Shown in pieces: positions 1 to 64,000 of a stretch of 64,000 bases of DNA. The notes beneath the pieces are model-generated. The model was not told the origin of the DNA. It did not search any database and was given only the letters and a program-made list of their open reading frames with translations. The number at the start of each line of letters is the position of its first letter. Position 1 is the first letter of the stretch. The translations under genes were made by a program, and so were the position numbers. The stretch is from an uncultured Lachnospiraceae bacterium (GTDB taxonomy: Bacteria; Bacillota; Clostridia; Lachnospirales; Lachnospiraceae), in contig CANRIG010000008.1 in NCBI GenBank assembly GCA_947630595.1, forward strand, positions 1 to 64,000, in the 5' to 3' direction.

Positions 1-743
1 GTCTTTTCCTTGTCGGCCTTCAGCTCCTCGATCATCTCGTCCGGAACATGGATGCCGGCCACGTTGTTGTTCATGTAGCGCGCCATACCGGCGGACTTCG
101 GAATGACGACGCCCAGCTGTACGGGCTTGCCGAACTGTTTTGCCTTTTCCATGAATTTGATGAACTTCTCCGGCTCGAAAACGGCCTGGGTCTGGAAATA
201 GTCCACGCCGGCCGCCACCTTGCGCTCCATCTTCGCCAGCTGCGCGTCGACGGAATCGCTGCACGGAGACACCACCGCGCCCTTTGCGAACTTGGGCGGC
301 TCGCCGACCAGCTCGTTGCCGCCGAGGTCGTAACCAGACTCCAGCTGCTTCACCGTATGAATCAGGGAAACGGAATCCAGGTCAAAGACCGGCTTTGCCT
401 GCGGATGGTCGCCCATCTTGGTGTGGTCGCCCGTCAGCAGCAGCAGGTTCTCGATGCCGAACAGCGCCGCGCTCAGAAGGTCGGACTGCAGCGCGATACG
501 GTTTCTGTCGCGGCAGGTCAGCTGGAAGATGGGGAGCAGTCCCTCATCCTTCAGGGCCTTGCAGGTAGCCAGGGAGCCGAGACGCATGACCGAAGACTGG
601 TTGTCGGTTACGTTTACCGCCGTGACGCCTTTCAGATAGGTCTTCGCTTCCTCCAGCAGATGCTCGATATGAAATCCTTTCGGCGGTCCTACTTCCGCAG
701 AAACCACAAATTCACCACGTTCAAATAATTCCGTAATTTTCAT
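1..743 (-). CDS. metF: Methylenetetrahydrofolate reductase MetF, 3' end cut by window edge
   Basis: Minus-strand translation from ATG at 743: MKITELFERGEFVVSAEVGPPKGFHIEHLLEEAKTYLKGVTAVNVTDNQSSVMRLGS...LLLLTGDH, MetF-like; frame open to base 1. Not in the ORF track because it runs off the edge. Confidence 0.88.
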   Translation of the reverse strand, partial: MKITELFERGEFVVSAEVGPPKGFHIEHLLEEAKTYLKGVTAVNVTDNQSSVMRLGSLATCKALKDEGLLPIFQLTCRDRNRIALQSDLLSAALFGIENLLLLTGDHTKMGDHPQAKPVFDLDSVSLIHTVKQLESGYDLGGNELVGEPPKFAKGAVVSPCSDSVDAQLAKMERKVAAGVDYFQTQAVFEPEKFIKFMEKAKQFGKPVQLGVVIPKSAGMARYMNNNVAGIHVPDEMIEELKADKEK

Positions 744-781
744 TCCACATTACTCCTAATCATTATATTTTTGGCATTTCC

Positions 782-1405
782 TTATCTCGTCACTTCATCG
801 TCCGTTGCAAAATTACGAATCTGAGTCGGGCACTTCAATACGTCCAGGCGTCCGATCTTTTCCAGGCGCCGGTAGATGCGCTCCCAGCCGCAGTCCATGC
901 TGCTGTCGACCTCGCACTTGCCGTTCTTGGAGCCGCCGCACTGGCCGTTGATCAGGCTCTTGGAGCAGGCGGTGATCGGGCAGATGCCGCCGGTCAGGTT
1001 CAGATAGCACTCGCCGCACTGGCCGCAGTCGTGCTCCAGCGGCGTCACGCCCTGGAAGCCCGGCAGGCGGTAGGTATCGCAGGCCGCGCATACTTTTTTG
1101 TTCTCCAGGTACTCGGCGATCGTCTGTACGCCGACGCCGCAGGAAAATACCAGCACCACATCGGCCGCCTCGATCTCGTCCATGTGCTTCTGGAGGCGCA
1201 GCTTCATATTTTCCGGATTGCATATGTAATCGGTGGTCAGGACTCCGGTCACCGTGCCGTCAGCGGCCAGCTCGCTCTGCAGTTGCGCGGCTTCCTTCTC
1301 CGGGAACTGGATCTCCCTGCACCCATGGCAGTTGATGATGAAAACCTTTTTCCCTTCCGCCAGTGATACGATGGTCTCCCTGGGTTTTAACTCGGTAATT
1401 AACAT
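782..1405 (-). CDS. metV: MetV-like zinc-finger/C-terminal methylene-THF reductase subunit
   Basis: 207 aa, CGQCGECYLNLTGGICPITACSKSLINGQCGGSKNGKCEVDSSMDCGWERIYRRL Cys-rich motif; directly upstream of metF on the same strand. Confidence 0.85.
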   Translation of the reverse strand: MLITELKPRETIVSLAEGKKVFIINCHGCREIQFPEKEAAQLQSELAADGTVTGVLTTDYICNPENMKLRLQKHMDEIEAADVVLVFSCGVGVQTIAEYLENKKVCAACDTYRLPGFQGVTPLEHDCGQCGECYLNLTGGICPITACSKSLINGQCGGSKNGKCEVDSSMDCGWERIYRRLEKIGRLDVLKCPTQIRNFATDDEVTR

Positions 1406-1406
1406 A

Positions 1407-3392
1407 TCACTTCATCCCCCTTACTGCACCTTTTCCGGCCTTGATCTTGCTGACTAATGGAATCTTGGAGGAGCAGATGTATTCGCAGCATCTGCACTCG
1501 ATACAATCCATCACGTTCATGTCCTTCATGCCCTGCCAGTTCTCCTCGTCCGCGTATTTCGCGAAATACAGCGGGGAGAGCTCCATCGGACAGACGTCCG
1601 CGCAGCGTCCGCACTTGATGCACGGCACCGCCTCGGTGTGGTCGGTGTCAACGGCAATGATGCCGTTGGAGCCTTTCATAATCGGCACGTTGAGGTCGCT
1701 GAGCACAAAGCCCATCATCGGGCCGCCCATCTTGACCGTCACGTCGTCGCCGGTGATGCCGCCGCAGTAGTCGATCAGCTCTTTTACGCTGGTGCCGATC
1801 TTTACGATGTAATTGCCCGGCTTCTTCATGTGCTCGCCGGTCACCGTGACCACGCGCTCCACCAGCGGCATGCCCGTCTGGATGGCGTCGGAAATCGCTT
1901 TCACGGTGCTGATGTTGCTCACCACAACGCCTACGTCTGCAGGCAGCCCGCCGCGCGGCACCTGTCTGCCCATCACGCGCTTGATCAGCATCTTCTCAGC
2001 GCCCTGCGGGTATTTGGTCTTTGCCACGACCACATCGATATTGTCAATGTCCGCCACCTTCGCCTGCATCAGCTCGACCGCGTCCGGCTTGTTGTCCTCG
2101 ATCACGATGAGGCCCTTCTCAGCGCCTACCGTCTTGATGATCGCCCTCAGGCCGTAGATCACGTCGTCCGCAAACTCCAGAAGCACTCTGTGGTCCGCGG
2201 TCAGCAGCGGCTCGCACTCGCAGCCGTTCAGCAGGATGGTGTCCACCGGCTTGTTCGGTTTCAGCTTGACGGAGGTCGGGAAGCCCGCGCCGCCCATGCC
2301 GACAATGCCGCTCTCGCGCACGATGTCCACGATCTCGTCCGGCGTCAGGCTGTCAAGGTCCTTATGCGGCTTTACCGATTCGTGCAGAGTATCCTTGCCG
2401 TCCGACCGGATCACCACCGACATGACCTGAGCGCCGCTGGTCGGATGCAGACGGGGCTCGATCGCGATGACCGTGCCGCTGACGCTGGAATGGATCGGGC
2501 TGCTGATAAATGCGGCCGCCTCGCCGATCTTCTGGCCTACCTTTACTTCGTCGTTCACTTCCACGACAGGCTTCGCCGGAGCGCCCGCATGCATGGACAG
2601 CGGAATCGCCACGATCTCGGGCTCCGGGAACCGCTCCAGAGCGATGTGCTCGGTGAGCTCCTTGCGCTCGGACGGATGGACGCCGCCGTAGTAGCCCTCG
2701 AGCCGGTTCTCGCGGACTGCTTTTACATAATCGGTTACAAATTTGTGGCTCGTCTTGGAATAATCGCGGATCTGCACCGGCTGGTTTAAGAATTCCTCCA
2801 GACGGCCCTGCTTCGCCAGCCTCTGGTAAATCTTCTCCCACGCGCAGTCCTTGCTGCTGTCCACTTCGCACTTGCCGTTCTTGGCGCCGCCGCACTGGCC
2901 GTTGACCAGGCTCTTGGAGCAGTCGACGATGGGACAGATGCCGCCGGTGACGTTCAGATAGCACTGTGCGCAGGCATCGCAGCTCTTTTTCGTCAGGGCC
3001 ATGCCGTGATGGCCTCTGTAGTTGAGCGAATCGCTGGCCGCGCAGACAGGAATGTCCTGCAGAGCCGCGACGGTCTGAATGCCCAGACCACAGGAGATCA
3101 CAACAACGTTTTCCGTGCCCTCGGGGATCATGCCCTGCAGCTTTCTCTCAGTCTGGGTACTGTTGCATAAAAAATCAACCTGCGCGCTGCCCGTGACGGT
3201 CTTTCCGTTCTCTGCGGCAATCTGCAGGAATTCGCCGCACTCCGGTTCGTCCGCGGTCTCAAACTCCTTAAAGCATTTGTTGCAGGCAATCACGAACAGG
3301 TTGTCCTTACCGGCCAGGACAGAGGCCAGTTCGTCCCTCCCTTTCAGCTTATACTTGGTATAATTCTCCAATTGCTCACCTTCCTTAACCAT
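1407..3392 (-). CDS. Fusion of an N-terminal MetV-like domain and a C-terminal RnfC-like NADH/flavin/4Fe-4S domain (RnfC2-like)
   Basis: 661 aa; N-terminal CDACAQCYLNVTGGICPIVDCSKSLVNGQCGGAKNGKCEVDSSKDCAWEKIYQRL parallels the next gene; C-terminal RnfC motifs GMGGAGFPTSVKL, LLNGCECEPLLTADHRV and two ferredoxin-type Cys clusters (CIKCGRCADVCP, CIECRCCEYICSSKIP). Confidence 0.85.
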   Translation of the reverse strand: MVKEGEQLENYTKYKLKGRDELASVLAGKDNLFVIACNKCFKEFETADEPECGEFLQIAAENGKTVTGSAQVDFLCNSTQTERKLQGMIPEGTENVVVISCGLGIQTVAALQDIPVCAASDSLNYRGHHGMALTKKSCDACAQCYLNVTGGICPIVDCSKSLVNGQCGGAKNGKCEVDSSKDCAWEKIYQRLAKQGRLEEFLNQPVQIRDYSKTSHKFVTDYVKAVRENRLEGYYGGVHPSERKELTEHIALERFPEPEIVAIPLSMHAGAPAKPVVEVNDEVKVGQKIGEAAAFISSPIHSSVSGTVIAIEPRLHPTSGAQVMSVVIRSDGKDTLHESVKPHKDLDSLTPDEIVDIVRESGIVGMGGAGFPTSVKLKPNKPVDTILLNGCECEPLLTADHRVLLEFADDVIYGLRAIIKTVGAEKGLIVIEDNKPDAVELMQAKVADIDNIDVVVAKTKYPQGAEKMLIKRVMGRQVPRGGLPADVGVVVSNISTVKAISDAIQTGMPLVERVVTVTGEHMKKPGNYIVKIGTSVKELIDYCGGITGDDVTVKMGGPMMGFVLSDLNVPIMKGSNGIIAVDTDHTEAVPCIKCGRCADVCPMELSPLYFAKYADEENWQGMKDMNVMDCIECRCCEYICSSKIPLVSKIKAGKGAVRGMK

Positions 3393-3551
3393 GATTTACA
3401 AACCTTATCCCCGTCCGCCGTCCCGCTCTTCCAGCTTCTGTGCGCGAAAGGAAAGACGGAAAACGGGTCAATAAGATTCACGCGTATTACAGTTCCGAGT
3501 ATAGCATAAAATATCCATACTATCCAGTCTAAATATACATTTTTCCGCAAA

Positions 3552-3592
3552 ATAACGGCAGAATTCCCGCCAGGGAATTCCGCCGTCTGAAT
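3552..3592 (-). terminator. Rho-independent terminator downstream of the 6S-like RNA
   Basis: Minus strand GGCGGAATTCCC-tggc-GGGAATTCTGCC followed by GTTATTTT. Confidence 0.6.
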
Positions 3593-3594
3593 CG

Positions 3595-3823
3595 GCAAAC
3601 CCAGAGTGCCGTTTCCTAAATTTTGACTCCTAGCGAAGCTAGGTGGGTAACCGCAGCGCAGTTGTCTGTCTTCCACTGCAAAACGGAGGCCTGACATATA
3701 CCTGCGCGATATAAGAATCCCATAAAAGTAAATGTAGGTTCAAAATACTAGGATTGTCGAACACCCCAGGCAGACCATGCACTCTGTCACAGGGAACCAA
3801 ATCCGTAACTCCCCGTTCCCTGT
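3595..3823 (-). ncRNA. ssrS: 6S RNA-like (ssrS)
   Basis: Minus strand CCTGGGGTGTTCGACAATCCTAG...CTAGCTTCGCTAGGAGTCAAAATTTAGGAAACGGCACTCTGGG. 11-bp closing stem with wobbles (CCUGGGGUGUU/GGCACUCUGGG), second arm pairing (UCCUAG..AUUUUGA with UCAAAAU..UUAGGA), small UUCG-type hairpin on the 3' side as in 6S rods. Promoter TTGCGA-N17-TATACT (3858-3830) upstream, terminator downstream. 5' end estimated from the promoter. Confidence 0.68.
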
Positions 3824-3829
3824 AAGAAC

Positions 3830-3858
3830 AGTATACCGTAGTATATCCGGTTTCGCAA
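3830..3858 (-). promoter_or_regulatory. Sigma-A-type promoter for the 6S-like RNA
   Basis: TTGCGA - 17 nt - TATACT on the minus strand. Confidence 0.55.
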
Positions 3859-3898
3859 CAGAATTTTCAAAAAACAGCCGGAATTTTCTTCCAGCGCC

Positions 3899-5104
3899 TC
3901 ACAGCGACTCATAGGTGGCGCGCACGGCCCGGATGAAATCCTGACTGTTCAGCACCGTCACGTCGGAGAGCGAGGTGATCAGCGCCAGGTCCTTCGTCAT
4001 CTTTCCGCCCTCGATGGTGGCGATGACTGCCCGCTCCAGCCGGTCCGCAAACTGCCCGAGCTCCGGGATCGCGTCGAGCTCCCCGCGCTTGCGCAGCGCG
4101 CCCGTCCACGCGAAGATCGTGGCCACGGAGTTGGTGGAGGTCTCCTCGCCCTTTAAGTACTTATAATAATGGCGCTGCACCGTGCCGTGCGCCGCCTCGT
4201 ACTCGTAATTGCCGTCCGGCGAAACCAGCACCGAGGTCATCATCGCCAGCGAACCGAACGCCGAGGATATCATGTCGCTCATGACGTCGCCGTCGTAATT
4301 TTTGCAGGCCCAGATAAAGCCGCCCTCCGACTTCATCACGCGCGCCACCGCGTCGTCGATCAGCGTATAAAAATACGTAATGCCCGCCTCCGCGAATTTC
4401 TCCTTATATTCACTGTCAAAAATCTCCTGGAAAATATCCTTGAAGGTGTGGTCGTATTTTTTGGAGATCGTATCCTTGGCCGCGAACCACAGGTCCTGCC
4501 GGATGTCGAGCGCGTAGTTGAAGCAGCTCCTGGCAAAGCTGGCGATGGAACTGTTGAGGTTGTGCATGCCCTGCAGCACGCCGGCGCCTTTAAAGTCAAA
4601 CACGGTCGTGCGCGTCTCGCTGCCGTCCTCCGCCGTGTACACGAGCTCCGCCCTGCCGGGGCCGGGGATCACCATCTCTGCATTTTTATAAACGTCGCCG
4701 TATGCGTGACGCGCGATCGTGATCGGCTTTTTCCAGCTGCGCACATAGGGCTCGATGCCTTTCACGATGATCGGCGCGCGGAACACCGTGCCGTCGAGGA
4801 TGGCGCGGATCGTGCCGTTCGGGCTCTTCCACATCTCCTTCAGCTGATACTCCTCCATACGCGCCGCGTTCGGCGTGATGGTGGCGCACTTCACAGCCAC
4901 GCCGTATTTTTTGACGGCGTTGGCGCTGTCGACCGTCACCTGGTCGTCTGTCGCGTTGCGGTTTTCCAGGCCTAGGTCGTAATACTCGGTCTTTAGGTCA
5001 ACATAGGGGCAGATCAGCTCCTCCTTGATCATTTTCCACAAAATTCTCGTCATCTCGTCGCCGTCCATCTCGACGATCGGCGTGCTCATCCTGATTTTTT
5101 CCAT
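3899..5104 (-). CDS. icd: NADP-dependent isocitrate dehydrogenase
   Basis: [26 protein letters not shown]...; ICD family. Start set at [10 protein letters not shown] with GGAG upstream instead of the longest ORF start 5143. Confidence 0.92.
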
Positions 5105-5159
5105 AATAATCTCCATTCCGCCGCCTTTCAGTTGGCGGCACAAATAGTAATGAAAGTGT

Positions 5160-5188
5160 TTTACACCTCCGCGTTTACGTGTTACAAT
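5160..5188 (+). promoter_or_regulatory. Sigma-A-type promoter for the unassigned sRNA
   Basis: TTTACA (5160-5165) - 17 nt - TACAAT (5183-5188). Confidence 0.6.
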
Positions 5189-5194
5189 AGACTC

Positions 5195-5320
5195 AATTAT
5201 TAAGGCATCCCGGCATCAACATCAGATGCACCCACCCGTTTCGCTGTTGATGTGCAGGTGCGCCTCTTCTATCTAGGTGGGAATACCTCTAAGATGGTTC
5301 ACTATGTGAGCCTTCTTTTT
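5195..5320 (+). ncRNA. Candidate standalone small RNA, family not identified
   Basis: Starts about 7 nt after a near-consensus promoter; helix CATCAACA/TGTTGATG; ends in GGTTCAC-tat-GTGAGCC-TTCTTTTT. No plausible + strand ORF; flanking genes are on the minus strand. Confidence 0.55.
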
Positions 5321-5475
5321 GTGTCTAATTCACGTTTTTGGCTTAATTTACTTTCTTTCACACTATCCTCTCCTCCCGCTGTCTCTGGCGCCTGTCGCGC
5401 GCCGGGCAATCCGCTGTAGATTCTACCATCGTTTTCGCCCGCCGTCAATCATGCAGTCACGGCTTTACGTCTGGT

Positions 5476-7470
<1,995 letters not shown>

Positions 7471-7488
7471 TGAATATTTCGCTGTGGT

Positions 7489-8418
7489 TCAGCGGGCGGG
7501 GCCGTGCCCTGCGTCCTCCTCGCCCAGTACGAGGCGGCGCAGGTCCGGCATGCCCCAGCCCTGCCGGTTCTGGGGATAGCCGAGGTCGACCGCGGCCTCC
7601 TTGAGGCGCATTTTTACTTCCACGTTGGTCATGTGCGGCTCGCGCTCCAGAAGCAGGGCCACCGCGCCGGCGACGGCCGGGGCGGCCATGGAGGTGCCGC
7701 TTTTGACGCTGTAGTACTGGCCGCGCATCCAGTGGGAGGAGCAGGAGACGATGTCGGTGCCGGGCGCGACGAGCTCCGGCTTGCAGACGCATTCGCCCGT
7801 GGGGCCGCAGCCCGAGTAATTTGCCCGCTCCTGCAGAACGCGGCCCCGGAAAAGGTCCGAGGCGCCCACGGTGATGATTTTTTTGCTGTTGCCGGGGACG
7901 GTGACGCTCATCGGCGTCGGCCCGTTGTTGCCCGCGGCCACGACCACCACCAGCCCCGCGTCCCAGGCCCATTCCACGTAGCGCACCAGCTGCTGCGCCC
8001 CGTAATCGTTTTCCTTTTTCGGCGTGCCCGCCGACAGGTTCAGAATCCGGATGCCATAGCGGCGACGGTTCTGCACCACCCAGTCGATCGCCTCCAGAAT
8101 GTCGCCCATATTGCCCTGCCCGTAGCGGTCGAGCACCTTGAGATGGATCAGTGAGCAGCCGGGCGCGATCCCGCGGTATCTGCCGCGGCTGCTCCGGCCG
8201 CTGCCCGCCAGTATGCCCGAGACATGGCTGCCGTGCGACGCGTCGTCATAGCACGGACTGTCTCTCCCGTTTACAAAATCGCGGAACTCCACAATCCGGT
8301 CTGCATAATCCGGGTGCATGCAGATGCCGGTGTCCAGCACCGCGGCGGTCACGCCTTTCCCCGTAATCCCGGCGCGGTGCACCTCGTCCGCATGCAGGTT
8401 CGCTCTCACACGATTCAC
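7489..8418 (-). CDS. S8 family serine peptidase (subtilase, AprX-like)
   Basis: Asp (AVLDTGICMHPDY), His (HGSHVSGILAG) and Ser (SGTSMAAPAVAG) motifs intact. Confidence 0.92.
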   Translation of the reverse strand: MNRVRANLHADEVHRAGITGKGVTAAVLDTGICMHPDYADRIVEFRDFVNGRDSPCYDDASHGSHVSGILAGSGRSSRGRYRGIAPGCSLIHLKVLDRYGQGNMGDILEAIDWVVQNRRRYGIRILNLSAGTPKKENDYGAQQLVRYVEWAWDAGLVVVVAAGNNGPTPMSVTVPGNSKKIITVGASDLFRGRVLQERANYSGCGPTGECVCKPELVAPGTDIVSCSSHWMRGQYYSVKSGTSMAAPAVAGAVALLLEREPHMTNVEVKMRLKEAAVDLGYPQNRQGWGMPDLRRLVLGEEDAGHGPAR

Positions 8419-8535
8419 AAAAACCCCTCCCTTCCCCGGCAGCGGCCGAAACCCGCCCCAATACGGCGGCCGCTACTATACAGAATATGACGGGGAAGGG
8501 GGAGCGGTGCCGGCGGGGAGGCCGCGGCGGAAATC

Positions 8536-8832
8536 CTACAGCGTCCAGGCAATACCCAGCACAAGCCAGAGCAGACTGACCGCGGCATCGGCAAGAATCA
8601 GCCCCATGCTTTTCCGCTTATTCTCGCCGTCATAGTATTTCCTGACCAGATAGTATGCGGCGCATCCGGCGCCCAGAAAACTGATGACGAATCTGGCCTC
8701 AAAGATCACATACGGATTTACTTCTATGCCCCAGGCCTGATAATGGAAGCTGCCCGCCGTGACGGCCAGCAAAGCCAGCGGAACCCAAAGGATCCGGCAT
8801 AATCTGTCAAAGACCTCCTGATTCATATCCAC
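8536..8832 (-). CDS. Small membrane protein of unknown function next to a sigma factor
   Basis: 98 aa with about three hydrophobic segments; overlaps the end of the sigma gene. Confidence 0.65.
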   Translation of the reverse strand: MDMNQEVFDRLCRILWVPLALLAVTAGSFHYQAWGIEVNPYVIFEARFVISFLGAGCAAYYLVRKYYDGENKRKSMGLILADAAVSLLWLVLGIAWTL

Positions 8833-9317
8833 TCCTCCTTTCGTAAAATTTTTTTCAGGCGTTTTCTGGCCCGGTACAGCCGCTGGTTCGCGGCGTTTTC
8901 ACTGATTCCGAGCGCCGCCGCAATCTCCTTGAGCGACAGACCCTGATAATAGAACAAAAGAATGATTTCCCGGTCGTTTCCGGCAAGCTCCCGGATCGCG
9001 TCTGAGATACTGATTCTCTCAATCCACTCTTCAATCGAATTTTCGGAGCCCTCCCGGCCCTCCTCGATGCCGCTGCAAACGAGGCGGAACCAGCGCGTGC
9101 GTATGATGTTTCTGCAGCAGTTGACCGCAATGCGGACCAGCCATGTTTTTACGCTCGACTGATGTTCAAATGTCTCATACGAAATCAGCGCCCTGAGAAA
9201 GGTTTCCTGCGCTGCGTCCTCCGCAAGCTGATAATCCTTCAGACATAAAAAACAGATGCGGAAAACGGTGTCCCCGTAGTCGCGCACGAACTGCTCCATC
9301 CACTGGCTGGGCGGCAT
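8823..9317 (-). CDS. RNA polymerase sigma-70 family (ECF-type) factor
   Basis: MPPSQWMEQFVRDYGDTVFRICFLCLKDYQLAEDAAQETFLRAL...YYQGLSLKEIAAALGISENAANQRLYRARKRLK; sigma2 and sigma4 motifs. Confidence 0.88.
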   Translation of the reverse strand: MPPSQWMEQFVRDYGDTVFRICFLCLKDYQLAEDAAQETFLRALISYETFEHQSSVKTWLVRIAVNCCRNIIRTRWFRLVCSGIEEGREGSENSIEEWIERISISDAIRELAGNDREIILLFYYQGLSLKEIAAALGISENAANQRLYRARKRLKKILRKEEWI

Positions 9318-9407
9318 TGTTTCTCCTCCCTTTTTACAGTAAACAGCAAACACATTTGCCGTTTCCCTGCAACACTGTGTGACACGCTGACGCTCTCACC
9401 GGATTAC

Positions 9408-9533
9408 GCAGCTTTTGTATCCTGCCTTTTATATCCTGCCTTTTATATTCTGCCTTTTATATTCTGCCTTTTATATTCTGCCTTCTGTATCCTGCCTTTT
9501 ATATTCTGCCTTTTGTATCCTGTCTTTTGTTTC
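9408..9533. repeat. 14-bp tandem repeat, at least 8 units
   Basis: TATATTCTGCCTTT / TATATCCTGCCTTT units; CTGCC core at 14-bp spacing from 9422 to about 9520. Confidence 0.85.
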
Positions 9534-9741
9534 CTCTTTATATTAGACACATCATTTCCGCAAAATATTACAGGAAATATTATGTTTTCCCCGGTTTTCA
9601 CCGTTTTTCACGGCGCAGCGGAAAAAAGTACTGGCGTTATCAGGTATCTTATGTTACAATGGGCTTCAACGCGTCAACGCGTCCGCGCGTTAAAGAATCG
9701 CGGATTTCCGGCGCTGACCGAAAACGGAAAGGAAGATACCT

Positions 9742-10635
9742 ATGAGTGAAAGAATCACAGGGCATACGGAGCTGCTGACGCTGATGGCCTACCCCATCCG
9801 CCACTCCAAGTCTCCGGCCATGCACAACGAGGCGGCCGCCTATCTGGGGCTGGACTACGCCTACCTCTGCTTTGACGTGGATCAGAGCAATCTGAAAGAA
9901 GCCATCGCCGCCATGCGGGCGCTGCACATCCGGGGCGGCAATCTCTCGATGCCGAACAAGATCGCCGTCATGCAGTATCTGGACCGGCTTTCCCCGGAGG
10001 CTCAGATGTGCGGCGCGGTCAACACGATCGTAAACGACGGCGGCGTGCTCACCGGCTATATCACCGACGGCATCGGCTACATGCGCTCGCTGGAGGACAG
10101 CGGCATCCGGGTCATCGGCGAGAAAATCACGGTCGTCGGCTGCGGCGGCGCGGGTAAGGCCATGCAGGTGCAGGCGGCGCTCGACGGCGTGCGCGAGATG
10201 TCCGTGTTCAACCGCCGCGACGAATTTCACCAACGCGGCATCGACACCGTCGCCATGATCAACGAAAAGACCGGCTGCAAGGCGCATTTTTATGACCTGG
10301 AGGATCTCGACCGCCTGAAAGGCGAAATCTCCGAGAGCTGCCTGCTGGCGAACGCGACCTGCGTGGGCATGCGCCCGCTCGAGGGCCAGACCTACATACC
10401 GGACCCAGGTTTCCTGCGCCCCGACCTGACCGTGACCGACGCCATCTACGCGCCGGAGGAGACGGAGCTTTTGCGGATGGCGCGCGAGGCCGGCTGCCGC
10501 ACCTTAAACGGACAGGGCATGATGCTCTTCCAGGGCGCGGCCGCGTTTAAGCTGTGGACCGGCTGCGACATGCCGATTCCCCACATGAAAAAAGTGCTCG
10601 GCTTTCCCGGAGCAAAGGAAGGAGGCGCCGCATGA
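9742..10635 (+). CDS. Shikimate/quinate dehydrogenase family protein (AroE/YdiB-like)
   Basis: LMAYPIRHSKSPAMHNEAA, GNLSMPNK, CGAVNTIV, VGCGGAGKAMQVQ motifs. Confidence 0.88.
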   Translation: MSERITGHTELLTLMAYPIRHSKSPAMHNEAAAYLGLDYAYLCFDVDQSNLKEAIAAMRALHIRGGNLSMPNKIAVMQYLDRLSPEAQMCGAVNTIVNDGGVLTGYITDGIGYMRSLEDSGIRVIGEKITVVGCGGAGKAMQVQAALDGVREMSVFNRRDEFHQRGIDTVAMINEKTGCKAHFYDLEDLDRLKGEISESCLLANATCVGMRPLEGQTYIPDPGFLRPDLTVTDAIYAPEETELLRMAREAGCRTLNGQGMMLFQGAAAFKLWTGCDMPIPHMKKVLGFPGAKEGGAA

Positions 10636-11120
10636 AGGTATTGAAATGGCTTGACGAAAATCTGGAAGAAATGCTGCTGATCCTGCTGCTGATCTGCATG
10701 GTGGTGATCATGGGCGTGCAGATTCTCGCGCGCTACTGCCTGAATTACTCGCTGAGCTGGTCGGAGGAGCTGACGCAGTACCTGTTTGTGTGGTCGGTGT
10801 TCCTCAGCATCAGCTACTGCGTGAAAAAGCGGATTTCCATCAAAATCGAGCAGTTTCTCAACATCCTCCCGGCGAGGGGACAGACCGGGCTGCGGCTGCT
10901 GCGCCACACGCTGGTGCTCATCTTCTGCCTGATCATGCTGCCCTTCTGCGTGACCTATGTGCAGCAGTCCATCGACACCCAGGCCACCAGCGCCGCTTTG
11001 CACATTCCGATGTATTACATCCAGTCGGCTCCCCTGGTCGGCTTTCTCCTCCTGACGGTCCGCGTCCTCCAGGCGTGGCTCCGGGAGGCGCACAATCTGG
11101 CGGGAGGTAAAAAATCATGA
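10632..11120 (+). CDS. TRAP transporter small permease (DctQ family)
   Basis: MKVLKWLDENLEEMLLILLLICMVVIMGVQILARYCLNYSLSWSEELTQYLFVW; ATGA overlap with the upstream gene. Confidence 0.9.
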   Translation: MKVLKWLDENLEEMLLILLLICMVVIMGVQILARYCLNYSLSWSEELTQYLFVWSVFLSISYCVKKRISIKIEQFLNILPARGQTGLRLLRHTLVLIFCLIMLPFCVTYVQQSIDTQATSAALHIPMYYIQSAPLVGFLLLTVRVLQAWLREAHNLAGGKKS

Positions 11121-12403
11121 CCCTGTTTATTATGATCGTATTCGTTGCGCTTCTGCTGCTGGCGGTGCCCGTGGGCCTGTCCGTCGGCATCACCAGCATC
11201 CTGCCCAGCCTGCTGTCCGACTCCTTTACGGTCAGCGGCGTTTACATCCTGCGCTCGGCGCTGGGCGGCGTCAATTCCTACCCGCTGCTGGCGATCCCCA
11301 TGTTCGTGCTCTCCGGCATCATCATGTCCCGGGGCGGGGTATCGCGGAAGCTGTTTGAGGTATTCAGCTATTTCATCGGCAAGAAAACGGCCGGCATTCC
11401 CTGCGCGGCTGTCGTCACCTGCCTCTTTTTCGGCGCGATCTCCGGCTCCGCTCCGGCGACCGTGGCCGCGGTCGGCAGCATGACGATCCCGCTGATGCTG
11501 GAGATGGGCTACGACAAAAAGTTCAGCGTGGCCCTGGTGGCGGTGGCCGGCGGCCTCGGCGTCATCATCCCGCCCAGCATTCCTTTCATTCTCTATGCGC
11601 AGGCCACCGGAGCCTCGGTCAGCGACATGTTCATCGCCGGCATCATTCCCGGCGTCCTCATCGCCGCCATCCTCATGGGCTATGCGTATTACTATTGCCG
11701 CAGGCACGGCGAGGACAAGGAAAAAATCAACGCCATCGTCGATGAGCTGCACGCCAGAGGGTTCCGCAAGGTGCTGTTTTCCAGCTTTTTCGCGCTGCTG
11801 ACGCCAGTCATCATCCTCGGCTGCATTTATTCCGGCGTCACCTCGCCCACGGAGGCGGCCGTGATCGCCGTGTTCTACTCGCTGATCATCAGCGTGTTCG
11901 TTTACCGGACGCTGAAAATCAGCGACCTGTGGAGCGTGCTGCGCGAGGCGGTGCGGACGTTCTGCCCGATCCTGTTTATCCTCGCGGCCTCAGTGGCGTT
12001 TTCCAGAATCCTGACGCTGATGCACGTGCCGCAGACCGTCTCCGCCTGGATGACGGGCGCGTTCACCACGCGGTTTACGATTCTGCTGGTCATCAACCTG
12101 CTGCTTCTGGTCGTGGGCATGGTCATGGACACCAGCCCGGCGATCCTGATTCTCGCGCCGATCCTGCTGCCGATCGTGCAGACCTACGGCGTGGATCCGG
12201 TGCACTTCGGCATCGTCATGGTCGTCAACCTGGCGATCGGCTTTGTCACCCCGCCGATCGGCGTCAACCTGTTCGTGGCCAGTTCCATGTCCAAGGTGCC
12301 GGTCATGCAGATTGCGAAAAAGGCCATGCCGATGATCGTGCTGTTTCTGGCGGCGCTGCTGCTGATCACCTACATTCCGCAGATCAGCTTATTCTTAGTA
12401 TAG
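11117..12403 (+). CDS. TRAP transporter large permease (DctM family)
   Basis: 428 aa multi-TM; GAISGSAPATVAAVGSMTIPLM, GVIIPPSIPFILYA, DTSPAILILAPILLPI, FVTPPIGVNLFVAS. Confidence 0.93.
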   Translation: MTLFIMIVFVALLLLAVPVGLSVGITSILPSLLSDSFTVSGVYILRSALGGVNSYPLLAIPMFVLSGIIMSRGGVSRKLFEVFSYFIGKKTAGIPCAAVVTCLFFGAISGSAPATVAAVGSMTIPLMLEMGYDKKFSVALVAVAGGLGVIIPPSIPFILYAQATGASVSDMFIAGIIPGVLIAAILMGYAYYYCRRHGEDKEKINAIVDELHARGFRKVLFSSFFALLTPVIILGCIYSGVTSPTEAAVIAVFYSLIISVFVYRTLKISDLWSVLREAVRTFCPILFILAASVAFSRILTLMHVPQTVSAWMTGAFTTRFTILLVINLLLLVVGMVMDTSPAILILAPILLPIVQTYGVDPVHFGIVMVVNLAIGFVTPPIGVNLFVASSMSKVPVMQIAKKAMPMIVLFLAALLLITYIPQISLFLV

Positions 12404-12417
12404 GAGGGCCGCGAAAA

Positions 12418-13407
12418 ATGAGAAAAAGACTGTTACTGCCGCTGATCGCCCTGTCCGCCGCCGTTTTGCTGACCGGCTGCCGGGAGGAAGGGCAGACCTA
12501 CACCTGGGTGCTGGCCACCGCCAGCCCGGAGGACACGGTGACGCAGATTTACGCGGAGAAATTCGCCGAAGAAGTAAACCGGCTTTCAGACGGAGAAATG
12601 AATATAGAAGTTTACGCCAACAGCTCGCTCGGCGGCGACACCGAGCTGCTGGAGAGCGTCATGTTCGGCGACATTCCGTTTGTCGTCCAGAACACCGCGC
12701 CGCAGGTCAGCTACCTGCCGCGCCTCTGCCTCTTTGACCTGCCCTGCGTGTTCGGCGACATCACCGAGCTGCACAAGGTGCTGGACAACGAGGCGTTCAT
12801 GGAAAAAATCAACGCCATCTACGAGGAAAAAGGCGTGGCCCTGCTCGGCATAAGCGACCAGAATTTCCGCGTCATGACCTCCAATAAAAACGTGCAGGAG
12901 CTGTCGGACTTCTCCGGCATCAAAATCCGCACCATGGAAAATTCCTACCACATGGCGTTCTGGACGGCCATCGGCGCCAACCCGTCCCCGATGGCGTTCT
13001 CCGAGGTCTACATCGGCCTCCAGCAAAACACCATCGACGCGCAGGAAAATCCCTACGAGGTCATCGTTTCCAACAAGTTTTACGAGCAGCAGGACTACGT
13101 CGTGCAGACCAACCACCTGCCCCACCTGCTGACCCTGATCACCAGCCAGGAATTCCTGGACGGCCTTTCGGCCGAACAGCAGGAAATCATCGCCGAGGCC
13201 GCCGGTCTGGCGCGCGACTATTCGCGCGAGCAGGCGCTGGCCCGCGCCAACGACCGCATCGCCATCTGCGAAGAGGGCGGCGCGCAGATCGTGGAGCTCT
13301 CCGATGAGCTGCGGGAGCAGATGCGGGAAGCGTCCTCCGGCCTGTACGAGGAAATCCGGCAGGCGGTCGCGGACGACGAGCTGTATCAGATGTATACGGG
13401 GAGCTGA
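12418..13407 (+). CDS. TRAP transporter substrate-binding lipoprotein (DctP family)
   Basis: MRKRLLLPLIALSAAVLLTGC lipobox; DctP features (LGGDTELLESVMFG, KIRTMENSYHMAFWTAIGANPSPMAFSEVYIGLQQNTIDAQENP). Confidence 0.92.
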   Translation: MRKRLLLPLIALSAAVLLTGCREEGQTYTWVLATASPEDTVTQIYAEKFAEEVNRLSDGEMNIEVYANSSLGGDTELLESVMFGDIPFVVQNTAPQVSYLPRLCLFDLPCVFGDITELHKVLDNEAFMEKINAIYEEKGVALLGISDQNFRVMTSNKNVQELSDFSGIKIRTMENSYHMAFWTAIGANPSPMAFSEVYIGLQQNTIDAQENPYEVIVSNKFYEQQDYVVQTNHLPHLLTLITSQEFLDGLSAEQQEIIAEAAGLARDYSREQALARANDRIAICEEGGAQIVELSDELREQMREASSGLYEEIRQAVADDELYQMYTGS

Positions 13408-13436
13408 GGAATTCCCCCTGAATCAACATCTGAAAT

Positions 13437-13531
13437 AAAAAAAGACTGTAAAAGCAAGGCAGGGCCTGTCACAGACCAGATAAACAACTGATCTGCGGCA
13501 GGCCCGTCGTGTTTTACAACAGTCTTTTTTT
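13437..13531. terminator. Bidirectional terminator / long inverted repeat between dctP and the feo operon
   Basis: AAAAAAAGACTGTaaaa...ttttacaACAGTCTTTTTTT outer arms; inner GGCAGGGCCTG/CAGGCCCG arms. Confidence 0.75.
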
Positions 13532-13546
13532 ATTCAAATTTTTTAT

Positions 13547-13681
13547 TCAGTGGCATCCCCTGCAGTGCCTGCAGTCTCCGCCGCACTGCAGCGATTTCCC
13601 CGCCTTTTTATCACGGATCATGCTGCGCACCGCCAGTCCGATCAGCACCGCGAGCACAGCGAGTACGAGAATCGTTCCCAT
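13547..13681 (-). CDS. FeoB-associated Cys-rich small membrane protein
   Basis: 44 aa, below the ORF-track cutoff: MGTILVLAVLAVLIGLAVRSMIRDKKAGKSLQCGGDCRHCRGCH; one TM helix and a Cys/His tail directly downstream of feoB. Confidence 0.8.
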   Translation of the reverse strand: MGTILVLAVLAVLIGLAVRSMIRDKKAGKSLQCGGDCRHCRGCH

Positions 13682-13707
13682 GCTGACGCCTCCTGTCTCA
13701 TATTGTT

Positions 13708-15861
13708 TTATTTGGCTCCCGCCATTCCCTTGATGCGCACGTTCAGGGTCTTGCTCTCATGGTACGGACGGAACAGCAGGTAGCAGAACCCGATCACCAG
13801 CAGGATCGCAACCACGGTCCACACGGTGAAGCCGCCGCCTGTGAACAGGCTGCCGAACTGGTACACGCACAGGGAGACGACGTAAGCGAGCAGGCACTGA
13901 TAGCCGATGGCAAACCAGAACCATTTGATGTTGTTCATCTCCCGCTTGATGGCGCCCATCGCCGCAAAGCACGGCGCGCACAGCAGGTTGAATACCAGGA
14001 ACGAGTACGCGGCGACCGCCGTCATGCTGCCGGCCAGAGAACCCCAGATCTCCGCGCCGTCCTCCGCCACCTCTCCGAATCCGAAGAGGATGCCGAACGT
14101 ACCCACCACGTTTTCCTTGGCGATCAGGCCAGTGACCGCCGCCACAGCCATCTTCCAGTCGCCCCAGCCGAGCGGGATGAACAGCCATGCGATCGCGTTG
14201 CCGATCGTCGCCAGGATGCTGCGGTCAAGCTGCTCCGCTTCCAGCATCTGGAATTGCCCGTCGACCCAGCCGAAGCCCTGCAGGAACCAGAGCACGATGG
14301 TGGAGAGCAGAATAATTGTACCAGCTTTTTTGATAAATGACCAGCCCCTTTCCCACATGCTTCTCAGGACGTTGCCCATGGTCGGCATATGGTAAGCCGG
14401 GAGCTCCATGACGAACGGAGCCGGGTCGCCGGCGAACATTTTCGTTTTCTTTAAGATGATGCCCGAGCAGATGATAGCCGCGATGCCCACAAAGTATGCG
14501 CTCGGCGCCACCCACCAGGCTCCGCCGAACAGCGCGCCCGCGATCAGGGCAATGATCGGCAGCTTTGCGCCGCAGGGGATGAAGGTCGTCGTCATGATCG
14601 TCATCTTGCGGTCGCGGTCGTTTTCAATCGTCCTTGAAGCCATGACGCCCGGAACGCCACAGCCCGTGCCGATCAGCATCGGGATGAAGGATTTTCCGGA
14701 AAGTCCGAATTTGCGGAAAATACGGTCCATAATGAAAGCCACGCGCGCCATGTAGCCGCAGGATTCCAGAATCGCCAGGAAGAAGAACAGCACCAGCATC
14801 TGCGGCACAAAGCCGAGCACCGCGCCGACGCCGGCCACAATACCGTCGAGAATCAGCGACTGCAGCCAGCCCGCGCAGTGAATGCTGACGAGAAAGCTCT
14901 CGACCGCCGGCGGGATGATCTCCCCGAACAGCACGTCGTTGGTCCAGTCCGTCACGATGGTGCCCACCGTCGACACCGACACGTAGTAGACGACAAACAT
15001 CACCACGGCAAAGATCGGCAGCGCCAGCCAGCGGTTGGTCACGTAGCGGTCAATCCGGTCGGACGTGCTCATCGCGCCCTTCCTGCCCTTTTTCAGGCAA
15101 TCGCCGATGATCGAGGATATGTACACATAGCGCTCATTGGTGATGATGCTCTCGGTGTCGTCGTCAAACTGTTCCTCCATGGCCGCGATCTGTGCGCTCA
15201 CATCCGGCGCATTCTTCATCATCGCCCCGATTTTGTCGTCTTTCTCCAGCAGCTTGATGGCGAAGAAACGCTTCTGCTCCTGCGGAACCGAATCACCCAG
15301 CTTGCGCTCGACCTCGCTGATGATCCGCTCCGCCTCCGGCGAAAACTCATGCACCGGAGCCGCCGCCTGCGCACGTCCTGCCAGCGCCACCGCGCGGTCC
15401 GCCGCCTGCTGCACGCCGTCGCCCTTCAGGGCCGAAATCTCCACCACCTCGCAGCCCAGCTTCTGGCTCAGCTTCTTCGTGTCGATGCGGTCGCCGTTTT
15501 TCCTTACGACGTCCATCATGTTGACCGCCATCACCACCGGGATGCCCAGCTCCATCAGCTGCGTGCTCAGGTAGAGGTTGCGCTCGATGTTGGTGCCGTC
15601 CACGATATTGAGAATCGCGTCCGGCCGCTCGTTGATCAGGTAATTGCGGGCTACCACTTCCTCCAGCGTGTACGGGGAAAGCGAGTAGATGCCCGGCAGG
15701 TCCATGACCGACACGTCCCGGCTGCCTTTCAGCTTTCCTTCCTTTTTCTCGACCGTGACCCCGGGCCAGTTGCCCACGAACTGGTTGGAGCCGGTCAGCG
15801 CGTTGAACAGCGTCGTCTTGCCGCTGTTCGGATTTCCCGCAAGTGCAATTTTTACTGCCAT
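13708..15861 (-). CDS. feoB: Ferrous iron transport protein B
   Basis: MAVKIALAGNPNSGKTTLFNALTGSNQFVGNWPGVTVEKKEG G-domain; C-terminal membrane domain with IGTGCGVPGVMASRTI. Confidence 0.96.
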   Translation of the reverse strand: MAVKIALAGNPNSGKTTLFNALTGSNQFVGNWPGVTVEKKEGKLKGSRDVSVMDLPGIYSLSPYTLEEVVARNYLINERPDAILNIVDGTNIERNLYLSTQLMELGIPVVMAVNMMDVVRKNGDRIDTKKLSQKLGCEVVEISALKGDGVQQAADRAVALAGRAQAAAPVHEFSPEAERIISEVERKLGDSVPQEQKRFFAIKLLEKDDKIGAMMKNAPDVSAQIAAMEEQFDDDTESIITNERYVYISSIIGDCLKKGRKGAMSTSDRIDRYVTNRWLALPIFAVVMFVVYYVSVSTVGTIVTDWTNDVLFGEIIPPAVESFLVSIHCAGWLQSLILDGIVAGVGAVLGFVPQMLVLFFFLAILESCGYMARVAFIMDRIFRKFGLSGKSFIPMLIGTGCGVPGVMASRTIENDRDRKMTIMTTTFIPCGAKLPIIALIAGALFGGAWWVAPSAYFVGIAAIICSGIILKKTKMFAGDPAPFVMELPAYHMPTMGNVLRSMWERGWSFIKKAGTIILLSTIVLWFLQGFGWVDGQFQMLEAEQLDRSILATIGNAIAWLFIPLGWGDWKMAVAAVTGLIAKENVVGTFGILFGFGEVAEDGAEIWGSLAGSMTAVAAYSFLVFNLLCAPCFAAMGAIKREMNNIKWFWFAIGYQCLLAYVVSLCVYQFGSLFTGGGFTVWTVVAILLVIGFCYLLFRPYHESKTLNVRIKGMAGAK

Positions 15862-15922
15862 CTTCCTACTACTCCTTCTTTAATTTGTTTAAACTATCCA
15901 ATATTTGTCGCAACTAGTTTTT

Positions 15923-15938
15923 ATTAGTTGTTACTAAC
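15923..15938. promoter_or_regulatory. Candidate DtxR-type operator upstream of feoB
   Basis: ATTAGTTGTTACTAAC, RTTAG-N6-CTAAC, shared with the site at 16487. Confidence 0.45.
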
Positions 15939-15960
15939 TTACAGTCAAAAAAGAAAGCGC

Positions 15961-16188
15961 TCACTCCACGAAAATCATTTCCGCGTCCGCTTTGCGCAAG
16001 GACAGCTTATACCCTCTGACCGTGACCTCGACCGGATCGCCCAGCGGAGCCACCTTGCGCACAAACACATCCACGCCCTTGGTGATTCCCATGTCCATGA
16101 TCCTTCTCTTTACCGGGCCGTCGCCGGTCAGCTTTTTTACCTTTACCGTCTGCCCGCAGGCAGCATCTCTCAGTGTCATTTCGTTCAA
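15961..16188 (-). CDS. feoA: FeoA domain protein
   Basis: MNEMTLRDAACGQTVKVKKLTGDGPVKRRIMDMGITKGVDVFVRKVAPLGDPVEVTVRGYKLSLRKADAEMIFVE. Confidence 0.92.
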   Translation of the reverse strand: MNEMTLRDAACGQTVKVKKLTGDGPVKRRIMDMGITKGVDVFVRKVAPLGDPVEVTVRGYKLSLRKADAEMIFVE

Positions 16189-16224
16189 CCTCCATCTTTT
16201 TCTCCGGATATCCGGCGCCGGCAG

Positions 16225-16437
16225 TCAGACCATAATCCGGTTCGCCATATCCCTGCCGATTGCAACGCGGGAATCCTTGATGCTGACGATCAGATTGCCG
16301 CCCGCCTCGGAAACCACCGTCACCGTGCTGCCCGTGACAAATCCCAGATTTTCAAGAAACTGCCTGGTCTCGGCCCGTCCGCCGACCCGTCTGATTACGC
16401 TTGGTTCTCCTGCTTTTACCATCGTTAATGGCATCAT
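16225..16437 (-). CDS. Second FeoA domain protein
   Basis: MPLTMVKAGEPSVIRRVGGRAETRQFLENLGFVTGSTVTVVSEAGGNLIVSIKDSRVAIGRDMANRIMV; start trimmed. Confidence 0.9.
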   Translation of the reverse strand: MMPLTMVKAGEPSVIRRVGGRAETRQFLENLGFVTGSTVTVVSEAGGNLIVSIKDSRVAIGRDMANRIMV

Positions 16438-16486
16438 CCAGACCTCCTTATCCTGACTTGATTCCGGCATCCTTCCTGCCGTCAAG

Positions 16487-16502
16487 GTTAGTATATGCTA
16501 AC
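16487..16502. promoter_or_regulatory. Candidate DtxR-type operator between feoA and the divergent regulator
   Basis: GTTAGTATATGCTAAC, near-perfect palindrome. Confidence 0.5.
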
Positions 16503-16604
16503 AAATATTAGATGTCAAGAACTTTTTTCAGGACTTCTTTTTGCTTTACCTGCAATAATTTTTATGCTATACTTACAAAAATGATGTATTGTGAGGTGTT
16601 ATTT

Positions 16605-16970
16605 ATGCATGTCAACGAGTCCGCTGAAAATTATCTCGAGACGATTCTTATTCTCAGTCAAAAGCTGCCGGTTGTCCGTTCCGTGGACATCGCCACGGAG
16701 CTCGGATACAAGAAGTCGAGCGTGAGCATCGCCATGAGAAATCTGCGCGAAAAGCACCACATCACGGTGACCGATTCCGGCTTCATCACGCTGACGGACT
16801 CCGGCCGTGCGATCGCCGAGGAAATTTACGAACGGCATCAGCTGCTCTCCTGCTGGCTTACCGCCCTGGGCGTGGACCCGCAGGTGGCCGCGGACGACGC
16901 CTGCAAGATCGAGCACGTCATCAGCCGCGAGAGCTTTGAGGCCATCAAAAGACATGTAAAGGTATCCTGA
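16605..16970 (+). CDS. DtxR-family metal-dependent transcriptional regulator
   Basis: MHVNESAENYLETILILSQKLPVVRSVDIATELGYKKSSVSIAMRNLREKHHITVTDSGFITLTDSGRAIAEEIYERHQLL...; divergent from the feo genes. Confidence 0.9.
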   Translation: MHVNESAENYLETILILSQKLPVVRSVDIATELGYKKSSVSIAMRNLREKHHITVTDSGFITLTDSGRAIAEEIYERHQLLSCWLTALGVDPQVAADDACKIEHVISRESFEAIKRHVKVS

Positions 16971-17034
16971 TTTCCGTTCATTTCCGCCGGCTTCCTTTCA
17001 TATATTGTAGGAAAATCATTCAGGAGCGCTCTGA

Positions 17035-18783
17035 ATGAAGCCATACGACGTCATCTCCAGCCAGTCTGCCGGTCCGTCCGGCAGTCCGGGCGGCCCCGGC
17101 CTGCCGCCCGCCGTCTCCGAGGACTATTCCGACATCATTTTCCGGTACCAGCTGACGCCGGAGTCCCTGCTCACAGAACTCAGCCAGTATGCCCCGCAGA
17201 TCGTTGATACCCAGTACAGCGTGCTTCACGCGCCGCTCGCCGACCGCCTCGCCGACGTTGAGGAGATCGGTTATTCCGGTGTGCCCAAGCTCTTCACCTA
17301 CGCGGACACGGTCAGCCTGGAGGACGCCGGGATTCTCTCCGCACAGCTTCAGCCCTATCTCTCCCTGTCCGGGAACGGCATTCTCATCGGTTTTCTCGAT
17401 TCCGGCATCGACTACACGCACCCGGCGTTTCGCAGCGCCGACGGCAGCACCCGCATCCTGCGCATCTGGGACCAGACTCTGCAGACGGGCCCGGCCCCGG
17501 AGGGGATGCAATACGGGACGGAATTCACCGGCGAACAGATCAACGAGGCGCTGTTCTCCGCCGACCCGCTCGCGGCGGTGCCCGTGCGCGACGAGCGCGG
17601 ACACGGGACGGCGACGGCCGGGATCGCCTGCGGGAGCGCCGACGAGACCGGCGGCTTTACCGGGGCCGCGCCCGGCAGCCGGATTCTCTTTGTCCGTCTC
17701 AAGCCGGCCAAGCGCTATCTGCGCGATTATTTCCTGATTCCGGAGGACGCCGACGCCTTTCAGGAGACCGACCTCATGCTCGGCGTCAGCTACATGGTGG
17801 ATATTTCCCGGCAGCTGCGGATGCCGCTTGTCATCTGTCTCACGCTCGGCACCAGCCAGGGCGGCCACACCGGCAGCACGCCGCTCGAGGACGTCCTCAC
17901 CTCCGCCCAGTTCAACACCGGCGTCTGCGTCGTCACCGGCACCGGCAACGAGGTCGGCCAGGGACACCATGTTCAGCGGCGCATCGCATCGCCCGGCGAA
18001 AGCGCCGACGTCGAGCTGCTGGTCGAGGAGGAAACGCGCGGCTTTGCGCTTGAATTCTGGTCCGACACGCCCGATCTCTACAGCATCGGCTTCACTTCCC
18101 CGCTGGGCGAAACCATCCAGCCGGTGCAGCCGCGCAGCCGCGTCACCTACTCTTTCGATTTCCTGCTGGAAAACAGCAAAATCGACCTCACCTACTTTAT
18201 CGTGGAAATGCTCAGCGGCTCGCAGCTGGCCTTCCTGCGCTTTGTGGACCCGACGCCCGGCCTCTGGCGCATCCGCGTCAATAATCTCACCCTCGCCGGC
18301 GGCGCCTTTCACCTGTGGCTGCCCATAACCGGGCTCGTCAGCCCCGGCGTGCGCTTTTACAGTCCCGCCGCCGACACCACCCTTGTGATCCCCTCCTGCG
18401 CCGAGGCACTGATCGCCACCGGCACCTACGACGCCTACACCGGCAGCATGTTCCGCAATTCCGGCCGCGGCTACACCCGCGACGGCCTGATCAAGCCGGA
18501 TTTCGCGGCCCCCGGCACCGATCTCACCGCGCCCGCGCCCGGCGGGCTCTACACCCGGCTGAGCGGTTCGTGCGCCGCCTCCGCGCTCGCCGCCGGAGCC
18601 GCCGCTTTGCTGGCCGAGAGCGGGCTGCGGCAGGAGCCGCCCCGCTACTACACCCCGCGCGAAATCCGCAGCCTTTTCCAGCGCGGCGCCGAGCGCCGGG
18701 ACGCCTACTCCTACCCGAACCGCGAGCAGGGCTACGGCATCCTCAACCTCTACGGGATTTTCGAGTCGTTTCTGCGGATCTGA
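17035..18783 (+). CDS. S8-family subtilase-like protein with Cys at the nucleophile position
   Basis: Asp motif GILIGFLDSGIDYTHPAF, His motif RGHGTATAGIACG; the usual SGTSxAAP block reads LSGSCAASALAAGAAALLAE. Confidence 0.88.
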   Translation: MKPYDVISSQSAGPSGSPGGPGLPPAVSEDYSDIIFRYQLTPESLLTELSQYAPQIVDTQYSVLHAPLADRLADVEEIGYSGVPKLFTYADTVSLEDAGILSAQLQPYLSLSGNGILIGFLDSGIDYTHPAFRSADGSTRILRIWDQTLQTGPAPEGMQYGTEFTGEQINEALFSADPLAAVPVRDERGHGTATAGIACGSADETGGFTGAAPGSRILFVRLKPAKRYLRDYFLIPEDADAFQETDLMLGVSYMVDISRQLRMPLVICLTLGTSQGGHTGSTPLEDVLTSAQFNTGVCVVTGTGNEVGQGHHVQRRIASPGESADVELLVEEETRGFALEFWSDTPDLYSIGFTSPLGETIQPVQPRSRVTYSFDFLLENSKIDLTYFIVEMLSGSQLAFLRFVDPTPGLWRIRVNNLTLAGGAFHLWLPITGLVSPGVRFYSPAADTTLVIPSCAEALIATGTYDAYTGSMFRNSGRGYTRDGLIKPDFAAPGTDLTAPAPGGLYTRLSGSCAASALAAGAAALLAESGLRQEPPRYYTPREIRSLFQRGAERRDAYSYPNREQGYGILNLYGIFESFLRI

Positions 18784-18918
18784 CACGCGGCCGCCCGGGC
18801 CATCCCGCAAAGCCTGTACCTCAGCCGCCTGGGCCATTTCGCAAAGCCGGCGCACAGTCACACCGCCCGCCCTCCCGCATATGATACAGTGTAAATCCTA
18901 TTTCGGAGGAATAACAAC

Positions 18919-19158
18919 ATGAGTGATTTAACTGCAACAAACTGCGGATGTGACAACGGAAACGGCATGTCCCTGATCTGGCTGATTCTCCTGCTCTCCT
19001 GCTGCGGCGGCTGCGGCGGAAACGGTTCTTTCCTGAACGGCATCGGCGACAACAGCTGCTGCCTGATCCTGCTGCTTCTGCTCTGCTGCGGCGGCTGCGG
19101 CGGAAACACGCCCTTCCTCGGCAACGGGAACGGCACCGGCTGTGGCTGCGGCTGCTAA
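18919..19158 (+). CDS. Small Gly/Cys-rich hydrophobic protein with internal duplication
   Basis: 79 aa; two copies of L-I-L-L-L-x-C-C-G-G-C-G-G-N; tail GTGCGCGC; GGAGGAATAACA before the ATG. Confidence 0.75.
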   Translation: MSDLTATNCGCDNGNGMSLIWLILLLSCCGGCGGNGSFLNGIGDNSCCLILLLLLCCGGCGGNTPFLGNGNGTGCGCGC

Positions 19159-19206
19159 GCCGGACGCCGGACGGCCGTCAGAAAGATGACGGCCTGACAC
19201 ACGGCA

Positions 19207-19239
19207 GGGGCCGCCGCGAAATGCGGCGGCCCTTTTTTT
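19207..19239 (+). terminator. Rho-independent terminator
   Basis: GGGCCGCCGC-gaaat-GCGGCGGCCC-TTTTTTT. Confidence 0.88.
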
Positions 19240-19266
19240 ACCTTTTTTACTTTATTTTCTTTTGCC

Positions 19267-19405
19267 ATCGCTTCGTTCTTTTCGATATCATTTCATTTTC
19301 TTTCGATATCGCTTCTTTTTTTATCGCTTCGTTTTCTCTTAATACCACCTTGTTCTTTTGCGTCACTCCGTTCTCTTTCAATATCACTTTGTTTCCTTAT
19401 GATAT
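19267..19405. repeat. Degenerate ~21-bp tandem repeat (about 7 units)
   Basis: ATCGCTTCGTTCTTTTCGAT-like units; lengths 20, 21, 15, 21, 18, 21, 21. Confidence 0.65.
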
Positions 19406-19527
19406 TCCCCGTTTTCCGGCCTCTGCCGCTTCTGCTCCTGCCGCTTTTCCCGCTCGCGGCGCAGCCTCAGACAGTCCTCGTCTATCTCATAAAATGCGTT
19501 TCCTTCAATCACAGTTCTCGACGGCAT
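19384..19527 (-). CDS. Small charged protein of unknown function
   Basis: 47 aa MPSRTVIEGNAFYEIDEDCLRLRREREKRQEQKRQRPENGEYHKETK; preceded by AGGAGAGGGAGCGCATT; below the ORF-track cutoff. Confidence 0.55.
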   Translation of the reverse strand: MPSRTVIEGNAFYEIDEDCLRLRREREKRQEQKRQRPENGEYHKETK

Positions 19528-19632
19528 AATGCGCTCCCTCTCCTGATGTGCGGTTCTATATTAGAGTATTCCGCCGTCATATCCATGTTGCAGCCCTCAT
19601 ATATATAGAAGAAAAAGAACCCGGAGCTTTTT

Positions 19633-20028
19633 ATGTTCACTGCCCTGGATCAGATCGCCAACCGCCGCCATCTTCAGCTCGTCAAGGCCGCCCTTCCCTA
19701 CGTTCCGCTCCCCGGCCAGAAACAGCTCTCCGTTTTCATCAAGCTGCTGGAGCTGCAGAATGTGCTGCAGTTCTATCAAAGCGGCGAGGCGGCCGTGAGC
19801 GCCTGCAGCGCCGCCGAACCGCCCGGCATGCTGGAAATGCTGAACGGCATGCGCGGCTACTGCGAGGGCGAGGAGCAGGCGCTGCTGGATCAGTGGATTT
19901 CCACGTTTTCCATGTTGGAGCTGTATGCCTCGTTCGCGCAGATGCAGCGGATGGAGGAGGAATACGCGGCGCCAGATGATTCCGGGGAAATACAGGAGCA
20001 AAGAGAGGAGGCCCCGTATGAGCAATGA
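19633..20028 (+). CDS. Hypothetical protein
   Basis: 131 aa MFTALDQIANRRHLQLVKAALPYVPLPGQKQLSVFIKLLELQNVLQFYQ; translationally coupled to the next ORF. Confidence 0.65.
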   Translation: MFTALDQIANRRHLQLVKAALPYVPLPGQKQLSVFIKLLELQNVLQFYQSGEAAVSACSAAEPPGMLEMLNGMRGYCEGEEQALLDQWISTFSMLELYASFAQMQRMEEEYAAPDDSGEIQEQREEAPYEQ

Positions 20029-20323
20029 ATCCTGGATAAACAACCCGGCCCTCGGCGGCATCGACCCGGCCAAGCTGCAGATGCTGGTCAAACTCGCCGA
20101 GCAGGCGCAGGGCAAAAAACAAAATGAGATGCTGCCGTTTCTGATGGCGGCCGCATCCCAGTCCAAAACAAACCGTATATCCTTTGATTCCGCGGAAACC
20201 GACGCTATCATCCGCGTGATGAAGATCGGCAAATCGCCCGAGGAAACCGCACGCATCGATCAGATGTGCGCGCTGTTCCGGCAGCTGCAGAATGTCAGCA
20301 GCAAGACCCGCAAACCGCAGTAG
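20018..20323 (+). CDS. Hypothetical protein
   Basis: 101 aa MSNESWINNPALGGIDPAKLQMLVKLAEQAQGKKQNEMLPFLMAAASQSKTNRISFDSAETDAIIRVMK; ATGAGCAATGA overlap with the upstream ORF. Confidence 0.7.
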   Translation: MSNESWINNPALGGIDPAKLQMLVKLAEQAQGKKQNEMLPFLMAAASQSKTNRISFDSAETDAIIRVMKIGKSPEETARIDQMCALFRQLQNVSSKTRKPQ

Positions 20324-20358
20324 GCCTGCGCCGCAGTGAGTCTGCCCGCGGGACGGCC

Positions 20359-20838
20359 TCACAGCGCCGCCAGCAAAAGCTCCAGCGCGGTCTGCGCCGC
20401 CTGCCGGCGGACGGCCCCGCGGCCGCCGGAGAAATGACATTCCCGCACCGACACCGCGCCGCGGACAAAACAGCCGATGTAGACGAGACCGACCGGCTCT
20501 CCGCCGCCGCTGTCCGGCCCTGCGTATCCGGTCACGGAAAGGCAGCAGTCCGCGGCAGCCTCCCGGGCGCCGCCCTCCGCCATCTCCTGCGCCACCTGAC
20601 GGCTGACCGCCGTACAACGCTCCAGCGACTCCGGGCTCACGCCGACCATCTCCCGCTTCGCCTGATCGCAGTAGGTCACATAGCCGCGCCGGAATACCTC
20701 CGAGCTGCCCGGCACCGAGGTCAGCGCAGCCGCCACCATGCCTCCGGTGCAGGATTCCACCGTCGTCACGGTCCAGCCCAGCGCGCGCAGACGCTGCACC
20801 AGCTCGCCGCACACAGTCTGTCCATCACATCTGTCCAT
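20359..20838 (-). CDS. CinA C-terminal domain protein (nicotinamide-nucleotide amidohydrolase family)
   Basis: LRALGWTVTTVESCTGGMVAAALTSVPGSSEVFRRGYVTYCDQAKREMVGV; start trimmed. Confidence 0.88.
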   Translation of the reverse strand: MDRCDGQTVCGELVQRLRALGWTVTTVESCTGGMVAAALTSVPGSSEVFRRGYVTYCDQAKREMVGVSPESLERCTAVSRQVAQEMAEGGAREAAADCCLSVTGYAGPDSGGGEPVGLVYIGCFVRGAVSVRECHFSGGRGAVRRQAAQTALELLLAAL

Positions 20839-21370
20839 CGAGCACACCCCAGTTTTTCCGCAGATAATCCACAAGGGAGATCACCGTCAGCGCCAATGCC
20901 ACCCAGGTCAGCACGGCCGCGACGGTGTCAAACACGCCGCCCAGATCGAGCAGCAGCAAAATCACCAGAACCATCTGCGACACCGTCTTGAATTTGCCCC
21001 AGTAGCTGGCCGCAATCACCGTGCCCTTGTCGGAGGCCACGAGACGGAACCCGCTGATGATAAACTCGCGGCCGATGATGACAATCACAATCCAGGCCGC
21101 CAGCAATCCCTTTTCCACCAGACAGATCAGCGCCGAGCACACCAGCAGCTTGTCGGCGATCGGATCCATAAATTTCCCGAAATCCGTGATCAGATGATTT
21201 TTCCGCGCAAGATAACCGTCCAGCCAGTCCGTCGCGCTGGCCGCGACAAAGACCGCGGTCGCCGCATATTTCCCGGCGTCGCCCAGGCCGTCGAACAGCA
21301 TCAGAAACACAAACACAGGCACCATGCACACGCGCAGCACGGTCAGTTTATTCGGCAAATTCATCTGCAA
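20825..21370 (-). CDS. pgsA: CDP-diacylglycerol--glycerol-3-phosphate 3-phosphatidyltransferase
   Basis: MNLPNKLTVLRVCMVPVFVFLMLF; DWLDGYLARKNHLITDFGKFMDPIADKLLV CDP-alcohol phosphatidyltransferase motif. Confidence 0.94.
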   Translation of the reverse strand: MQMNLPNKLTVLRVCMVPVFVFLMLFDGLGDAGKYAATAVFVAASATDWLDGYLARKNHLITDFGKFMDPIADKLLVCSALICLVEKGLLAAWIVIVIIGREFIISGFRLVASDKGTVIAASYWGKFKTVSQMVLVILLLLDLGGVFDTVAAVLTWVALALTVISLVDYLRKNWGVLDGQM

Positions 21371-22685
21371 TCTCTCCTATCAAATCATATTCGGCCGCTC
21401 CGGTGATCCTGACCCGCACGAAATCGCCGGACACCAACGTCTCATCCGTATGGATAAACAACAGCCCGTCCACATCCGGGGCATCCCCGTACGTCCGGGC
21501 CACATAGGCGTTCTCGTCCGCCACCTGTCCCTCGACCATCGCCGTGACGGTGCGGCCGATCATGTCCTGCGCACGGTCGAACGCAATCTCCTGCTGCAGC
21601 TCCATCAGCTCGTCGCGCCAGAGCAGCTTCGTCTCCTCGTCGATCTGATCCGGCATCGCGGCCGCCGGGGTGTCCTCCTCGCGGGAATACGGGAATACGC
21701 CCAGCCGGTCAAATTCCAGCTCGTCGATGAAAGCCATCGCCTCCTCGTGCTGCTCCTGCGTCTCGCCCGGGAATCCGGCAATCAGCGTCGTGCGCAGCAT
21801 GATGTCCGGAATCCGCTCGCGCAGCCCGGTCACAATCCGCACCAGGTCCGCCCTGGTCGTCCGCCGCCCCATGCGCCGCAGCACGGCGTCGGAGGCGTGC
21901 TGAATCGGCAGATCCAGATAGTGGCAGATCTTCGGCTCGCGCGCGATCGTCTCGACGAGCTCGTCATAGATTTCTTCCGGGTAACAGTACAAAATGCGGA
22001 TCCAGCGGATGCCGCTGATCCTGCACAGGGCCTCGAGCAGCAGATGCAGCGACTTTTGCCCGTATAAATCCGTGCCGTAGACCGTCGTCTCCTGCGCCAC
22101 CAGAATCAGCTCCCGCACGCCCTGCGCGGCAAGCGTCTCCGCCTGCGCGATCAGGCGCTCCATAGGAACACTGCGGTAACGCCCGCGCAGCTTCGGAATG
22201 ATGCAGTAGGTGCAGTGCTTGTCGCACCCCTCCGCGATTTTCAGGTATGCGTAATGGCCGCCGGTCGTCACAATCCGCCCGGCGCCCGTCTGCGGCAGCC
22301 GGTCCAGCTCCGCCTCGTCCACGCCGCGGCTGCCCGCGAGCGCCTGCTCCACCGCATCCGCAATGCGGTCGTAGGCCGTCGTGCCCAGCACAACGTCCAC
22401 CTCCCCGATCTCGTCGAGAATCTCCTGGCGGTAGCGCTGCGCCATACAGCCGGTCACAATCAGAGCCCGGCATTTGCCGGACTTTTTGTATTCCGCCATC
22501 TCGAGGATGGTCTGCACGCTCTCTTCCTTTGCGTCCCCGATAAAGCAGCAGGTGTTGATCACAATGACCTCCGCCTCCGCCTCATCGTCCGTAAAGGTAT
22601 GGCCGCGCTGCTCCAGCAGCGCCAGCATCTCCTCGGAGTCGACCAAATTCTTGTCGCACCCGAGTGAAACAAACAGTATTTTCAT
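21348..22685 (-). CDS. rimO: Ribosomal protein S12 methylthiotransferase
   Basis: MKILFVSLGCDKNLVDSEEML; radical SAM CDKHCTYCIIPKLRGRYRS; C-terminal TRAM domain. Confidence 0.95.
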   Translation of the reverse strand: MKILFVSLGCDKNLVDSEEMLALLEQRGHTFTDDEAEAEVIVINTCCFIGDAKEESVQTILEMAEYKKSGKCRALIVTGCMAQRYRQEILDEIGEVDVVLGTTAYDRIADAVEQALAGSRGVDEAELDRLPQTGAGRIVTTGGHYAYLKIAEGCDKHCTYCIIPKLRGRYRSVPMERLIAQAETLAAQGVRELILVAQETTVYGTDLYGQKSLHLLLEALCRISGIRWIRILYCYPEEIYDELVETIAREPKICHYLDLPIQHASDAVLRRMGRRTTRADLVRIVTGLRERIPDIMLRTTLIAGFPGETQEQHEEAMAFIDELEFDRLGVFPYSREEDTPAAAMPDQIDEETKLLWRDELMELQQEIAFDRAQDMIGRTVTAMVEGQVADENAYVARTYGDAPDVDGLLFIHTDETLVSGDFVRVRITGAAEYDLIGEIADEFAE

Positions 22686-22688
22686 GGA

Positions 22689-23357
22689 TTACTCCTGTTT
22701 TTCCGCAGAGATGTCCGAAGACTCCTTTGCGTGGTACACCGCCACTTCGGCCGGCTTTCTGCTCTGTTCCAGCAAATCGTCCACATTGGCCTCCGGGTAT
22801 TCTTTCTGAATCCGCGCCAGCCGCTTCACCCGCGTCTGGATGCAGATCAAGCTGATCAGATTGGTGAGGCCGTCAAAAATCAGGCAGATGCCGATGTAGA
22901 TCACCATGTACCGCTCCTGCCGAAACACATTGCACAGCAGCACAATGCCCAGAACGATGATAATCAGGGCGCTGATCAGCACCAGATACCATTTGCGGAA
23001 TTTCAGGCGCTTCATATTGATCGAGCTCTGAATCTTCACCACTGCGCCGAGCAGCAGAATGATGCCCATGGCAAACGGCAGCACCGTCGCCAGGAACGTC
23101 GGGTTGAGAATGATAAACAGGCCGAACGCCAGGCATACGATACCGATCACCAGGTCCATCTGCAGAAATCCCGCCAGATTGTCCTTCGTGAAATAAATGA
23201 TGCCGTAGGTAATACCGAGCACCACCATGGCGATGCCAAGCCCGTAACAGATCAGACGCACCGACGTGCTCGGCCACGCCAGCAGGACAACGCCCAGCAC
23301 TACGTACAGCGCTGACACCAGAATGTAACTTTTGCTGAACTGTTTTACCTCATTCAC
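22689..23357 (-). CDS. HdeD/DUF308-like membrane protein
   Basis: 222 aa with repeated TM pairs (VLGVVLLAWPSTSVRLICYGLGIAMVVLGITYGIIYF...GLFIILNPTFLATVLPFAMGIILLLGAVVKIQ). Confidence 0.75.
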   Translation of the reverse strand: MNEVKQFSKSYILVSALYVVLGVVLLAWPSTSVRLICYGLGIAMVVLGITYGIIYFTKDNLAGFLQMDLVIGIVCLAFGLFIILNPTFLATVLPFAMGIILLLGAVVKIQSSINMKRLKFRKWYLVLISALIIIVLGIVLLCNVFRQERYMVIYIGICLIFDGLTNLISLICIQTRVKRLARIQKEYPEANVDDLLEQSRKPAEVAVYHAKESSDISAEKQE

Positions 23358-23378
23358 CGATGATCCCTCCCGTAAATC

Positions 23379-23630
23379 CTATTCTTCCTCTGTGCCCGGC
23401 TCGCTCTCCGGCAGGATTCTGATCTTGCCCGCCTTCAGCTCGGCGACCGCCTCCGACAGCGGACGCATGGGACCGGTCATATTCTCCCGGTTCTGGCGCG
23501 CAATCAGCTGGCGCGCGCGCTTCGCCGTCGCCAGCACGATGGAATAACGGCTGTTGACCACCGGCGTCTCCCCCTGCTCTACCTCGCTGTTAACTACCTT
23601 CATCAGATCCGAATAAGATGGATGTAACAT
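23379..23630 (-). CDS. rpoZ: RNA polymerase omega subunit
   Basis: MLHPSYSDLMKVVNSEVEQGETPVVNSRYSIVLATAKRARQLIA; directly after gmk in transcription order. Confidence 0.9.
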   Translation of the reverse strand: MLHPSYSDLMKVVNSEVEQGETPVVNSRYSIVLATAKRARQLIARQNRENMTGPMRPLSEAVAELKAGKIRILPESEPGTEEE

Positions 23631-23673
23631 ATTGTTTTCTCCTTTCTGTTTTCCGCCTCTGCAGGCGTCTCTG

Positions 23674-24312
23674 CTATGCGCCCGTTTCCTCCGCGAGCAG
23701 CCGCAGCTCACTGCGGATTTCTCCGATCAGTTCCGCATTGTGTTCTACGCGGCTGTGCTGACTGACGATCAGGCGGTGCACCTCCTCGGCGCTTTGCTCC
23801 AGATCGTCGTTGACCACAATGTAGTCGTATTTTTCCACCTCGGCGGACTCCTCCACCGCTCTGTGCAGCCGCGCCCGGATCACGTCCCCGCTCTCCGTGC
23901 CCCGGCCCTGCAGGCGGGTCAGCAAAGTCCGCACATCCGGCGGCATCACAAACAGGAGCAGCGCATCCGGGTACTGCCGGCGGATCTCGAGCGCTCCCTG
24001 CAGCTCGATCTCCAGAATCACGTCCCGTCCGCACGCCATCTGCTCCTCCACATAATCACGCGGCGTCCCGTAATAGTTGCCGCAGTAACACGCATACTCA
24101 ATCAGGCGATCCCTGGCGATTAAATCTTCGAATTCCTCCTTTGTCCTGAAAAAATACTCCCGTCCGTCCTCCTCGCCCTCGCGCGGCGCCCTCGTCGTCG
24201 CCGATATGGACAGGGCGTACTCGCTGTGACGGCCGGTCAGACACTTCATCAGCGTTCCTTTGCCGACTCCGGAAAATCCGGAGACCACCACGAGAATTCC
24301 TCTCCTGTTCAA
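23674..24312 (-). CDS. gmk: Guanylate kinase
   Basis: GILVVVSGFSGVGKGTLMKCLTGRHSEYALSISATTRAPREGEEDGREYFF. Confidence 0.96.
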   Translation of the reverse strand: MNRRGILVVVSGFSGVGKGTLMKCLTGRHSEYALSISATTRAPREGEEDGREYFFRTKEEFEDLIARDRLIEYACYCGNYYGTPRDYVEEQMACGRDVILEIELQGALEIRRQYPDALLLFVMPPDVRTLLTRLQGRGTESGDVIRARLHRAVEESAEVEKYDYIVVNDDLEQSAEEVHRLIVSQHSRVEHNAELIGEIRSELRLLAEETGA

Positions 24313-24602
24313 GCTTCTTCTCCTTTCAGGTCCTGCTCCGCAAAATGACTGGCGGCGCAGCGCCGGGCGATCGTGTCCGGCTGCATGGCTGAGAGTACAA
24401 TCTGGCGCGTGTCCATGACAATCACGGATTTTGTCCGCCTGCCCTGTGTCGCGTCCACCACATGCTGCTGCTCTCTCGCATTCTGCACCATCCTCTTGAT
24501 CGGCGCCGCGTCCGGATTTACCACCGCGCTGATCTTCTGAGCATTCACATAGTTACCAAAACCAATATTAACCAAGCCTGTCATAATTACCTCCGATGTC
24601 AT
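24309..24602 (-). CDS. remA: RemA-like regulator (DUF370)
   Basis: MTGLVNIGFGNYVNAQKISAVVNPDAAPIKRMVQNAREQQHVVDATQGRRTKSVIVMDTRQIVLSAMQPDTIA; next to gmk. Confidence 0.92.
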   Translation of the reverse strand: MTSEVIMTGLVNIGFGNYVNAQKISAVVNPDAAPIKRMVQNAREQQHVVDATQGRRTKSVIVMDTRQIVLSAMQPDTIARRCAASHFAEQDLKGEEA

Positions 24603-24641
24603 TTTATTGATGTCCTTTTCATGCTGCCTTCTCTTTTGATG

Positions 24642-25520
24642 TCATTCTACGTTCTGGATCTGCTCTCTCACCTTCTCTATATCGGTTTTCAGCTCTATGG
24701 CGATGTTGGACGTCTCCAGGTCGTTTGCCTTGGAGAGGATGGTGTTTGCCTCGCGGTTCATCTCCTGCGCGATGAAGTCCAGCTTGCGGCCGACGCCGTC
24801 GCCCTGTGCGAGCGCCTCGCGCATGGTCGCTATGTGGCTGTGCAGCCGCACGGTCTCCTCGTCGGTGCAGAGCTTGTCGGCAAACAGCACGACCTCCGAG
24901 GCCAGCCGGTTTTCGTCGATCTGCGAATCGGCCAGCAGCTCCCGCACCCGGTCGGTCAGCTTCACGCGGTATTCCGCCACGATCTGCGGATAGCGCTTCT
25001 CGATGAGAACGACATTTTCCTCCATCCGCTCCAGCTTGTCGAGAATATCCGCCTTCAGCGCCTCGCCCTCGCGTTCGCGGGCCGCCACAAACTGCTCGCA
25101 GGCGCCGCGGCACGCGGCCTCAAGGCCGGCCCACAGCGCTTCCTCGTCGACGTCCTGCTCCTCCATCGTAAACACCTCCGGGCAGCGCCCGAGTGCCGAT
25201 ACCCGGATATCGTCCTCGATGCCGAACGTCTCCGCCATCTGCCGGTAGTACTTCAGATACTCGGCGGCAAGGGCGGCGTTGTACTTGAGCGACGCGCTCT
25301 CCTCCGCGTAATCCTCGCAGGTGATGAAGACATCCACCTTTCCGCGCTGCACATAGGATTTGAGCAGGCTGCGGATCGCCGCCTCAAAAAAGCCAAACTT
25401 TTTCGGCATTTTCACATTTACGTCAAAATAGCGGTGATTCACCGCTTTTATTTCCACTGTAAATTTCCGGCTTCCCTGGTGATGCTCGCACCGTCCGAAA
25501 CCTGTCATGCTTTTCATCAT
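24642..25520 (-). CDS. YicC family protein
   Basis: MMKSMTGFGRCEHHQGSRKFTVEIKAVNHRYFDVNVKMPK...; start trimmed to 25520. Confidence 0.93.
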   Translation of the reverse strand: MMKSMTGFGRCEHHQGSRKFTVEIKAVNHRYFDVNVKMPKKFGFFEAAIRSLLKSYVQRGKVDVFITCEDYAEESASLKYNAALAAEYLKYYRQMAETFGIEDDIRVSALGRCPEVFTMEEQDVDEEALWAGLEAACRGACEQFVAAREREGEALKADILDKLERMEENVVLIEKRYPQIVAEYRVKLTDRVRELLADSQIDENRLASEVVLFADKLCTDEETVRLHSHIATMREALAQGDGVGRKLDFIAQEMNREANTILSKANDLETSNIAIELKTDIEKVREQIQNVE

Positions 25521-25683
25521 TCCCGTGTCCTCTCTCAACTCATATCGCATAAAACCCCATATTGAAACCATTATAAACGATCGGTCAGACGCAGTCAATG
25601 AATTTTCCAGCTTTTCATTGTCTTTTTGCCCCTGATCTGCTATGATGCATAAATGAAACATGTACTTCACGGAGGTTCTGATT

Positions 25684-27426
25684 ATGGCTTTGGACGGAAT
25701 TGTCATCTGCAATATAGTCGCCGAACTCAACGAAACGCTGGCGGGCGCGCGCATCAGCAAAATCGCGCAGCCGGAGGCGGACGCGCTGCTGTTTACGTTT
25801 AAAGGGGTGAACGGCCAGCACCGGCTGCTGCTCTCGGCCAGCGCCAGCCTGCCGCTGGTCTATCTCACGCAGGCCAACCGCCCCTCTCCGCTGACCGCCC
25901 CCAATTTCTGCATGCTGCTGCGCAAGCACATCGGCAACGGCCGCCTGCTGCGCGTCTGGCAGCCGGGGCTGGAGCGCATCATCCACTTTGAGATCGAGCA
26001 TTTCAACGAGCTGGGCGACGTCTGCCGCAAGGACCTGATCCTGGAGCTGATGGGCAAACACAGCAACCTCATCTTCTGCGACGACGCCGGCACCATCATC
26101 GACAGCATCAAGCACATCTCCGCGCAGACCAGCTCGGTGCGCGAGGTACTGCCGGGGCGGCCGTATTTCATCGCGCAGACGCAGGAAAAATGCGATCCGC
26201 TCACGGTTTCGGAGGAGGAGCTTCGCGCCGGCGTCTTTCGCTGTCCGATGCCGCTCGCCAAAGCCATTTACAGCTCCTGTACCGGCATCAGTCCCCTGAT
26301 CGCCGAGGAGCTCTGCCACCGCGCCGGGCTGGAGTCCGCGCAGAGCGCCAACACCATCCGCGAGCTGGAACAGGTGCATTTCTGCCGTCAGTTTGCCCTC
26401 CTGATGGAGGACGTGCGGGCGCACCGGTTCACGCCAAACATCGTCTACGACCGCGACCGCACGCCGGTTGAGTTTTCCTCCCTGCCCCTGACCATGTACC
26501 GCGACCTCGAGCAGCGGCCCTACGAGACCGCTTCTTCCATGCTGGAGCAGTATTACGCGGAAAAGGACGCGGTCACCCGCATCCGTCAGAAATCCTCCGA
26601 CCTGCGGCGCATCGCCGCCACCGCGCTCGACCGCTGCCGCAAAAAATACGAGCTCCAGAGCCGTCAGCTGAAGGACACGGAAAAACGCGACAAATATAAG
26701 GTATATGGGGAATTGCTCCACACTTACGGCTACAACCTGGAACCGGGCGCCAAAAGCCTGGAAGCGTTGAATTATTATACAAATGAAATGATTACGATCC
26801 CGCTGGACGGCACCCTGAGCGCCCAGGAGAACGCGCAGAAATATTTTGACCGCTACAGCAAGCTGAAACGCACCTACGAAGCGCTCTCGCAGCACATCCG
26901 GGAAACGGAGGCGGAGATCGCCCAGCTGGAATCCATCTGCACTTTCATGGACCTGGCCCTCTCGGAGGAGGATCTGGTGCAGGTGCGCGAGGAGCTGATG
27001 GACGCCGGCTACATCCGCCGCAGATACACCGGCAAAAAGGTGAAGATCACTTCCCGGCCCTTCCACTACGTTTCCTCGGACGGCTTTGACATGTATGTCG
27101 GCAAAAACAACTACCAGAACGATGATCTGACCTTCCGCTTCGCCTCCGGCAGCGACTGGTGGTTCCATGCCAAAGGCGCGCCCGGCTCCCACGTCATCGT
27201 CCGCACCGAGGGGCGCGAGCTGCCCGACCGCACGTTTGAGGAAGCGGCCCGCCTGGCCGCGCATTATTCGCGCAACCGCAGCGCCGAAAAGGTGGAAATC
27301 GACTATGTGGAAAAAAAGCACGTAAAAAAGCCGAACGGCGCCAAACCCGGATTCGTCGTGTATTACACCAACTATTCCATGGTCATCCCGTCCGACATCA
27401 GCGGCATCACGCTGGTGTCAGGGTGA
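25684..27426 (+). CDS. rqcH: RqcH/NFACT family ribosome quality-control protein (fibronectin-binding-protein-A-like)
   Basis: MALDGIVICNIVAELNETLAGARISKIAQPE; C-terminal DMYVGKNNYQNDDLTFRFASGSDWWFHAKGAPGSHVIVR. Confidence 0.93.
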   Translation: MALDGIVICNIVAELNETLAGARISKIAQPEADALLFTFKGVNGQHRLLLSASASLPLVYLTQANRPSPLTAPNFCMLLRKHIGNGRLLRVWQPGLERIIHFEIEHFNELGDVCRKDLILELMGKHSNLIFCDDAGTIIDSIKHISAQTSSVREVLPGRPYFIAQTQEKCDPLTVSEEELRAGVFRCPMPLAKAIYSSCTGISPLIAEELCHRAGLESAQSANTIRELEQVHFCRQFALLMEDVRAHRFTPNIVYDRDRTPVEFSSLPLTMYRDLEQRPYETASSMLEQYYAEKDAVTRIRQKSSDLRRIAATALDRCRKKYELQSRQLKDTEKRDKYKVYGELLHTYGYNLEPGAKSLEALNYYTNEMITIPLDGTLSAQENAQKYFDRYSKLKRTYEALSQHIRETEAEIAQLESICTFMDLALSEEDLVQVREELMDAGYIRRRYTGKKVKITSRPFHYVSSDGFDMYVGKNNYQNDDLTFRFASGSDWWFHAKGAPGSHVIVRTEGRELPDRTFEEAARLAAHYSRNRSAEKVEIDYVEKKHVKKPNGAKPGFVVYYTNYSMVIPSDISGITLVSG

Positions 27427-27527
27427 TGCCGCCGCAGAGTGTTTCTTTTATTACATTATTGCATGTGTTGAGGTCAAATGATGCCAGACGGATTGTTCCG
27501 TGCTTCGCATTTCCACAATCCTGGCAT

Positions 27528-28973
27528 CTATAGTTCGTTGCAGATGCGAATGATCACATCGGCAAACAGCTTCGCGCTCGTCAGCAGCGTATCGAGCTCC
27601 ATAAACTCGTCGTCCCCGTGCATGTGATTGTCGACGCCGGGAGTCATGCAGCCGAACGCCACGCCGCGCTCCAGGTCGTGCACATACGTGCCGCCGCCGG
27701 TGGAAAGCGGCCCGCCCCCGATGCCCAGATAGCGTTCGCACTCGTTCAAAAGAATCTGCACAAACGCGGAGTCCCCTGGCACACAGTGCGGCTTCTCCAG
27801 CGGCGTATCCGCCAGCGCGATGCCGTGTGCGGCCAGCGCCTCTGCCATCGGCTCCCTTGTATTTTCCTCCGTGCAGCCGATCGGCAGGCGCGCATCAAAC
27901 GTGCCTTTCATCCCGTCCGCCGTATAATCCAGAATACTGAAACACATTGTCACCGCACCGGACTGCGGCTCCTCGCGATAAATCCCCAGCGCATTCCCGC
28001 AGGTATCCTCATACGGGAACAGTTCATTCAAAGCCTGCAGCGCACGCTGTCCCTGCGACGGCGCCAGCGGAAGCTCCGCCGCCAGACGGATCATCGCCGT
28101 GAGCGCGTTCTTTCCCTCCTGCGGAGTGGATGCATGCGCCGCCCGGCCGCGCGCTTCCGCCAGCAAAACCGGCCCGGCCGCAGCCGTCTTTATACCGGCC
28201 TCCTCCGGCGACACCGCGGTGATCGTGAACGTCACGCCGGTATCCCCGTTCACGCGTTCCGCCATCTCCCGCAGCGTCTCCTCCGCGAGACCTGCCACCC
28301 ACATGCGGGCACGCTGCGGCACGACATTCACCTTGTCTCCGCTCTGCAGCCGCACCACACCCGGGCACTGCAGCCCGTCCAAGAACGCGGCCGTAAAATC
28401 GGCGGCCAGCCTTCCTTTCTCGATATTGATCACCGGGAAATCCGCATCCGGTGTAAACGAATACGGAGCCTCTTGCTCGATCCCATAGTAATATTCCAGA
28501 TCGCTGGAACCGCACTCCTCATCCGAACCCAGAATCAGGCGCACGCTCTTTTTCAGCGGAATGCCCAGCTCCCGGATCGCGCGCAGCGCATACAGAACCG
28601 CAATCGCCGGGCCCTTGTCGTCCGCGCTCCCGCGTCCGTAAATCCTGCCGTCGACGATCTTCGGCTCAAATGGCTGCGTCACCGTCCAGTCCTCCGTCAC
28701 CGGCACTACGTCCAGATGTGCCAGCACATCCAGGCCTTTTTCCTGCGAGCCGAGATCGCCGGTCACCACACGGTTCCCGTAATTGCGGGTCGTCAGTCCG
28801 TACCGCTCCATCAGCTTCTCAGCCTCCGCCAGCGCCCGGGCCGGGCCTTCCCCGTACGGCATACCCTCGCGCGCCTCGCCTCTCTGGCTGTCGATGCGCA
28901 TCAACGCTTTCAAATCCTCCAGCATCTCCTGCTGTCTGCTGTCAATAAAGGCGTCTATCTTTTCCCTGTACAT
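27528..28973 (-). CDS. pepV: M20-family dipeptidase, PepV-like
   Basis: DVLAHLDVVPVTEDWTVTQPFEPKIVDGRIYGRGSADDKGPAIAVLYALRAIRELGIPLKKSVRLILGSDEECGSSDL; start trimmed to MYREK. Confidence 0.88.
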   Translation of the reverse strand: MYREKIDAFIDSRQQEMLEDLKALMRIDSQRGEAREGMPYGEGPARALAEAEKLMERYGLTTRNYGNRVVTGDLGSQEKGLDVLAHLDVVPVTEDWTVTQPFEPKIVDGRIYGRGSADDKGPAIAVLYALRAIRELGIPLKKSVRLILGSDEECGSSDLEYYYGIEQEAPYSFTPDADFPVINIEKGRLAADFTAAFLDGLQCPGVVRLQSGDKVNVVPQRARMWVAGLAEETLREMAERVNGDTGVTFTITAVSPEEAGIKTAAAGPVLLAEARGRAAHASTPQEGKNALTAMIRLAAELPLAPSQGQRALQALNELFPYEDTCGNALGIYREEPQSGAVTMCFSILDYTADGMKGTFDARLPIGCTEENTREPMAEALAAHGIALADTPLEKPHCVPGDSAFVQILLNECERYLGIGGGPLSTGGGTYVHDLERGVAFGCMTPGVDNHMHGDDEFMELDTLLTSAKLFADVIIRICNEL

Positions 28974-29040
28974 AAAGCCCTCCTTTTTCTCGCTGCCCGG
29001 ATACTCTATATGTTCCGGCACGGATTCTTTTCGATCAGAT

Positions 29041-29265
29041 CAGCTTCTCTGTCTGCCGTGCTCATCTTTCAGTGCGCTGCATTCGCCTTTTCTGTCCGCT
29101 ATACCCTGCTTTTCAGTCTGTCACACTCATTTTTTCGGATCGCAGCGTTCAGCTTTCTGTCCCGCCGTACTTAACTCTCAATCCGTCGTGCTCATCTCTC
29201 CTGTCCACTGTCCTCAGCTTTTCTGTCCACCGTACTCATCTTTTCTGTCGTCGCACTTACATGCT
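29041..29265. repeat. Degenerate ~22-bp tandem repeat (about 10 units)
   Basis: TTTTCTGTCC-ACCGTACTCATC-like units; TTCTGTC anchors near 29089, 29155, 29221, 29242; GTGCTCATC anchors 132 bp apart. Confidence 0.7.
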
Positions 29266-30179
29266 CAGATCCGACCCTCCCTGAATACCCGCATCATCTC
29301 CCGCGTCAGGCTGACGCCGTCGTCCTCCGGTATCTCGTCGCGCGTGCACCATCTGGCCTCCGAGAGCTCCATCCGGTCCAGATGAATCGCATCCGCCCCG
29401 TCCAGCTCTGCAAAAAAGCCCATCAGCAGCGTGCCGGTAAACGACCAGGGCTGGCTCTTGTAATAGCGGAGGTTCTTCACCCGCAGGCCCACTTCTTCCA
29501 TCACCTCGCGCTGTACGGTCTCCTCAATGGTCTCGCCGATCTCCGCAAATCCGGCAATCAGCGCATAGCGCCGGTAGGACCGCCCCGCATACCGCGTCAG
29601 CAGCAGCCGGTCGCCGTCCCGCACCCCGACGATCACCGCCGGACAAATCTTCGGATACTCCAGCAGCCCACAGGCGGTACAGCGCATCATCCGTTCCTTT
29701 TCATCGTGCACCATCGGCCGACCGCACCGCGGACAGAAGCGCCGGCTCTCGTACCAGTCAACCAGCTGATATCCGGTCACGCCGGCAAACGCCGCCTCCC
29801 GCTGCGCCACGCCACGCAGGCTGTCAATCGGCAACCAGAGTGCGCAATCCGACACTGCTTCGTTTTTCGCACTGCCCGGCTCTTCTCCATCTCCTGTACA
29901 GTCTAATACCATTCCATTTTCCTGGGATGCCGACAGCCACTTTCCGAAGCCCGGCAGCCAGAAATATGCAGTCTCGTCGATGCGGAACAGATACGTATAG
30001 TCCTCGCCGCACTCCGGGCAGAGCGCAAGCGCTTCCGCATAGGTGAAAAAAGAGAGGACATCCCCCTCCTTTTTCATCAGCAGCTCCCGGCCCCGATAGC
30101 AGAGAACAAAGCTCTCCAGAGTCGGGCTTGCCTTTTTATACTCATTGTGATATCGAAATGCTCCTATATCCTGAATCAT
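29265..30179 (-). CDS. nudC: NADH pyrophosphatase / Nudix hydrolase (NudC-like)
   Basis: Zinc ribbon CPRCGRPMVHDEKERMMRCTACG; Nudix box GFAEIGETIEETVQREVMEEVGL; SQPWSFTGTLLMGF. Confidence 0.92.
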   Translation of the reverse strand: MIQDIGAFRYHNEYKKASPTLESFVLCYRGRELLMKKEGDVLSFFTYAEALALCPECGEDYTYLFRIDETAYFWLPGFGKWLSASQENGMVLDCTGDGEEPGSAKNEAVSDCALWLPIDSLRGVAQREAAFAGVTGYQLVDWYESRRFCPRCGRPMVHDEKERMMRCTACGLLEYPKICPAVIVGVRDGDRLLLTRYAGRSYRRYALIAGFAEIGETIEETVQREVMEEVGLRVKNLRYYKSQPWSFTGTLLMGFFAELDGADAIHLDRMELSEARWCTRDEIPEDDGVSLTREMMRVFREGRI

Positions 30180-30282
30180 ATGATCACCTGCCTGAAAAGA
30201 TTCCTGTCCTGGGTGCCGGCTGCCAGCTTCCGGTGCCGGTTCAATCCACTAATATTCAAATGTCGATTTGCCCTTGACAGTC

Positions 30283-31077
30283 TCACATAGCGGTCCACAC
30301 AAAGTCCTCGGCCACGCTCTGGCCTGCCTGCTGCGGGGTCTGCTGTCCGGCCGCCGCCATCTGCTCCGCTTCCGCGCGGTACTCGCGCACCTCAACGCAA
30401 AAACAGCGGTAATCGCCCACCACATAGTGGTAGATGTCCCGGTAATCCTCCGCCGAATCGTCCACAATCAGAATGTAAAGATAGTCTTTGGCCTTTGTAT
30501 AGGCGGCGCTGGTGCTGATCTGTGCGTTGACATTGCTGTAGAGGAGATTGTTCGTCAGCATATCGCGAAGCTGCTCGTACTCCAGCACGGAATAGTTGGT
30601 ATCCATATAGCTGCAGGAAATCGTGGAGGACCCCTCCTCCCCGACTTTGCCGTCGATCATGTAAACCGTGCGCTCCTGCGTGCTCTGGTCCGTGTCCTCC
30701 GACCAGCCGTCCGGCGCCGTGTATGTGCCGGTCATCGCAGCGGCCTCCGAACCGTCCGTCTGAAACGCTTCGCCATCTTCTATCTGAAACGCTCCGCCGT
30801 CCTCCGCCTGCATCGCTCCCTCATCCTCTGTCCAGACCACGTCGTCTCCGCCAGGCTGCACTTCCCCGGAATCGGCAGCATACGCCGCATCATCCTCCGC
30901 GAAAGGCTCCGGGTAGACATCGGTATCGCCGATCCAGATATCATCCTCATAGCCGCCAAGCTCTCCGGCACGCAGAAGCTGCGCCGGAGCGGCTGCCATG
31001 CAGAGCGCGAGCAGCGTACAGGCTGCAATGCCTTTTTTTCTATTATAAATCATGCGTCTCATCCTATCGTCTCCCAT
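30283..31077 (-). CDS. Secreted protein of unknown function
   Basis: 264 aa with N-terminal signal-like segment (KKGIAACTLLALCMAAAPAQLLRA), acidic linker, C-terminal domain. Confidence 0.65.
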   Translation of the reverse strand: MGDDRMRRMIYNRKKGIAACTLLALCMAAAPAQLLRAGELGGYEDDIWIGDTDVYPEPFAEDDAAYAADSGEVQPGGDDVVWTEDEGAMQAEDGGAFQIEDGEAFQTDGSEAAAMTGTYTAPDGWSEDTDQSTQERTVYMIDGKVGEEGSSTISCSYMDTNYSVLEYEQLRDMLTNNLLYSNVNAQISTSAAYTKAKDYLYILIVDDSAEDYRDIYHYVVGDYRCFCVEVREYRAEAEQMAAAGQQTPQQAGQSVAEDFVWTAM

Positions 31078-31225
31078 TTTCCTGTATGTAAGAACAGTAT
31101 AATCGCAAAGCGGCCGCTTGTCACGAAAAGTTTTCTTAATTTTCTTTCTGTTTTATCGAAAGTCCGCGCGCAGGAAACCTGCCGCACACCAGAAACACAT
31201 CCTGCGTCAAAAAACCGCCGGATAC

Positions 31226-31261
31226 AAAAACCCCGCAAACCGCCAGGCGGCTTGCGGGGCA
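31226..31261 (-). terminator. Rho-independent terminator of rny
   Basis: Minus strand CCCCGCAAGCCGCC-tggc-GGTTTGCGGGG-TTTTTG. Confidence 0.85.
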
Positions 31262-31267
31262 TCTTTC

Positions 31268-32818
31268 TTATTTTGCGTAATCCACTGCTCTGCTCTCGCG
31301 GATTACACTGACCTTGATCTGACCCGGATACTCCAGCTCGGCCTCGATCTGCTTTGCAATATCTCTGGCCAAAAGCACCATGTCCGCGTCATTGACCTGA
31401 TCCGGAACAACCATAACTCGAATTTCTCTACCTGCCTGAATAGCAAAGGATTTCTCCACACCCTTGAAGGTGTTGGTAATATCTTCTAACTGTTTTAATC
31501 TGTTTGTATATGTTTCAAGCGTTTCACGTCTGGCACCGGGACGGGCTGCGGAAATCGTGTCTGCAGCCTGTACAATGCAGGCGATCAGTGATTCTGCTTC
31601 AACATCACCATGATGGGATTCCACCGCATTGATGACCACCGCGGACTCTTTGTATTTCTTACAGAGATCCGCACCGATCTGGATATGCGATCCTTCCATC
31701 TCATGGTCGATGGACTTGCCGATATCATGCAATAATCCGGCACGCTTGGCCATCCTGACATCAACGCCAATCTCTCCGGCCAGAAGTCCGGAAAGCTGTG
31801 CCACTTCAATCGAATGCTTCAACGCGTTCTGGCCATAGCTCGTCCGGTATTTCATGCGTCCAAGCAGGCGAACCAGCTCGGGATGAATACCATGTACGCC
31901 GACCTCCAGCGTCGCAGCTTCTCCTTCCTCGCGGATTATTGTCTCTACTTCTTTTTGTGCCTTTTCCACCATTTCTTCAATTCTGGCCGGATGGATTCGA
32001 CCGTCCACAATCAGTTTCTCAAGCGCGATTCTCGCAACCTCTCTTCTGATTGGATCAAAGCCTGACAAGATGACAGCTTCAGGAGTATCATCAATAATCA
32101 AGTCTACTCCGGTGAGTGTTTCAAGGGTCCGGATGTTGCGGCCCTCTCGTCCGATGATCCTGCCTTTCATCTCATCATTAGGCAGCTGTACAACAGAGAT
32201 CGTCGTCTCTGCCACGTGATCGGCGGCACATTTCTGAATCGCCGTAACCACGTACTCTTTTGCTTTTTTCTGAGCGTCTTCTTTTGCCCTGCTCTCAAGC
32301 TCCTTGTAGAGCTTCGCAGTGTCAATTTTTACTTCATCTTCAACAGTTTTTAAAAGATATTCTTTTGCTTGTTCAGAGGTAAGTCCTGAGATTCTTTCGA
32401 GTTCCTGGATTCTTTGTCCGCGAAGCTTTTCCACTTCTGCGTTCTTTTTCTTTAAATCTTCTTCCTTTGCTGCAATCCCTGATTCCCTCCGCTCCAGAGC
32501 ATCCGCTTTCTTGTCAACGCTTTCTTCCTTTGACAATACACGCTTCTCGTAGCGCTGCAGCTCTGTTCTGCGCTCTCTCGTCTCTTTTTCCAACTCATTT
32601 TTCGTCTTCAAAGATTCTTCCTTCGCTTCCAGCAGTGCTTCACGCTTCTTCGTCTCTGCGACCTTCAGTGCGTCATCGATGATCTGCCTCGCCTTTTCCT
32701 CGGCGCTGCCGAGTTTTGCCTCCACTACATTTTTCCTGTAATTTATAGCAACAAGAGCTGAAACCGGTACTGCGATAATCAGGGTGACCACAACAGCAAT
32801 GATTACTGTTCCAGGCAC
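31268..32818 (-). CDS. rny: Ribonuclease Y
   Basis: N-terminal TM, long coiled coil, KH ([51 protein letters not shown]), HD domain ([17 protein letters not shown]). Confidence 0.96.
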
Positions 32819-32927
32819 AGGAGCACCTCCTTATTCAATTTTCATTGTTCGTAAACAACACAACAATTTTATACTGTTTTGTTACTTATGTCAAGTGAGA
32901 AAAATCATTCTGACACTCGCGGAAAAG

Positions 32928-33533
32928 TCATTCCGAAACCCGCAGCGCGCGCTGCACGGCATGAATGGAATAGCCCCTGCGCAGAAGAAAGCGGTACATG
33001 CGCTCCGTCTCCTTCGGCTCCGCGCCGTCGCCGGAATAATGCTTCTTTTCCAGCCAGCGCAGAATCTGGCTCTCCTCATCCGGCAGCTCCATCTGCTGCA
33101 CGGCCTCCTCAAAGGTCTCGCGCGCGATGCCGCGCCGCAGCAGCTCCTGCTCCATCTGGCGCAGGCTCCGGCTGTCTTTCCAGCAGTCCAGATAATTCTG
33201 CGCATAGCGCAGGTCGTCCAGATAATGATAGCGCTTCACATAGTCCACCGCCCCGTCGGCGATCTCCTGCGGGTAAAACAGCTCCTCCAGCTTCCGCCGC
33301 ACCTGCTGCTCCGTGCGGTCGGCGGACTGCAGGTAGTGCATCGCGCTGAGCGCCGCGCGTTTGGGAAGAATCTCCCGCATCACCCGCTCAAAATCCGGCT
33401 CCGCCAGACTGCCGCCCTCCGCAATGCCGAACGGCTCCAGCTCCTTTGCATACAGCGGGAAGCGGAAGCCGTCCTCCAGCGTCACCAGATACCGGCCGCC
33501 GCTCAGCCGGCGCAGGCTGCAGATTTCACGCAT
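32928..33533 (-). CDS. recX: Regulatory protein RecX
   Basis: RecX repeats (ALSAMHYLQSADRTEQQVRRKLEELFYPQEIADGAVDYVKRYHYLDDLRYAQNYL); abuts recA. Confidence 0.88.
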   Translation of the reverse strand: MREICSLRRLSGGRYLVTLEDGFRFPLYAKELEPFGIAEGGSLAEPDFERVMREILPKRAALSAMHYLQSADRTEQQVRRKLEELFYPQEIADGAVDYVKRYHYLDDLRYAQNYLDCWKDSRSLRQMEQELLRRGIARETFEEAVQQMELPDEESQILRWLEKKHYSGDGAEPKETERMYRFLLRRGYSIHAVQRALRVSE

Positions 33534-34588
33534 CAGTCAGTCTCCGCATCCGCAGCGCCCGGCTCCGCCGGCTGTCCTGCGTCAGACGCCTTCACCAGCC
33601 CGTACTGCTCCCGCACTTTATGGTCGATCTCCGCCATGACCTCCGGGTGCTCCTGCAGATACAGCTTGGCATTCTCGCGGCCCTGGCCGATCTTCTCGCC
33701 GTTGTACGCGTACCACGCCCCGCTCTTGTTGACAATATTTTCTTTGGCCGCCAGGTCAAGGACGTCGCCCTCGCGGGAGATGCCCTTTCCGAACATGATA
33801 TCGAACTCCGCCTCCCTGAACGGCGGCGCCACCTTATTTTTAACTACCTTGACGCGGGTGCGGCTGCCGATCACCTCTCCGCTCTGCTTGAGCGACTCGA
33901 TCCGGCGCACATCCAGGCGCACGGAAGCATAAAACTTCAGCGCGCGGCCGCCGGTCGTCGTCTCCGGATTTCCGAACATGACGCCCACCTTCTCGCGAAG
34001 CTGGTTGATAAAGATCACGCTGCAGTTCGACTTGCTGATCACGCCGGTGAGCTTGCGCAGCGCCTGGGACATCAGGCGCGCCTGCAGGCCCACGTGGGCA
34101 TCGCCCATATCGCCGTCGATCTCGGCCTTCGGCACGAGCGCCGCCACCGAGTCCACAATGATAATGTCCACCGCCCCGGAACGCACCATAGTCTCTGTGA
34201 TCTCCAGCGCCTGCTCGCCGTTGTCCGGCTGGGATATGTAAAGATTGTCGATATCCACGCCGATATTGCGCGCATACACCGGGTCAAGCGCATGCTCTGC
34301 GTCAATAAAGCCAGCGATTCCGCCCAGCTTCTGCACCTCCGCCACCATGTGCAGGGCCACCGTCGTCTTGCCGCTGGACTCCGGCCCGAAAATCTCCACG
34401 ATACGGCCCTTCGGCACTCCGCCGAGCCCGAGCGCAAGATCCAGGCTCAGCGACCCGGTCGATACCGTCTCAATATTCATATTCGCACCGCGGTCGCCGA
34501 GCTTCATCACCGAGCCCTTGCCAAACTGCTTCTCAATCTGCGCAAGCGCAGCATCCAACGCCTTTAATTTATCATCCTGTACCATCAT
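33533..34588 (-). CDS. recA: Recombinase A
   Basis: [63 protein letters not shown]. Confidence 0.97.
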
Positions 34589-34602
34589 TCTTCTCCTTAT
34601 TC

Positions 34603-34616
34603 CGAACTTATGTTCG
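34603..34616. promoter_or_regulatory. LexA (DinR) SOS box upstream of recA
   Basis: CGAACTTATGTTCG, exact match to CGAAC-N4-GTTCG, 15 bp upstream of the recA start. Confidence 0.9.
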
Positions 34617-34797
34617 TTTTTCTGTTTTCATCCTAGTATATTTTTGGGTTCTTGTCAAGCGCTTCTTTCCTTTCTCTGCAAAATGTTTCGTGTTTCAGTT
34701 CTTATTTTATTTATTCGTATTCTCATATTATCAGTATATCTTTTTGTTGTCAAGCTCAATTTGCATTTCGCCGATAATTTCTTCACCAGAAAAGGGA

Positions 34798-34910
34798 TTT
34801 CATAATGTTTTATTAAAGCAAAGTTTTCATAACTACTTAAATATAAAAAAGAATTTCCATAATTACTTTATCAAAGAAAAACTTTCGTAATTACTTTAAA
34901 AAAGAGTTCG
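34798..34910. repeat. AT-rich degenerate 27-30-bp tandem repeat (about 4 units)
   Basis: TTTCATAATTACTTTATCAAAGAAAAAC-like units; CATAA/CGTAA anchors near 34801, 34828, 34858, 34886. Confidence 0.6.
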
Positions 34911-34940
34911 CGCTTCAACATAACAATTTTCCATCACACA

Positions 34941-34991
34941 GAAAAACGCCTCCGGGAAAACCTGCAGCGAGGCCTGCCCGGGGACGTCTTT
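34941..34991 (-). terminator. Possible terminator downstream of rseP
   Basis: Minus strand ACGTCCCCGGG...CCCGGAGGCGTTTTTC imperfect stem with T-run. Confidence 0.45.
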
Positions 34992-35010
34992 AAGCCCAAT
35001 GTTTTTCTAT

Positions 35011-35100
35011 TCCGTGTCTCTTACACGCCATACCTCTTATACATTATATCTCTTATACGTTATATATCTTTTCCACGCTATATCTCCGACACGCTACATA
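35011..35100. repeat. Degenerate 16-18-bp tandem repeat overlapping the rseP stop
   Basis: TCTTATACATTATATC / TCTTATACGTTATATATC / TTTTCCACGCTATATC / TCCGACACGCTACATA. Confidence 0.65.
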
Positions 35101-36122
35101 ATAATTTTCCTGATATCGTTAAACATCACCACCACCATCAGCAGCAGCAACAGCATCAGGCCCGTAAAATGCACCCGGGCTTCCAGCTCCGGCTCCACGG
35201 CCCGGCCGCGCACCGCCTCCACGATCAGAAACAGCAGCCGCCCGCCGTCCAGCGCCGGAATCGGCAGCAGGTTCATCACGCCCAGGTTGGCGGTCAGCAG
35301 AACCGCAAAATTCATCAGGTTCAGCAAAATATACAGCAGGCCCTCGCTCTGGCTCTCCTCGTAGACGTCCCCGATCGCGTCCACAACGCCGACCGGGCCG
35401 GAGACGTCGTTCAGCTCCACGCCGCCGCTCACCAGCATTTTCAGGCTCTGCACCGTGGTGTCAATCCAGTACCAGACCTCATACGCGCTGTACTGCAGAA
35501 CCTGCAGCGCGCTGCCTGGCTGCCGGTAGGTAACTCCCTGCAGGCCGTATAAATATCCGTAATCCGTCAGAAGCGGCGTCACCGTGGCCTCATGGCGCAC
35601 GCCGTCGCGCTCATATTCAAAGACCACCGTCTCGCCCGGATGGAACATCGAGTAGTTGGAAATCTGCCGTCCCACAAGGATATGCTTTCCGTTCATGGAG
35701 AGGATGCGGTCGCCCGCCTGCAGGCCCTCCGCGGCCGCCGGGAAGCCCTCGCTGACGCCGAGGATCACCGGAAAATCGATGCCCGCGTTGCCAATGATAA
35801 AAAGCGACAGGAAAAAGGCCAGCAGGAAATTGAACAGCGGCCCGGCCACGATCACGGACATGCGCGCCCAGACCGATTTGCTGCCGAACGAACCCTCGCC
35901 CTCCTCCGAGCCGTCCTCGCCCAGCATCATGCAGGAGCCGCCGAACGGCAGGATTTTCCACGAATAGCGCGTGCCGCCCGCCTCAAAGCTGACGATGCGC
36001 GGACCCATGCCGAGCGAAAACTCGAGAACAGTGATCCCGTTCAGCTTCGCCAGCAGGAAATGGCCCAGCTCATGCACAATGATAATCAGGCTGAATACCA
36101 GCAGCGCAACGATAATTTTCAC
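35094..36122 (-). CDS. rseP: Site-2 protease RseP
   Basis: IIVHELGHFLLAKLNGITVLEFSLGMGPRI; LGVMNLLPIPALDGGRLLF. Confidence 0.94.
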   Translation of the reverse strand: MKIIVALLVFSLIIIVHELGHFLLAKLNGITVLEFSLGMGPRIVSFEAGGTRYSWKILPFGGSCMMLGEDGSEEGEGSFGSKSVWARMSVIVAGPLFNFLLAFFLSLFIIGNAGIDFPVILGVSEGFPAAAEGLQAGDRILSMNGKHILVGRQISNYSMFHPGETVVFEYERDGVRHEATVTPLLTDYGYLYGLQGVTYRQPGSALQVLQYSAYEVWYWIDTTVQSLKMLVSGGVELNDVSGPVGVVDAIGDVYEESQSEGLLYILLNLMNFAVLLTANLGVMNLLPIPALDGGRLLFLIVEAVRGRAVEPELEARVHFTGLMLLLLLMVVVMFNDIRKIIM

Positions 36123-36125
36123 TTC

Positions 36126-37268
36126 TTACCACCTGCTTTCAATCCTCTCATATACGCTCTTTTCCGTGTCCAGAATCTGCTGCACATCCGGCTCCTCAAT
36201 CACCCGGTGCGCGTCCATGCAGTCGCGTATGATATCGTAAATCTGCGTAAACCCGATTTCCCGGCGCAGGAATTTGCTGACCGCCCGCTCGTTGGCCGCA
36301 TTGAACACCGTCGGCATGGAACCGCCTTTTTCGGCCGCCTCAAACGCGTAGGCCAGCCCCCGGAACGTCTCCATGTCGGGATTTTCAAAGGTAATGCTGC
36401 CCAGCGCGGCGAAATCCAGCCGCGCGCCGCCCAGATACCGCCGCTGCGGATAATAGAGCGCATACTGAATCGGCAGTTTCATGTCCGGCGTCCCCAGCTG
36501 CGCGATCACGGCCCCGTCGGCAAACTGCACCATGGAATGAATCACGCTCTGCGGCTGCACGACCACCTGAATCTGCGAAAGCTCCACGCCGAACAGCCAG
36601 CGGGCCTCCATCACCTCGAGCCCCTTGTTGACCATGCTCGCCGAGTCGATGGTAATCTTCTGCCCCATCGCCCAGTTCGGATGCTTCAGCGCGTCCTCCA
36701 CCCGGACGGCGCGCAGTTCGTCACAGCTCTTTCCGCGGAACGGGCCGCCGGACGCGGTCAGCAGGATTTTCTCGATCTGCCGCCCGTCCTCGCCGTTCAG
36801 CGACTGGAAAATGGCGCTGTGCTCGCTGTCCACCGGCAGAATGCGGACGCCGTGCTCCCGCGCCAGCGGCATGATGATGTGCCCCGCCGTCACCAGCGTT
36901 TCTTTATTGGCCAGAGCGATATCCTTGCCGGCCCGGATTCCCTCGATCGTCGGCACGATGCCGATCATGCCCACGATCGCCGTCACCAGAATTTCCGATT
37001 CCGCGCAGACGGCCACCGCCCGCAGGCCCTCCATCCCGGACAGAATCTCCACCGGGAGGTCCGCCGTCGCCGTGCGCAGGCTCTTTGCATCCTCCTCCGA
37101 CCACACCGCGGCCATGCGCGGCCGGAACTCCCGAATCTGCCGCTCCAGCAGCTTAATGTTTCTGCCCGCGCTCAGGGCCGCCACGCGGATGTCCCCGTTT
37201 GCGCGCACCACCTCCAGCGTCTGCGTGCCGATGGAACCCGTCGAGCCGAGAATCGCTATTGTTTTCAT
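36126..37268 (-). CDS. dxr: 1-deoxy-D-xylulose 5-phosphate reductoisomerase
   Basis: MKTIAILGSTGSIGTQTLEVVRAN; ALANKETLVTAGHIIM; LPVDSEHSAIFQSL. Confidence 0.96.
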   Translation of the reverse strand: MKTIAILGSTGSIGTQTLEVVRANGDIRVAALSAGRNIKLLERQIREFRPRMAAVWSEEDAKSLRTATADLPVEILSGMEGLRAVAVCAESEILVTAIVGMIGIVPTIEGIRAGKDIALANKETLVTAGHIIMPLAREHGVRILPVDSEHSAIFQSLNGEDGRQIEKILLTASGGPFRGKSCDELRAVRVEDALKHPNWAMGQKITIDSASMVNKGLEVMEARWLFGVELSQIQVVVQPQSVIHSMVQFADGAVIAQLGTPDMKLPIQYALYYPQRRYLGGARLDFAALGSITFENPDMETFRGLAYAFEAAEKGGSMPTVFNAANERAVSKFLRREIGFTQIYDIIRDCMDAHRVIEEPDVQQILDTEKSVYERIESRW

Positions 37269-37320
37269 CCGTATTTCGCTTCCTTTCCCGCCATTCGCAC
37301 TTCGCGGCCCCGCCTCACGC

Positions 37321-38139
37321 TCAGAGCCGCCCCACAAGCGCCTGTGCCAGATAATAGATCACCGGCGCGATAAAAATCACACTGTCAAACCGGTCCAGAA
37401 TCCCGCCGTGCCCGGGAATCAGCGTCCCGTAATCCTTGATGCCGTGGTTGCGCTTGATGGCGGAGGCCGCCAGGTCGCCGACCATCGAAATCAGGCCGCC
37501 CGCCGCGCAGATCAGCGCAAAAACCGGCACGCATTTGGAGCCGCTTTGCAGATGCCCGGACACCGCCGCCCCGTAAATCGCGCCCAGCAAGGCCGCGCCA
37601 ACTACGCCGCCGACCGCGCCCTCGACCGATTTCTTGGGGCTGAGCTTCGGCGACATTTTATGCTTCCCGATCAGCATCCCCACGCAGTAGGCGCAGGTAT
37701 CGCAGCCCCAGGAAGCCAGAAAAATCAGCCACACCAGAAACACGCCCTCCGGCATCGTCCGCAGCTCGTAGATGCAGGAAAGCATGACGCCGACGTAAAC
37801 CAGCCCGAAAAACGCGGCCGTCACCTGCTCCGTGCGGTAGCGCGGGTACGCAAACACATAAACCGCCATCTGTACAATCAGAAATGCAATCAGCACTGTC
37901 ATAGTATATGCCGCAAGCCCGCAAAATACTATTATATAATAAGCCGCGCAGCCCAGATACCCGGTCAGGGCCAGCGGGGAAAATCCGCTCTCCTCCACGC
38001 CGGTCGCGCGGTACAGTTCCCTCATGCCGGTCACGGAAATCGCAAACAGCCCCGCGGCCAGCACCGGGCCTCCCGTAATCAGAAAAAACAGCGCGAGAAT
38101 GACAAGCACAATCCCGCTGATCAGCCTCGTCCGAAACAT
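37321..38139 (-). CDS. cdsA: Phosphatidate cytidylyltransferase
   Basis: MFRTRLISGIVLVILALFFLITGG; VGDLAASAIKRNHGIKDYGTLIPGHGGILDRFDSVIF. Confidence 0.95.
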   Translation of the reverse strand: MFRTRLISGIVLVILALFFLITGGPVLAAGLFAISVTGMRELYRATGVEESGFSPLALTGYLGCAAYYIIVFCGLAAYTMTVLIAFLIVQMAVYVFAYPRYRTEQVTAAFFGLVYVGVMLSCIYELRTMPEGVFLVWLIFLASWGCDTCAYCVGMLIGKHKMSPKLSPKKSVEGAVGGVVGAALLGAIYGAAVSGHLQSGSKCVPVFALICAAGGLISMVGDLAASAIKRNHGIKDYGTLIPGHGGILDRFDSVIFIAPVIYYLAQALVGRL

Positions 38140-38141
38140 AG

Positions 38142-38849
38142 CTATTCCTCCCTGACGCCGCCGTAGCGCCGTTCGCGGCCGTTGTATTTCTCGATGGCCT
38201 TCCACAGGTCGTCCTTCGTAAACGCCGGCCACGGCACCTCCGTAAAATAAAATTCCGTGTAGGCCAGCTGCCACATCAGATAATTGGAGAGCCTCAGCTC
38301 GCCGCTGGTGCGGATCAGCAGGTCGGGGTCGGGCACTCCGGCCGTGTCCAGATAGCCGGAAAAACAGTCCTCCGTGATCTCCTCCGGCTGCAACTTTCCC
38401 TCCGCGCAGTCCTGCGCGACCCTGCGGACCGCGCGCACAATCTCGTCGCGGCTGCCGTAGTTGATGGCGATCTGGAAATTGAGCCCGGTGTTGTCTTTCG
38501 AGGACTCCACCAGGTCCCGCAGGCTTTTCTGCAGGTCCTCATCCAGCGCCCGCGGATCGCCGAGCACCCGCACCTTCATATTATTATCGCGCGCCGTCTT
38601 GATGCAGGTCTTCGTGTACCTGCGGAACAGCCGCATCAGCGCGTCCACCTCGTCCTTGGAACGCTTCCAGTTTTCCGTCGAAAAAAGATAGACGGTGAGG
38701 TATTTGATGCCCATGTTGTAGGCGTCCTCGCAGATGATCTCCAGATTTTTGGCCCCGCGCACATGCCCGTAATTGCGCGGCCGGCCCATGCTTTTGGCCC
38801 AGCGTCCGTTTCCGTCGAGAATAATCGCCACATGCTGCGGAATGACCAT
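38142..38849 (-). CDS. uppS: Isoprenyl (undecaprenyl) diphosphate synthase
   Basis: MVIPQHVAIILDGNGRWAKSMGRPRNYGHVRGAKNLEII; RTSGELRLSNYLMWQLAYTEFYFTE. Confidence 0.96.
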   Translation of the reverse strand: MVIPQHVAIILDGNGRWAKSMGRPRNYGHVRGAKNLEIICEDAYNMGIKYLTVYLFSTENWKRSKDEVDALMRLFRRYTKTCIKTARDNNMKVRVLGDPRALDEDLQKSLRDLVESSKDNTGLNFQIAINYGSRDEIVRAVRRVAQDCAEGKLQPEEITEDCFSGYLDTAGVPDPDLLIRTSGELRLSNYLMWQLAYTEFYFTEVPWPAFTKDDLWKAIEKYNGRERRYGGVREE

Positions 38850-38918
38850 AACGCTCCCTCCCCAAAATGGGGCCGTTGCAAAATACGGCGGTGGTATTTT
38901 TACAGCAGCCCCATACGT

Positions 38919-39470
38919 TTAAACTGTGAGAATCTCCTTTGACTTTTCTTCTACAGCCTTGTCAATTTCCTTGATGTACTGGTCGGTCATCTTCTGCACC
39001 GCGTCCTCCAGGTCCTTGATCTCGTCCTCGGACACGTCGCCCTTGCCCAGCTTTTTCAGGTAATCGTTGGCATCCCTGCGGATATTGCGGACCGCCACCT
39101 TGCCGGCCTCGCCCTTTTTCCTGATGTCTTTCACGAGGTCTTTTCTGCGCTCCTCCGTGAGCTCCGGGAAAATCAGGCGGATGATCTTTCCGTCGTTCGA
39201 TGGATGGATGCCGATATCCGAAGTCATGATCGCCTTCTCAATCTCCCGGACCATGGACGGCTCCCATGGCTGAATCTGCAGCACCCGCGCCTCCGGCACC
39301 GTGATGTTGCCCACCTGCTGAAGCGGGGTCGGCGTGCCGTAATAGTTCACCCGGATCTTGTTCAGCACGTTCGGATTCGCGCGGCCCGCGCGAACGGTCG
39401 CAAACTCCGACAGAAGATTGTTGTAGGTTTTCGTCATTTTTTCGTCGTACACTTTGATTCTCTCATCCAT
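38919..39470 (-). CDS. frr: Ribosome recycling factor
   Basis: MDERIKVYDEKMTKTYNNLLSEFATVRAGRANPNVLNKIRVNYYGTPTPLQQVGNITVPE. Confidence 0.96.
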   Translation of the reverse strand: MDERIKVYDEKMTKTYNNLLSEFATVRAGRANPNVLNKIRVNYYGTPTPLQQVGNITVPEARVLQIQPWEPSMVREIEKAIMTSDIGIHPSNDGKIIRLIFPELTEERRKDLVKDIRKKGEAGKVAVRNIRRDANDYLKKLGKGDVSEDEIKDLEDAVQKMTDQYIKEIDKAVEEKSKEILTV

Positions 39471-39559
39471 TTTCTTTCCCTCCTTAATGTCTCATATCAT
39501 TGCAAAACCCGCTAATGCCTTATATCATTTTGAGGCTCAGTGATATCTCCCGTACCGGT

Positions 39560-40255
39560 TCAGACCGTGACCCGCGTCCCGCGCAGAGCGCCGTTCACAG
39601 TGTCCACAATGCTGTTTTCCTGGTTCAGCCCGAACACCAGCATCGGCATCCGGTTCTCCATGCACAGAATCGACGCCGTCATATCGACTACGCCCAGCTT
39701 GCGGTCGATGACCTCCTGAATGCTGATCTCGTCGTATTTGTGCGCGTCCGGATGATCCTTGGGGTCTTGGTCGTACACGCCGTCCACCGATTTCGCCAGC
39801 AGAATCACGTCCGCTTCGATCTCCACCGCCCGCAGCACGGTCGCCGTATCCGTCGAGAAATACGGGTGCCCGGTGCCGCCGGCAAAGAATACGACCGTTC
39901 CCTCCGCAAAGTACTCATTCACACGGTCTTTGGAGAACAGCTCCGTAAACGCGCCGCAGACAAACGGCGTCATCACCGCCGTCTTCAGCCCGACGGACCG
40001 GAAAATCTCCGAAACGTAAATGCAATTCATCACCGTGGCCAGCATCCCGATCTGATCGGCCTTGGTGCGGTCGATGTTCTCGCTGGAACGCCCGCGCCAG
40101 AAATTGCCGCCGCCGATGACGATGCCGATCTCCATGCCCTGATCCGCCAGCGTCTTCACCTGGCGCGCCACCCCGGCGACCGTGGGTTCGTCAAATCCAG
40201 TTTTCTTGTCCCCGGCCAGCGCTTCGCCGCTTAACTTTAAAAGAATTCGCTTCAT
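39560..40255 (-). CDS. pyrH: UMP kinase
   Basis: MKRILLKLSGEALAGDKKTGFDEPTVAGVARQVKTLADQGMEIGIVIGGGNFWRG. Confidence 0.96.
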   Translation of the reverse strand: MKRILLKLSGEALAGDKKTGFDEPTVAGVARQVKTLADQGMEIGIVIGGGNFWRGRSSENIDRTKADQIGMLATVMNCIYVSEIFRSVGLKTAVMTPFVCGAFTELFSKDRVNEYFAEGTVVFFAGGTGHPYFSTDTATVLRAVEIEADVILLAKSVDGVYDQDPKDHPDAHKYDEISIQEVIDRKLGVVDMTASILCMENRMPMLVFGLNQENSIVDTVNGALRGTRVTV

Positions 40256-40419
40256 TTTGTGTCCTCTCCTTGCTTTCGTGAGTATTATACCAGTTGTCGG
40301 CGGTAAAATCTACTATTATTTCTGAAATGAAAGCCCGGTCTCCATGCGGGAGCAGGCGGCAGGTCCGCCTGCCGGATTTTTTCTGCATCAGAGACGCTGC
40401 CCTGCATGCGCAAAAATCG

Positions 40420-43353
40420 TCACTGCGCAATTCTCTGTTTTTGCCTTCTCTGCATATAAATTTGCGACAACTTCTTGATCCCGATGTTCAGATAGCGGAA
40501 AATCGGCTCCGTGATGATCGCGAAAATCACCAGCAGCATCACGCATTTTTTGGAAATGCTGGTGATGGCAAAAATGCTGCTGACGAAAATCATGCAGTAA
40601 AGCAGGCCCGCCGCCATGCCGAACCACAGAAACCAGTGGTATTTCGTCATCGGGGAGGCGATCTGGTACAGAATCATCAGACCGACGATCGCCAGCACGA
40701 TCGTGGACGAGGTCGAAACGTCGTTCTCGCTCACGCTGAATTCAATGCAGAACAGGTACAGGCCGCTGACCACGATAAAATCGGTGAGGCCGCCCGGCAG
40801 CGCCTTGAACAGCACGTTGCTCATAAAATGCCCCTGAATCCGGTCGGTGTTCTGCTCCAGCGACATCACAAACGCCGGAATGCCGATCGTAAACATGCTG
40901 ATCAGCGAAATCTGCGACGGCTCCAGCGGATAGTTGATCGTCAGCACGATCGTGAGGATTGACAGAAACAGCGAGAAAATATTTTTTACCAGGAACAGGC
41001 TGGCCGTGCGCTCGATGTTGTTGACCACGCGCCGCCCCTCCGCCACCACGGACGGCATCCTGGAGAAGTCGGATTCCAGCAGGACGAGCTGCGCCACCTG
41101 CGCGGCCGCGTCGCTGCCCGAGGCCATGGCGACGCTGCAGTCGGCGTCCTTGAGCGCCAGCACGTCGTTGACGCCGTCCCCGGTCATGGCCACGGTATGC
41201 CCCGCGTCCTTGAGCGCGCTCACCATCTGCCGCTTCTGATCCGGCGTCACGCGGCCGAACACCGCGTACTTTCTCACCGCGTCCCGGATCATCTCCTCGT
41301 CCGTCAGCGTCTCCGCGTCCACGTAGGCGTCGGCGTTCTGAATGCCGGCCTCCTTCGCAATCTCGGAAACCGTGATCGGATTGTCCCCCGAAATCACCTT
41401 GATCTCCACGCCCTGGTTTGCAAAGTAGGCGAACGTCTCCCTTGCGTTCTGGCGGACAGGGTTCATCAGCAGAATCATGCCCAGCGGCTCCGCCGCCTCA
41501 GTCAGAAAACCGCCGTCCAGCACGCCCGGATAGCGGCCAAATACCAATGCCCGGAAGCCCTGGCGGCTCCAGCGCTCGATCTGCGAGGCGTAAACCGGAT
41601 ACTGCCCGCGCAGCACGATCTCCGGCGCGCCCAGCACATAGCTGGCGTCCTCAAAAACCGCCCCGCTGTACTTGGTCTGCGAGGAGAAGGAAAACACCCG
41701 CTCCGGCCGTTTGCCGCTGCGCTTACGGAAATAATCCTTGATCGCTTTCATGGTGATATTGTCGGTGGCCATCGCCGCCGCGAAATCGCCGAGCGCCAGC
41801 TCGACCTCCGCGGCTTCCTCCGCCGTGAACGCCGGAACCTCCGGTTCTGCGGTTGACGCTGTCTGGTTCGCGGCTGCGGGTCCGCCGGCTTTTGCAGTCG
41901 CAGCTCTATCTGCCCCTGCAGCCGTGATCCTGCCATCTTTTGCGGTCGCGGCTCTGCCTGCCCCTGCAGCCGTAATCCCGCCCGCTTCTGCGGCCGCGAC
42001 TCTGTCTGCTCCTGTAACCGCAGTTCCACCCGAAGCTCTATTTTCAGCCATGCCCGCAGTCCCGTCCGCGGCATCCGTCTGCGAACCCGCCTCCGCCGTG
42101 CCCGGCTGCATATCACATACGATATTTTCTGCCAGTTTTTTCCTCAGCGGCAGCAGCTTTTTGACCGCCATTGTATTATCGGTAATGGTTCCCGTCTTGT
42201 CGACGCAGAGCACGTCCACGCGCGCCAGCGTCTCGATGCACTTCATGTTGTGCACCAGCACCTTCTGCATCGCCAGCCGCACCACGCTCACCGCCAGCGC
42301 CACGCTCGCCAGCAGGTAGAGTCCCTCCGGAATCATGCCGACCACCGCCGCCACCGTCGCGGTCACACTCCCGCGCACCGAAGTCTCATTGATAAAATAC
42401 TGCTGGCTGAACAGAATAACTGCAATCGGAATAATCACAATGCCGATGATTTTCACCAGACGGTCCAGCGAGCGGATCATCTCGGATACTTCCTCGTCGT
42501 TCATCGCCTTGGCCTGCAGCGTGAGCTGGGACACGTAGGAGTCCTTGCCGACCTTGTCGACCCGGCCCCGGCACTTGCCGGACACCACAAAGCTGCCGGA
42601 CAGCAGCTGGTCGCCCTTTCTCTTGAGCACCTGGTCGGATTCTCCGGTGATCAGCGACTCGTTGACCAGAATCTCGCCGTCCGCCACGACCGCGTCCGCC
42701 GGAATCTGGTTGCCCGCGGAGAAAACCACGACGTCGTCGAGCACCAGCTCCTCCGCCGGCACCACAACCTCCGCCCCGCCGCGCACCACCGTGTTTTTGG
42801 GCGCATTCAGGATACTCAGGTCGTCGAGCACCTTTTTGGCGCGCAGCTCCTGAACGATACCGATCAGCGTATTGGCGATGATCACCGGCAAAAACGTCAG
42901 GTCCCGGAACGAGCCGACCAGAACCAGCACGACGGTAATCACAAAAAATACCAGATTAAAATAAGTAAAGATGTTGCTGTAGATAATTTCCCGTTTCGAC
43001 TTGGAGGGGGGCTCGATGGCATGGTTGACCTCCCCGCAGTCGATGTGCTCCTGCACCTGCTCCGGGGTAAGCCCGACGGCAAGGTCCGGCTCAAAGCGCT
43101 TGTATATGACGATCTTTTCCGGAATCCGCAGCTCCTCCGGAATCACCTTGGTCCGTCTGAACTTCTGCCGGATGGACTTGATGCTGCGCCACAGATCCCT
43201 GCTCTCTTTCGGCTCCTGTTTTATCTCCTGTGAAACAGCGAAGCTGTCTCCCTGCCCCGCCGGGGCCTGTACTGCGTTCTGTCCCTGGGGCATGCTTTCC
43301 TGCGTCTGCTGATTTTCCACGGCCTGTACCATTCCTGTCCTGTTTTTGTTCAT
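40420..43353 (-). CDS. Cation-translocating P-type ATPase with Ala-rich insertion
   Basis: VLCVDKTGTITDNTMAVKKL phosphorylation site; VAMTGDGVNDVLALKDADCSVAMASGSDAAAQVAQLVLL hinge. Confidence 0.92.
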   Translation of the reverse strand: MNKNRTGMVQAVENQQTQESMPQGQNAVQAPAGQGDSFAVSQEIKQEPKESRDLWRSIKSIRQKFRRTKVIPEELRIPEKIVIYKRFEPDLAVGLTPEQVQEHIDCGEVNHAIEPPSKSKREIIYSNIFTYFNLVFFVITVVLVLVGSFRDLTFLPVIIANTLIGIVQELRAKKVLDDLSILNAPKNTVVRGGAEVVVPAEELVLDDVVVFSAGNQIPADAVVADGEILVNESLITGESDQVLKRKGDQLLSGSFVVSGKCRGRVDKVGKDSYVSQLTLQAKAMNDEEVSEMIRSLDRLVKIIGIVIIPIAVILFSQQYFINETSVRGSVTATVAAVVGMIPEGLYLLASVALAVSVVRLAMQKVLVHNMKCIETLARVDVLCVDKTGTITDNTMAVKKLLPLRKKLAENIVCDMQPGTAEAGSQTDAADGTAGMAENRASGGTAVTGADRVAAAEAGGITAAGAGRAATAKDGRITAAGADRAATAKAGGPAAANQTASTAEPEVPAFTAEEAAEVELALGDFAAAMATDNITMKAIKDYFRKRSGKRPERVFSFSSQTKYSGAVFEDASYVLGAPEIVLRGQYPVYASQIERWSRQGFRALVFGRYPGVLDGGFLTEAAEPLGMILLMNPVRQNARETFAYFANQGVEIKVISGDNPITVSEIAKEAGIQNADAYVDAETLTDEEMIRDAVRKYAVFGRVTPDQKRQMVSALKDAGHTVAMTGDGVNDVLALKDADCSVAMASGSDAAAQVAQLVLLESDFSRMPSVVAEGRRVVNNIERTASLFLVKNIFSLFLSILTIVLTINYPLEPSQISLISMFTIGIPAFVMSLEQNTDRIQGHFMSNVLFKALPGGLTDFIVVSGLYLFCIEFSVSENDVSTSSTIVLAIVGLMILYQIASPMTKYHWFLWFGMAAGLLYCMIFVSSIFAITSISKKCVMLLVIFAIITEPIFRYLNIGIKKLSQIYMQRRQKQRIAQ
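41890..42033 (-). repeat. 48-bp (16-codon) in-frame tandem repeat, 3 units, inside the P-type ATPase
   Basis: Units start at 41890, 41938, 41986; protein DRVAAAEAGGITAAGA / GRAATAKDGRITAAGA / DRAATAKAGGPAAANQ. Confidence 0.85.
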
Positions 43354-43534
43354 TTTAAAATTCTATCACATTACCCTGCATTTTTTAACCCCCGGAAATC
43401 TGAAATTTTCTTAAACTGCAAACAGGATTCTGCCGCGGCCGTGTGTGAACTGCAACGGAACTGCTCTTGCCACCCGCCCAAACTTTTGCTATACTGCTAG
43501 CATGCAGAGATTGATCACAAAGGAGATGCGTTCC

Positions 43535-44842
43535 ATGGCGTTTCAGATACAGAAAAAACTGATGAACCTGAGTACCCTCTGGTACCTGCTGATTTTGGAT
43601 AAGAAGCTCACCGGCGATCCGGCGAAAATTAAGGCACGGCAAAACCGCAACGTACACCGGCTGATGAAACGCGCCTACGAGATTCCGTTTTACCGCGAGC
43701 GCTTCGACGCGTGCCGTCTGACGCCGGACGATTTTCACTGCGCCGAGGACCTCGCCCGCTTCCCGACGCTCTCCAAGGACGAGCTGCGCCGCTGGATGAA
43801 GGAGCTCTACGACACGCACCCGGACGTCCGCGACACCTGGGACGCCTCCAGCACCAGCGGTTCCACCGGCATCCCGCTCACGGTCTACCAGTCGCAGTTT
43901 GAGCACGCCTGCACGAACGCCAACTGGATCCGCGTGCTGATGTCGTTCGGCTACAATCCGTTTTTCGGGAAAATGATCTCTTTTGAATCCAGCTACCGCA
44001 CGGAAAAAAAGAAACGCGATTCCATCGTGCAGCGCCTCGGCATCCTGCGCCGGCGCATCCTCTCAGAAAAGCGCTGCGAGGGCGACGGCATGAAAGACGT
44101 GATTGCGGAATTGAATGAATATAAGCCCGATCTGATCTGCCTGCGCAAAAACTGCATCGTGCGCATCGCGCTTTACGCGCAGAAGCACGGCCTCGCCGTC
44201 CACCACCCGAAATGGTACATCCCGGTCAGCGAGATGGTGGACGAGGTCACGCGCGGCATTCTTGAGAAAACGTTCGGTCCCAATCTGGTCGACGCCTACG
44301 GCAGCGACGAGACCGGCAGCTGCATCATCAAGCGCCCCGGGCGCAGCGATTATGACATCTGCAATGATACGCATGTGGTGAATATTTATGACGAGCAGGG
44401 ACGGCTGTCCAACGACGGGCGGGTTATTATCACGCCCCTGTTCAAGACGCGTTTTCCGATTATCAATTACGACATCGGCGACGCGGCTTCTTCCTATATA
44501 AAAGACGGGCTCCGCTGCGTGACCAAAATTCACGGGCGGCTCAATGACACGGTCAAACATGAAAACGGCGACGAGACCTCGGTGCTGGAGCTGCGCAAAA
44601 TTCCCAACGGCATCACCGGCATCGCCCAGTTCCGCTACGTGCAGGAATCCTTCCACGACCTGCGCGTGGAGCTTGTGCGCGACCCGCAGGACCGCACGTA
44701 CACCGAAGACCAGATCGCCGCATTTTTCCGCGACCGGCTGACGCAGCTCTACGGCAGCGAATTTCGCATCCACATCCGCTGGCTCGACGTCATTCCGCCC
44801 GATCCCAACGGAAAACTGCGCTGTTTCGTCTGTGAGTGCTGA
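43535..44842 (+). CDS. Phenylacetate-CoA ligase / CapK family adenylate-forming protein
   Basis: DTWDASSTSGSTGIPLTVYQSQFEHACTNANWIRVLMSFGYNPFFGKM; GPNLVDAYGSDETGSCI; RBS AAAGGAG before ATGGCG. Confidence 0.85.
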   Translation: MAFQIQKKLMNLSTLWYLLILDKKLTGDPAKIKARQNRNVHRLMKRAYEIPFYRERFDACRLTPDDFHCAEDLARFPTLSKDELRRWMKELYDTHPDVRDTWDASSTSGSTGIPLTVYQSQFEHACTNANWIRVLMSFGYNPFFGKMISFESSYRTEKKKRDSIVQRLGILRRRILSEKRCEGDGMKDVIAELNEYKPDLICLRKNCIVRIALYAQKHGLAVHHPKWYIPVSEMVDEVTRGILEKTFGPNLVDAYGSDETGSCIIKRPGRSDYDICNDTHVVNIYDEQGRLSNDGRVIITPLFKTRFPIINYDIGDAASSYIKDGLRCVTKIHGRLNDTVKHENGDETSVLELRKIPNGITGIAQFRYVQESFHDLRVELVRDPQDRTYTEDQIAAFFRDRLTQLYGSEFRIHIRWLDVIPPDPNGKLRCFVCEC

Positions 44843-44857
44843 ACGGGAGGTCTTCTC

Positions 44858-46324
44858 ATGCCGGAAAAACAAACCAGTAAATCGCTGAACCGCATCGCCT
44901 TCAAGGCCGGGATTTTTTATGTGTTCTCCCAGCTTTTCGTGCGGGGCATCACGTTTCTGATGACCCCGATCTACACCAGGCTGCTCTCCAAGCCGCAGTT
45001 CAACCAGATCAAAATCTTTGAATCCTGGCTGCTGATTTTTGTGCCCGCAATGTCCCTGTGCCTGTGGCGCAGCGTGGAGCGGGCCAAATATGACGTCAGG
45101 GACAAATTCGACGAGTACGTGTCCAGCGTGCAGACGCTGTCCTACCTCTCGATCACGGTCTTTTTTGTCCTCTTCCTGATCTTTAAGGATACCGTGCAGC
45201 GGCTGTGCCTGATGACCAACTTCGCGCTCACGGATTTCATGCTGTACATCGCCTTTCTCTACACCTATGCGCACACCAGCATTTACTATTTCCAGCGCCG
45301 CGAAAAGCAGATGATGCGCTACAAGGCCAGCACGATTTTCACCGCGGCGACCGTCATTCCGGCCACGCTGCTCTCCGTGTTCCTGATCTGGCTGGGCAAG
45401 CGCAGCGGCCACGAAGACGCGCTGGTCTCGCTGCGCATCGGCGGCTATTACATTCCCATGATCATCGGCGGCTTTTTTGCGGCCGCGCTCATGGTCTGGC
45501 AGGGAAAAAAGATTGTCAGCAAAAGCTACTGGAACTATGCGCTCCGCTTCAGCCTGCCGCTGATCCCCGAGGTGCTCTCCATCCAGATCATGAATCAGGC
45601 CGACAAGCTGATGGTCACCTCCATGGTCGGCGAAGTCAGCGGCGCCGTCTTCGCGCTGGCGACCACCGTTTCCTATATTATATGGATTCTCGAGGACTCC
45701 GTCTGGAACGCCTGGCTGCCCTGGATGTACGAAAAAATATCCCGCGGCGAGGGCCGCGACATCGCGCACTACTGGGGCATTCTCATGCACGCTTTCGGCG
45801 TCATCTCCTGGCTGCTCGTCCTGTTCGCGCCGGAAATCATTTTCATTCTCGGCGGCAGACGCTACGCGGACGCCGTGTTCCTGATCGCGCCGATGATCAC
45901 CGGCACCCTGTTCCGTTTCTACAGCTACAGCTACACGGCCATCCAGAATTACCACAAAAAGACCGGCTTTGTGGCCATGTCCACGGTGTCCGTCATGTTC
46001 CTGAACGTGGTGCTGAACTACGTGTTTATCCTGCTGTGCGGCTACCGGGCGGCGGCCTACACGACCGCTTTCAGCTACCTGGTGCTGATGTGCATGCAGG
46101 CGGCGATGGAAAAACGCCTGACCGGCGAACAGCTGATCCCGCTGCCGCAGACCCTGCGCATCTCCTGCTCCTATTTTGTCCTGTGCATGCTCACCATGCT
46201 GCTGTTCCGCGCGCCGGCCCTGCTGCGCTACGCGCTTTTTGCCTGCATGATTCCGGTCGGGATTCACTATTTCCTGCCGAATCTGAAGGCGGTGGCGGAG
46301 ATTATCAGGGGGAGGAAGAAGTGA
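44858..46324 (+). CDS. Oligosaccharide flippase family protein (Wzx-like)
   Basis: 488 aa multi-TM; MPEKQTSKSLNRIAFKAGIFYVFSQLFVRGITFLMTPIYTRLLSKPQFNQIKIFESW. Confidence 0.88.
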   Translation: MPEKQTSKSLNRIAFKAGIFYVFSQLFVRGITFLMTPIYTRLLSKPQFNQIKIFESWLLIFVPAMSLCLWRSVERAKYDVRDKFDEYVSSVQTLSYLSITVFFVLFLIFKDTVQRLCLMTNFALTDFMLYIAFLYTYAHTSIYYFQRREKQMMRYKASTIFTAATVIPATLLSVFLIWLGKRSGHEDALVSLRIGGYYIPMIIGGFFAAALMVWQGKKIVSKSYWNYALRFSLPLIPEVLSIQIMNQADKLMVTSMVGEVSGAVFALATTVSYIIWILEDSVWNAWLPWMYEKISRGEGRDIAHYWGILMHAFGVISWLLVLFAPEIIFILGGRRYADAVFLIAPMITGTLFRFYSYSYTAIQNYHKKTGFVAMSTVSVMFLNVVLNYVFILLCGYRAAAYTTAFSYLVLMCMQAAMEKRLTGEQLIPLPQTLRISCSYFVLCMLTMLLFRAPALLRYALFACMIPVGIHYFLPNLKAVAEIIRGRKK

Positions 46325-46959
46325 GGGGGAGGGGAGAAGTGTTTTGTCATACATAATAATCTAAATATAAATAGTAAAAAGCAAAATTCAGGTATGAATA
46401 AAAGAATGGTTCTTCTCCGAAGGTTGGTGATTCTTCTCCATTTCTTGGTGTTTCACCAACTTTCAGAGAAGATCTTCTCTGTTCTGTGGGGATGCACAAA
46501 AGCTTCTCTGGTTCCTGGTGTTTCTTTGACGTTCCCCACGTTTTATAGAAGATCTCCTTTGTTTTTTGGTGTTTTCCGTCTGTTGGCGATCTTGCTGGCC
46601 ATAATTGCTCTCTTCTGTTATGATTCTTTTTGCCACTACCAAAATCCTAAAGGAGGAAACAATTATGACCAAAAAGATCACCAACAAATAATTGCCTTGT
46701 TTTTTATCTGATATTGCACTAATTCATAATCTTTGTCGAGGAGTTTAATAATTCCATCCATATAACCACATCCTTTTCTATAATCTTAGTTATACTGTAT
46801 AACTTTTGTAAAATAAAATCAACTAAGTTTGGAAAGAACCTATCTACCGTTTACGAAGAATATGAAGGGAAAAAGGAGCAGGAAGCGGTTTAGTCAAAGG
46901 AGCGCTCCGTAAAATCCAGAAAAGGGGGTTTGCGCCCAAAAACAGACTCCATAAAAAAG

Positions 46960-47025
46960 ATGAGACGCCTCCGCGAAGAAATCAAGCTTAAAAAAGCCTG
47001 AATCTTGGCGGAGTTGTCTCATCTT
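46960..47025 (-). terminator. Long-armed terminator/inverted repeat at the end of the island operon
   Basis: Minus strand AAGATGAGACAACTCCGC...GCGGAGGCGTCTCATCTTTTTTA. Confidence 0.6.
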
Positions 47026-47190
47026 CGTTTGTCAGGGGGAAAAATCGGTATTAACCGACAGCCCCTTTTAATATCTTCATGACTATAATATTTTTGTAAC
47101 TTTATAAGTTTATCCTGGGCCGAAACCCCATATTTCCGCGATTTCTCGACCATTTTTTATTGCGGATTACGAGTCCCAAACGCTAGAGGG

Positions 47191-47355
47191 TTAAAAATTG
47201 GGGAAGTTAAGGATGATCTTATCGCATCTCTCGCCCAAATATTTTTTAAGTTTATCAATCACATCATCATCCACCAAAGACAGATCTATCTCTGCCCTCA
47301 GACTCTGCTCATATGATTCAATTGACTTTATTTCTACTATCTTAAAAGATATCAT
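47191..47355 (-). CDS. Small ORF of unknown function, possibly a gene fragment
   Basis: 54 aa MISFKIVEIKSIESYEQSLRAEIDLSLVDDDVIDKLKKYLGERCDKIILNFPNF; purine-rich RBS GGGAGGGATGGAAAGATAG; below the track cutoff. Confidence 0.35.
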   Translation of the reverse strand: MISFKIVEIKSIESYEQSLRAEIDLSLVDDDVIDKLKKYLGERCDKIILNFPNF

Positions 47356-47504
47356 CTATCTTTCCATCCCTCCCTGCATAGCTAATTATGCGAACATCGC
47401 TTTCCTTCGCCATATATAGCATAGCATATTTCGACTCATTATTCGACAATTATTTTCAATTCTCGACTCCTTTTTCACCAAGCAGGCACTGCCTGCGCAG
47501 CTGC

Positions 47505-47580
47505 CATCTCCGGAACAAACCTGTCGTGATCGTGGTGGACGAGGCCCAAAATCTGAAGATGGATACCCTCTCCGAGCTTT
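47505..47580 (+). pseudogene. Remnant of an AAA-type ATPase (transposition-helper style)
   Basis: RNKPVVIVVDEAQNLKMDTLSEL looks like a Walker B segment; flanking sequence does not continue the domain. Confidence 0.45.
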
Positions 47581-47766
47581 GGATGAATGTCCCAGCGTTG
47601 ATAACTATGGACTGATCCGTTCATTGCCTGAAGCGGCTGCTTCTGAAAATAGATCTGATATAAAAGAAAAACGCAGGAAAGAAAAATAATATAATTGTCA
47701 TTATTTTGTGCGCGCACTTTGATTTCACTGCCGAAACCATGTCAATTAATTACGTCCATAATCTTC

Positions 47767-48681
47767 TTAGGCTACTGGATAGTCCCTGATTTTTTCCAGA
47801 AAACCAGTCACTGCCACTGCAAGCTCCAGATTATCTGGTGAATTGCATTCTATATGATCATAGAATCCTTTGATTGCATATTCTAAATTATTATTCTCAT
47901 CAAAAGCCATCTTTTCTTCATATGACGCAATATATTTTCCCTTTTTCTTCTCCAAAAAAAGTGCCCATGCCGTATAGTCTTTCAAAGGGTCAAAGCATAG
48001 TACTCCCCTCTTGGCTGAAACATGCAGATTACGGGTTTTCACAGCCGATACCAGACTGCACAGTATCCTGACTTTAATTGCATCTAAGCATTCCATTTGA
48101 ATTTCCTCCTCAAAAACAGTCCTTTCATCTGACCGGAGGATTCCCACTCCCGTCAGCTTCCATTCCCTGTCTGTTCCTAAAAGGTAAAAAACAACCGAAA
48201 GCAAATGAACCCCTAAAACTTCCATTACCGAATCATTCACATAGAAATTTCCAAACTGCCGGATTTCCCCTTCAATTGCCAGCACATCTCCAACTCTGCC
48301 GATTTGTTTTTTCAGGTATTGAATTGATGGTGACATAGTATAAATATAATCCGTATATAAACACAGATGATTCTGCCTTGCCAGAAAAGCAAGCTCTTTC
48401 GCCTGCCATAAAATTTTCGTTAAAGGTTTTTCACAAAAAACATGCTTGTGATGTTGAAGGCATTGCTTGGCAAGTTCATAATGGGTGTCAATCGGTGTAC
48501 ATAAAAAAATGGCTTCAACCATGGTATCTGCCAGAATTTCATCAAACGTAATGCCATTGGTTAAAGACGGTGCATATACATATCGCAGCTGAAAATAATC
48601 GCTGTCTCTCAAGTATTTTTCCAAAATACGTCCCCAGTATCCATATCCGATCAGTGCACACGGCAATTTATTTTTCATCAT
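47767..48681 (-). CDS. Gfo/Idh/MocA family oxidoreductase
   Basis: LPCALIGYGYWGRILEKYLRDS; IFLCTPIDTHYELAKQCLQHHKHVFCEKPLTK. Confidence 0.88.
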   Translation of the reverse strand: MMKNKLPCALIGYGYWGRILEKYLRDSDYFQLRYVYAPSLTNGITFDEILADTMVEAIFLCTPIDTHYELAKQCLQHHKHVFCEKPLTKILWQAKELAFLARQNHLCLYTDYIYTMSPSIQYLKKQIGRVGDVLAIEGEIRQFGNFYVNDSVMEVLGVHLLSVVFYLLGTDREWKLTGVGILRSDERTVFEEEIQMECLDAIKVRILCSLVSAVKTRNLHVSAKRGVLCFDPLKDYTAWALFLEKKKGKYIASYEEKMAFDENNNLEYAIKGFYDHIECNSPDNLELAVAVTGFLEKIRDYPVA

Positions 48682-49420
48682 CCCCAGCCTGATCCTTTCT
48701 GTCTTCGATCATCAATGTTTTCTTCAATACAACAATATTTTTCAGGTAATTCATTACCAGCTTCTTCACATTTACAGTTGTATTCGGGTCATCCTGCCAG
48801 GTTACAGGCAATTCATATATTTTCATTCCACCACGTTCCGCACGAATCAGCATCTCTATGATAAAAAACCAGCCATTCTCCACACTGCTTTGAGCAATCA
48901 GTTTTTCTGCTGTTTCCCTGCGGAAAAATTTAAAACCGCATATGACATCCGTCGACTTCACACTGAACACACCGCGAATCAAAAAAGCAAGACCATAAGA
49001 AGTTATATTACGATACCATTTTCTCCCTGACATATGTGAACGCTTATTCAGCCTGGAAGCGTTTACGATCTGGATAGCTTCATCTCGCTCAAAAATATGA
49101 TACATATCTTTCAAATGGCTGATATCCGTCGACAGATCGACATCCATATACCCCACAATGTCAGAATCATTATTTTTCACCCCAGCCCGAAACGCCATGC
49201 CCACGCCCTTTTCCTGCAAACGCAGATACCTGACATGAGTGTATTTCTCACACAATTCACGGCTGATTTGTTCCGTCCGATCAGTAGAACCATTGTCGAC
49301 AATTGTCAGGCAATACGGGCATTGGAAATTATCCTCCATATAGCTGCACGTTTCCTCTATTCCTTTTTTCAACCGCTTTTCCTCATTCAGAACCGGGAAT
49401 AATATATTAAGGCTGAACAC
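48668..49420 (-). CDS. Glycosyltransferase family 2 (dolichyl-phosphate-mannose-synthase-like)
   Basis: LNILFPVLNEEKRLKKGIEETCSYM; IVDNGSTDRTEQISRELCEKY; GYMDVDLSTDISHL. Confidence 0.9.
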   Translation of the reverse strand: MFSLNILFPVLNEEKRLKKGIEETCSYMEDNFQCPYCLTIVDNGSTDRTEQISRELCEKYTHVRYLRLQEKGVGMAFRAGVKNNDSDIVGYMDVDLSTDISHLKDMYHIFERDEAIQIVNASRLNKRSHMSGRKWYRNITSYGLAFLIRGVFSVKSTDVICGFKFFRRETAEKLIAQSSVENGWFFIIEMLIRAERGGMKIYELPVTWQDDPNTTVNVKKLVMNYLKNIVVLKKTLMIEDRKDQAGDDEK

Positions 49421-49451
49421 TGGTTATAATCCTCTTGATTTGTCCTCATTC

Positions 49452-50396
49452 TCAACTGTTTGTAATCTTATCAATAGATTCAATCAAATACTTTTGTCTG
49501 CGAAAAACTATCTTCAGGATTACAGACAAATACTGGAATATAATTGTCAAAAGTAAAAATATGCCGAAAAAACCAAGTGCCAAAAACAACATAATCGGCG
49601 TCCAGCCTTCGACAGGTTTACGTACGCTAAAATACGAGGCCCACGTATATACACCGATTATGCCTACACAGCCCAAAAAGAAAAGGCATATATACAAAGA
49701 AAACTTTGTGGCGGCATTGGTAAACAAGATCAGAGAATCTATTGCCAATTCTATGCGATTTATCTTTTCCTTTTTGTCTGTCCGCTTTTTTCTCCGAACA
49801 TTTTCGTAAGTAATTGTAGCCATATTAAGCCCACAATTCGCATACACTGCTTTTCGGAAAACCAGCATACGGTTCAAAGACTTAACACGGTTGAGTGCCC
49901 TTCTGGAAAGAATACAAAAGCTTTCCTGACAAATATCATTCTCGGATAAATTATATTTGTTAAAGATCTTATAAAACAGTTTCGAGCTCCTGCCTGTCAC
50001 ACTGACCGGCGCTGCTGCAACAATATCGTAGCCTTCCAACGCTTTCCAATAAACATCCATAACCAATTCCATCTCATAATCAAGGTAAAGGGAATCGAAT
50101 TCATAAACAAAATCACCAATGGCCAAATCCACCCCCGCATTCATGGATAACTCCCGCCCCTGATAAACCGACATATTTATAATAGAAATGGCCTTCGCCT
50201 GCAGTTCTGCTACAAGCTTCTCAATGACTTCCCTGCTGCCATCCGTTGACGCATCATTGACACAGATAAGTTCATATTGCTCAAATGTTTTATCCAGAAA
50301 AGCGTAGATTTTTGGGAAAAAAACTTGAAGCTCTTCCGCAGAATCATGCACATAAAGCACAACCGATATAAAATTTTTTTCTTTGCCGTCAATCAT
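49452..50396 (-). CDS. GtrB-like glycosyltransferase family 2 with C-terminal TM helices
   Basis: ISVVLYVHDSAEELQVFFPKIYAFLDKTFEQYELICVNDASTDGSREVI; two C-terminal TM segments. Confidence 0.88.
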   Translation of the reverse strand: MIDGKEKNFISVVLYVHDSAEELQVFFPKIYAFLDKTFEQYELICVNDASTDGSREVIEKLVAELQAKAISIINMSVYQGRELSMNAGVDLAIGDFVYEFDSLYLDYEMELVMDVYWKALEGYDIVAAAPVSVTGRSSKLFYKIFNKYNLSENDICQESFCILSRRALNRVKSLNRMLVFRKAVYANCGLNMATITYENVRRKKRTDKKEKINRIELAIDSLILFTNAATKFSLYICLFFLGCVGIIGVYTWASYFSVRKPVEGWTPIMLFLALGFFGIFLLLTIIFQYLSVILKIVFRRQKYLIESIDKITNS

Positions 50397-51517
50397 GCCA
50401 AAACCTCATCTAAATCATAAACTGTATTGATTTTTCCTGATAATACACTGATAAATGTCGGATTTTCAGAAAAGAATTTGATTACCGTCGGCCGGGAATC
50501 ATCGACCTCCGACGCTTTTAAAATTGGTTTCATAGAAAATAAAGAATACTTATACTTAAACCGATAATCTTCCCTCAAATATTTTCGAGCCAGGCCAGAC
50601 ATATAACTCCATGCACTTTCAGGCCTTGCCGGACACTCATTGCAGTTCCCAAGCTGTTTTGGAGAGCAGTACCCCCCCCTATCCCTATTTTGGCAGGAAA
50701 AGGCCGGAAGTTCATCATAGCTTGTCATATGCGGGGTAAAAGTAACAGCTGTCAAAGAGTGCATCCTAGTTTTTCCAAAGGGCATAATAGAAAAAAACGG
50801 GCCATCCATTACTGTAATGCCCGTATCCTGCAGCTTATCTCCTGCATCGCAGATGATAATCTCGCACAGCTCATATTTTATTTTAAATGGCTCATAGTCA
50901 AGCAGCTTTAATATTTGATTCACAGACGCATAAGTTGCGTTCAGGACAAAATCGCTATAGTAACAATTTCCATTCGAGGTTTGCACGGTATAACAATCCA
51001 TTTTCTTTTTAATTCCGGTAATTTTTGTATTAAACTCTAAAATCACATTGGGCAATTTCATGATTTCATCAAGAAAATACCTTTTTAATATCTGCGCATC
51101 GTACGTATACTCTTCTGTTAGAAAAGCCCCATCACACATCCCTTCATTAAAATAGCGGCCCACTGGCACTTCATCGCATCGTATCCCGGCGGCCTGGCAG
51201 AACTTTGCAAACTGATCTGCGTCCGTCCATGAAAAATCAGAGGATATAGCATAAATTTGGTCAAAATTTGAGTGTATACAAAAGGCATAGTCCTCGTTAA
51301 ACCGCTCAAAGTAATTGGCCGATTTAATGGCTGTTGAATAAGATCTGGGATAATGATAACCCATATGGACGCGTGCCTGGTTAATGTATGTAGCCCTCAT
51401 AAATGGCGCTGAATCATACTCCAGCACCAGGACGGATTTGCCTCGAATTCCGCAATAAAGGGCGGAATATAAGCCATACAGGCCAGCGCCTAAAATAATT
51501 CTGTCATAAATTTTCAT
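50393..51517 (-). CDS. FAD-dependent oxidoreductase (DAO-like) with a four-Cys segment and a (G)8 tract
   Basis: MKIYDRIILGAGLYGLYSALYCGIRGKSVLVLEYDSAPFMRATYINQARVHMGYHYPRS; CQNRDRGGYCSPKQLGNCNEC. Confidence 0.85.
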   Translation of the reverse strand: MKIYDRIILGAGLYGLYSALYCGIRGKSVLVLEYDSAPFMRATYINQARVHMGYHYPRSYSTAIKSANYFERFNEDYAFCIHSNFDQIYAISSDFSWTDADQFAKFCQAAGIRCDEVPVGRYFNEGMCDGAFLTEEYTYDAQILKRYFLDEIMKLPNVILEFNTKITGIKKKMDCYTVQTSNGNCYYSDFVLNATYASVNQILKLLDYEPFKIKYELCEIIICDAGDKLQDTGITVMDGPFFSIMPFGKTRMHSLTAVTFTPHMTSYDELPAFSCQNRDRGGYCSPKQLGNCNECPARPESAWSYMSGLARKYLREDYRFKYKYSLFSMKPILKASEVDDSRPTVIKFFSENPTFISVLSGKINTVYDLDEVLA

Positions 51518-51647
51518 GCTGCATTTTTCTCATTTAAAGCTGGAATAACGATATTGATATTCATAACATCCCCACAGTTTTTTTTATCGATTCTATTAAG
51601 TACTGTTTCTATAACAATTTATAGTAAAAGTGGTTCTCTCCCAACAG

Positions 51648-53165
51648 TCATTCCGAAAATTTAACAATCAATACGTCATCCACCATCTTGCAGCTTCCTT
51701 TTGCCGGATATATTGGCATAGCCATTACTTCTGGCATAATCGCATATGTGTCAGAATTGTCAATATCTTCTTCTCTTAGGTTAATATTATAAGACATAAC
51801 ATAATCGAAAAACCACCTGTATGGTCCGCCATAAGTGTAACCAAACGGATGATTCAAACCAGGCCCCATAACATTGTCAAAACCTGTACGTTTTCTGTAT
51901 AAAACAGATTCCACAGGGGTTCCTACAAACACAACCGGCGTTTTCCCTGGAACATAACCGTCCGTTTGTTCGATACTATATGTAACTTTTGTCATAAAGC
52001 TCTCAGATGCTTCAAATTCCAACCCCTTTTTTAGATATACTTGATTGGCAAAAACTATATTAAAAGTGATTATTATAATCATAGGTATTGCAAATCTTCT
52101 AATCTTTTTCAAATTCAATTCTTCATAAAGCATCAAAATAAATACATAGAAGAAACAATAAGAAAAAATGGTCAGATAAGAAGTAACAACCCCTTTCCCA
52201 ATAAAAAATACTACATTGATCCCAAACGGCATCAAAAATAAGCATAATACCGTAAAAAAAAGCAAATTCTTTTTCATTTTATTTATAGCCACTTCTTTTA
52301 GAAGGGCCCACATCATAAGCAGAAACAGCAAACCATTTAAGCATCCGGAAATTCGTCGATGGAAAGTTTCCGGATATAGCATATACCTTATTGGCATAAG
52401 ATATGTTTCACAAAAAAGATTTACAATCGATACCCCTGTAAAATCTCCAACTCCTGTGACTCCATTCACACTATCAGAAAGTGATATTCCCTTCCAGCCA
52501 ACTACAATTACCTGTATTGCTATATAATAAAAAATCAATCCTAATAATAGCGCTATAAAATATCGAATGGCATGAAACCAAACCTTGCGAGATTCTTTTC
52601 CTTCTAAGCAATGCTTAACAATAAGAATCAGAAACAAAATTACTGTTATGTTAAAATAGCTCTGGTAAAGCCCCAGCGAAGCAACAATAGCTGCGCTGGC
52701 AAACAAACATCCATAATGATATTTCTCAGTTAAATATACAGCACCTACAGACAACAAGTAGGCCAACATATACGTATCTGCCCAATCCAGATATGTAGCA
52801 AAAAGGAACGTAAGCACAGCATTTGTACTCGTAACCCCACATATCAGAGCAATAGCTTTTATTGATCGAATTTCAAGTACTTTTATTAGAACATAATTTG
52901 CAATTGCAAGCCACAGAACAGCCAATCCTCCAACAAGAAACGGAGGAACTAAATCTCCCCGAAAGAACCAATAAACCGGCTGCAAAAATCGTCCTATGGA
53001 AAGCTGCCAATTTTTATTTGAATACTCACAAATCAGAAGGGAGTCATGTGAAAAATCTAAGTTAAAGAAACGATATGCATGAGTTAAAAGTCCAAAGAAA
53101 AAAGTAAAAAAGATAACAACATACAAATGCAGATATTTATTGCAATGAATCAGAACCTTTTTCAT
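51648..53165 (-). CDS. GtrII-like glucosyltransferase-domain membrane protein
   Basis: 505 aa polytopic; FFGLLTHAYRFFNLDFSHDSLLICEYSNKNWQLSIGRFLQPVYWFFRGDLVPPFLVGGLAVLWLAIANYV. Confidence 0.8.
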   Translation of the reverse strand: MKKVLIHCNKYLHLYVVIFFTFFFGLLTHAYRFFNLDFSHDSLLICEYSNKNWQLSIGRFLQPVYWFFRGDLVPPFLVGGLAVLWLAIANYVLIKVLEIRSIKAIALICGVTSTNAVLTFLFATYLDWADTYMLAYLLSVGAVYLTEKYHYGCLFASAAIVASLGLYQSYFNITVILFLILIVKHCLEGKESRKVWFHAIRYFIALLLGLIFYYIAIQVIVVGWKGISLSDSVNGVTGVGDFTGVSIVNLFCETYLMPIRYMLYPETFHRRISGCLNGLLFLLMMWALLKEVAINKMKKNLLFFTVLCLFLMPFGINVVFFIGKGVVTSYLTIFSYCFFYVFILMLYEELNLKKIRRFAIPMIIIITFNIVFANQVYLKKGLEFEASESFMTKVTYSIEQTDGYVPGKTPVVFVGTPVESVLYRKRTGFDNVMGPGLNHPFGYTYGGPYRWFFDYVMSYNINLREEDIDNSDTYAIMPEVMAMPIYPAKGSCKMVDDVLIVKFSE

Positions 53166-53171
53166 AATTAT

Positions 53172-54404
53172 CTAATCCCTTCCGAAAAGATCCCTCGTAT
53201 ATACCTTATCTTCTACATCATCTAATACGCTATCATATCTGTTAGCAATAATAGAATCACTGTTTTCCTTAAACCGTTCAATATCGTTTACCACAAGGCT
53301 TCCAAAGAATGTGGTATTATCCGGCAGGGACGGTTCATAAATAATCACCGCCGCTCCTTTCGCCTTGATGCGTTTCATTACTCCCTGAATACTGCTCTGC
53401 CGGAAATTATCACTATTACTCTTCATCGTAAGGCGGTATATTCCAACAGTGATTGCCCTCTCCTTATCCGCATTCCATATGCTGTTCTGCGTATAATATC
53501 CGGCCTTTTCCAATACCCTGTCCGCAATGAAGTTCTTCCTTGTCCGATTGCTCTCGACGATGGCTTCTATAAGATTTTCCGGCACATCCTGATAGTTTGC
53601 AAGAAGCTGCTTCGTATCCTTGGGCAGGCAATACCCGCCATAGCCAAAAGACGGGTTATTATAAAAATCACCAACCCTTGGATCAAGGCATACACCCTTA
53701 ATGATGTCCTTAGTACATAAGGACTTCAGCTCAGCATATGTGTCCAGCTCATTAAAAAAAGAGACCCTCAGCGCCAAGTATGTATTCGTAAACAGCTTGA
53801 CAGCCTCTGCCTCTGTAAATCCCATGAAAAGAGTTTCTATATTCTGTTTATCCGCCGCATTCTGGAGAAGAAAAGCAAATTGCTCTGCCACCTGCCTGGT
53901 TCTCTTATCGCACCCAACAACAATCCGGCTTGGATGGAGATTATCATAAAGCGCTTTGGACTCGCGCAGAAATTCCGGACTGAACATAATCCGATCTGTA
54001 TGGTATTTTTTCCGAACCGACTCTGTGTACCCTACCGGAACAGTCGATTTTATAACCATCACAGCATGGTCATTAGCACTCAATACAAGCTCAATTACTT
54101 TCTCAACAGCTGTTGTGTCAAAAAAGTTTTTCTGCGGATCATAATTCGTCGGTGCCGCTATGATAACAAAATCCGCATCAGCATAAGCTGCCGCTCCATC
54201 CAATGTAGCCGAAAGATCCAGTCGGCGTTTTTCATGTTCCATTAAAAACTTTTCTATCTCATTATCCTGTATTGGACTCTTCCAATGCTGAAGAAGCTGA
54301 ACCTTTTCCGGCAAGATATCCACCGCAACGACATGATTATGCTGGGATAGTAATACTGCCAGGGAAAGTCCCACATACCCTGTTCCCGCTACTGCTATTC
54401 GCAT
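53172..54404 (-). CDS. ugd: UDP-glucose 6-dehydrogenase family
   Basis: [49 protein letters not shown]. Confidence 0.94.
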
Positions 54405-54419
54405 TGTAATTTTCCTCCG

Positions 54420-55493
54420 TTATATCCTATAAAAATCTTTATACCATTCCGCGAACTTTCTTAATCCTTCACGGAGAGTAGTTGACGGTTTAAAGCCAAA
54501 ATCCCGTTCCAATTCACTTGTATCCGCATAAGTCACAGGAACATCGCCAGACTGCATTGGTACCAGCTTTTTATGTGCCTCGAAATCATAATTCTCCGGA
54601 AGCACGCCGGCATGTACCAATTCCTGCTGCAGGATATCTACAAAATCCAGAAGACTTTCGGGCTTCCCGTTGCCAATATTGTAAATATGGTATGGCGCCG
54701 TTGACACTCCATCTATCGTTATATTCTTTCCCGGCGCACAACACATCACCCGAATGATGCCCTCCACAATATCATCCACATAGGTGAAGTCTCGTTTGCA
54801 ATTACCATAATTAAATATTTCTATTGTCTGTCCCCGTAACAGTCTATTTGTAAATCCAAAATAAGCCATGTCCGGCCGACCGGCCGGACCATATACAGTG
54901 AAAAAGCGCAACCCGGTTGACGGAATTCCATAGAGTTTTGAATAGGCATACGCAAACAGTTCATTAGACTTCTTCGTTGCGGCATAAAGTGATACTGGGT
55001 TGTCCACTTTATCCTCCGTGCCGAACGGCACTTTCTTATTTCCACCATAAACAGATGAAGATGATGCATAAACCAGATGTTCAACCGGATTATAACGGCA
55101 GGCCTCAAGAATATTGTAAAAGCCGATAATATTGGACTCTATATACGCATCGGGATGATCAATCGAATGGCGAACACCTGCCTGGGCAGCAAGATTGACA
55201 ACAATATCTGGTTTGTATTGTTCAAATACACTATTTACAAAAACCTTATCCGCCAACGTGCCTCGGATAAACGTATGCTTTACCTGACTGTCCGCTGCAG
55301 TTTTCTCAATTTGCGCCAAACGATATTCTTTAAGGGTCACATCATAATAATCATTCATATTATCCAAACTGATGATATAACCAGAAGTAACCTCCTGTAA
55401 AATCTTTATTACTAAATTTGCGCCTATAAATCCCGGAGATCCTGTGACAAGGATCGTTATATCCTCCAAATTTACATTAACCTTATTCATCAA
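54420..55493 (-). CDS. NAD-dependent epimerase (UDP-glucuronate 4-epimerase-like)
   Basis: VTGSPGFIGANLVIKILQE; YASSSSVYGGNKKVPFGTEDKVDNPVSLYAATKKSNELFAYAYSKLYGIPSTGLRFFTVYGPAGRPDMAYF. Confidence 0.92.
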   Translation of the reverse strand: MMNKVNVNLEDITILVTGSPGFIGANLVIKILQEVTSGYIISLDNMNDYYDVTLKEYRLAQIEKTAADSQVKHTFIRGTLADKVFVNSVFEQYKPDIVVNLAAQAGVRHSIDHPDAYIESNIIGFYNILEACRYNPVEHLVYASSSSVYGGNKKVPFGTEDKVDNPVSLYAATKKSNELFAYAYSKLYGIPSTGLRFFTVYGPAGRPDMAYFGFTNRLLRGQTIEIFNYGNCKRDFTYVDDIVEGIIRVMCCAPGKNITIDGVSTAPYHIYNIGNGKPESLLDFVDILQQELVHAGVLPENYDFEAHKKLVPMQSGDVPVTYADTSELERDFGFKPSTTLREGLRKFAEWYKDFYRI

Positions 55494-55674
55494 ACACCTA
55501 CTCCCTGTACCAGCAATATATTATTCATTTTCTTCCTCTTTATGAATATTTTTTGAGAACCATATAAGATTGATAAAATAAAGCAGCCTATTTTTCTGAA
55601 AATCATGAGGTTTAGGTTTTCAAAAAATATTTATATCCCTTTCAAGAGTTAATCAAGTAGCACAACAAGTTAGG

Positions 55675-56502
55675 TTAGCTCATTTCTCCCATAATTGCAT
55701 TCCTTATATCTTTAATATTTTTAAAAGTTAACGTAGGTCTAATATTGCCCCTTTTTATATCATTTACCGTAGCCTCCCCAGTTAATACACAGACTGCCGT
55801 CACACCGGCATTCAAGCCAACAGCTATATCCGTATAAAGCCTATCGCCCACTACAACCGTTTCCGATTGTGAAAAACCAAATCTTTCCATGGCTGTTGTA
55901 ACCATAACTGGTTTCGGTTTCCCAATATACACTGGTTTCCTGCCAGTTGCATTTTCCAGCATCTGACATATGGAGCCACAATCTGGAACGAATCCAAAGC
56001 TGACCGGGCAGGCTAAATCCGGATTTGTAGCAATAAATGGAATATCTTTCTGTAGCATCTTACAGGTATTCCTTAATTTACGACTGGTAAGCTCCGTATC
56101 AAATCCTACCAAGATTACGCCTGCCTTATCATCTGTTTCTTCCGTAACGTCTAACCCGACGGCTTTTAACTCATCAATTAAAGAGCTTGTTCCCTGACAA
56201 TATACCTTTTCTCCAGGAAAGTTATTCTTTATATATAAAATAGAAGCCTGCACCGACGTGAAAAAATTGTCTTTATCCACATCAATACCCAGGCCCCGCA
56301 CTTTTTCCACATACGCTGTAAGCGATTTTGAGGAATTGTTCGTGATAAATACATACTTTCCGCCCAAATCCGTTATGGCCTTCAATAATTCCAATACTCC
56401 TTCAAAAAGGACTTCTTCCTTATAAATAGTTCCATCCATATCAAAAAGCCACAGTCGCTTTTTGCGAAGTTGACTGGCATCTGCTCCAAAATAGTCTTTC
56501 AT
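55675..56502 (-). CDS. HAD-IIA family hydrolase (NagD-like)
   Basis: LWLFDMDGTIYKEEVLFEGVLELLKAITDLGGKYVFITNNSSKSL; GDRLYTDIAVGLNAG. Confidence 0.9.
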   Translation of the reverse strand: MKDYFGADASQLRKKRLWLFDMDGTIYKEEVLFEGVLELLKAITDLGGKYVFITNNSSKSLTAYVEKVRGLGIDVDKDNFFTSVQASILYIKNNFPGEKVYCQGTSSLIDELKAVGLDVTEETDDKAGVILVGFDTELTSRKLRNTCKMLQKDIPFIATNPDLACPVSFGFVPDCGSICQMLENATGRKPVYIGKPKPVMVTTAMERFGFSQSETVVVGDRLYTDIAVGLNAGVTAVCVLTGEATVNDIKRGNIRPTLTFKNIKDIRNAIMGEMS

Positions 56503-57227
56503 AAATTACGCTCCACAAAAAGTTTTTCCGCAGCGGCAAGATCTTTATGGTTGTCAATTTCCAGCCATCGACCATTCAGCGGGCACATCCGAAACTCTAC
56601 ATCTTTGAACGCATCGTTAAGAGCCACTTCACTCCAGAGTTTTAATTCTTTCTTATCTTCAATATAATCAACACATCTCTTAAAAAATGCAGTCCCGCCA
56701 TCCGAGTCAAACCGATAAACATCTATGGTCGTCCCGTAAGTTTCCTCTGGGCATATCTGCTTTGATATCGCCGTAAGACGCCCATTCTCTTCTTTTACTT
56801 TCATAGATTCCTCAATATATTGCCCAACCTCTGTAACAACAGCATTCGTCCATTCACTGGCAATAAGGGACTTCAGAATAGACGCATCATAAAATACATC
56901 ACCATTCATCATAAGAAAAGGCCCGATGTTTCCTGATGGAAACATGGCCCTCATTCCAAGATACGCAGAATACATATTATTAGTAAATGCATAAGACGTG
57001 CTTTCAACTATGTGAATGTCTGGATAATGAGTATGTACTTCTTTTTCAAGGATATCCGCCTTATATCCGGAAATAACTGTGATATCATCAATATTGTTCT
57101 CATGCAAATTCTCAATCTGTTTCATCAGGATCGGTTTCCCATTCACCGACACCAAAGATTTCGGTCTGTCATTCGTAAGCGGTGCCAGCCTTGTGCCCAG
57201 ACCAGCCGCCAAAATCAATGCTTTCAT
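56499..57227 (-). CDS. Sugar/alcohol-phosphate nucleotidyltransferase (NTP transferase family)
   Basis: MKALILAAGLGTRLAPLTNDRPKSLVSVNGKPILMKQIENLHENNIDDITVISGYK. Confidence 0.9.
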   Translation of the reverse strand: MKALILAAGLGTRLAPLTNDRPKSLVSVNGKPILMKQIENLHENNIDDITVISGYKADILEKEVHTHYPDIHIVESTSYAFTNNMYSAYLGMRAMFPSGNIGPFLMMNGDVFYDASILKSLIASEWTNAVVTEVGQYIEESMKVKEENGRLTAISKQICPEETYGTTIDVYRFDSDGGTAFFKRCVDYIEDKKELKLWSEVALNDAFKDVEFRMCPLNGRWLEIDNHKDLAAAEKLFVERNL

Positions 57228-58277
57228 TTATAATTCCTCCGTCAGCTCATTATATATCTTTTTTAATTTCGCCTCTTCCATGTCCGCCTCATGCAGATAT
57301 GTGTATCTTTCCTTCCTCATAGAAGTTGCCTTTTGCATGCATAATACAAACGTATCCTCATCAATTCCCAGACGCATTGGATTGATATCAACATCAAACC
57401 GCTTCAAATATTCTAAAACTTTATCATATGATTTTCCCAACAGTTTCAAAATTGCTACTGTGCCTAATGCCACCTGAATACCGTGAAAATTCTTAACTTC
57501 TGCATAGTAATCCAATGCATGGCTGAAAAGATGTTCTGAGCCACTTACTGGCCTGCTGCTTCCGGCAAAATCCATTGCAATCCCGGAAAGTACCAATGAT
57601 TTAATCAGAACCTCCACAAATTCCAAACAAATATGATCGTACTGAGTTTTCATTAAGGCATCCAGCGAAGCCTGCGACATCAAATATGCATATCCATTCA
57701 TGGTATCACGCCCACGCCGGACAGCAAAATCCCAATCCTGAAGAGCCATATAATTGGAAATAGTATCACCAATCCCCGCTTTGATCAGTTGTAATGGACT
57801 AGAAGCAATGACCTCTGTGTCAATCACGATCATAGAGGCCATTGCACATCCAAGACTTTTCGGTTTGCCATCTTTCCTCTTAAGTACGGCAATCGGAGAA
57901 GCAAGCCCATCATTTGCTGCCGTAGTAGGGATGGAAAGGTATGGCGTTTTCGAGATATATGCCGCATATTTGCATACATCAAGTACTTTTCCGCCTCCCA
58001 TTCCAATGATACAATCAATATCTGTCGCGATTACTCGCTCCGCAACCGCCATAGCATAAGAAATCGTATTGCAATCAATAATTTCTGTCTTTAAATATCC
58101 TACTTTCTCAATCTGCTTTCGGATGTTCTCGCCATATATTCCATCTATAACCGGATCTGTTATATAAAAAAGTTTTCCTGAGATCCTATTTTCCTTAAGA
58201 AGAACCTCGACTTTATTAATATAGCCTGATCCAATTTTTAAAATATTCGGTTTTGGCATCGTCCCCTCCACATTCAT
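57228..58277 (-). CDS. Glycerol-1-phosphate-dehydrogenase-like (iron-containing alcohol dehydrogenase superfamily)
   Basis: CIIGMGGGKVLDVCKYAAYISKTPYLSIPTTAANDGLASPIAVLKRKDGKPKSLG; VSGSEHLFSHALDYY. Confidence 0.88.
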   Translation of the reverse strand: MNVEGTMPKPNILKIGSGYINKVEVLLKENRISGKLFYITDPVIDGIYGENIRKQIEKVGYLKTEIIDCNTISYAMAVAERVIATDIDCIIGMGGGKVLDVCKYAAYISKTPYLSIPTTAANDGLASPIAVLKRKDGKPKSLGCAMASMIVIDTEVIASSPLQLIKAGIGDTISNYMALQDWDFAVRRGRDTMNGYAYLMSQASLDALMKTQYDHICLEFVEVLIKSLVLSGIAMDFAGSSRPVSGSEHLFSHALDYYAEVKNFHGIQVALGTVAILKLLGKSYDKVLEYLKRFDVDINPMRLGIDEDTFVLCMQKATSMRKERYTYLHEADMEEAKLKKIYNELTEEL

Positions 58278-58360
58278 TCAATATTATGCATCGAATACTT
58301 TTCAAGCCTATATGCAATACCAGTATATTTTTCACATATTCAGTACAAGCATATTCTTTT

Positions 58361-59521
58361 TCAAAGATTTTCTCTTTTGCCGTTAACTAATCCATTAATA
58401 GTATTTATAAAATGCGCATTGATAATTTCACAAATCCGTTTCGTTGCACTGCCTGTCTCCATAGTCCCGTAAATTTGACTAACTTTATCGTATGCCGTTT
58501 GAAATATACCGCTATCCGATTCTCTGATTATCTTTTCTAGTTCTTCCTGATTACTCGCACAAATAAAGCCCGCTTCAAGCGGACTTATTTTAAAGCCTCT
58601 GCAATTGGTTTCATAGTCTGCCAAGTCAAATGTCGCTAAAATCACTGGTTTCCCTGTCAGATAAAAGTCTGTAGCAGTCGATGAATAATCAGAAATAAGG
58701 AAATCAGTAATAGACAGGATATCTGCCATATCTGGATAATCAGTTGCATCAACAAAATTATCTACATTACCAAATCCTGTTAATTTTTTCCCCACATGTC
58801 CCCTGGCAACTGCGACCCATTTACCGCCATATTTATTTTCCAAAACTTTTCTTGTTGATCCAAGATTTATAAATACATTTTGAGAATTCAACATATTATC
58901 TCGAAACGTCGGGGCATACAATAATACTTTGGAATCGTCATCAATTCTCAATCTGTTTTTTATTTTTTTCTTTGCATCTAAACTCATCTTTAGCATTCGT
59001 TCATTTCTCGGACACCCAAAATTGTCAATTCGTCCCTCATATCGAAAAGCTGCCCTATAGGAATCTACCCCAAAATCAGAACCCGCCAATGCTATATCTA
59101 CAACATCATTATCGCACATATTATTAGCCTTACACCAATCAGGGTCTGCTTCATATAAAATTTTCTTAAAATTCCGATCTCCATGCCAAGTCTGTATATA
59201 AAGTTGCCCTCTTTTTTTATAACTCTTAAGGCCTTGAAATTGACAATTATTCACATAGCAGAAAGAAGAAAACAAGTACTTATAAAATTCAATCCTGTTC
59301 GATATACATTTCACATAATCTGGAACCAATTCTTTGTTTGCTCCACTATCCAAATACCAAACTATCTGATATTCTGGATACATGGAATGTATCATTTCTG
59401 ATATTGCCCTGGGATTATCTGAATACTGAACTCCGTTAAACGACTCGAATAAAATAATAGGGGTGATTCGGGTTGTGTTTTTTAATACAATTTTTATAAT
59501 ATTTTTGACTATTTCAATCAA
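58361..59521 (-). CDS. CDP-glycerol glycerophosphotransferase family (TagB/TagF-like)
   Basis: YIQTWHGDRNFKKILYEADPDW; VLLYAPTFRDN; ISDYSSTATDFYLTGKPVILATFDLADYE. Confidence 0.9.
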   Translation of the reverse strand: MIEIVKNIIKIVLKNTTRITPIILFESFNGVQYSDNPRAISEMIHSMYPEYQIVWYLDSGANKELVPDYVKCISNRIEFYKYLFSSFCYVNNCQFQGLKSYKKRGQLYIQTWHGDRNFKKILYEADPDWCKANNMCDNDVVDIALAGSDFGVDSYRAAFRYEGRIDNFGCPRNERMLKMSLDAKKKIKNRLRIDDDSKVLLYAPTFRDNMLNSQNVFINLGSTRKVLENKYGGKWVAVARGHVGKKLTGFGNVDNFVDATDYPDMADILSITDFLISDYSSTATDFYLTGKPVILATFDLADYETNCRGFKISPLEAGFICASNQEELEKIIRESDSGIFQTAYDKVSQIYGTMETGSATKRICEIINAHFINTINGLVNGKRENL

Positions 59522-59548
59522 AAGGATCCCTCCAGCACTCTTATATCT

Positions 59549-60472
59549 TTAAAGTAGCTTCAGCTTCTTTCCATAATATAAATCCCATTCTTTCGGCTCA
59601 AATGTATCATACCCAGATCCATGATGTAAAGTTATTTCCCCATAGTACAATTTCCCATCAACGTCATAAAAATCAACTCTTACATACTTGAATCTCTGCG
59701 CTACTTGAGTTCCAATGGCGACCATGTCTTTAAAAGTTTCTGGACAAGGAATATCGTCGCCAATCATACCTTTGTGATCATTGCGCCCTACCCATTCCAT
59801 ATTCATTCGTTTCCAGGAAGGGGAATATATGCTTCGATAATTTTTTCCTTCCCGATCTATAGAGCAATATACAAACTGCAATTCTCCATTTATAAAATGC
59901 AGTTTATAATCATTGGGAATGTGTCCATTTTTATCTAAGAGAAGTCTTTCTACAATGATACACGGCTTTATATTTTTATATTGCCATTCCTGAGATCTAT
60001 AATAATAATTACCAACTAACCATCTGCGACATTTCTGCTGCAGTTTATCAATATCTATTTTATTTTTATCACGAATAATCTCATAGCAACCGCACCCCGT
60101 ATTGCTTTTTACAATACACGGAATATCCGGAAGTTTATCGTAAGTTATCTCCTCCCAATTATATGTATAGAAGAATAATGGAACCAAACGTTCTTCACCA
60201 AAACCTTTCCAGAATTCTCTCACTGCCAATTTATCCGCGCAAACTGTATAAAACGGTTTATGATCATTGATCTTTAACCATTGAATCTTTTCATTTAATG
60301 TTTTCGGATTCTTCAAATTAAGAGCTTCTCCAAATATCAGCCTGTACTTTTTTTGGGTCAAATAAATATCTCTTTTCTTTTCCCCCATAATAAGGTAAGG
60401 AAGTCTATATCGTATAGCATCATAAAGCATATATGCGTAGTAATTATTCTTTATCACATCTTTTAATCCCAT
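59549..60472 (-). CDS. ATP-grasp fold (TupA-like) protein
   Basis: LNEKIQWLKINDHKPFYTVCADKLAVREFWKGFGEERLVPLFF; PCIVKSNTGCGCYEIIRDK; VRVDFYDVDGKLYYGEITLHHGSG. Confidence 0.85.
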   Translation of the reverse strand: MGLKDVIKNNYYAYMLYDAIRYRLPYLIMGEKKRDIYLTQKKYRLIFGEALNLKNPKTLNEKIQWLKINDHKPFYTVCADKLAVREFWKGFGEERLVPLFFYTYNWEEITYDKLPDIPCIVKSNTGCGCYEIIRDKNKIDIDKLQQKCRRWLVGNYYYRSQEWQYKNIKPCIIVERLLLDKNGHIPNDYKLHFINGELQFVYCSIDREGKNYRSIYSPSWKRMNMEWVGRNDHKGMIGDDIPCPETFKDMVAIGTQVAQRFKYVRVDFYDVDGKLYYGEITLHHGSGYDTFEPKEWDLYYGKKLKLL

Positions 60473-61140
60473 ATAATTTCCTCCATGTCATTTGTAATCC
60501 AATTCTGGTGTTTATGATGCGATATAACAATTTTTCTCTCGCAGAGTTTTAGCATTGATATATCCGACTGGCTATCGGATATGCCAATTGAAAATACTCC
60601 CGTAATCTTTTTTTCTTCAATATATTTTTTCAATGAAATTACCTTATTTTCTCCAAGGCATTCGTTTTTGATTTTTCCCGTACAGACTGATCCAGCAAAA
60701 CCAAATTCAGCAGACAAAACATCTCTGATGCCTATCTCATCCGCAAAACAACGAATATAAAAATCCGATCCTCCACTCAGAATGACAATACGATATTGCT
60801 CTTTTTGCAATTCCCGCAATAATTCCACTGTTGGCATAATCAAATTATCTCTAACTTTTTCCCGGTAATATTCCTTCCCACATTCTACAATAGCATTATA
60901 ACCCAATCCCTTCAATTGTTTCACAAGGAGATGTTTATACACATAATATGTAATCCCAACATGCTGCATAATTCTTGTCATTACTGAACATAAATTTATC
61001 ACTGCAGAATTACATATCCAATAATATTTCTGAGGGTTCACTTTTCTTATAACATACTCCAGAAATGGATCCAACGTTTGAAAGTTTGCTATAGTTTCAC
61101 AAAAATCAACTAATACGATCTTTTCATTAGCGTCCTCCAA
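60463..61140 (-). CDS. HAD-IB family phosphatase
   Basis: IVLVDFCETIANFQTLDPFLEYV; IVILSGGSDFYIRCFADEIGI; GISDSQSDISMLKLCERKI. Confidence 0.85.
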   Translation of the reverse strand: MEDANEKIVLVDFCETIANFQTLDPFLEYVIRKVNPQKYYWICNSAVINLCSVMTRIMQHVGITYYVYKHLLVKQLKGLGYNAIVECGKEYYREKVRDNLIMPTVELLRELQKEQYRIVILSGGSDFYIRCFADEIGIRDVLSAEFGFAGSVCTGKIKNECLGENKVISLKKYIEEKKITGVFSIGISDSQSDISMLKLCERKIVISHHKHQNWITNDMEEIIWD

Positions 61141-62287
61141 AATATTCTCCTATAACCTTTGCTACATATTTCATCTGACTGCATGTCCCTATTGTTATTC
61201 GTATACAATACTTTTTCAGCAGCCCTGTTTGTGATACATCCCTTACAAATATATTATTTCTCCCTAGATAGTCAATTAACGCAATTTTGTCATCCTCTTT
61301 ATGTAATTGCAAAAGCACAAAATTTCCCTCACCATGTATGCATTTCACATATTTTGAATATTGATCCATTGCTTTTACAAATTCAATCGCCGCCTGATTT
61401 ACTTCTTCCACATACCTTTTCATATATGGAATATCGCTCAACGCTCCTATGGCTGCTTCCTGGGCAAATGTCGTAATGTTTTTAGGATTACGTATATTGG
61501 ATATAAACGCTATATTATCTTTTGAGGCAATCAGATAGCCAAAACGGAAATTAGCAAGCGCAAATGCTTTTGACATTGTTCGTGATATCAAAATGTTCTC
61601 GTTACTCAGAACTAATTCTTTGGCTGAGACCCCTGAAAATTCTGCATATGCCTCATCGATAAGGAAGAGTATTTGTGGATAACGATTAACTAATTGCCGA
61701 ATAAATCCAATTTGATGCATTGTTCCTGTAGGATTATTCGGATTACAAATGTAAATAAGGGACGGAGTTATCTCCTCAATCCGTTCTAAAAAGCTATTTG
61801 CATCGAATTCAAAAGTATCATCAATGTTATAATAATAAATATCTGCACCGCAAACTTCTGCTGTCAGCCTAAAATTGTCGTATGTAGGTCCAAGGATTAA
61901 CACTGGATCACCTACTGTTATATAGAGTTTTGCTATATACTCATGTAAACTGTCTGAGCTAGCAAAATATTGTATATTCTCTTTAGGCAGATCGATATAC
62001 CGCGACAACAAGCATAATAATTCTTCATTGGTTGTCGCCGGATATAAATTATAAAACTGAGAATCTCTCACCAAGGCTTCAATTCTTTTTACGACTTCTG
62101 GGGACGGTGAAATCGTTGCCTCATTCCAATCTAACTTAAGAATTTTTTCCCTTTCCTCTTTTGATACCGACCAGACCTTGTGAGATGCAGCCTTATACGG
62201 AGCAAAATTACGAAGATACTTATTAATGAAACTCATTTTAATCCTCCCACAACTAAAAATACATTTTTCTATTTTCCATTTTCTCAA
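61127..62287 (-). CDS. Class I/II PLP-dependent aminotransferase (histidinol-phosphate-aminotransferase-like)
   Basis: LDWNEATISPSPEVVKRI; YICNPNNPTGTMHQIGFI; FLIDEAYAEFSG; ILISRTMSKAFALANFRFGYLIAS. Start probably MSFINKYLRNFAPYKAASH. Confidence 0.9.
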   Translation of the reverse strand: MRKWKIEKCIFSCGRIKMSFINKYLRNFAPYKAASHKVWSVSKEEREKILKLDWNEATISPSPEVVKRIEALVRDSQFYNLYPATTNEELLCLLSRYIDLPKENIQYFASSDSLHEYIAKLYITVGDPVLILGPTYDNFRLTAEVCGADIYYYNIDDTFEFDANSFLERIEEITPSLIYICNPNNPTGTMHQIGFIRQLVNRYPQILFLIDEAYAEFSGVSAKELVLSNENILISRTMSKAFALANFRFGYLIASKDNIAFISNIRNPKNITTFAQEAAIGALSDIPYMKRYVEEVNQAAIEFVKAMDQYSKYVKCIHGEGNFVLLQLHKEDDKIALIDYLGRNNIFVRDVSQTGLLKKYCIRITIGTCSQMKYVAKVIGEYFGGR

Positions 62288-62306
62288 CCACTATCTTAAT
62301 CGCCTC

Positions 62307-62846
62307 TTATTTCTTCAACCTTTTAATTATCTGTGCCGGCACTCCACCTGCAATTACATAATCCTCAGTAATATCTTTCGTGACAACGGAACCAGCGGCT
62401 ACTATGACCCCTTTCCCCGATATATCAACACCAGGTAGTACAACAGAATTCACGCAAAGCCATGTTCCCTCTCCAAGATGCACATCAAGTCCAACATGGG
62501 GTACATCCTTATACCCCCCCCACAACCATTTTGATGTATCCAATTGTCCTGCCGTAATCTGAGCGCCCCGTGACAATACCACATAATCATCAATAACAAC
62601 ATTACCTCGAGGTGCAATTTGCACACCGTTATTAATAGTTACATGATTTCCTATCGAGATCTGGGAAAGATTAAATAACAATGGTTTGCCATTAACAGTC
62701 AATCCTATTCCACATTTTTTTAATCTTGATTCATAATATTTTTTCCGTACATATCCGTCATAATGATATTTGAAAACAGACCATTTCTCATAAAGTGGGG
62801 CAATCAAACCAATCATAAAGCCAAAAACTCTATCCATTTTCATCAC
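62307..62846 (-). CDS. Left-handed beta-helix acyltransferase with a (G)8 tract
   Basis: Hexapeptide pattern ISIGNHVTINNGVQIAPRGNVVIDDYVVLSRGAQI...LPGVDISGKGVIVAAGSVVTKDITEDYVIAGGVPAQIIKRL. Confidence 0.9.
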   Translation of the reverse strand: MMKMDRVFGFMIGLIAPLYEKWSVFKYHYDGYVRKKYYESRLKKCGIGLTVNGKPLLFNLSQISIGNHVTINNGVQIAPRGNVVIDDYVVLSRGAQITAGQLDTSKWLWGGYKDVPHVGLDVHLGEGTWLCVNSVVLPGVDISGKGVIVAAGSVVTKDITEDYVIAGGVPAQIIKRLKK

Positions 62847-64000
62847 CTATTATTCAAAACACGTATAGCAACCTGCTTTATCCCATTAAAATCCTGTCTA
62901 TAAAAAATCATTGCTGATGTTAAAGTAATTAACACAGCAATGATGAATACTATAATGGATCCCCAAAGCCATTGGAACCAGTTAGCTCCAAAGGCTACAA
63001 AACGTTTTACAAACTCTGAGCATAGACAAATCATAATGATATTGCATCCACACCAGAGTATCTTCCTTATTACATTTGATAAATTTAGATTAACGATTTC
63101 TCTGTGTATAAAAACAAAGTACTGTACTGTACGTATAGTATTTGCTACAATTGTTCCAATTACTACACCTTGAAAACCTATCAGATTAATCAGTATTACC
63201 GATACTAATAAATTGGATACCGCTTCCAAAATTGCACCATTTCTTGTTTCTTTATACTTTCCTGCTGCTTGCACAAGAGTGACATATGGCTGCCTTATAC
63301 AATATATTGCTTCACTGATTACCATTAAAATGGCGAACGAAGGAATAATATAATTAATATCCGTTACACCAGCTGTATAATTTTCTACAAATGGAACAAT
63401 CAGTACAAGAACGCAGGGAAAAACAATTGACACAAAAACAAACATAAGAAACTCATATAATTTAAAATTCTTTATCAGCGCTTCCTTTTCTCCTTTCGCT
63501 ATGATATTCCCAAATCCAGCCTCCAAACCGTTCGTGAACATCTGCATAATCGCTCGAATCTTTATTATGATCATGTTATATATGGTATATACTGATACCA
63601 ACTTAATATCAACCACACATGTAAGAAGCACAAGATCTATATTATCATGGATTATATTTGCGATTGATGTTGCCGCAGCATCACCTCTTTGCTTCAATGC
63701 TGAATCATTCGGTCTGACGTTTCTATTAATGTTATATTGCTTCTTAATATATGTAGCTATGATTAACGGTTTAATCAAAAATATTAGGGAAGACACAGAT
63801 TTTACAATAAAAATATTATATCCTGTCCTAATCAATCCATATGTCATTGCACAGTTGACTAATAATGTAACGGATGTAGAGATATCATAAACATATTCGC
63901 GCTGATCAGAAGTCAAAAGCGTATGGTTTGCAACCGTAAAGAAATATTCTACAAACATAGAAAACGAAACAATCCCGACCAAAATCGCAATCTCTGCCTT
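62843..64000 (-). CDS. Polysaccharide biosynthesis/flippase family protein, 5' end beyond window
   Basis: Polytopic MATE/Wzx-like; frame stays open to the right edge (KAEIAILVGIVSFSMFVEYFFTVANHTLL). Confidence 0.85.
   Translation of the reverse strand, partial: KAEIAILVGIVSFSMFVEYFFTVANHTLLTSDQREYVYDISTSVTLLVNCAMTYGLIRTGYNIFIVKSVSSLIFLIKPLIIATYIKKQYNINRNVRPNDSALKQRGDAAATSIANIIHDNIDLVLLTCVVDIKLVSVYTIYNMIIIKIRAIMQMFTNGLEAGFGNIIAKGEKEALIKNFKLYEFLMFVFVSIVFPCVLVLIVPFVENYTAGVTDINYIIPSFAILMVISEAIYCIRQPYVTLVQAAGKYKETRNGAILEAVSNLLVSVILINLIGFQGVVIGTIVANTIRTVQYFVFIHREIVNLNLSNVIRKILWCGCNIIMICLCSEFVKRFVAFGANWFQWLWGSIIVFIIAVLITLTSAMIFYRQDFNGIKQVAIRVLNNR

Follow-up and report, generated by a model that had tools for sequence, protein, structure and literature searches.

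The window, a stretch of 64,000 nucleotides of DNA from an uncultured Lachnospiraceae bacterium, carries on its plus strand (17035..18783) a gene coding for a Csp-type S8 subtilase of 582 amino acids with a cysteine at the nucleophile position, as assessed from the ORF, Pfam, NCBIfam, the PDB, AF2 and Foldseek. The reading frame is open through the 582 amino acids and AGGAG, a good ribosome-binding site, is found 8 nt 5' of the ATG. An antisense ORF of 613 amino acids (17020-18861) was set aside and taken as a shadow ORF of GC-rich DNA. The csp gene is directly preceded by a gene for a DtxR/MntR-type metal-dependent regulator (16512..16970, plus strand; PF02742/PF01325). Divergent from these, on the minus strand, are feoB (13708-15861) and two feoA genes (15964-16224 and 16225-16485), identified with Pfam and conserved in the genus. 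Two overlapping ORFs of about 130 amino acids without Pfam or NCBIfam match lie downstream (19633-20028 and 19925-20323, plus strand). Their homologues are found near Csp genes in other genera (17 and 15 of 33 flanked loci, respectively), and they possibly code csp-linked spore proteins.

The csp product matches PF00082 (1.2e-27; 97.4 bits for a cut-off of 21.8) and has both the profile and the Foldseek-detected fold of S8 subtilases. Much more specific are its matches to the NCBIfam germination models CspBA (2.4e-82, on the CspA half of the fusion model, positions 629-1098) and CspC (2.7e-75) with scores below their curated cut-offs (277 of 1250 and 254 of 675 bits, respectively); the two models look narrow, made for C. 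difficile-type proteins. The best match among PDB sequences is C. difficile CspA (3.5e-74), with CspC and CspB then among the best solved relatives. Sequence, AF2 and Foldseek concur on the Csp domain plan of a prodomain, a subtilase domain and a jelly-roll insert. The prodomain spans residues 20 to 91 approximately (17092..17307) and its last strand is the conserved VPKLFT, while the jelly-roll domain (approximately residues 310-440; 17962..18354) appears in the model as a run of strands from E312 to E441, as in CspB and CspC. The protein is a Csp-type S8 subtilase of the CspA/CspC lineage, and the kinship to Csp proteins proposed in the first-pass annotation is borne out by sequence and fold.

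Active site and predicted structure

The catalytic residues Asp122 (FLDSGIDY; codon 17398..17400) and His190 (GHGT; 17602..17604), whose motifs had been described as intact, are present together with the oxyanion-hole Asn305 (GTGNE; 17947..17949). The nucleophile Ser of S8 subtilases is replaced by Cys513 (codon TGC, 18571..18573), which falls exactly in the Ser221 column of subtilisin BPN' when aligned with solved Csp proteins and 240 relatives, in agreement with the original claim of a Cys at the catalytic Ser position. The motif SGSCAASA and its TGC codon had also been read correctly; the motif starts at 18562, one codon before the 18565 first reported. In the same alignment Ala517 (18583..18585) occupies the position of BPN' Pro225, equivalent to the subtiligase P225A substitution. 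The second S8 subtilase of the window, proposed as an internal control, keeps the canonical SGTSMAAP and reads KSGTSMAAPAVAG; its gene, identified by translation and Pfam, is on the minus strand (7489..8418).

No other serine aligns with the nucleophile. Ser512 was rejected for this function as it is the equivalent of the adjoining Thr220, a position where relatives have Thr, Ser or Ala. The 83 sequences with Cys in the same column, encoded by two synonymous codons, exclude that TGC is a read error, and the sole presence of TGC and TGT codons rules out a recoded stop or selenocysteine.

Run on an alignment of 76 proteins from the window and the loci, AF2 gave a model with a pLDDT of 91 and a pTM of 0.92. 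In this model Asp122 closes strand 117-122, His190 opens helix 190-199, and helix 512-531 has Cys513 at its N-end; the location of His190 and Cys513 at or beside helix starts, with the Asp ending a strand, is that found in subtilisins. The prodomain is well folded in the model (pLDDT 90-95 across most of residues 20-90) and is followed by a floppy linker of low confidence (residues 92-97, pLDDT below 50), the expected site of self-cleavage. Foldseek gives CspC as the best match, along with CspA and CspB (rmsd 2.2 for C. perfringens CspB). The CspB proteins of C. perfringens and C. difficile (PDB access codes 4i0w and 9sj6) have the same fold, triad positions, Asp/His pair and oxyanion Asn, but their nucleophile is Ser.

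Cysteine and serine at the nucleophile site

The nucleophile site was resolved in 241 relatives, which have Ser (157), Cys (83) or Gly (1). Every Cys protein of this alignment keeps the Asp and the His where it has the column. Orthologues matching at E <= 1e-100 were found in 44 of 47 genomes of the own genus, 31 with Cys and 13 with Ser. A wider survey sampled 397 genomes of the family, and two further Lachnospiraceae genera were then followed up: Cys is present in 49 of 57 proteins of the second genus (Ser in the other 8) and in 3 of 6 of the third (3 Ser). The clades that contain Cys have exclusively Cys or Ser as nucleophile.

Parsimony on a tree of 204 proteins yields four Ser-to-Cys gains, three Cys-to-Ser reversions, one Ser-to-Gly change and no further departure from Cys, counts that are approximate because the tree is a quick build with a support of 67 at one key node. 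One of the three reversions is L028 (1402-3192), a Ser-type orthologue with two in-frame TGA codons in a MAG that is 65% complete, either a pseudogene or an assembly error. In the own-genus tree, built leaving out the nucleophile column, at least three changes are forced on well-supported (starred) branches. Cys accounts for about 1/7 of the single-base outcomes of Ser codons, yet parsimony would assign to Cys four of the five departures from Ser.

Selection on the Cys proteins

The Cys-only subtrees comprise 79 proteins and, with a length of about 11.8 changes per site, average 7.8 changes at each site. No change affects Asp122, His190 or Asn305 in them and 17.4% of sites overall are unchanged, so that zero change at three given sites would occur by chance in about 0.5% of cases. 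The Cys codon switched between TGC and TGT at least 13 times, the residue being kept. The whole gene is under purifying selection (dN/dS of 0.05-0.29 from close pairs), and orthologues with Cys conserve the prodomain end VPKLFT as well as those with Ser do. Judged from the alignments, this pattern does not resemble that of a dead active site. Since Cys arose about four times and was kept by evolution, it is probably a working nucleophile. The best explanation, which we consider to have a good likelihood, is that the 582-residue protein is a natural thiol-subtilase with Cys513 as catalytic nucleophile.

The first-pass annotation had hesitated between a thiol-subtilase and a pseudoprotease. The alternation of Ser and Cys with reversions, the intact Asp, His and Asn and the intact prodomain end speak for a thiol nucleophile and against a dead site. 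The protein would be a pseudoprotease if Cys were a harmless loss-of-function and its role that of a sensor or scaffold, as for CspA and CspC of C. difficile. These (PDB access codes 9pr8, 9pr9 and 6mw4) have the lineage and domain plan of the 582-residue protein and provide its best PDB match (CspA) and best fold match (CspC); the nucleophile site of CspA reads GTAAAS. Selection could, by analogy, act here on a non-proteolytic role, as the C. difficile members of the lineage form a pseudoprotease pair (PMC6636752). However, each of them has lost two triad residues (PMC6636752), while Asp, His and Asn are lost in none of the 79 Cys proteins, including the one studied here, which has Cys at the nucleophile site. 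Clades with Cys admit only Cys or Ser, with reversions, and Cys is in excess among departures from Ser. The comparison of sequences thus makes a pseudoprotease unlikely.

Alanine at position 225

The replacement of Ser by Cys in subtilisin, a classic case in enzyme engineering, is known to cripple proteolysis, and prothiolsubtilisin E can self-process. To our knowledge, clan SB, that of the subtilisins, is regarded as purely serine-type. A search of the available literature found neither natural Cys-nucleophile subtilases nor autoprocessing of S221C forms and, as far as found, the swap was previously known only from engineered enzymes. S221C subtilisin and the chemically made thiol-subtilisin are drastically weakened and are poor peptidases (PMC7921005); the natural Cys forms may therefore be weak enzymes too. 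The P225A substitution relieves crowding and restores activity of S221C subtilisin, the double mutant S221C/P225A being subtiligase (PMC7921005).

The position of Pro225 is occupied by Ala in 82 of the 83 Cys proteins and by Val in the remaining one. All Cys proteins but one thus carry naturally the residue pair of engineered subtiligase. In the 582-residue protein the residues at 221 and 225 are identical to those of the engineered enzymes, which derive from a Bacillus subtilisin, whereas here the pair is natural, recurrent and hosted by a distant Csp subfamily. Ala225 is also found alongside Ser (110 of 136 'others') and occurs commonly in CspA/C relatives of Ser type; every protein of the relative set that has Pro225 is a Ser protein. 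We infer that the Ala225 of the family permitted the Ser-to-Cys swap. A natural, recurrent and reversible exchange of Ser and Cys reveals backgrounds that tolerate the swap and predicts Ala225 to be the permissive state.

The presence of the S221C/P225A pair (PMC7921005) raises also the idea of a natural acyl transferase resembling subtiligase, which would join peptides or attach the prodomain to an amine. This is very improbable: Ala225 is a family-wide Csp trait, shared by proteins with Ser, and was therefore not selected for ligation, and no acceptor or product is known. Natural thiol-subtilases would be ready-made scaffolds for peptide ligases.

Germination genes and predicted function

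The genome of origin codes for Spo0A and for a SleC homologue (1.1e-76 to solved pre-pro-SleC), the sporulation and substrate genes of a Csp system. It has a separate all-Ser paralogue of CspB type, with the motif SGTSFAAP and CspB as best solved match. With a strict threshold, CspB-type proteins are present in 36 of the 47 genomes of the own genus; in the second Cys genus they occur in 55 of 58 genomes, and SleC in 54 of 58. The recurrence of the swap, the permissive Ala225 background, the CspB-type paralogue and SleC all lay beyond the view of the first-pass annotation. Past the region matching solved pre-pro-SleC, the SleC homologue (L236, 1297-2985, minus strand, own genome C52) carries a LysM domain and, C-terminally, two PG_binding_1 repeats.

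In C. difficile, CspB is the sole active Csp, while CspC:CspA sense germinants (PMC12880746). Self-cleaved CspB retains its prodomain, and the activity of CspB is needed beyond this step as well (PMC3567191). Active Csp proteases with intact catalytic triads were described in Lachnospiraceae (PMC6636752).

In the proposed thiol-subtilase, Cys513 would take the place of Ser as nucleophile, working with His190, Asp122 and the oxyanion hole of Asn305, and the Ala at the Pro225 position would leave space for the larger sulfur, rendering the swap tolerable. The minimum task of the Cys would be cleavage of the prodomain in cis, after the VPKLFT strand, via an acyl-thioenzyme. Once processed, the protein would probably keep hold of its prodomain, like CspB, and would act on the SleC branch of spore germination together with the genome's all-Ser protease of CspB type. 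The simplest model thus predicts a CspA/C-type partner whose Cys cleaves its own prodomain; after self-cleavage it may have the sensing or scaffolding role suggested at first. A counter-point to the proposed explanation is that the csp gene of the own genus adjoins a metal regulator and not sleC or cspB.

Beyond its own prodomain, the protein could be a multi-turnover thiol protease that cuts SleC or another spore substrate in trans. This is a possible extension, though a doubtful one. The intact Asp, His and Asn with Ala225, the SleC and Spo0A genes of the genome and the need for CspB activity after self-processing (PMC3567191) are consistent with it, and the reversions to Ser suggest an equivalent function of both residues. 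Against it, S221C subtilisins are poor peptidases (PMC7921005) and most Cys genomes have also a canonical all-Ser CspB-type paralogue that could do the job. Proteolysis in trans, acyl transfer and redox gating (see below) are overlapping refinements of a thiol-subtilase; only the pseudoprotease excludes it.

On balance we lean towards a broader view, in which the CspA/C lineage of gut Lachnospiraceae exchanged Ser for Cys about four times, with three reversions at most, in an Ala225 background, and its Cys members would be working germination thiol-subtilases, natural cysteine peptidases within S8. As an intermediate, they would link the active Csp proteases of Lachnospiraceae (PMC6636752) to the pseudoprotease germinant receptors of C. 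difficile, making the route from protease to receptor testable.

Gene neighbourhood

Of 52 own-genus loci, 35 have the DtxR/MntR-type regulator next to csp; it does not occur in the flanks of g342 and g100. No operon with sleC or cspB was found, the own-genus neighbours being feoAB and the regulator. Thiol nucleophiles are intrinsically oxidisable, and in a family of obligate anaerobes a csp gene adjoining feoAB and a metal-dependent regulator could point to redox gating: the enzyme would be kept inactive by oxidation in spores exposed to air and would become active in the anoxic gut. This is improbable, considering that own-genus Ser orthologues such as L043 have the same neighbours. The metal-gene neighbourhood is, moreover, missing in the other Cys genera, and the link does not therefore explain the cysteine.

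Further variants among Csp relatives

A few relatives depart from the active site described above. L078 (263-1960) has Gly at the nucleophile position, while L071 and L124 have Asp in place of the oxyanion Asn; the three may be true pseudoproteases or else other variants of the active site. Several own-genus orthologues (L052, L053, L054, L055 and L056) have 630-704 amino acids from stop to stop. Their matches to the 582-residue protein break near residues 300-420, which suggests inserts in or near the jelly-roll.
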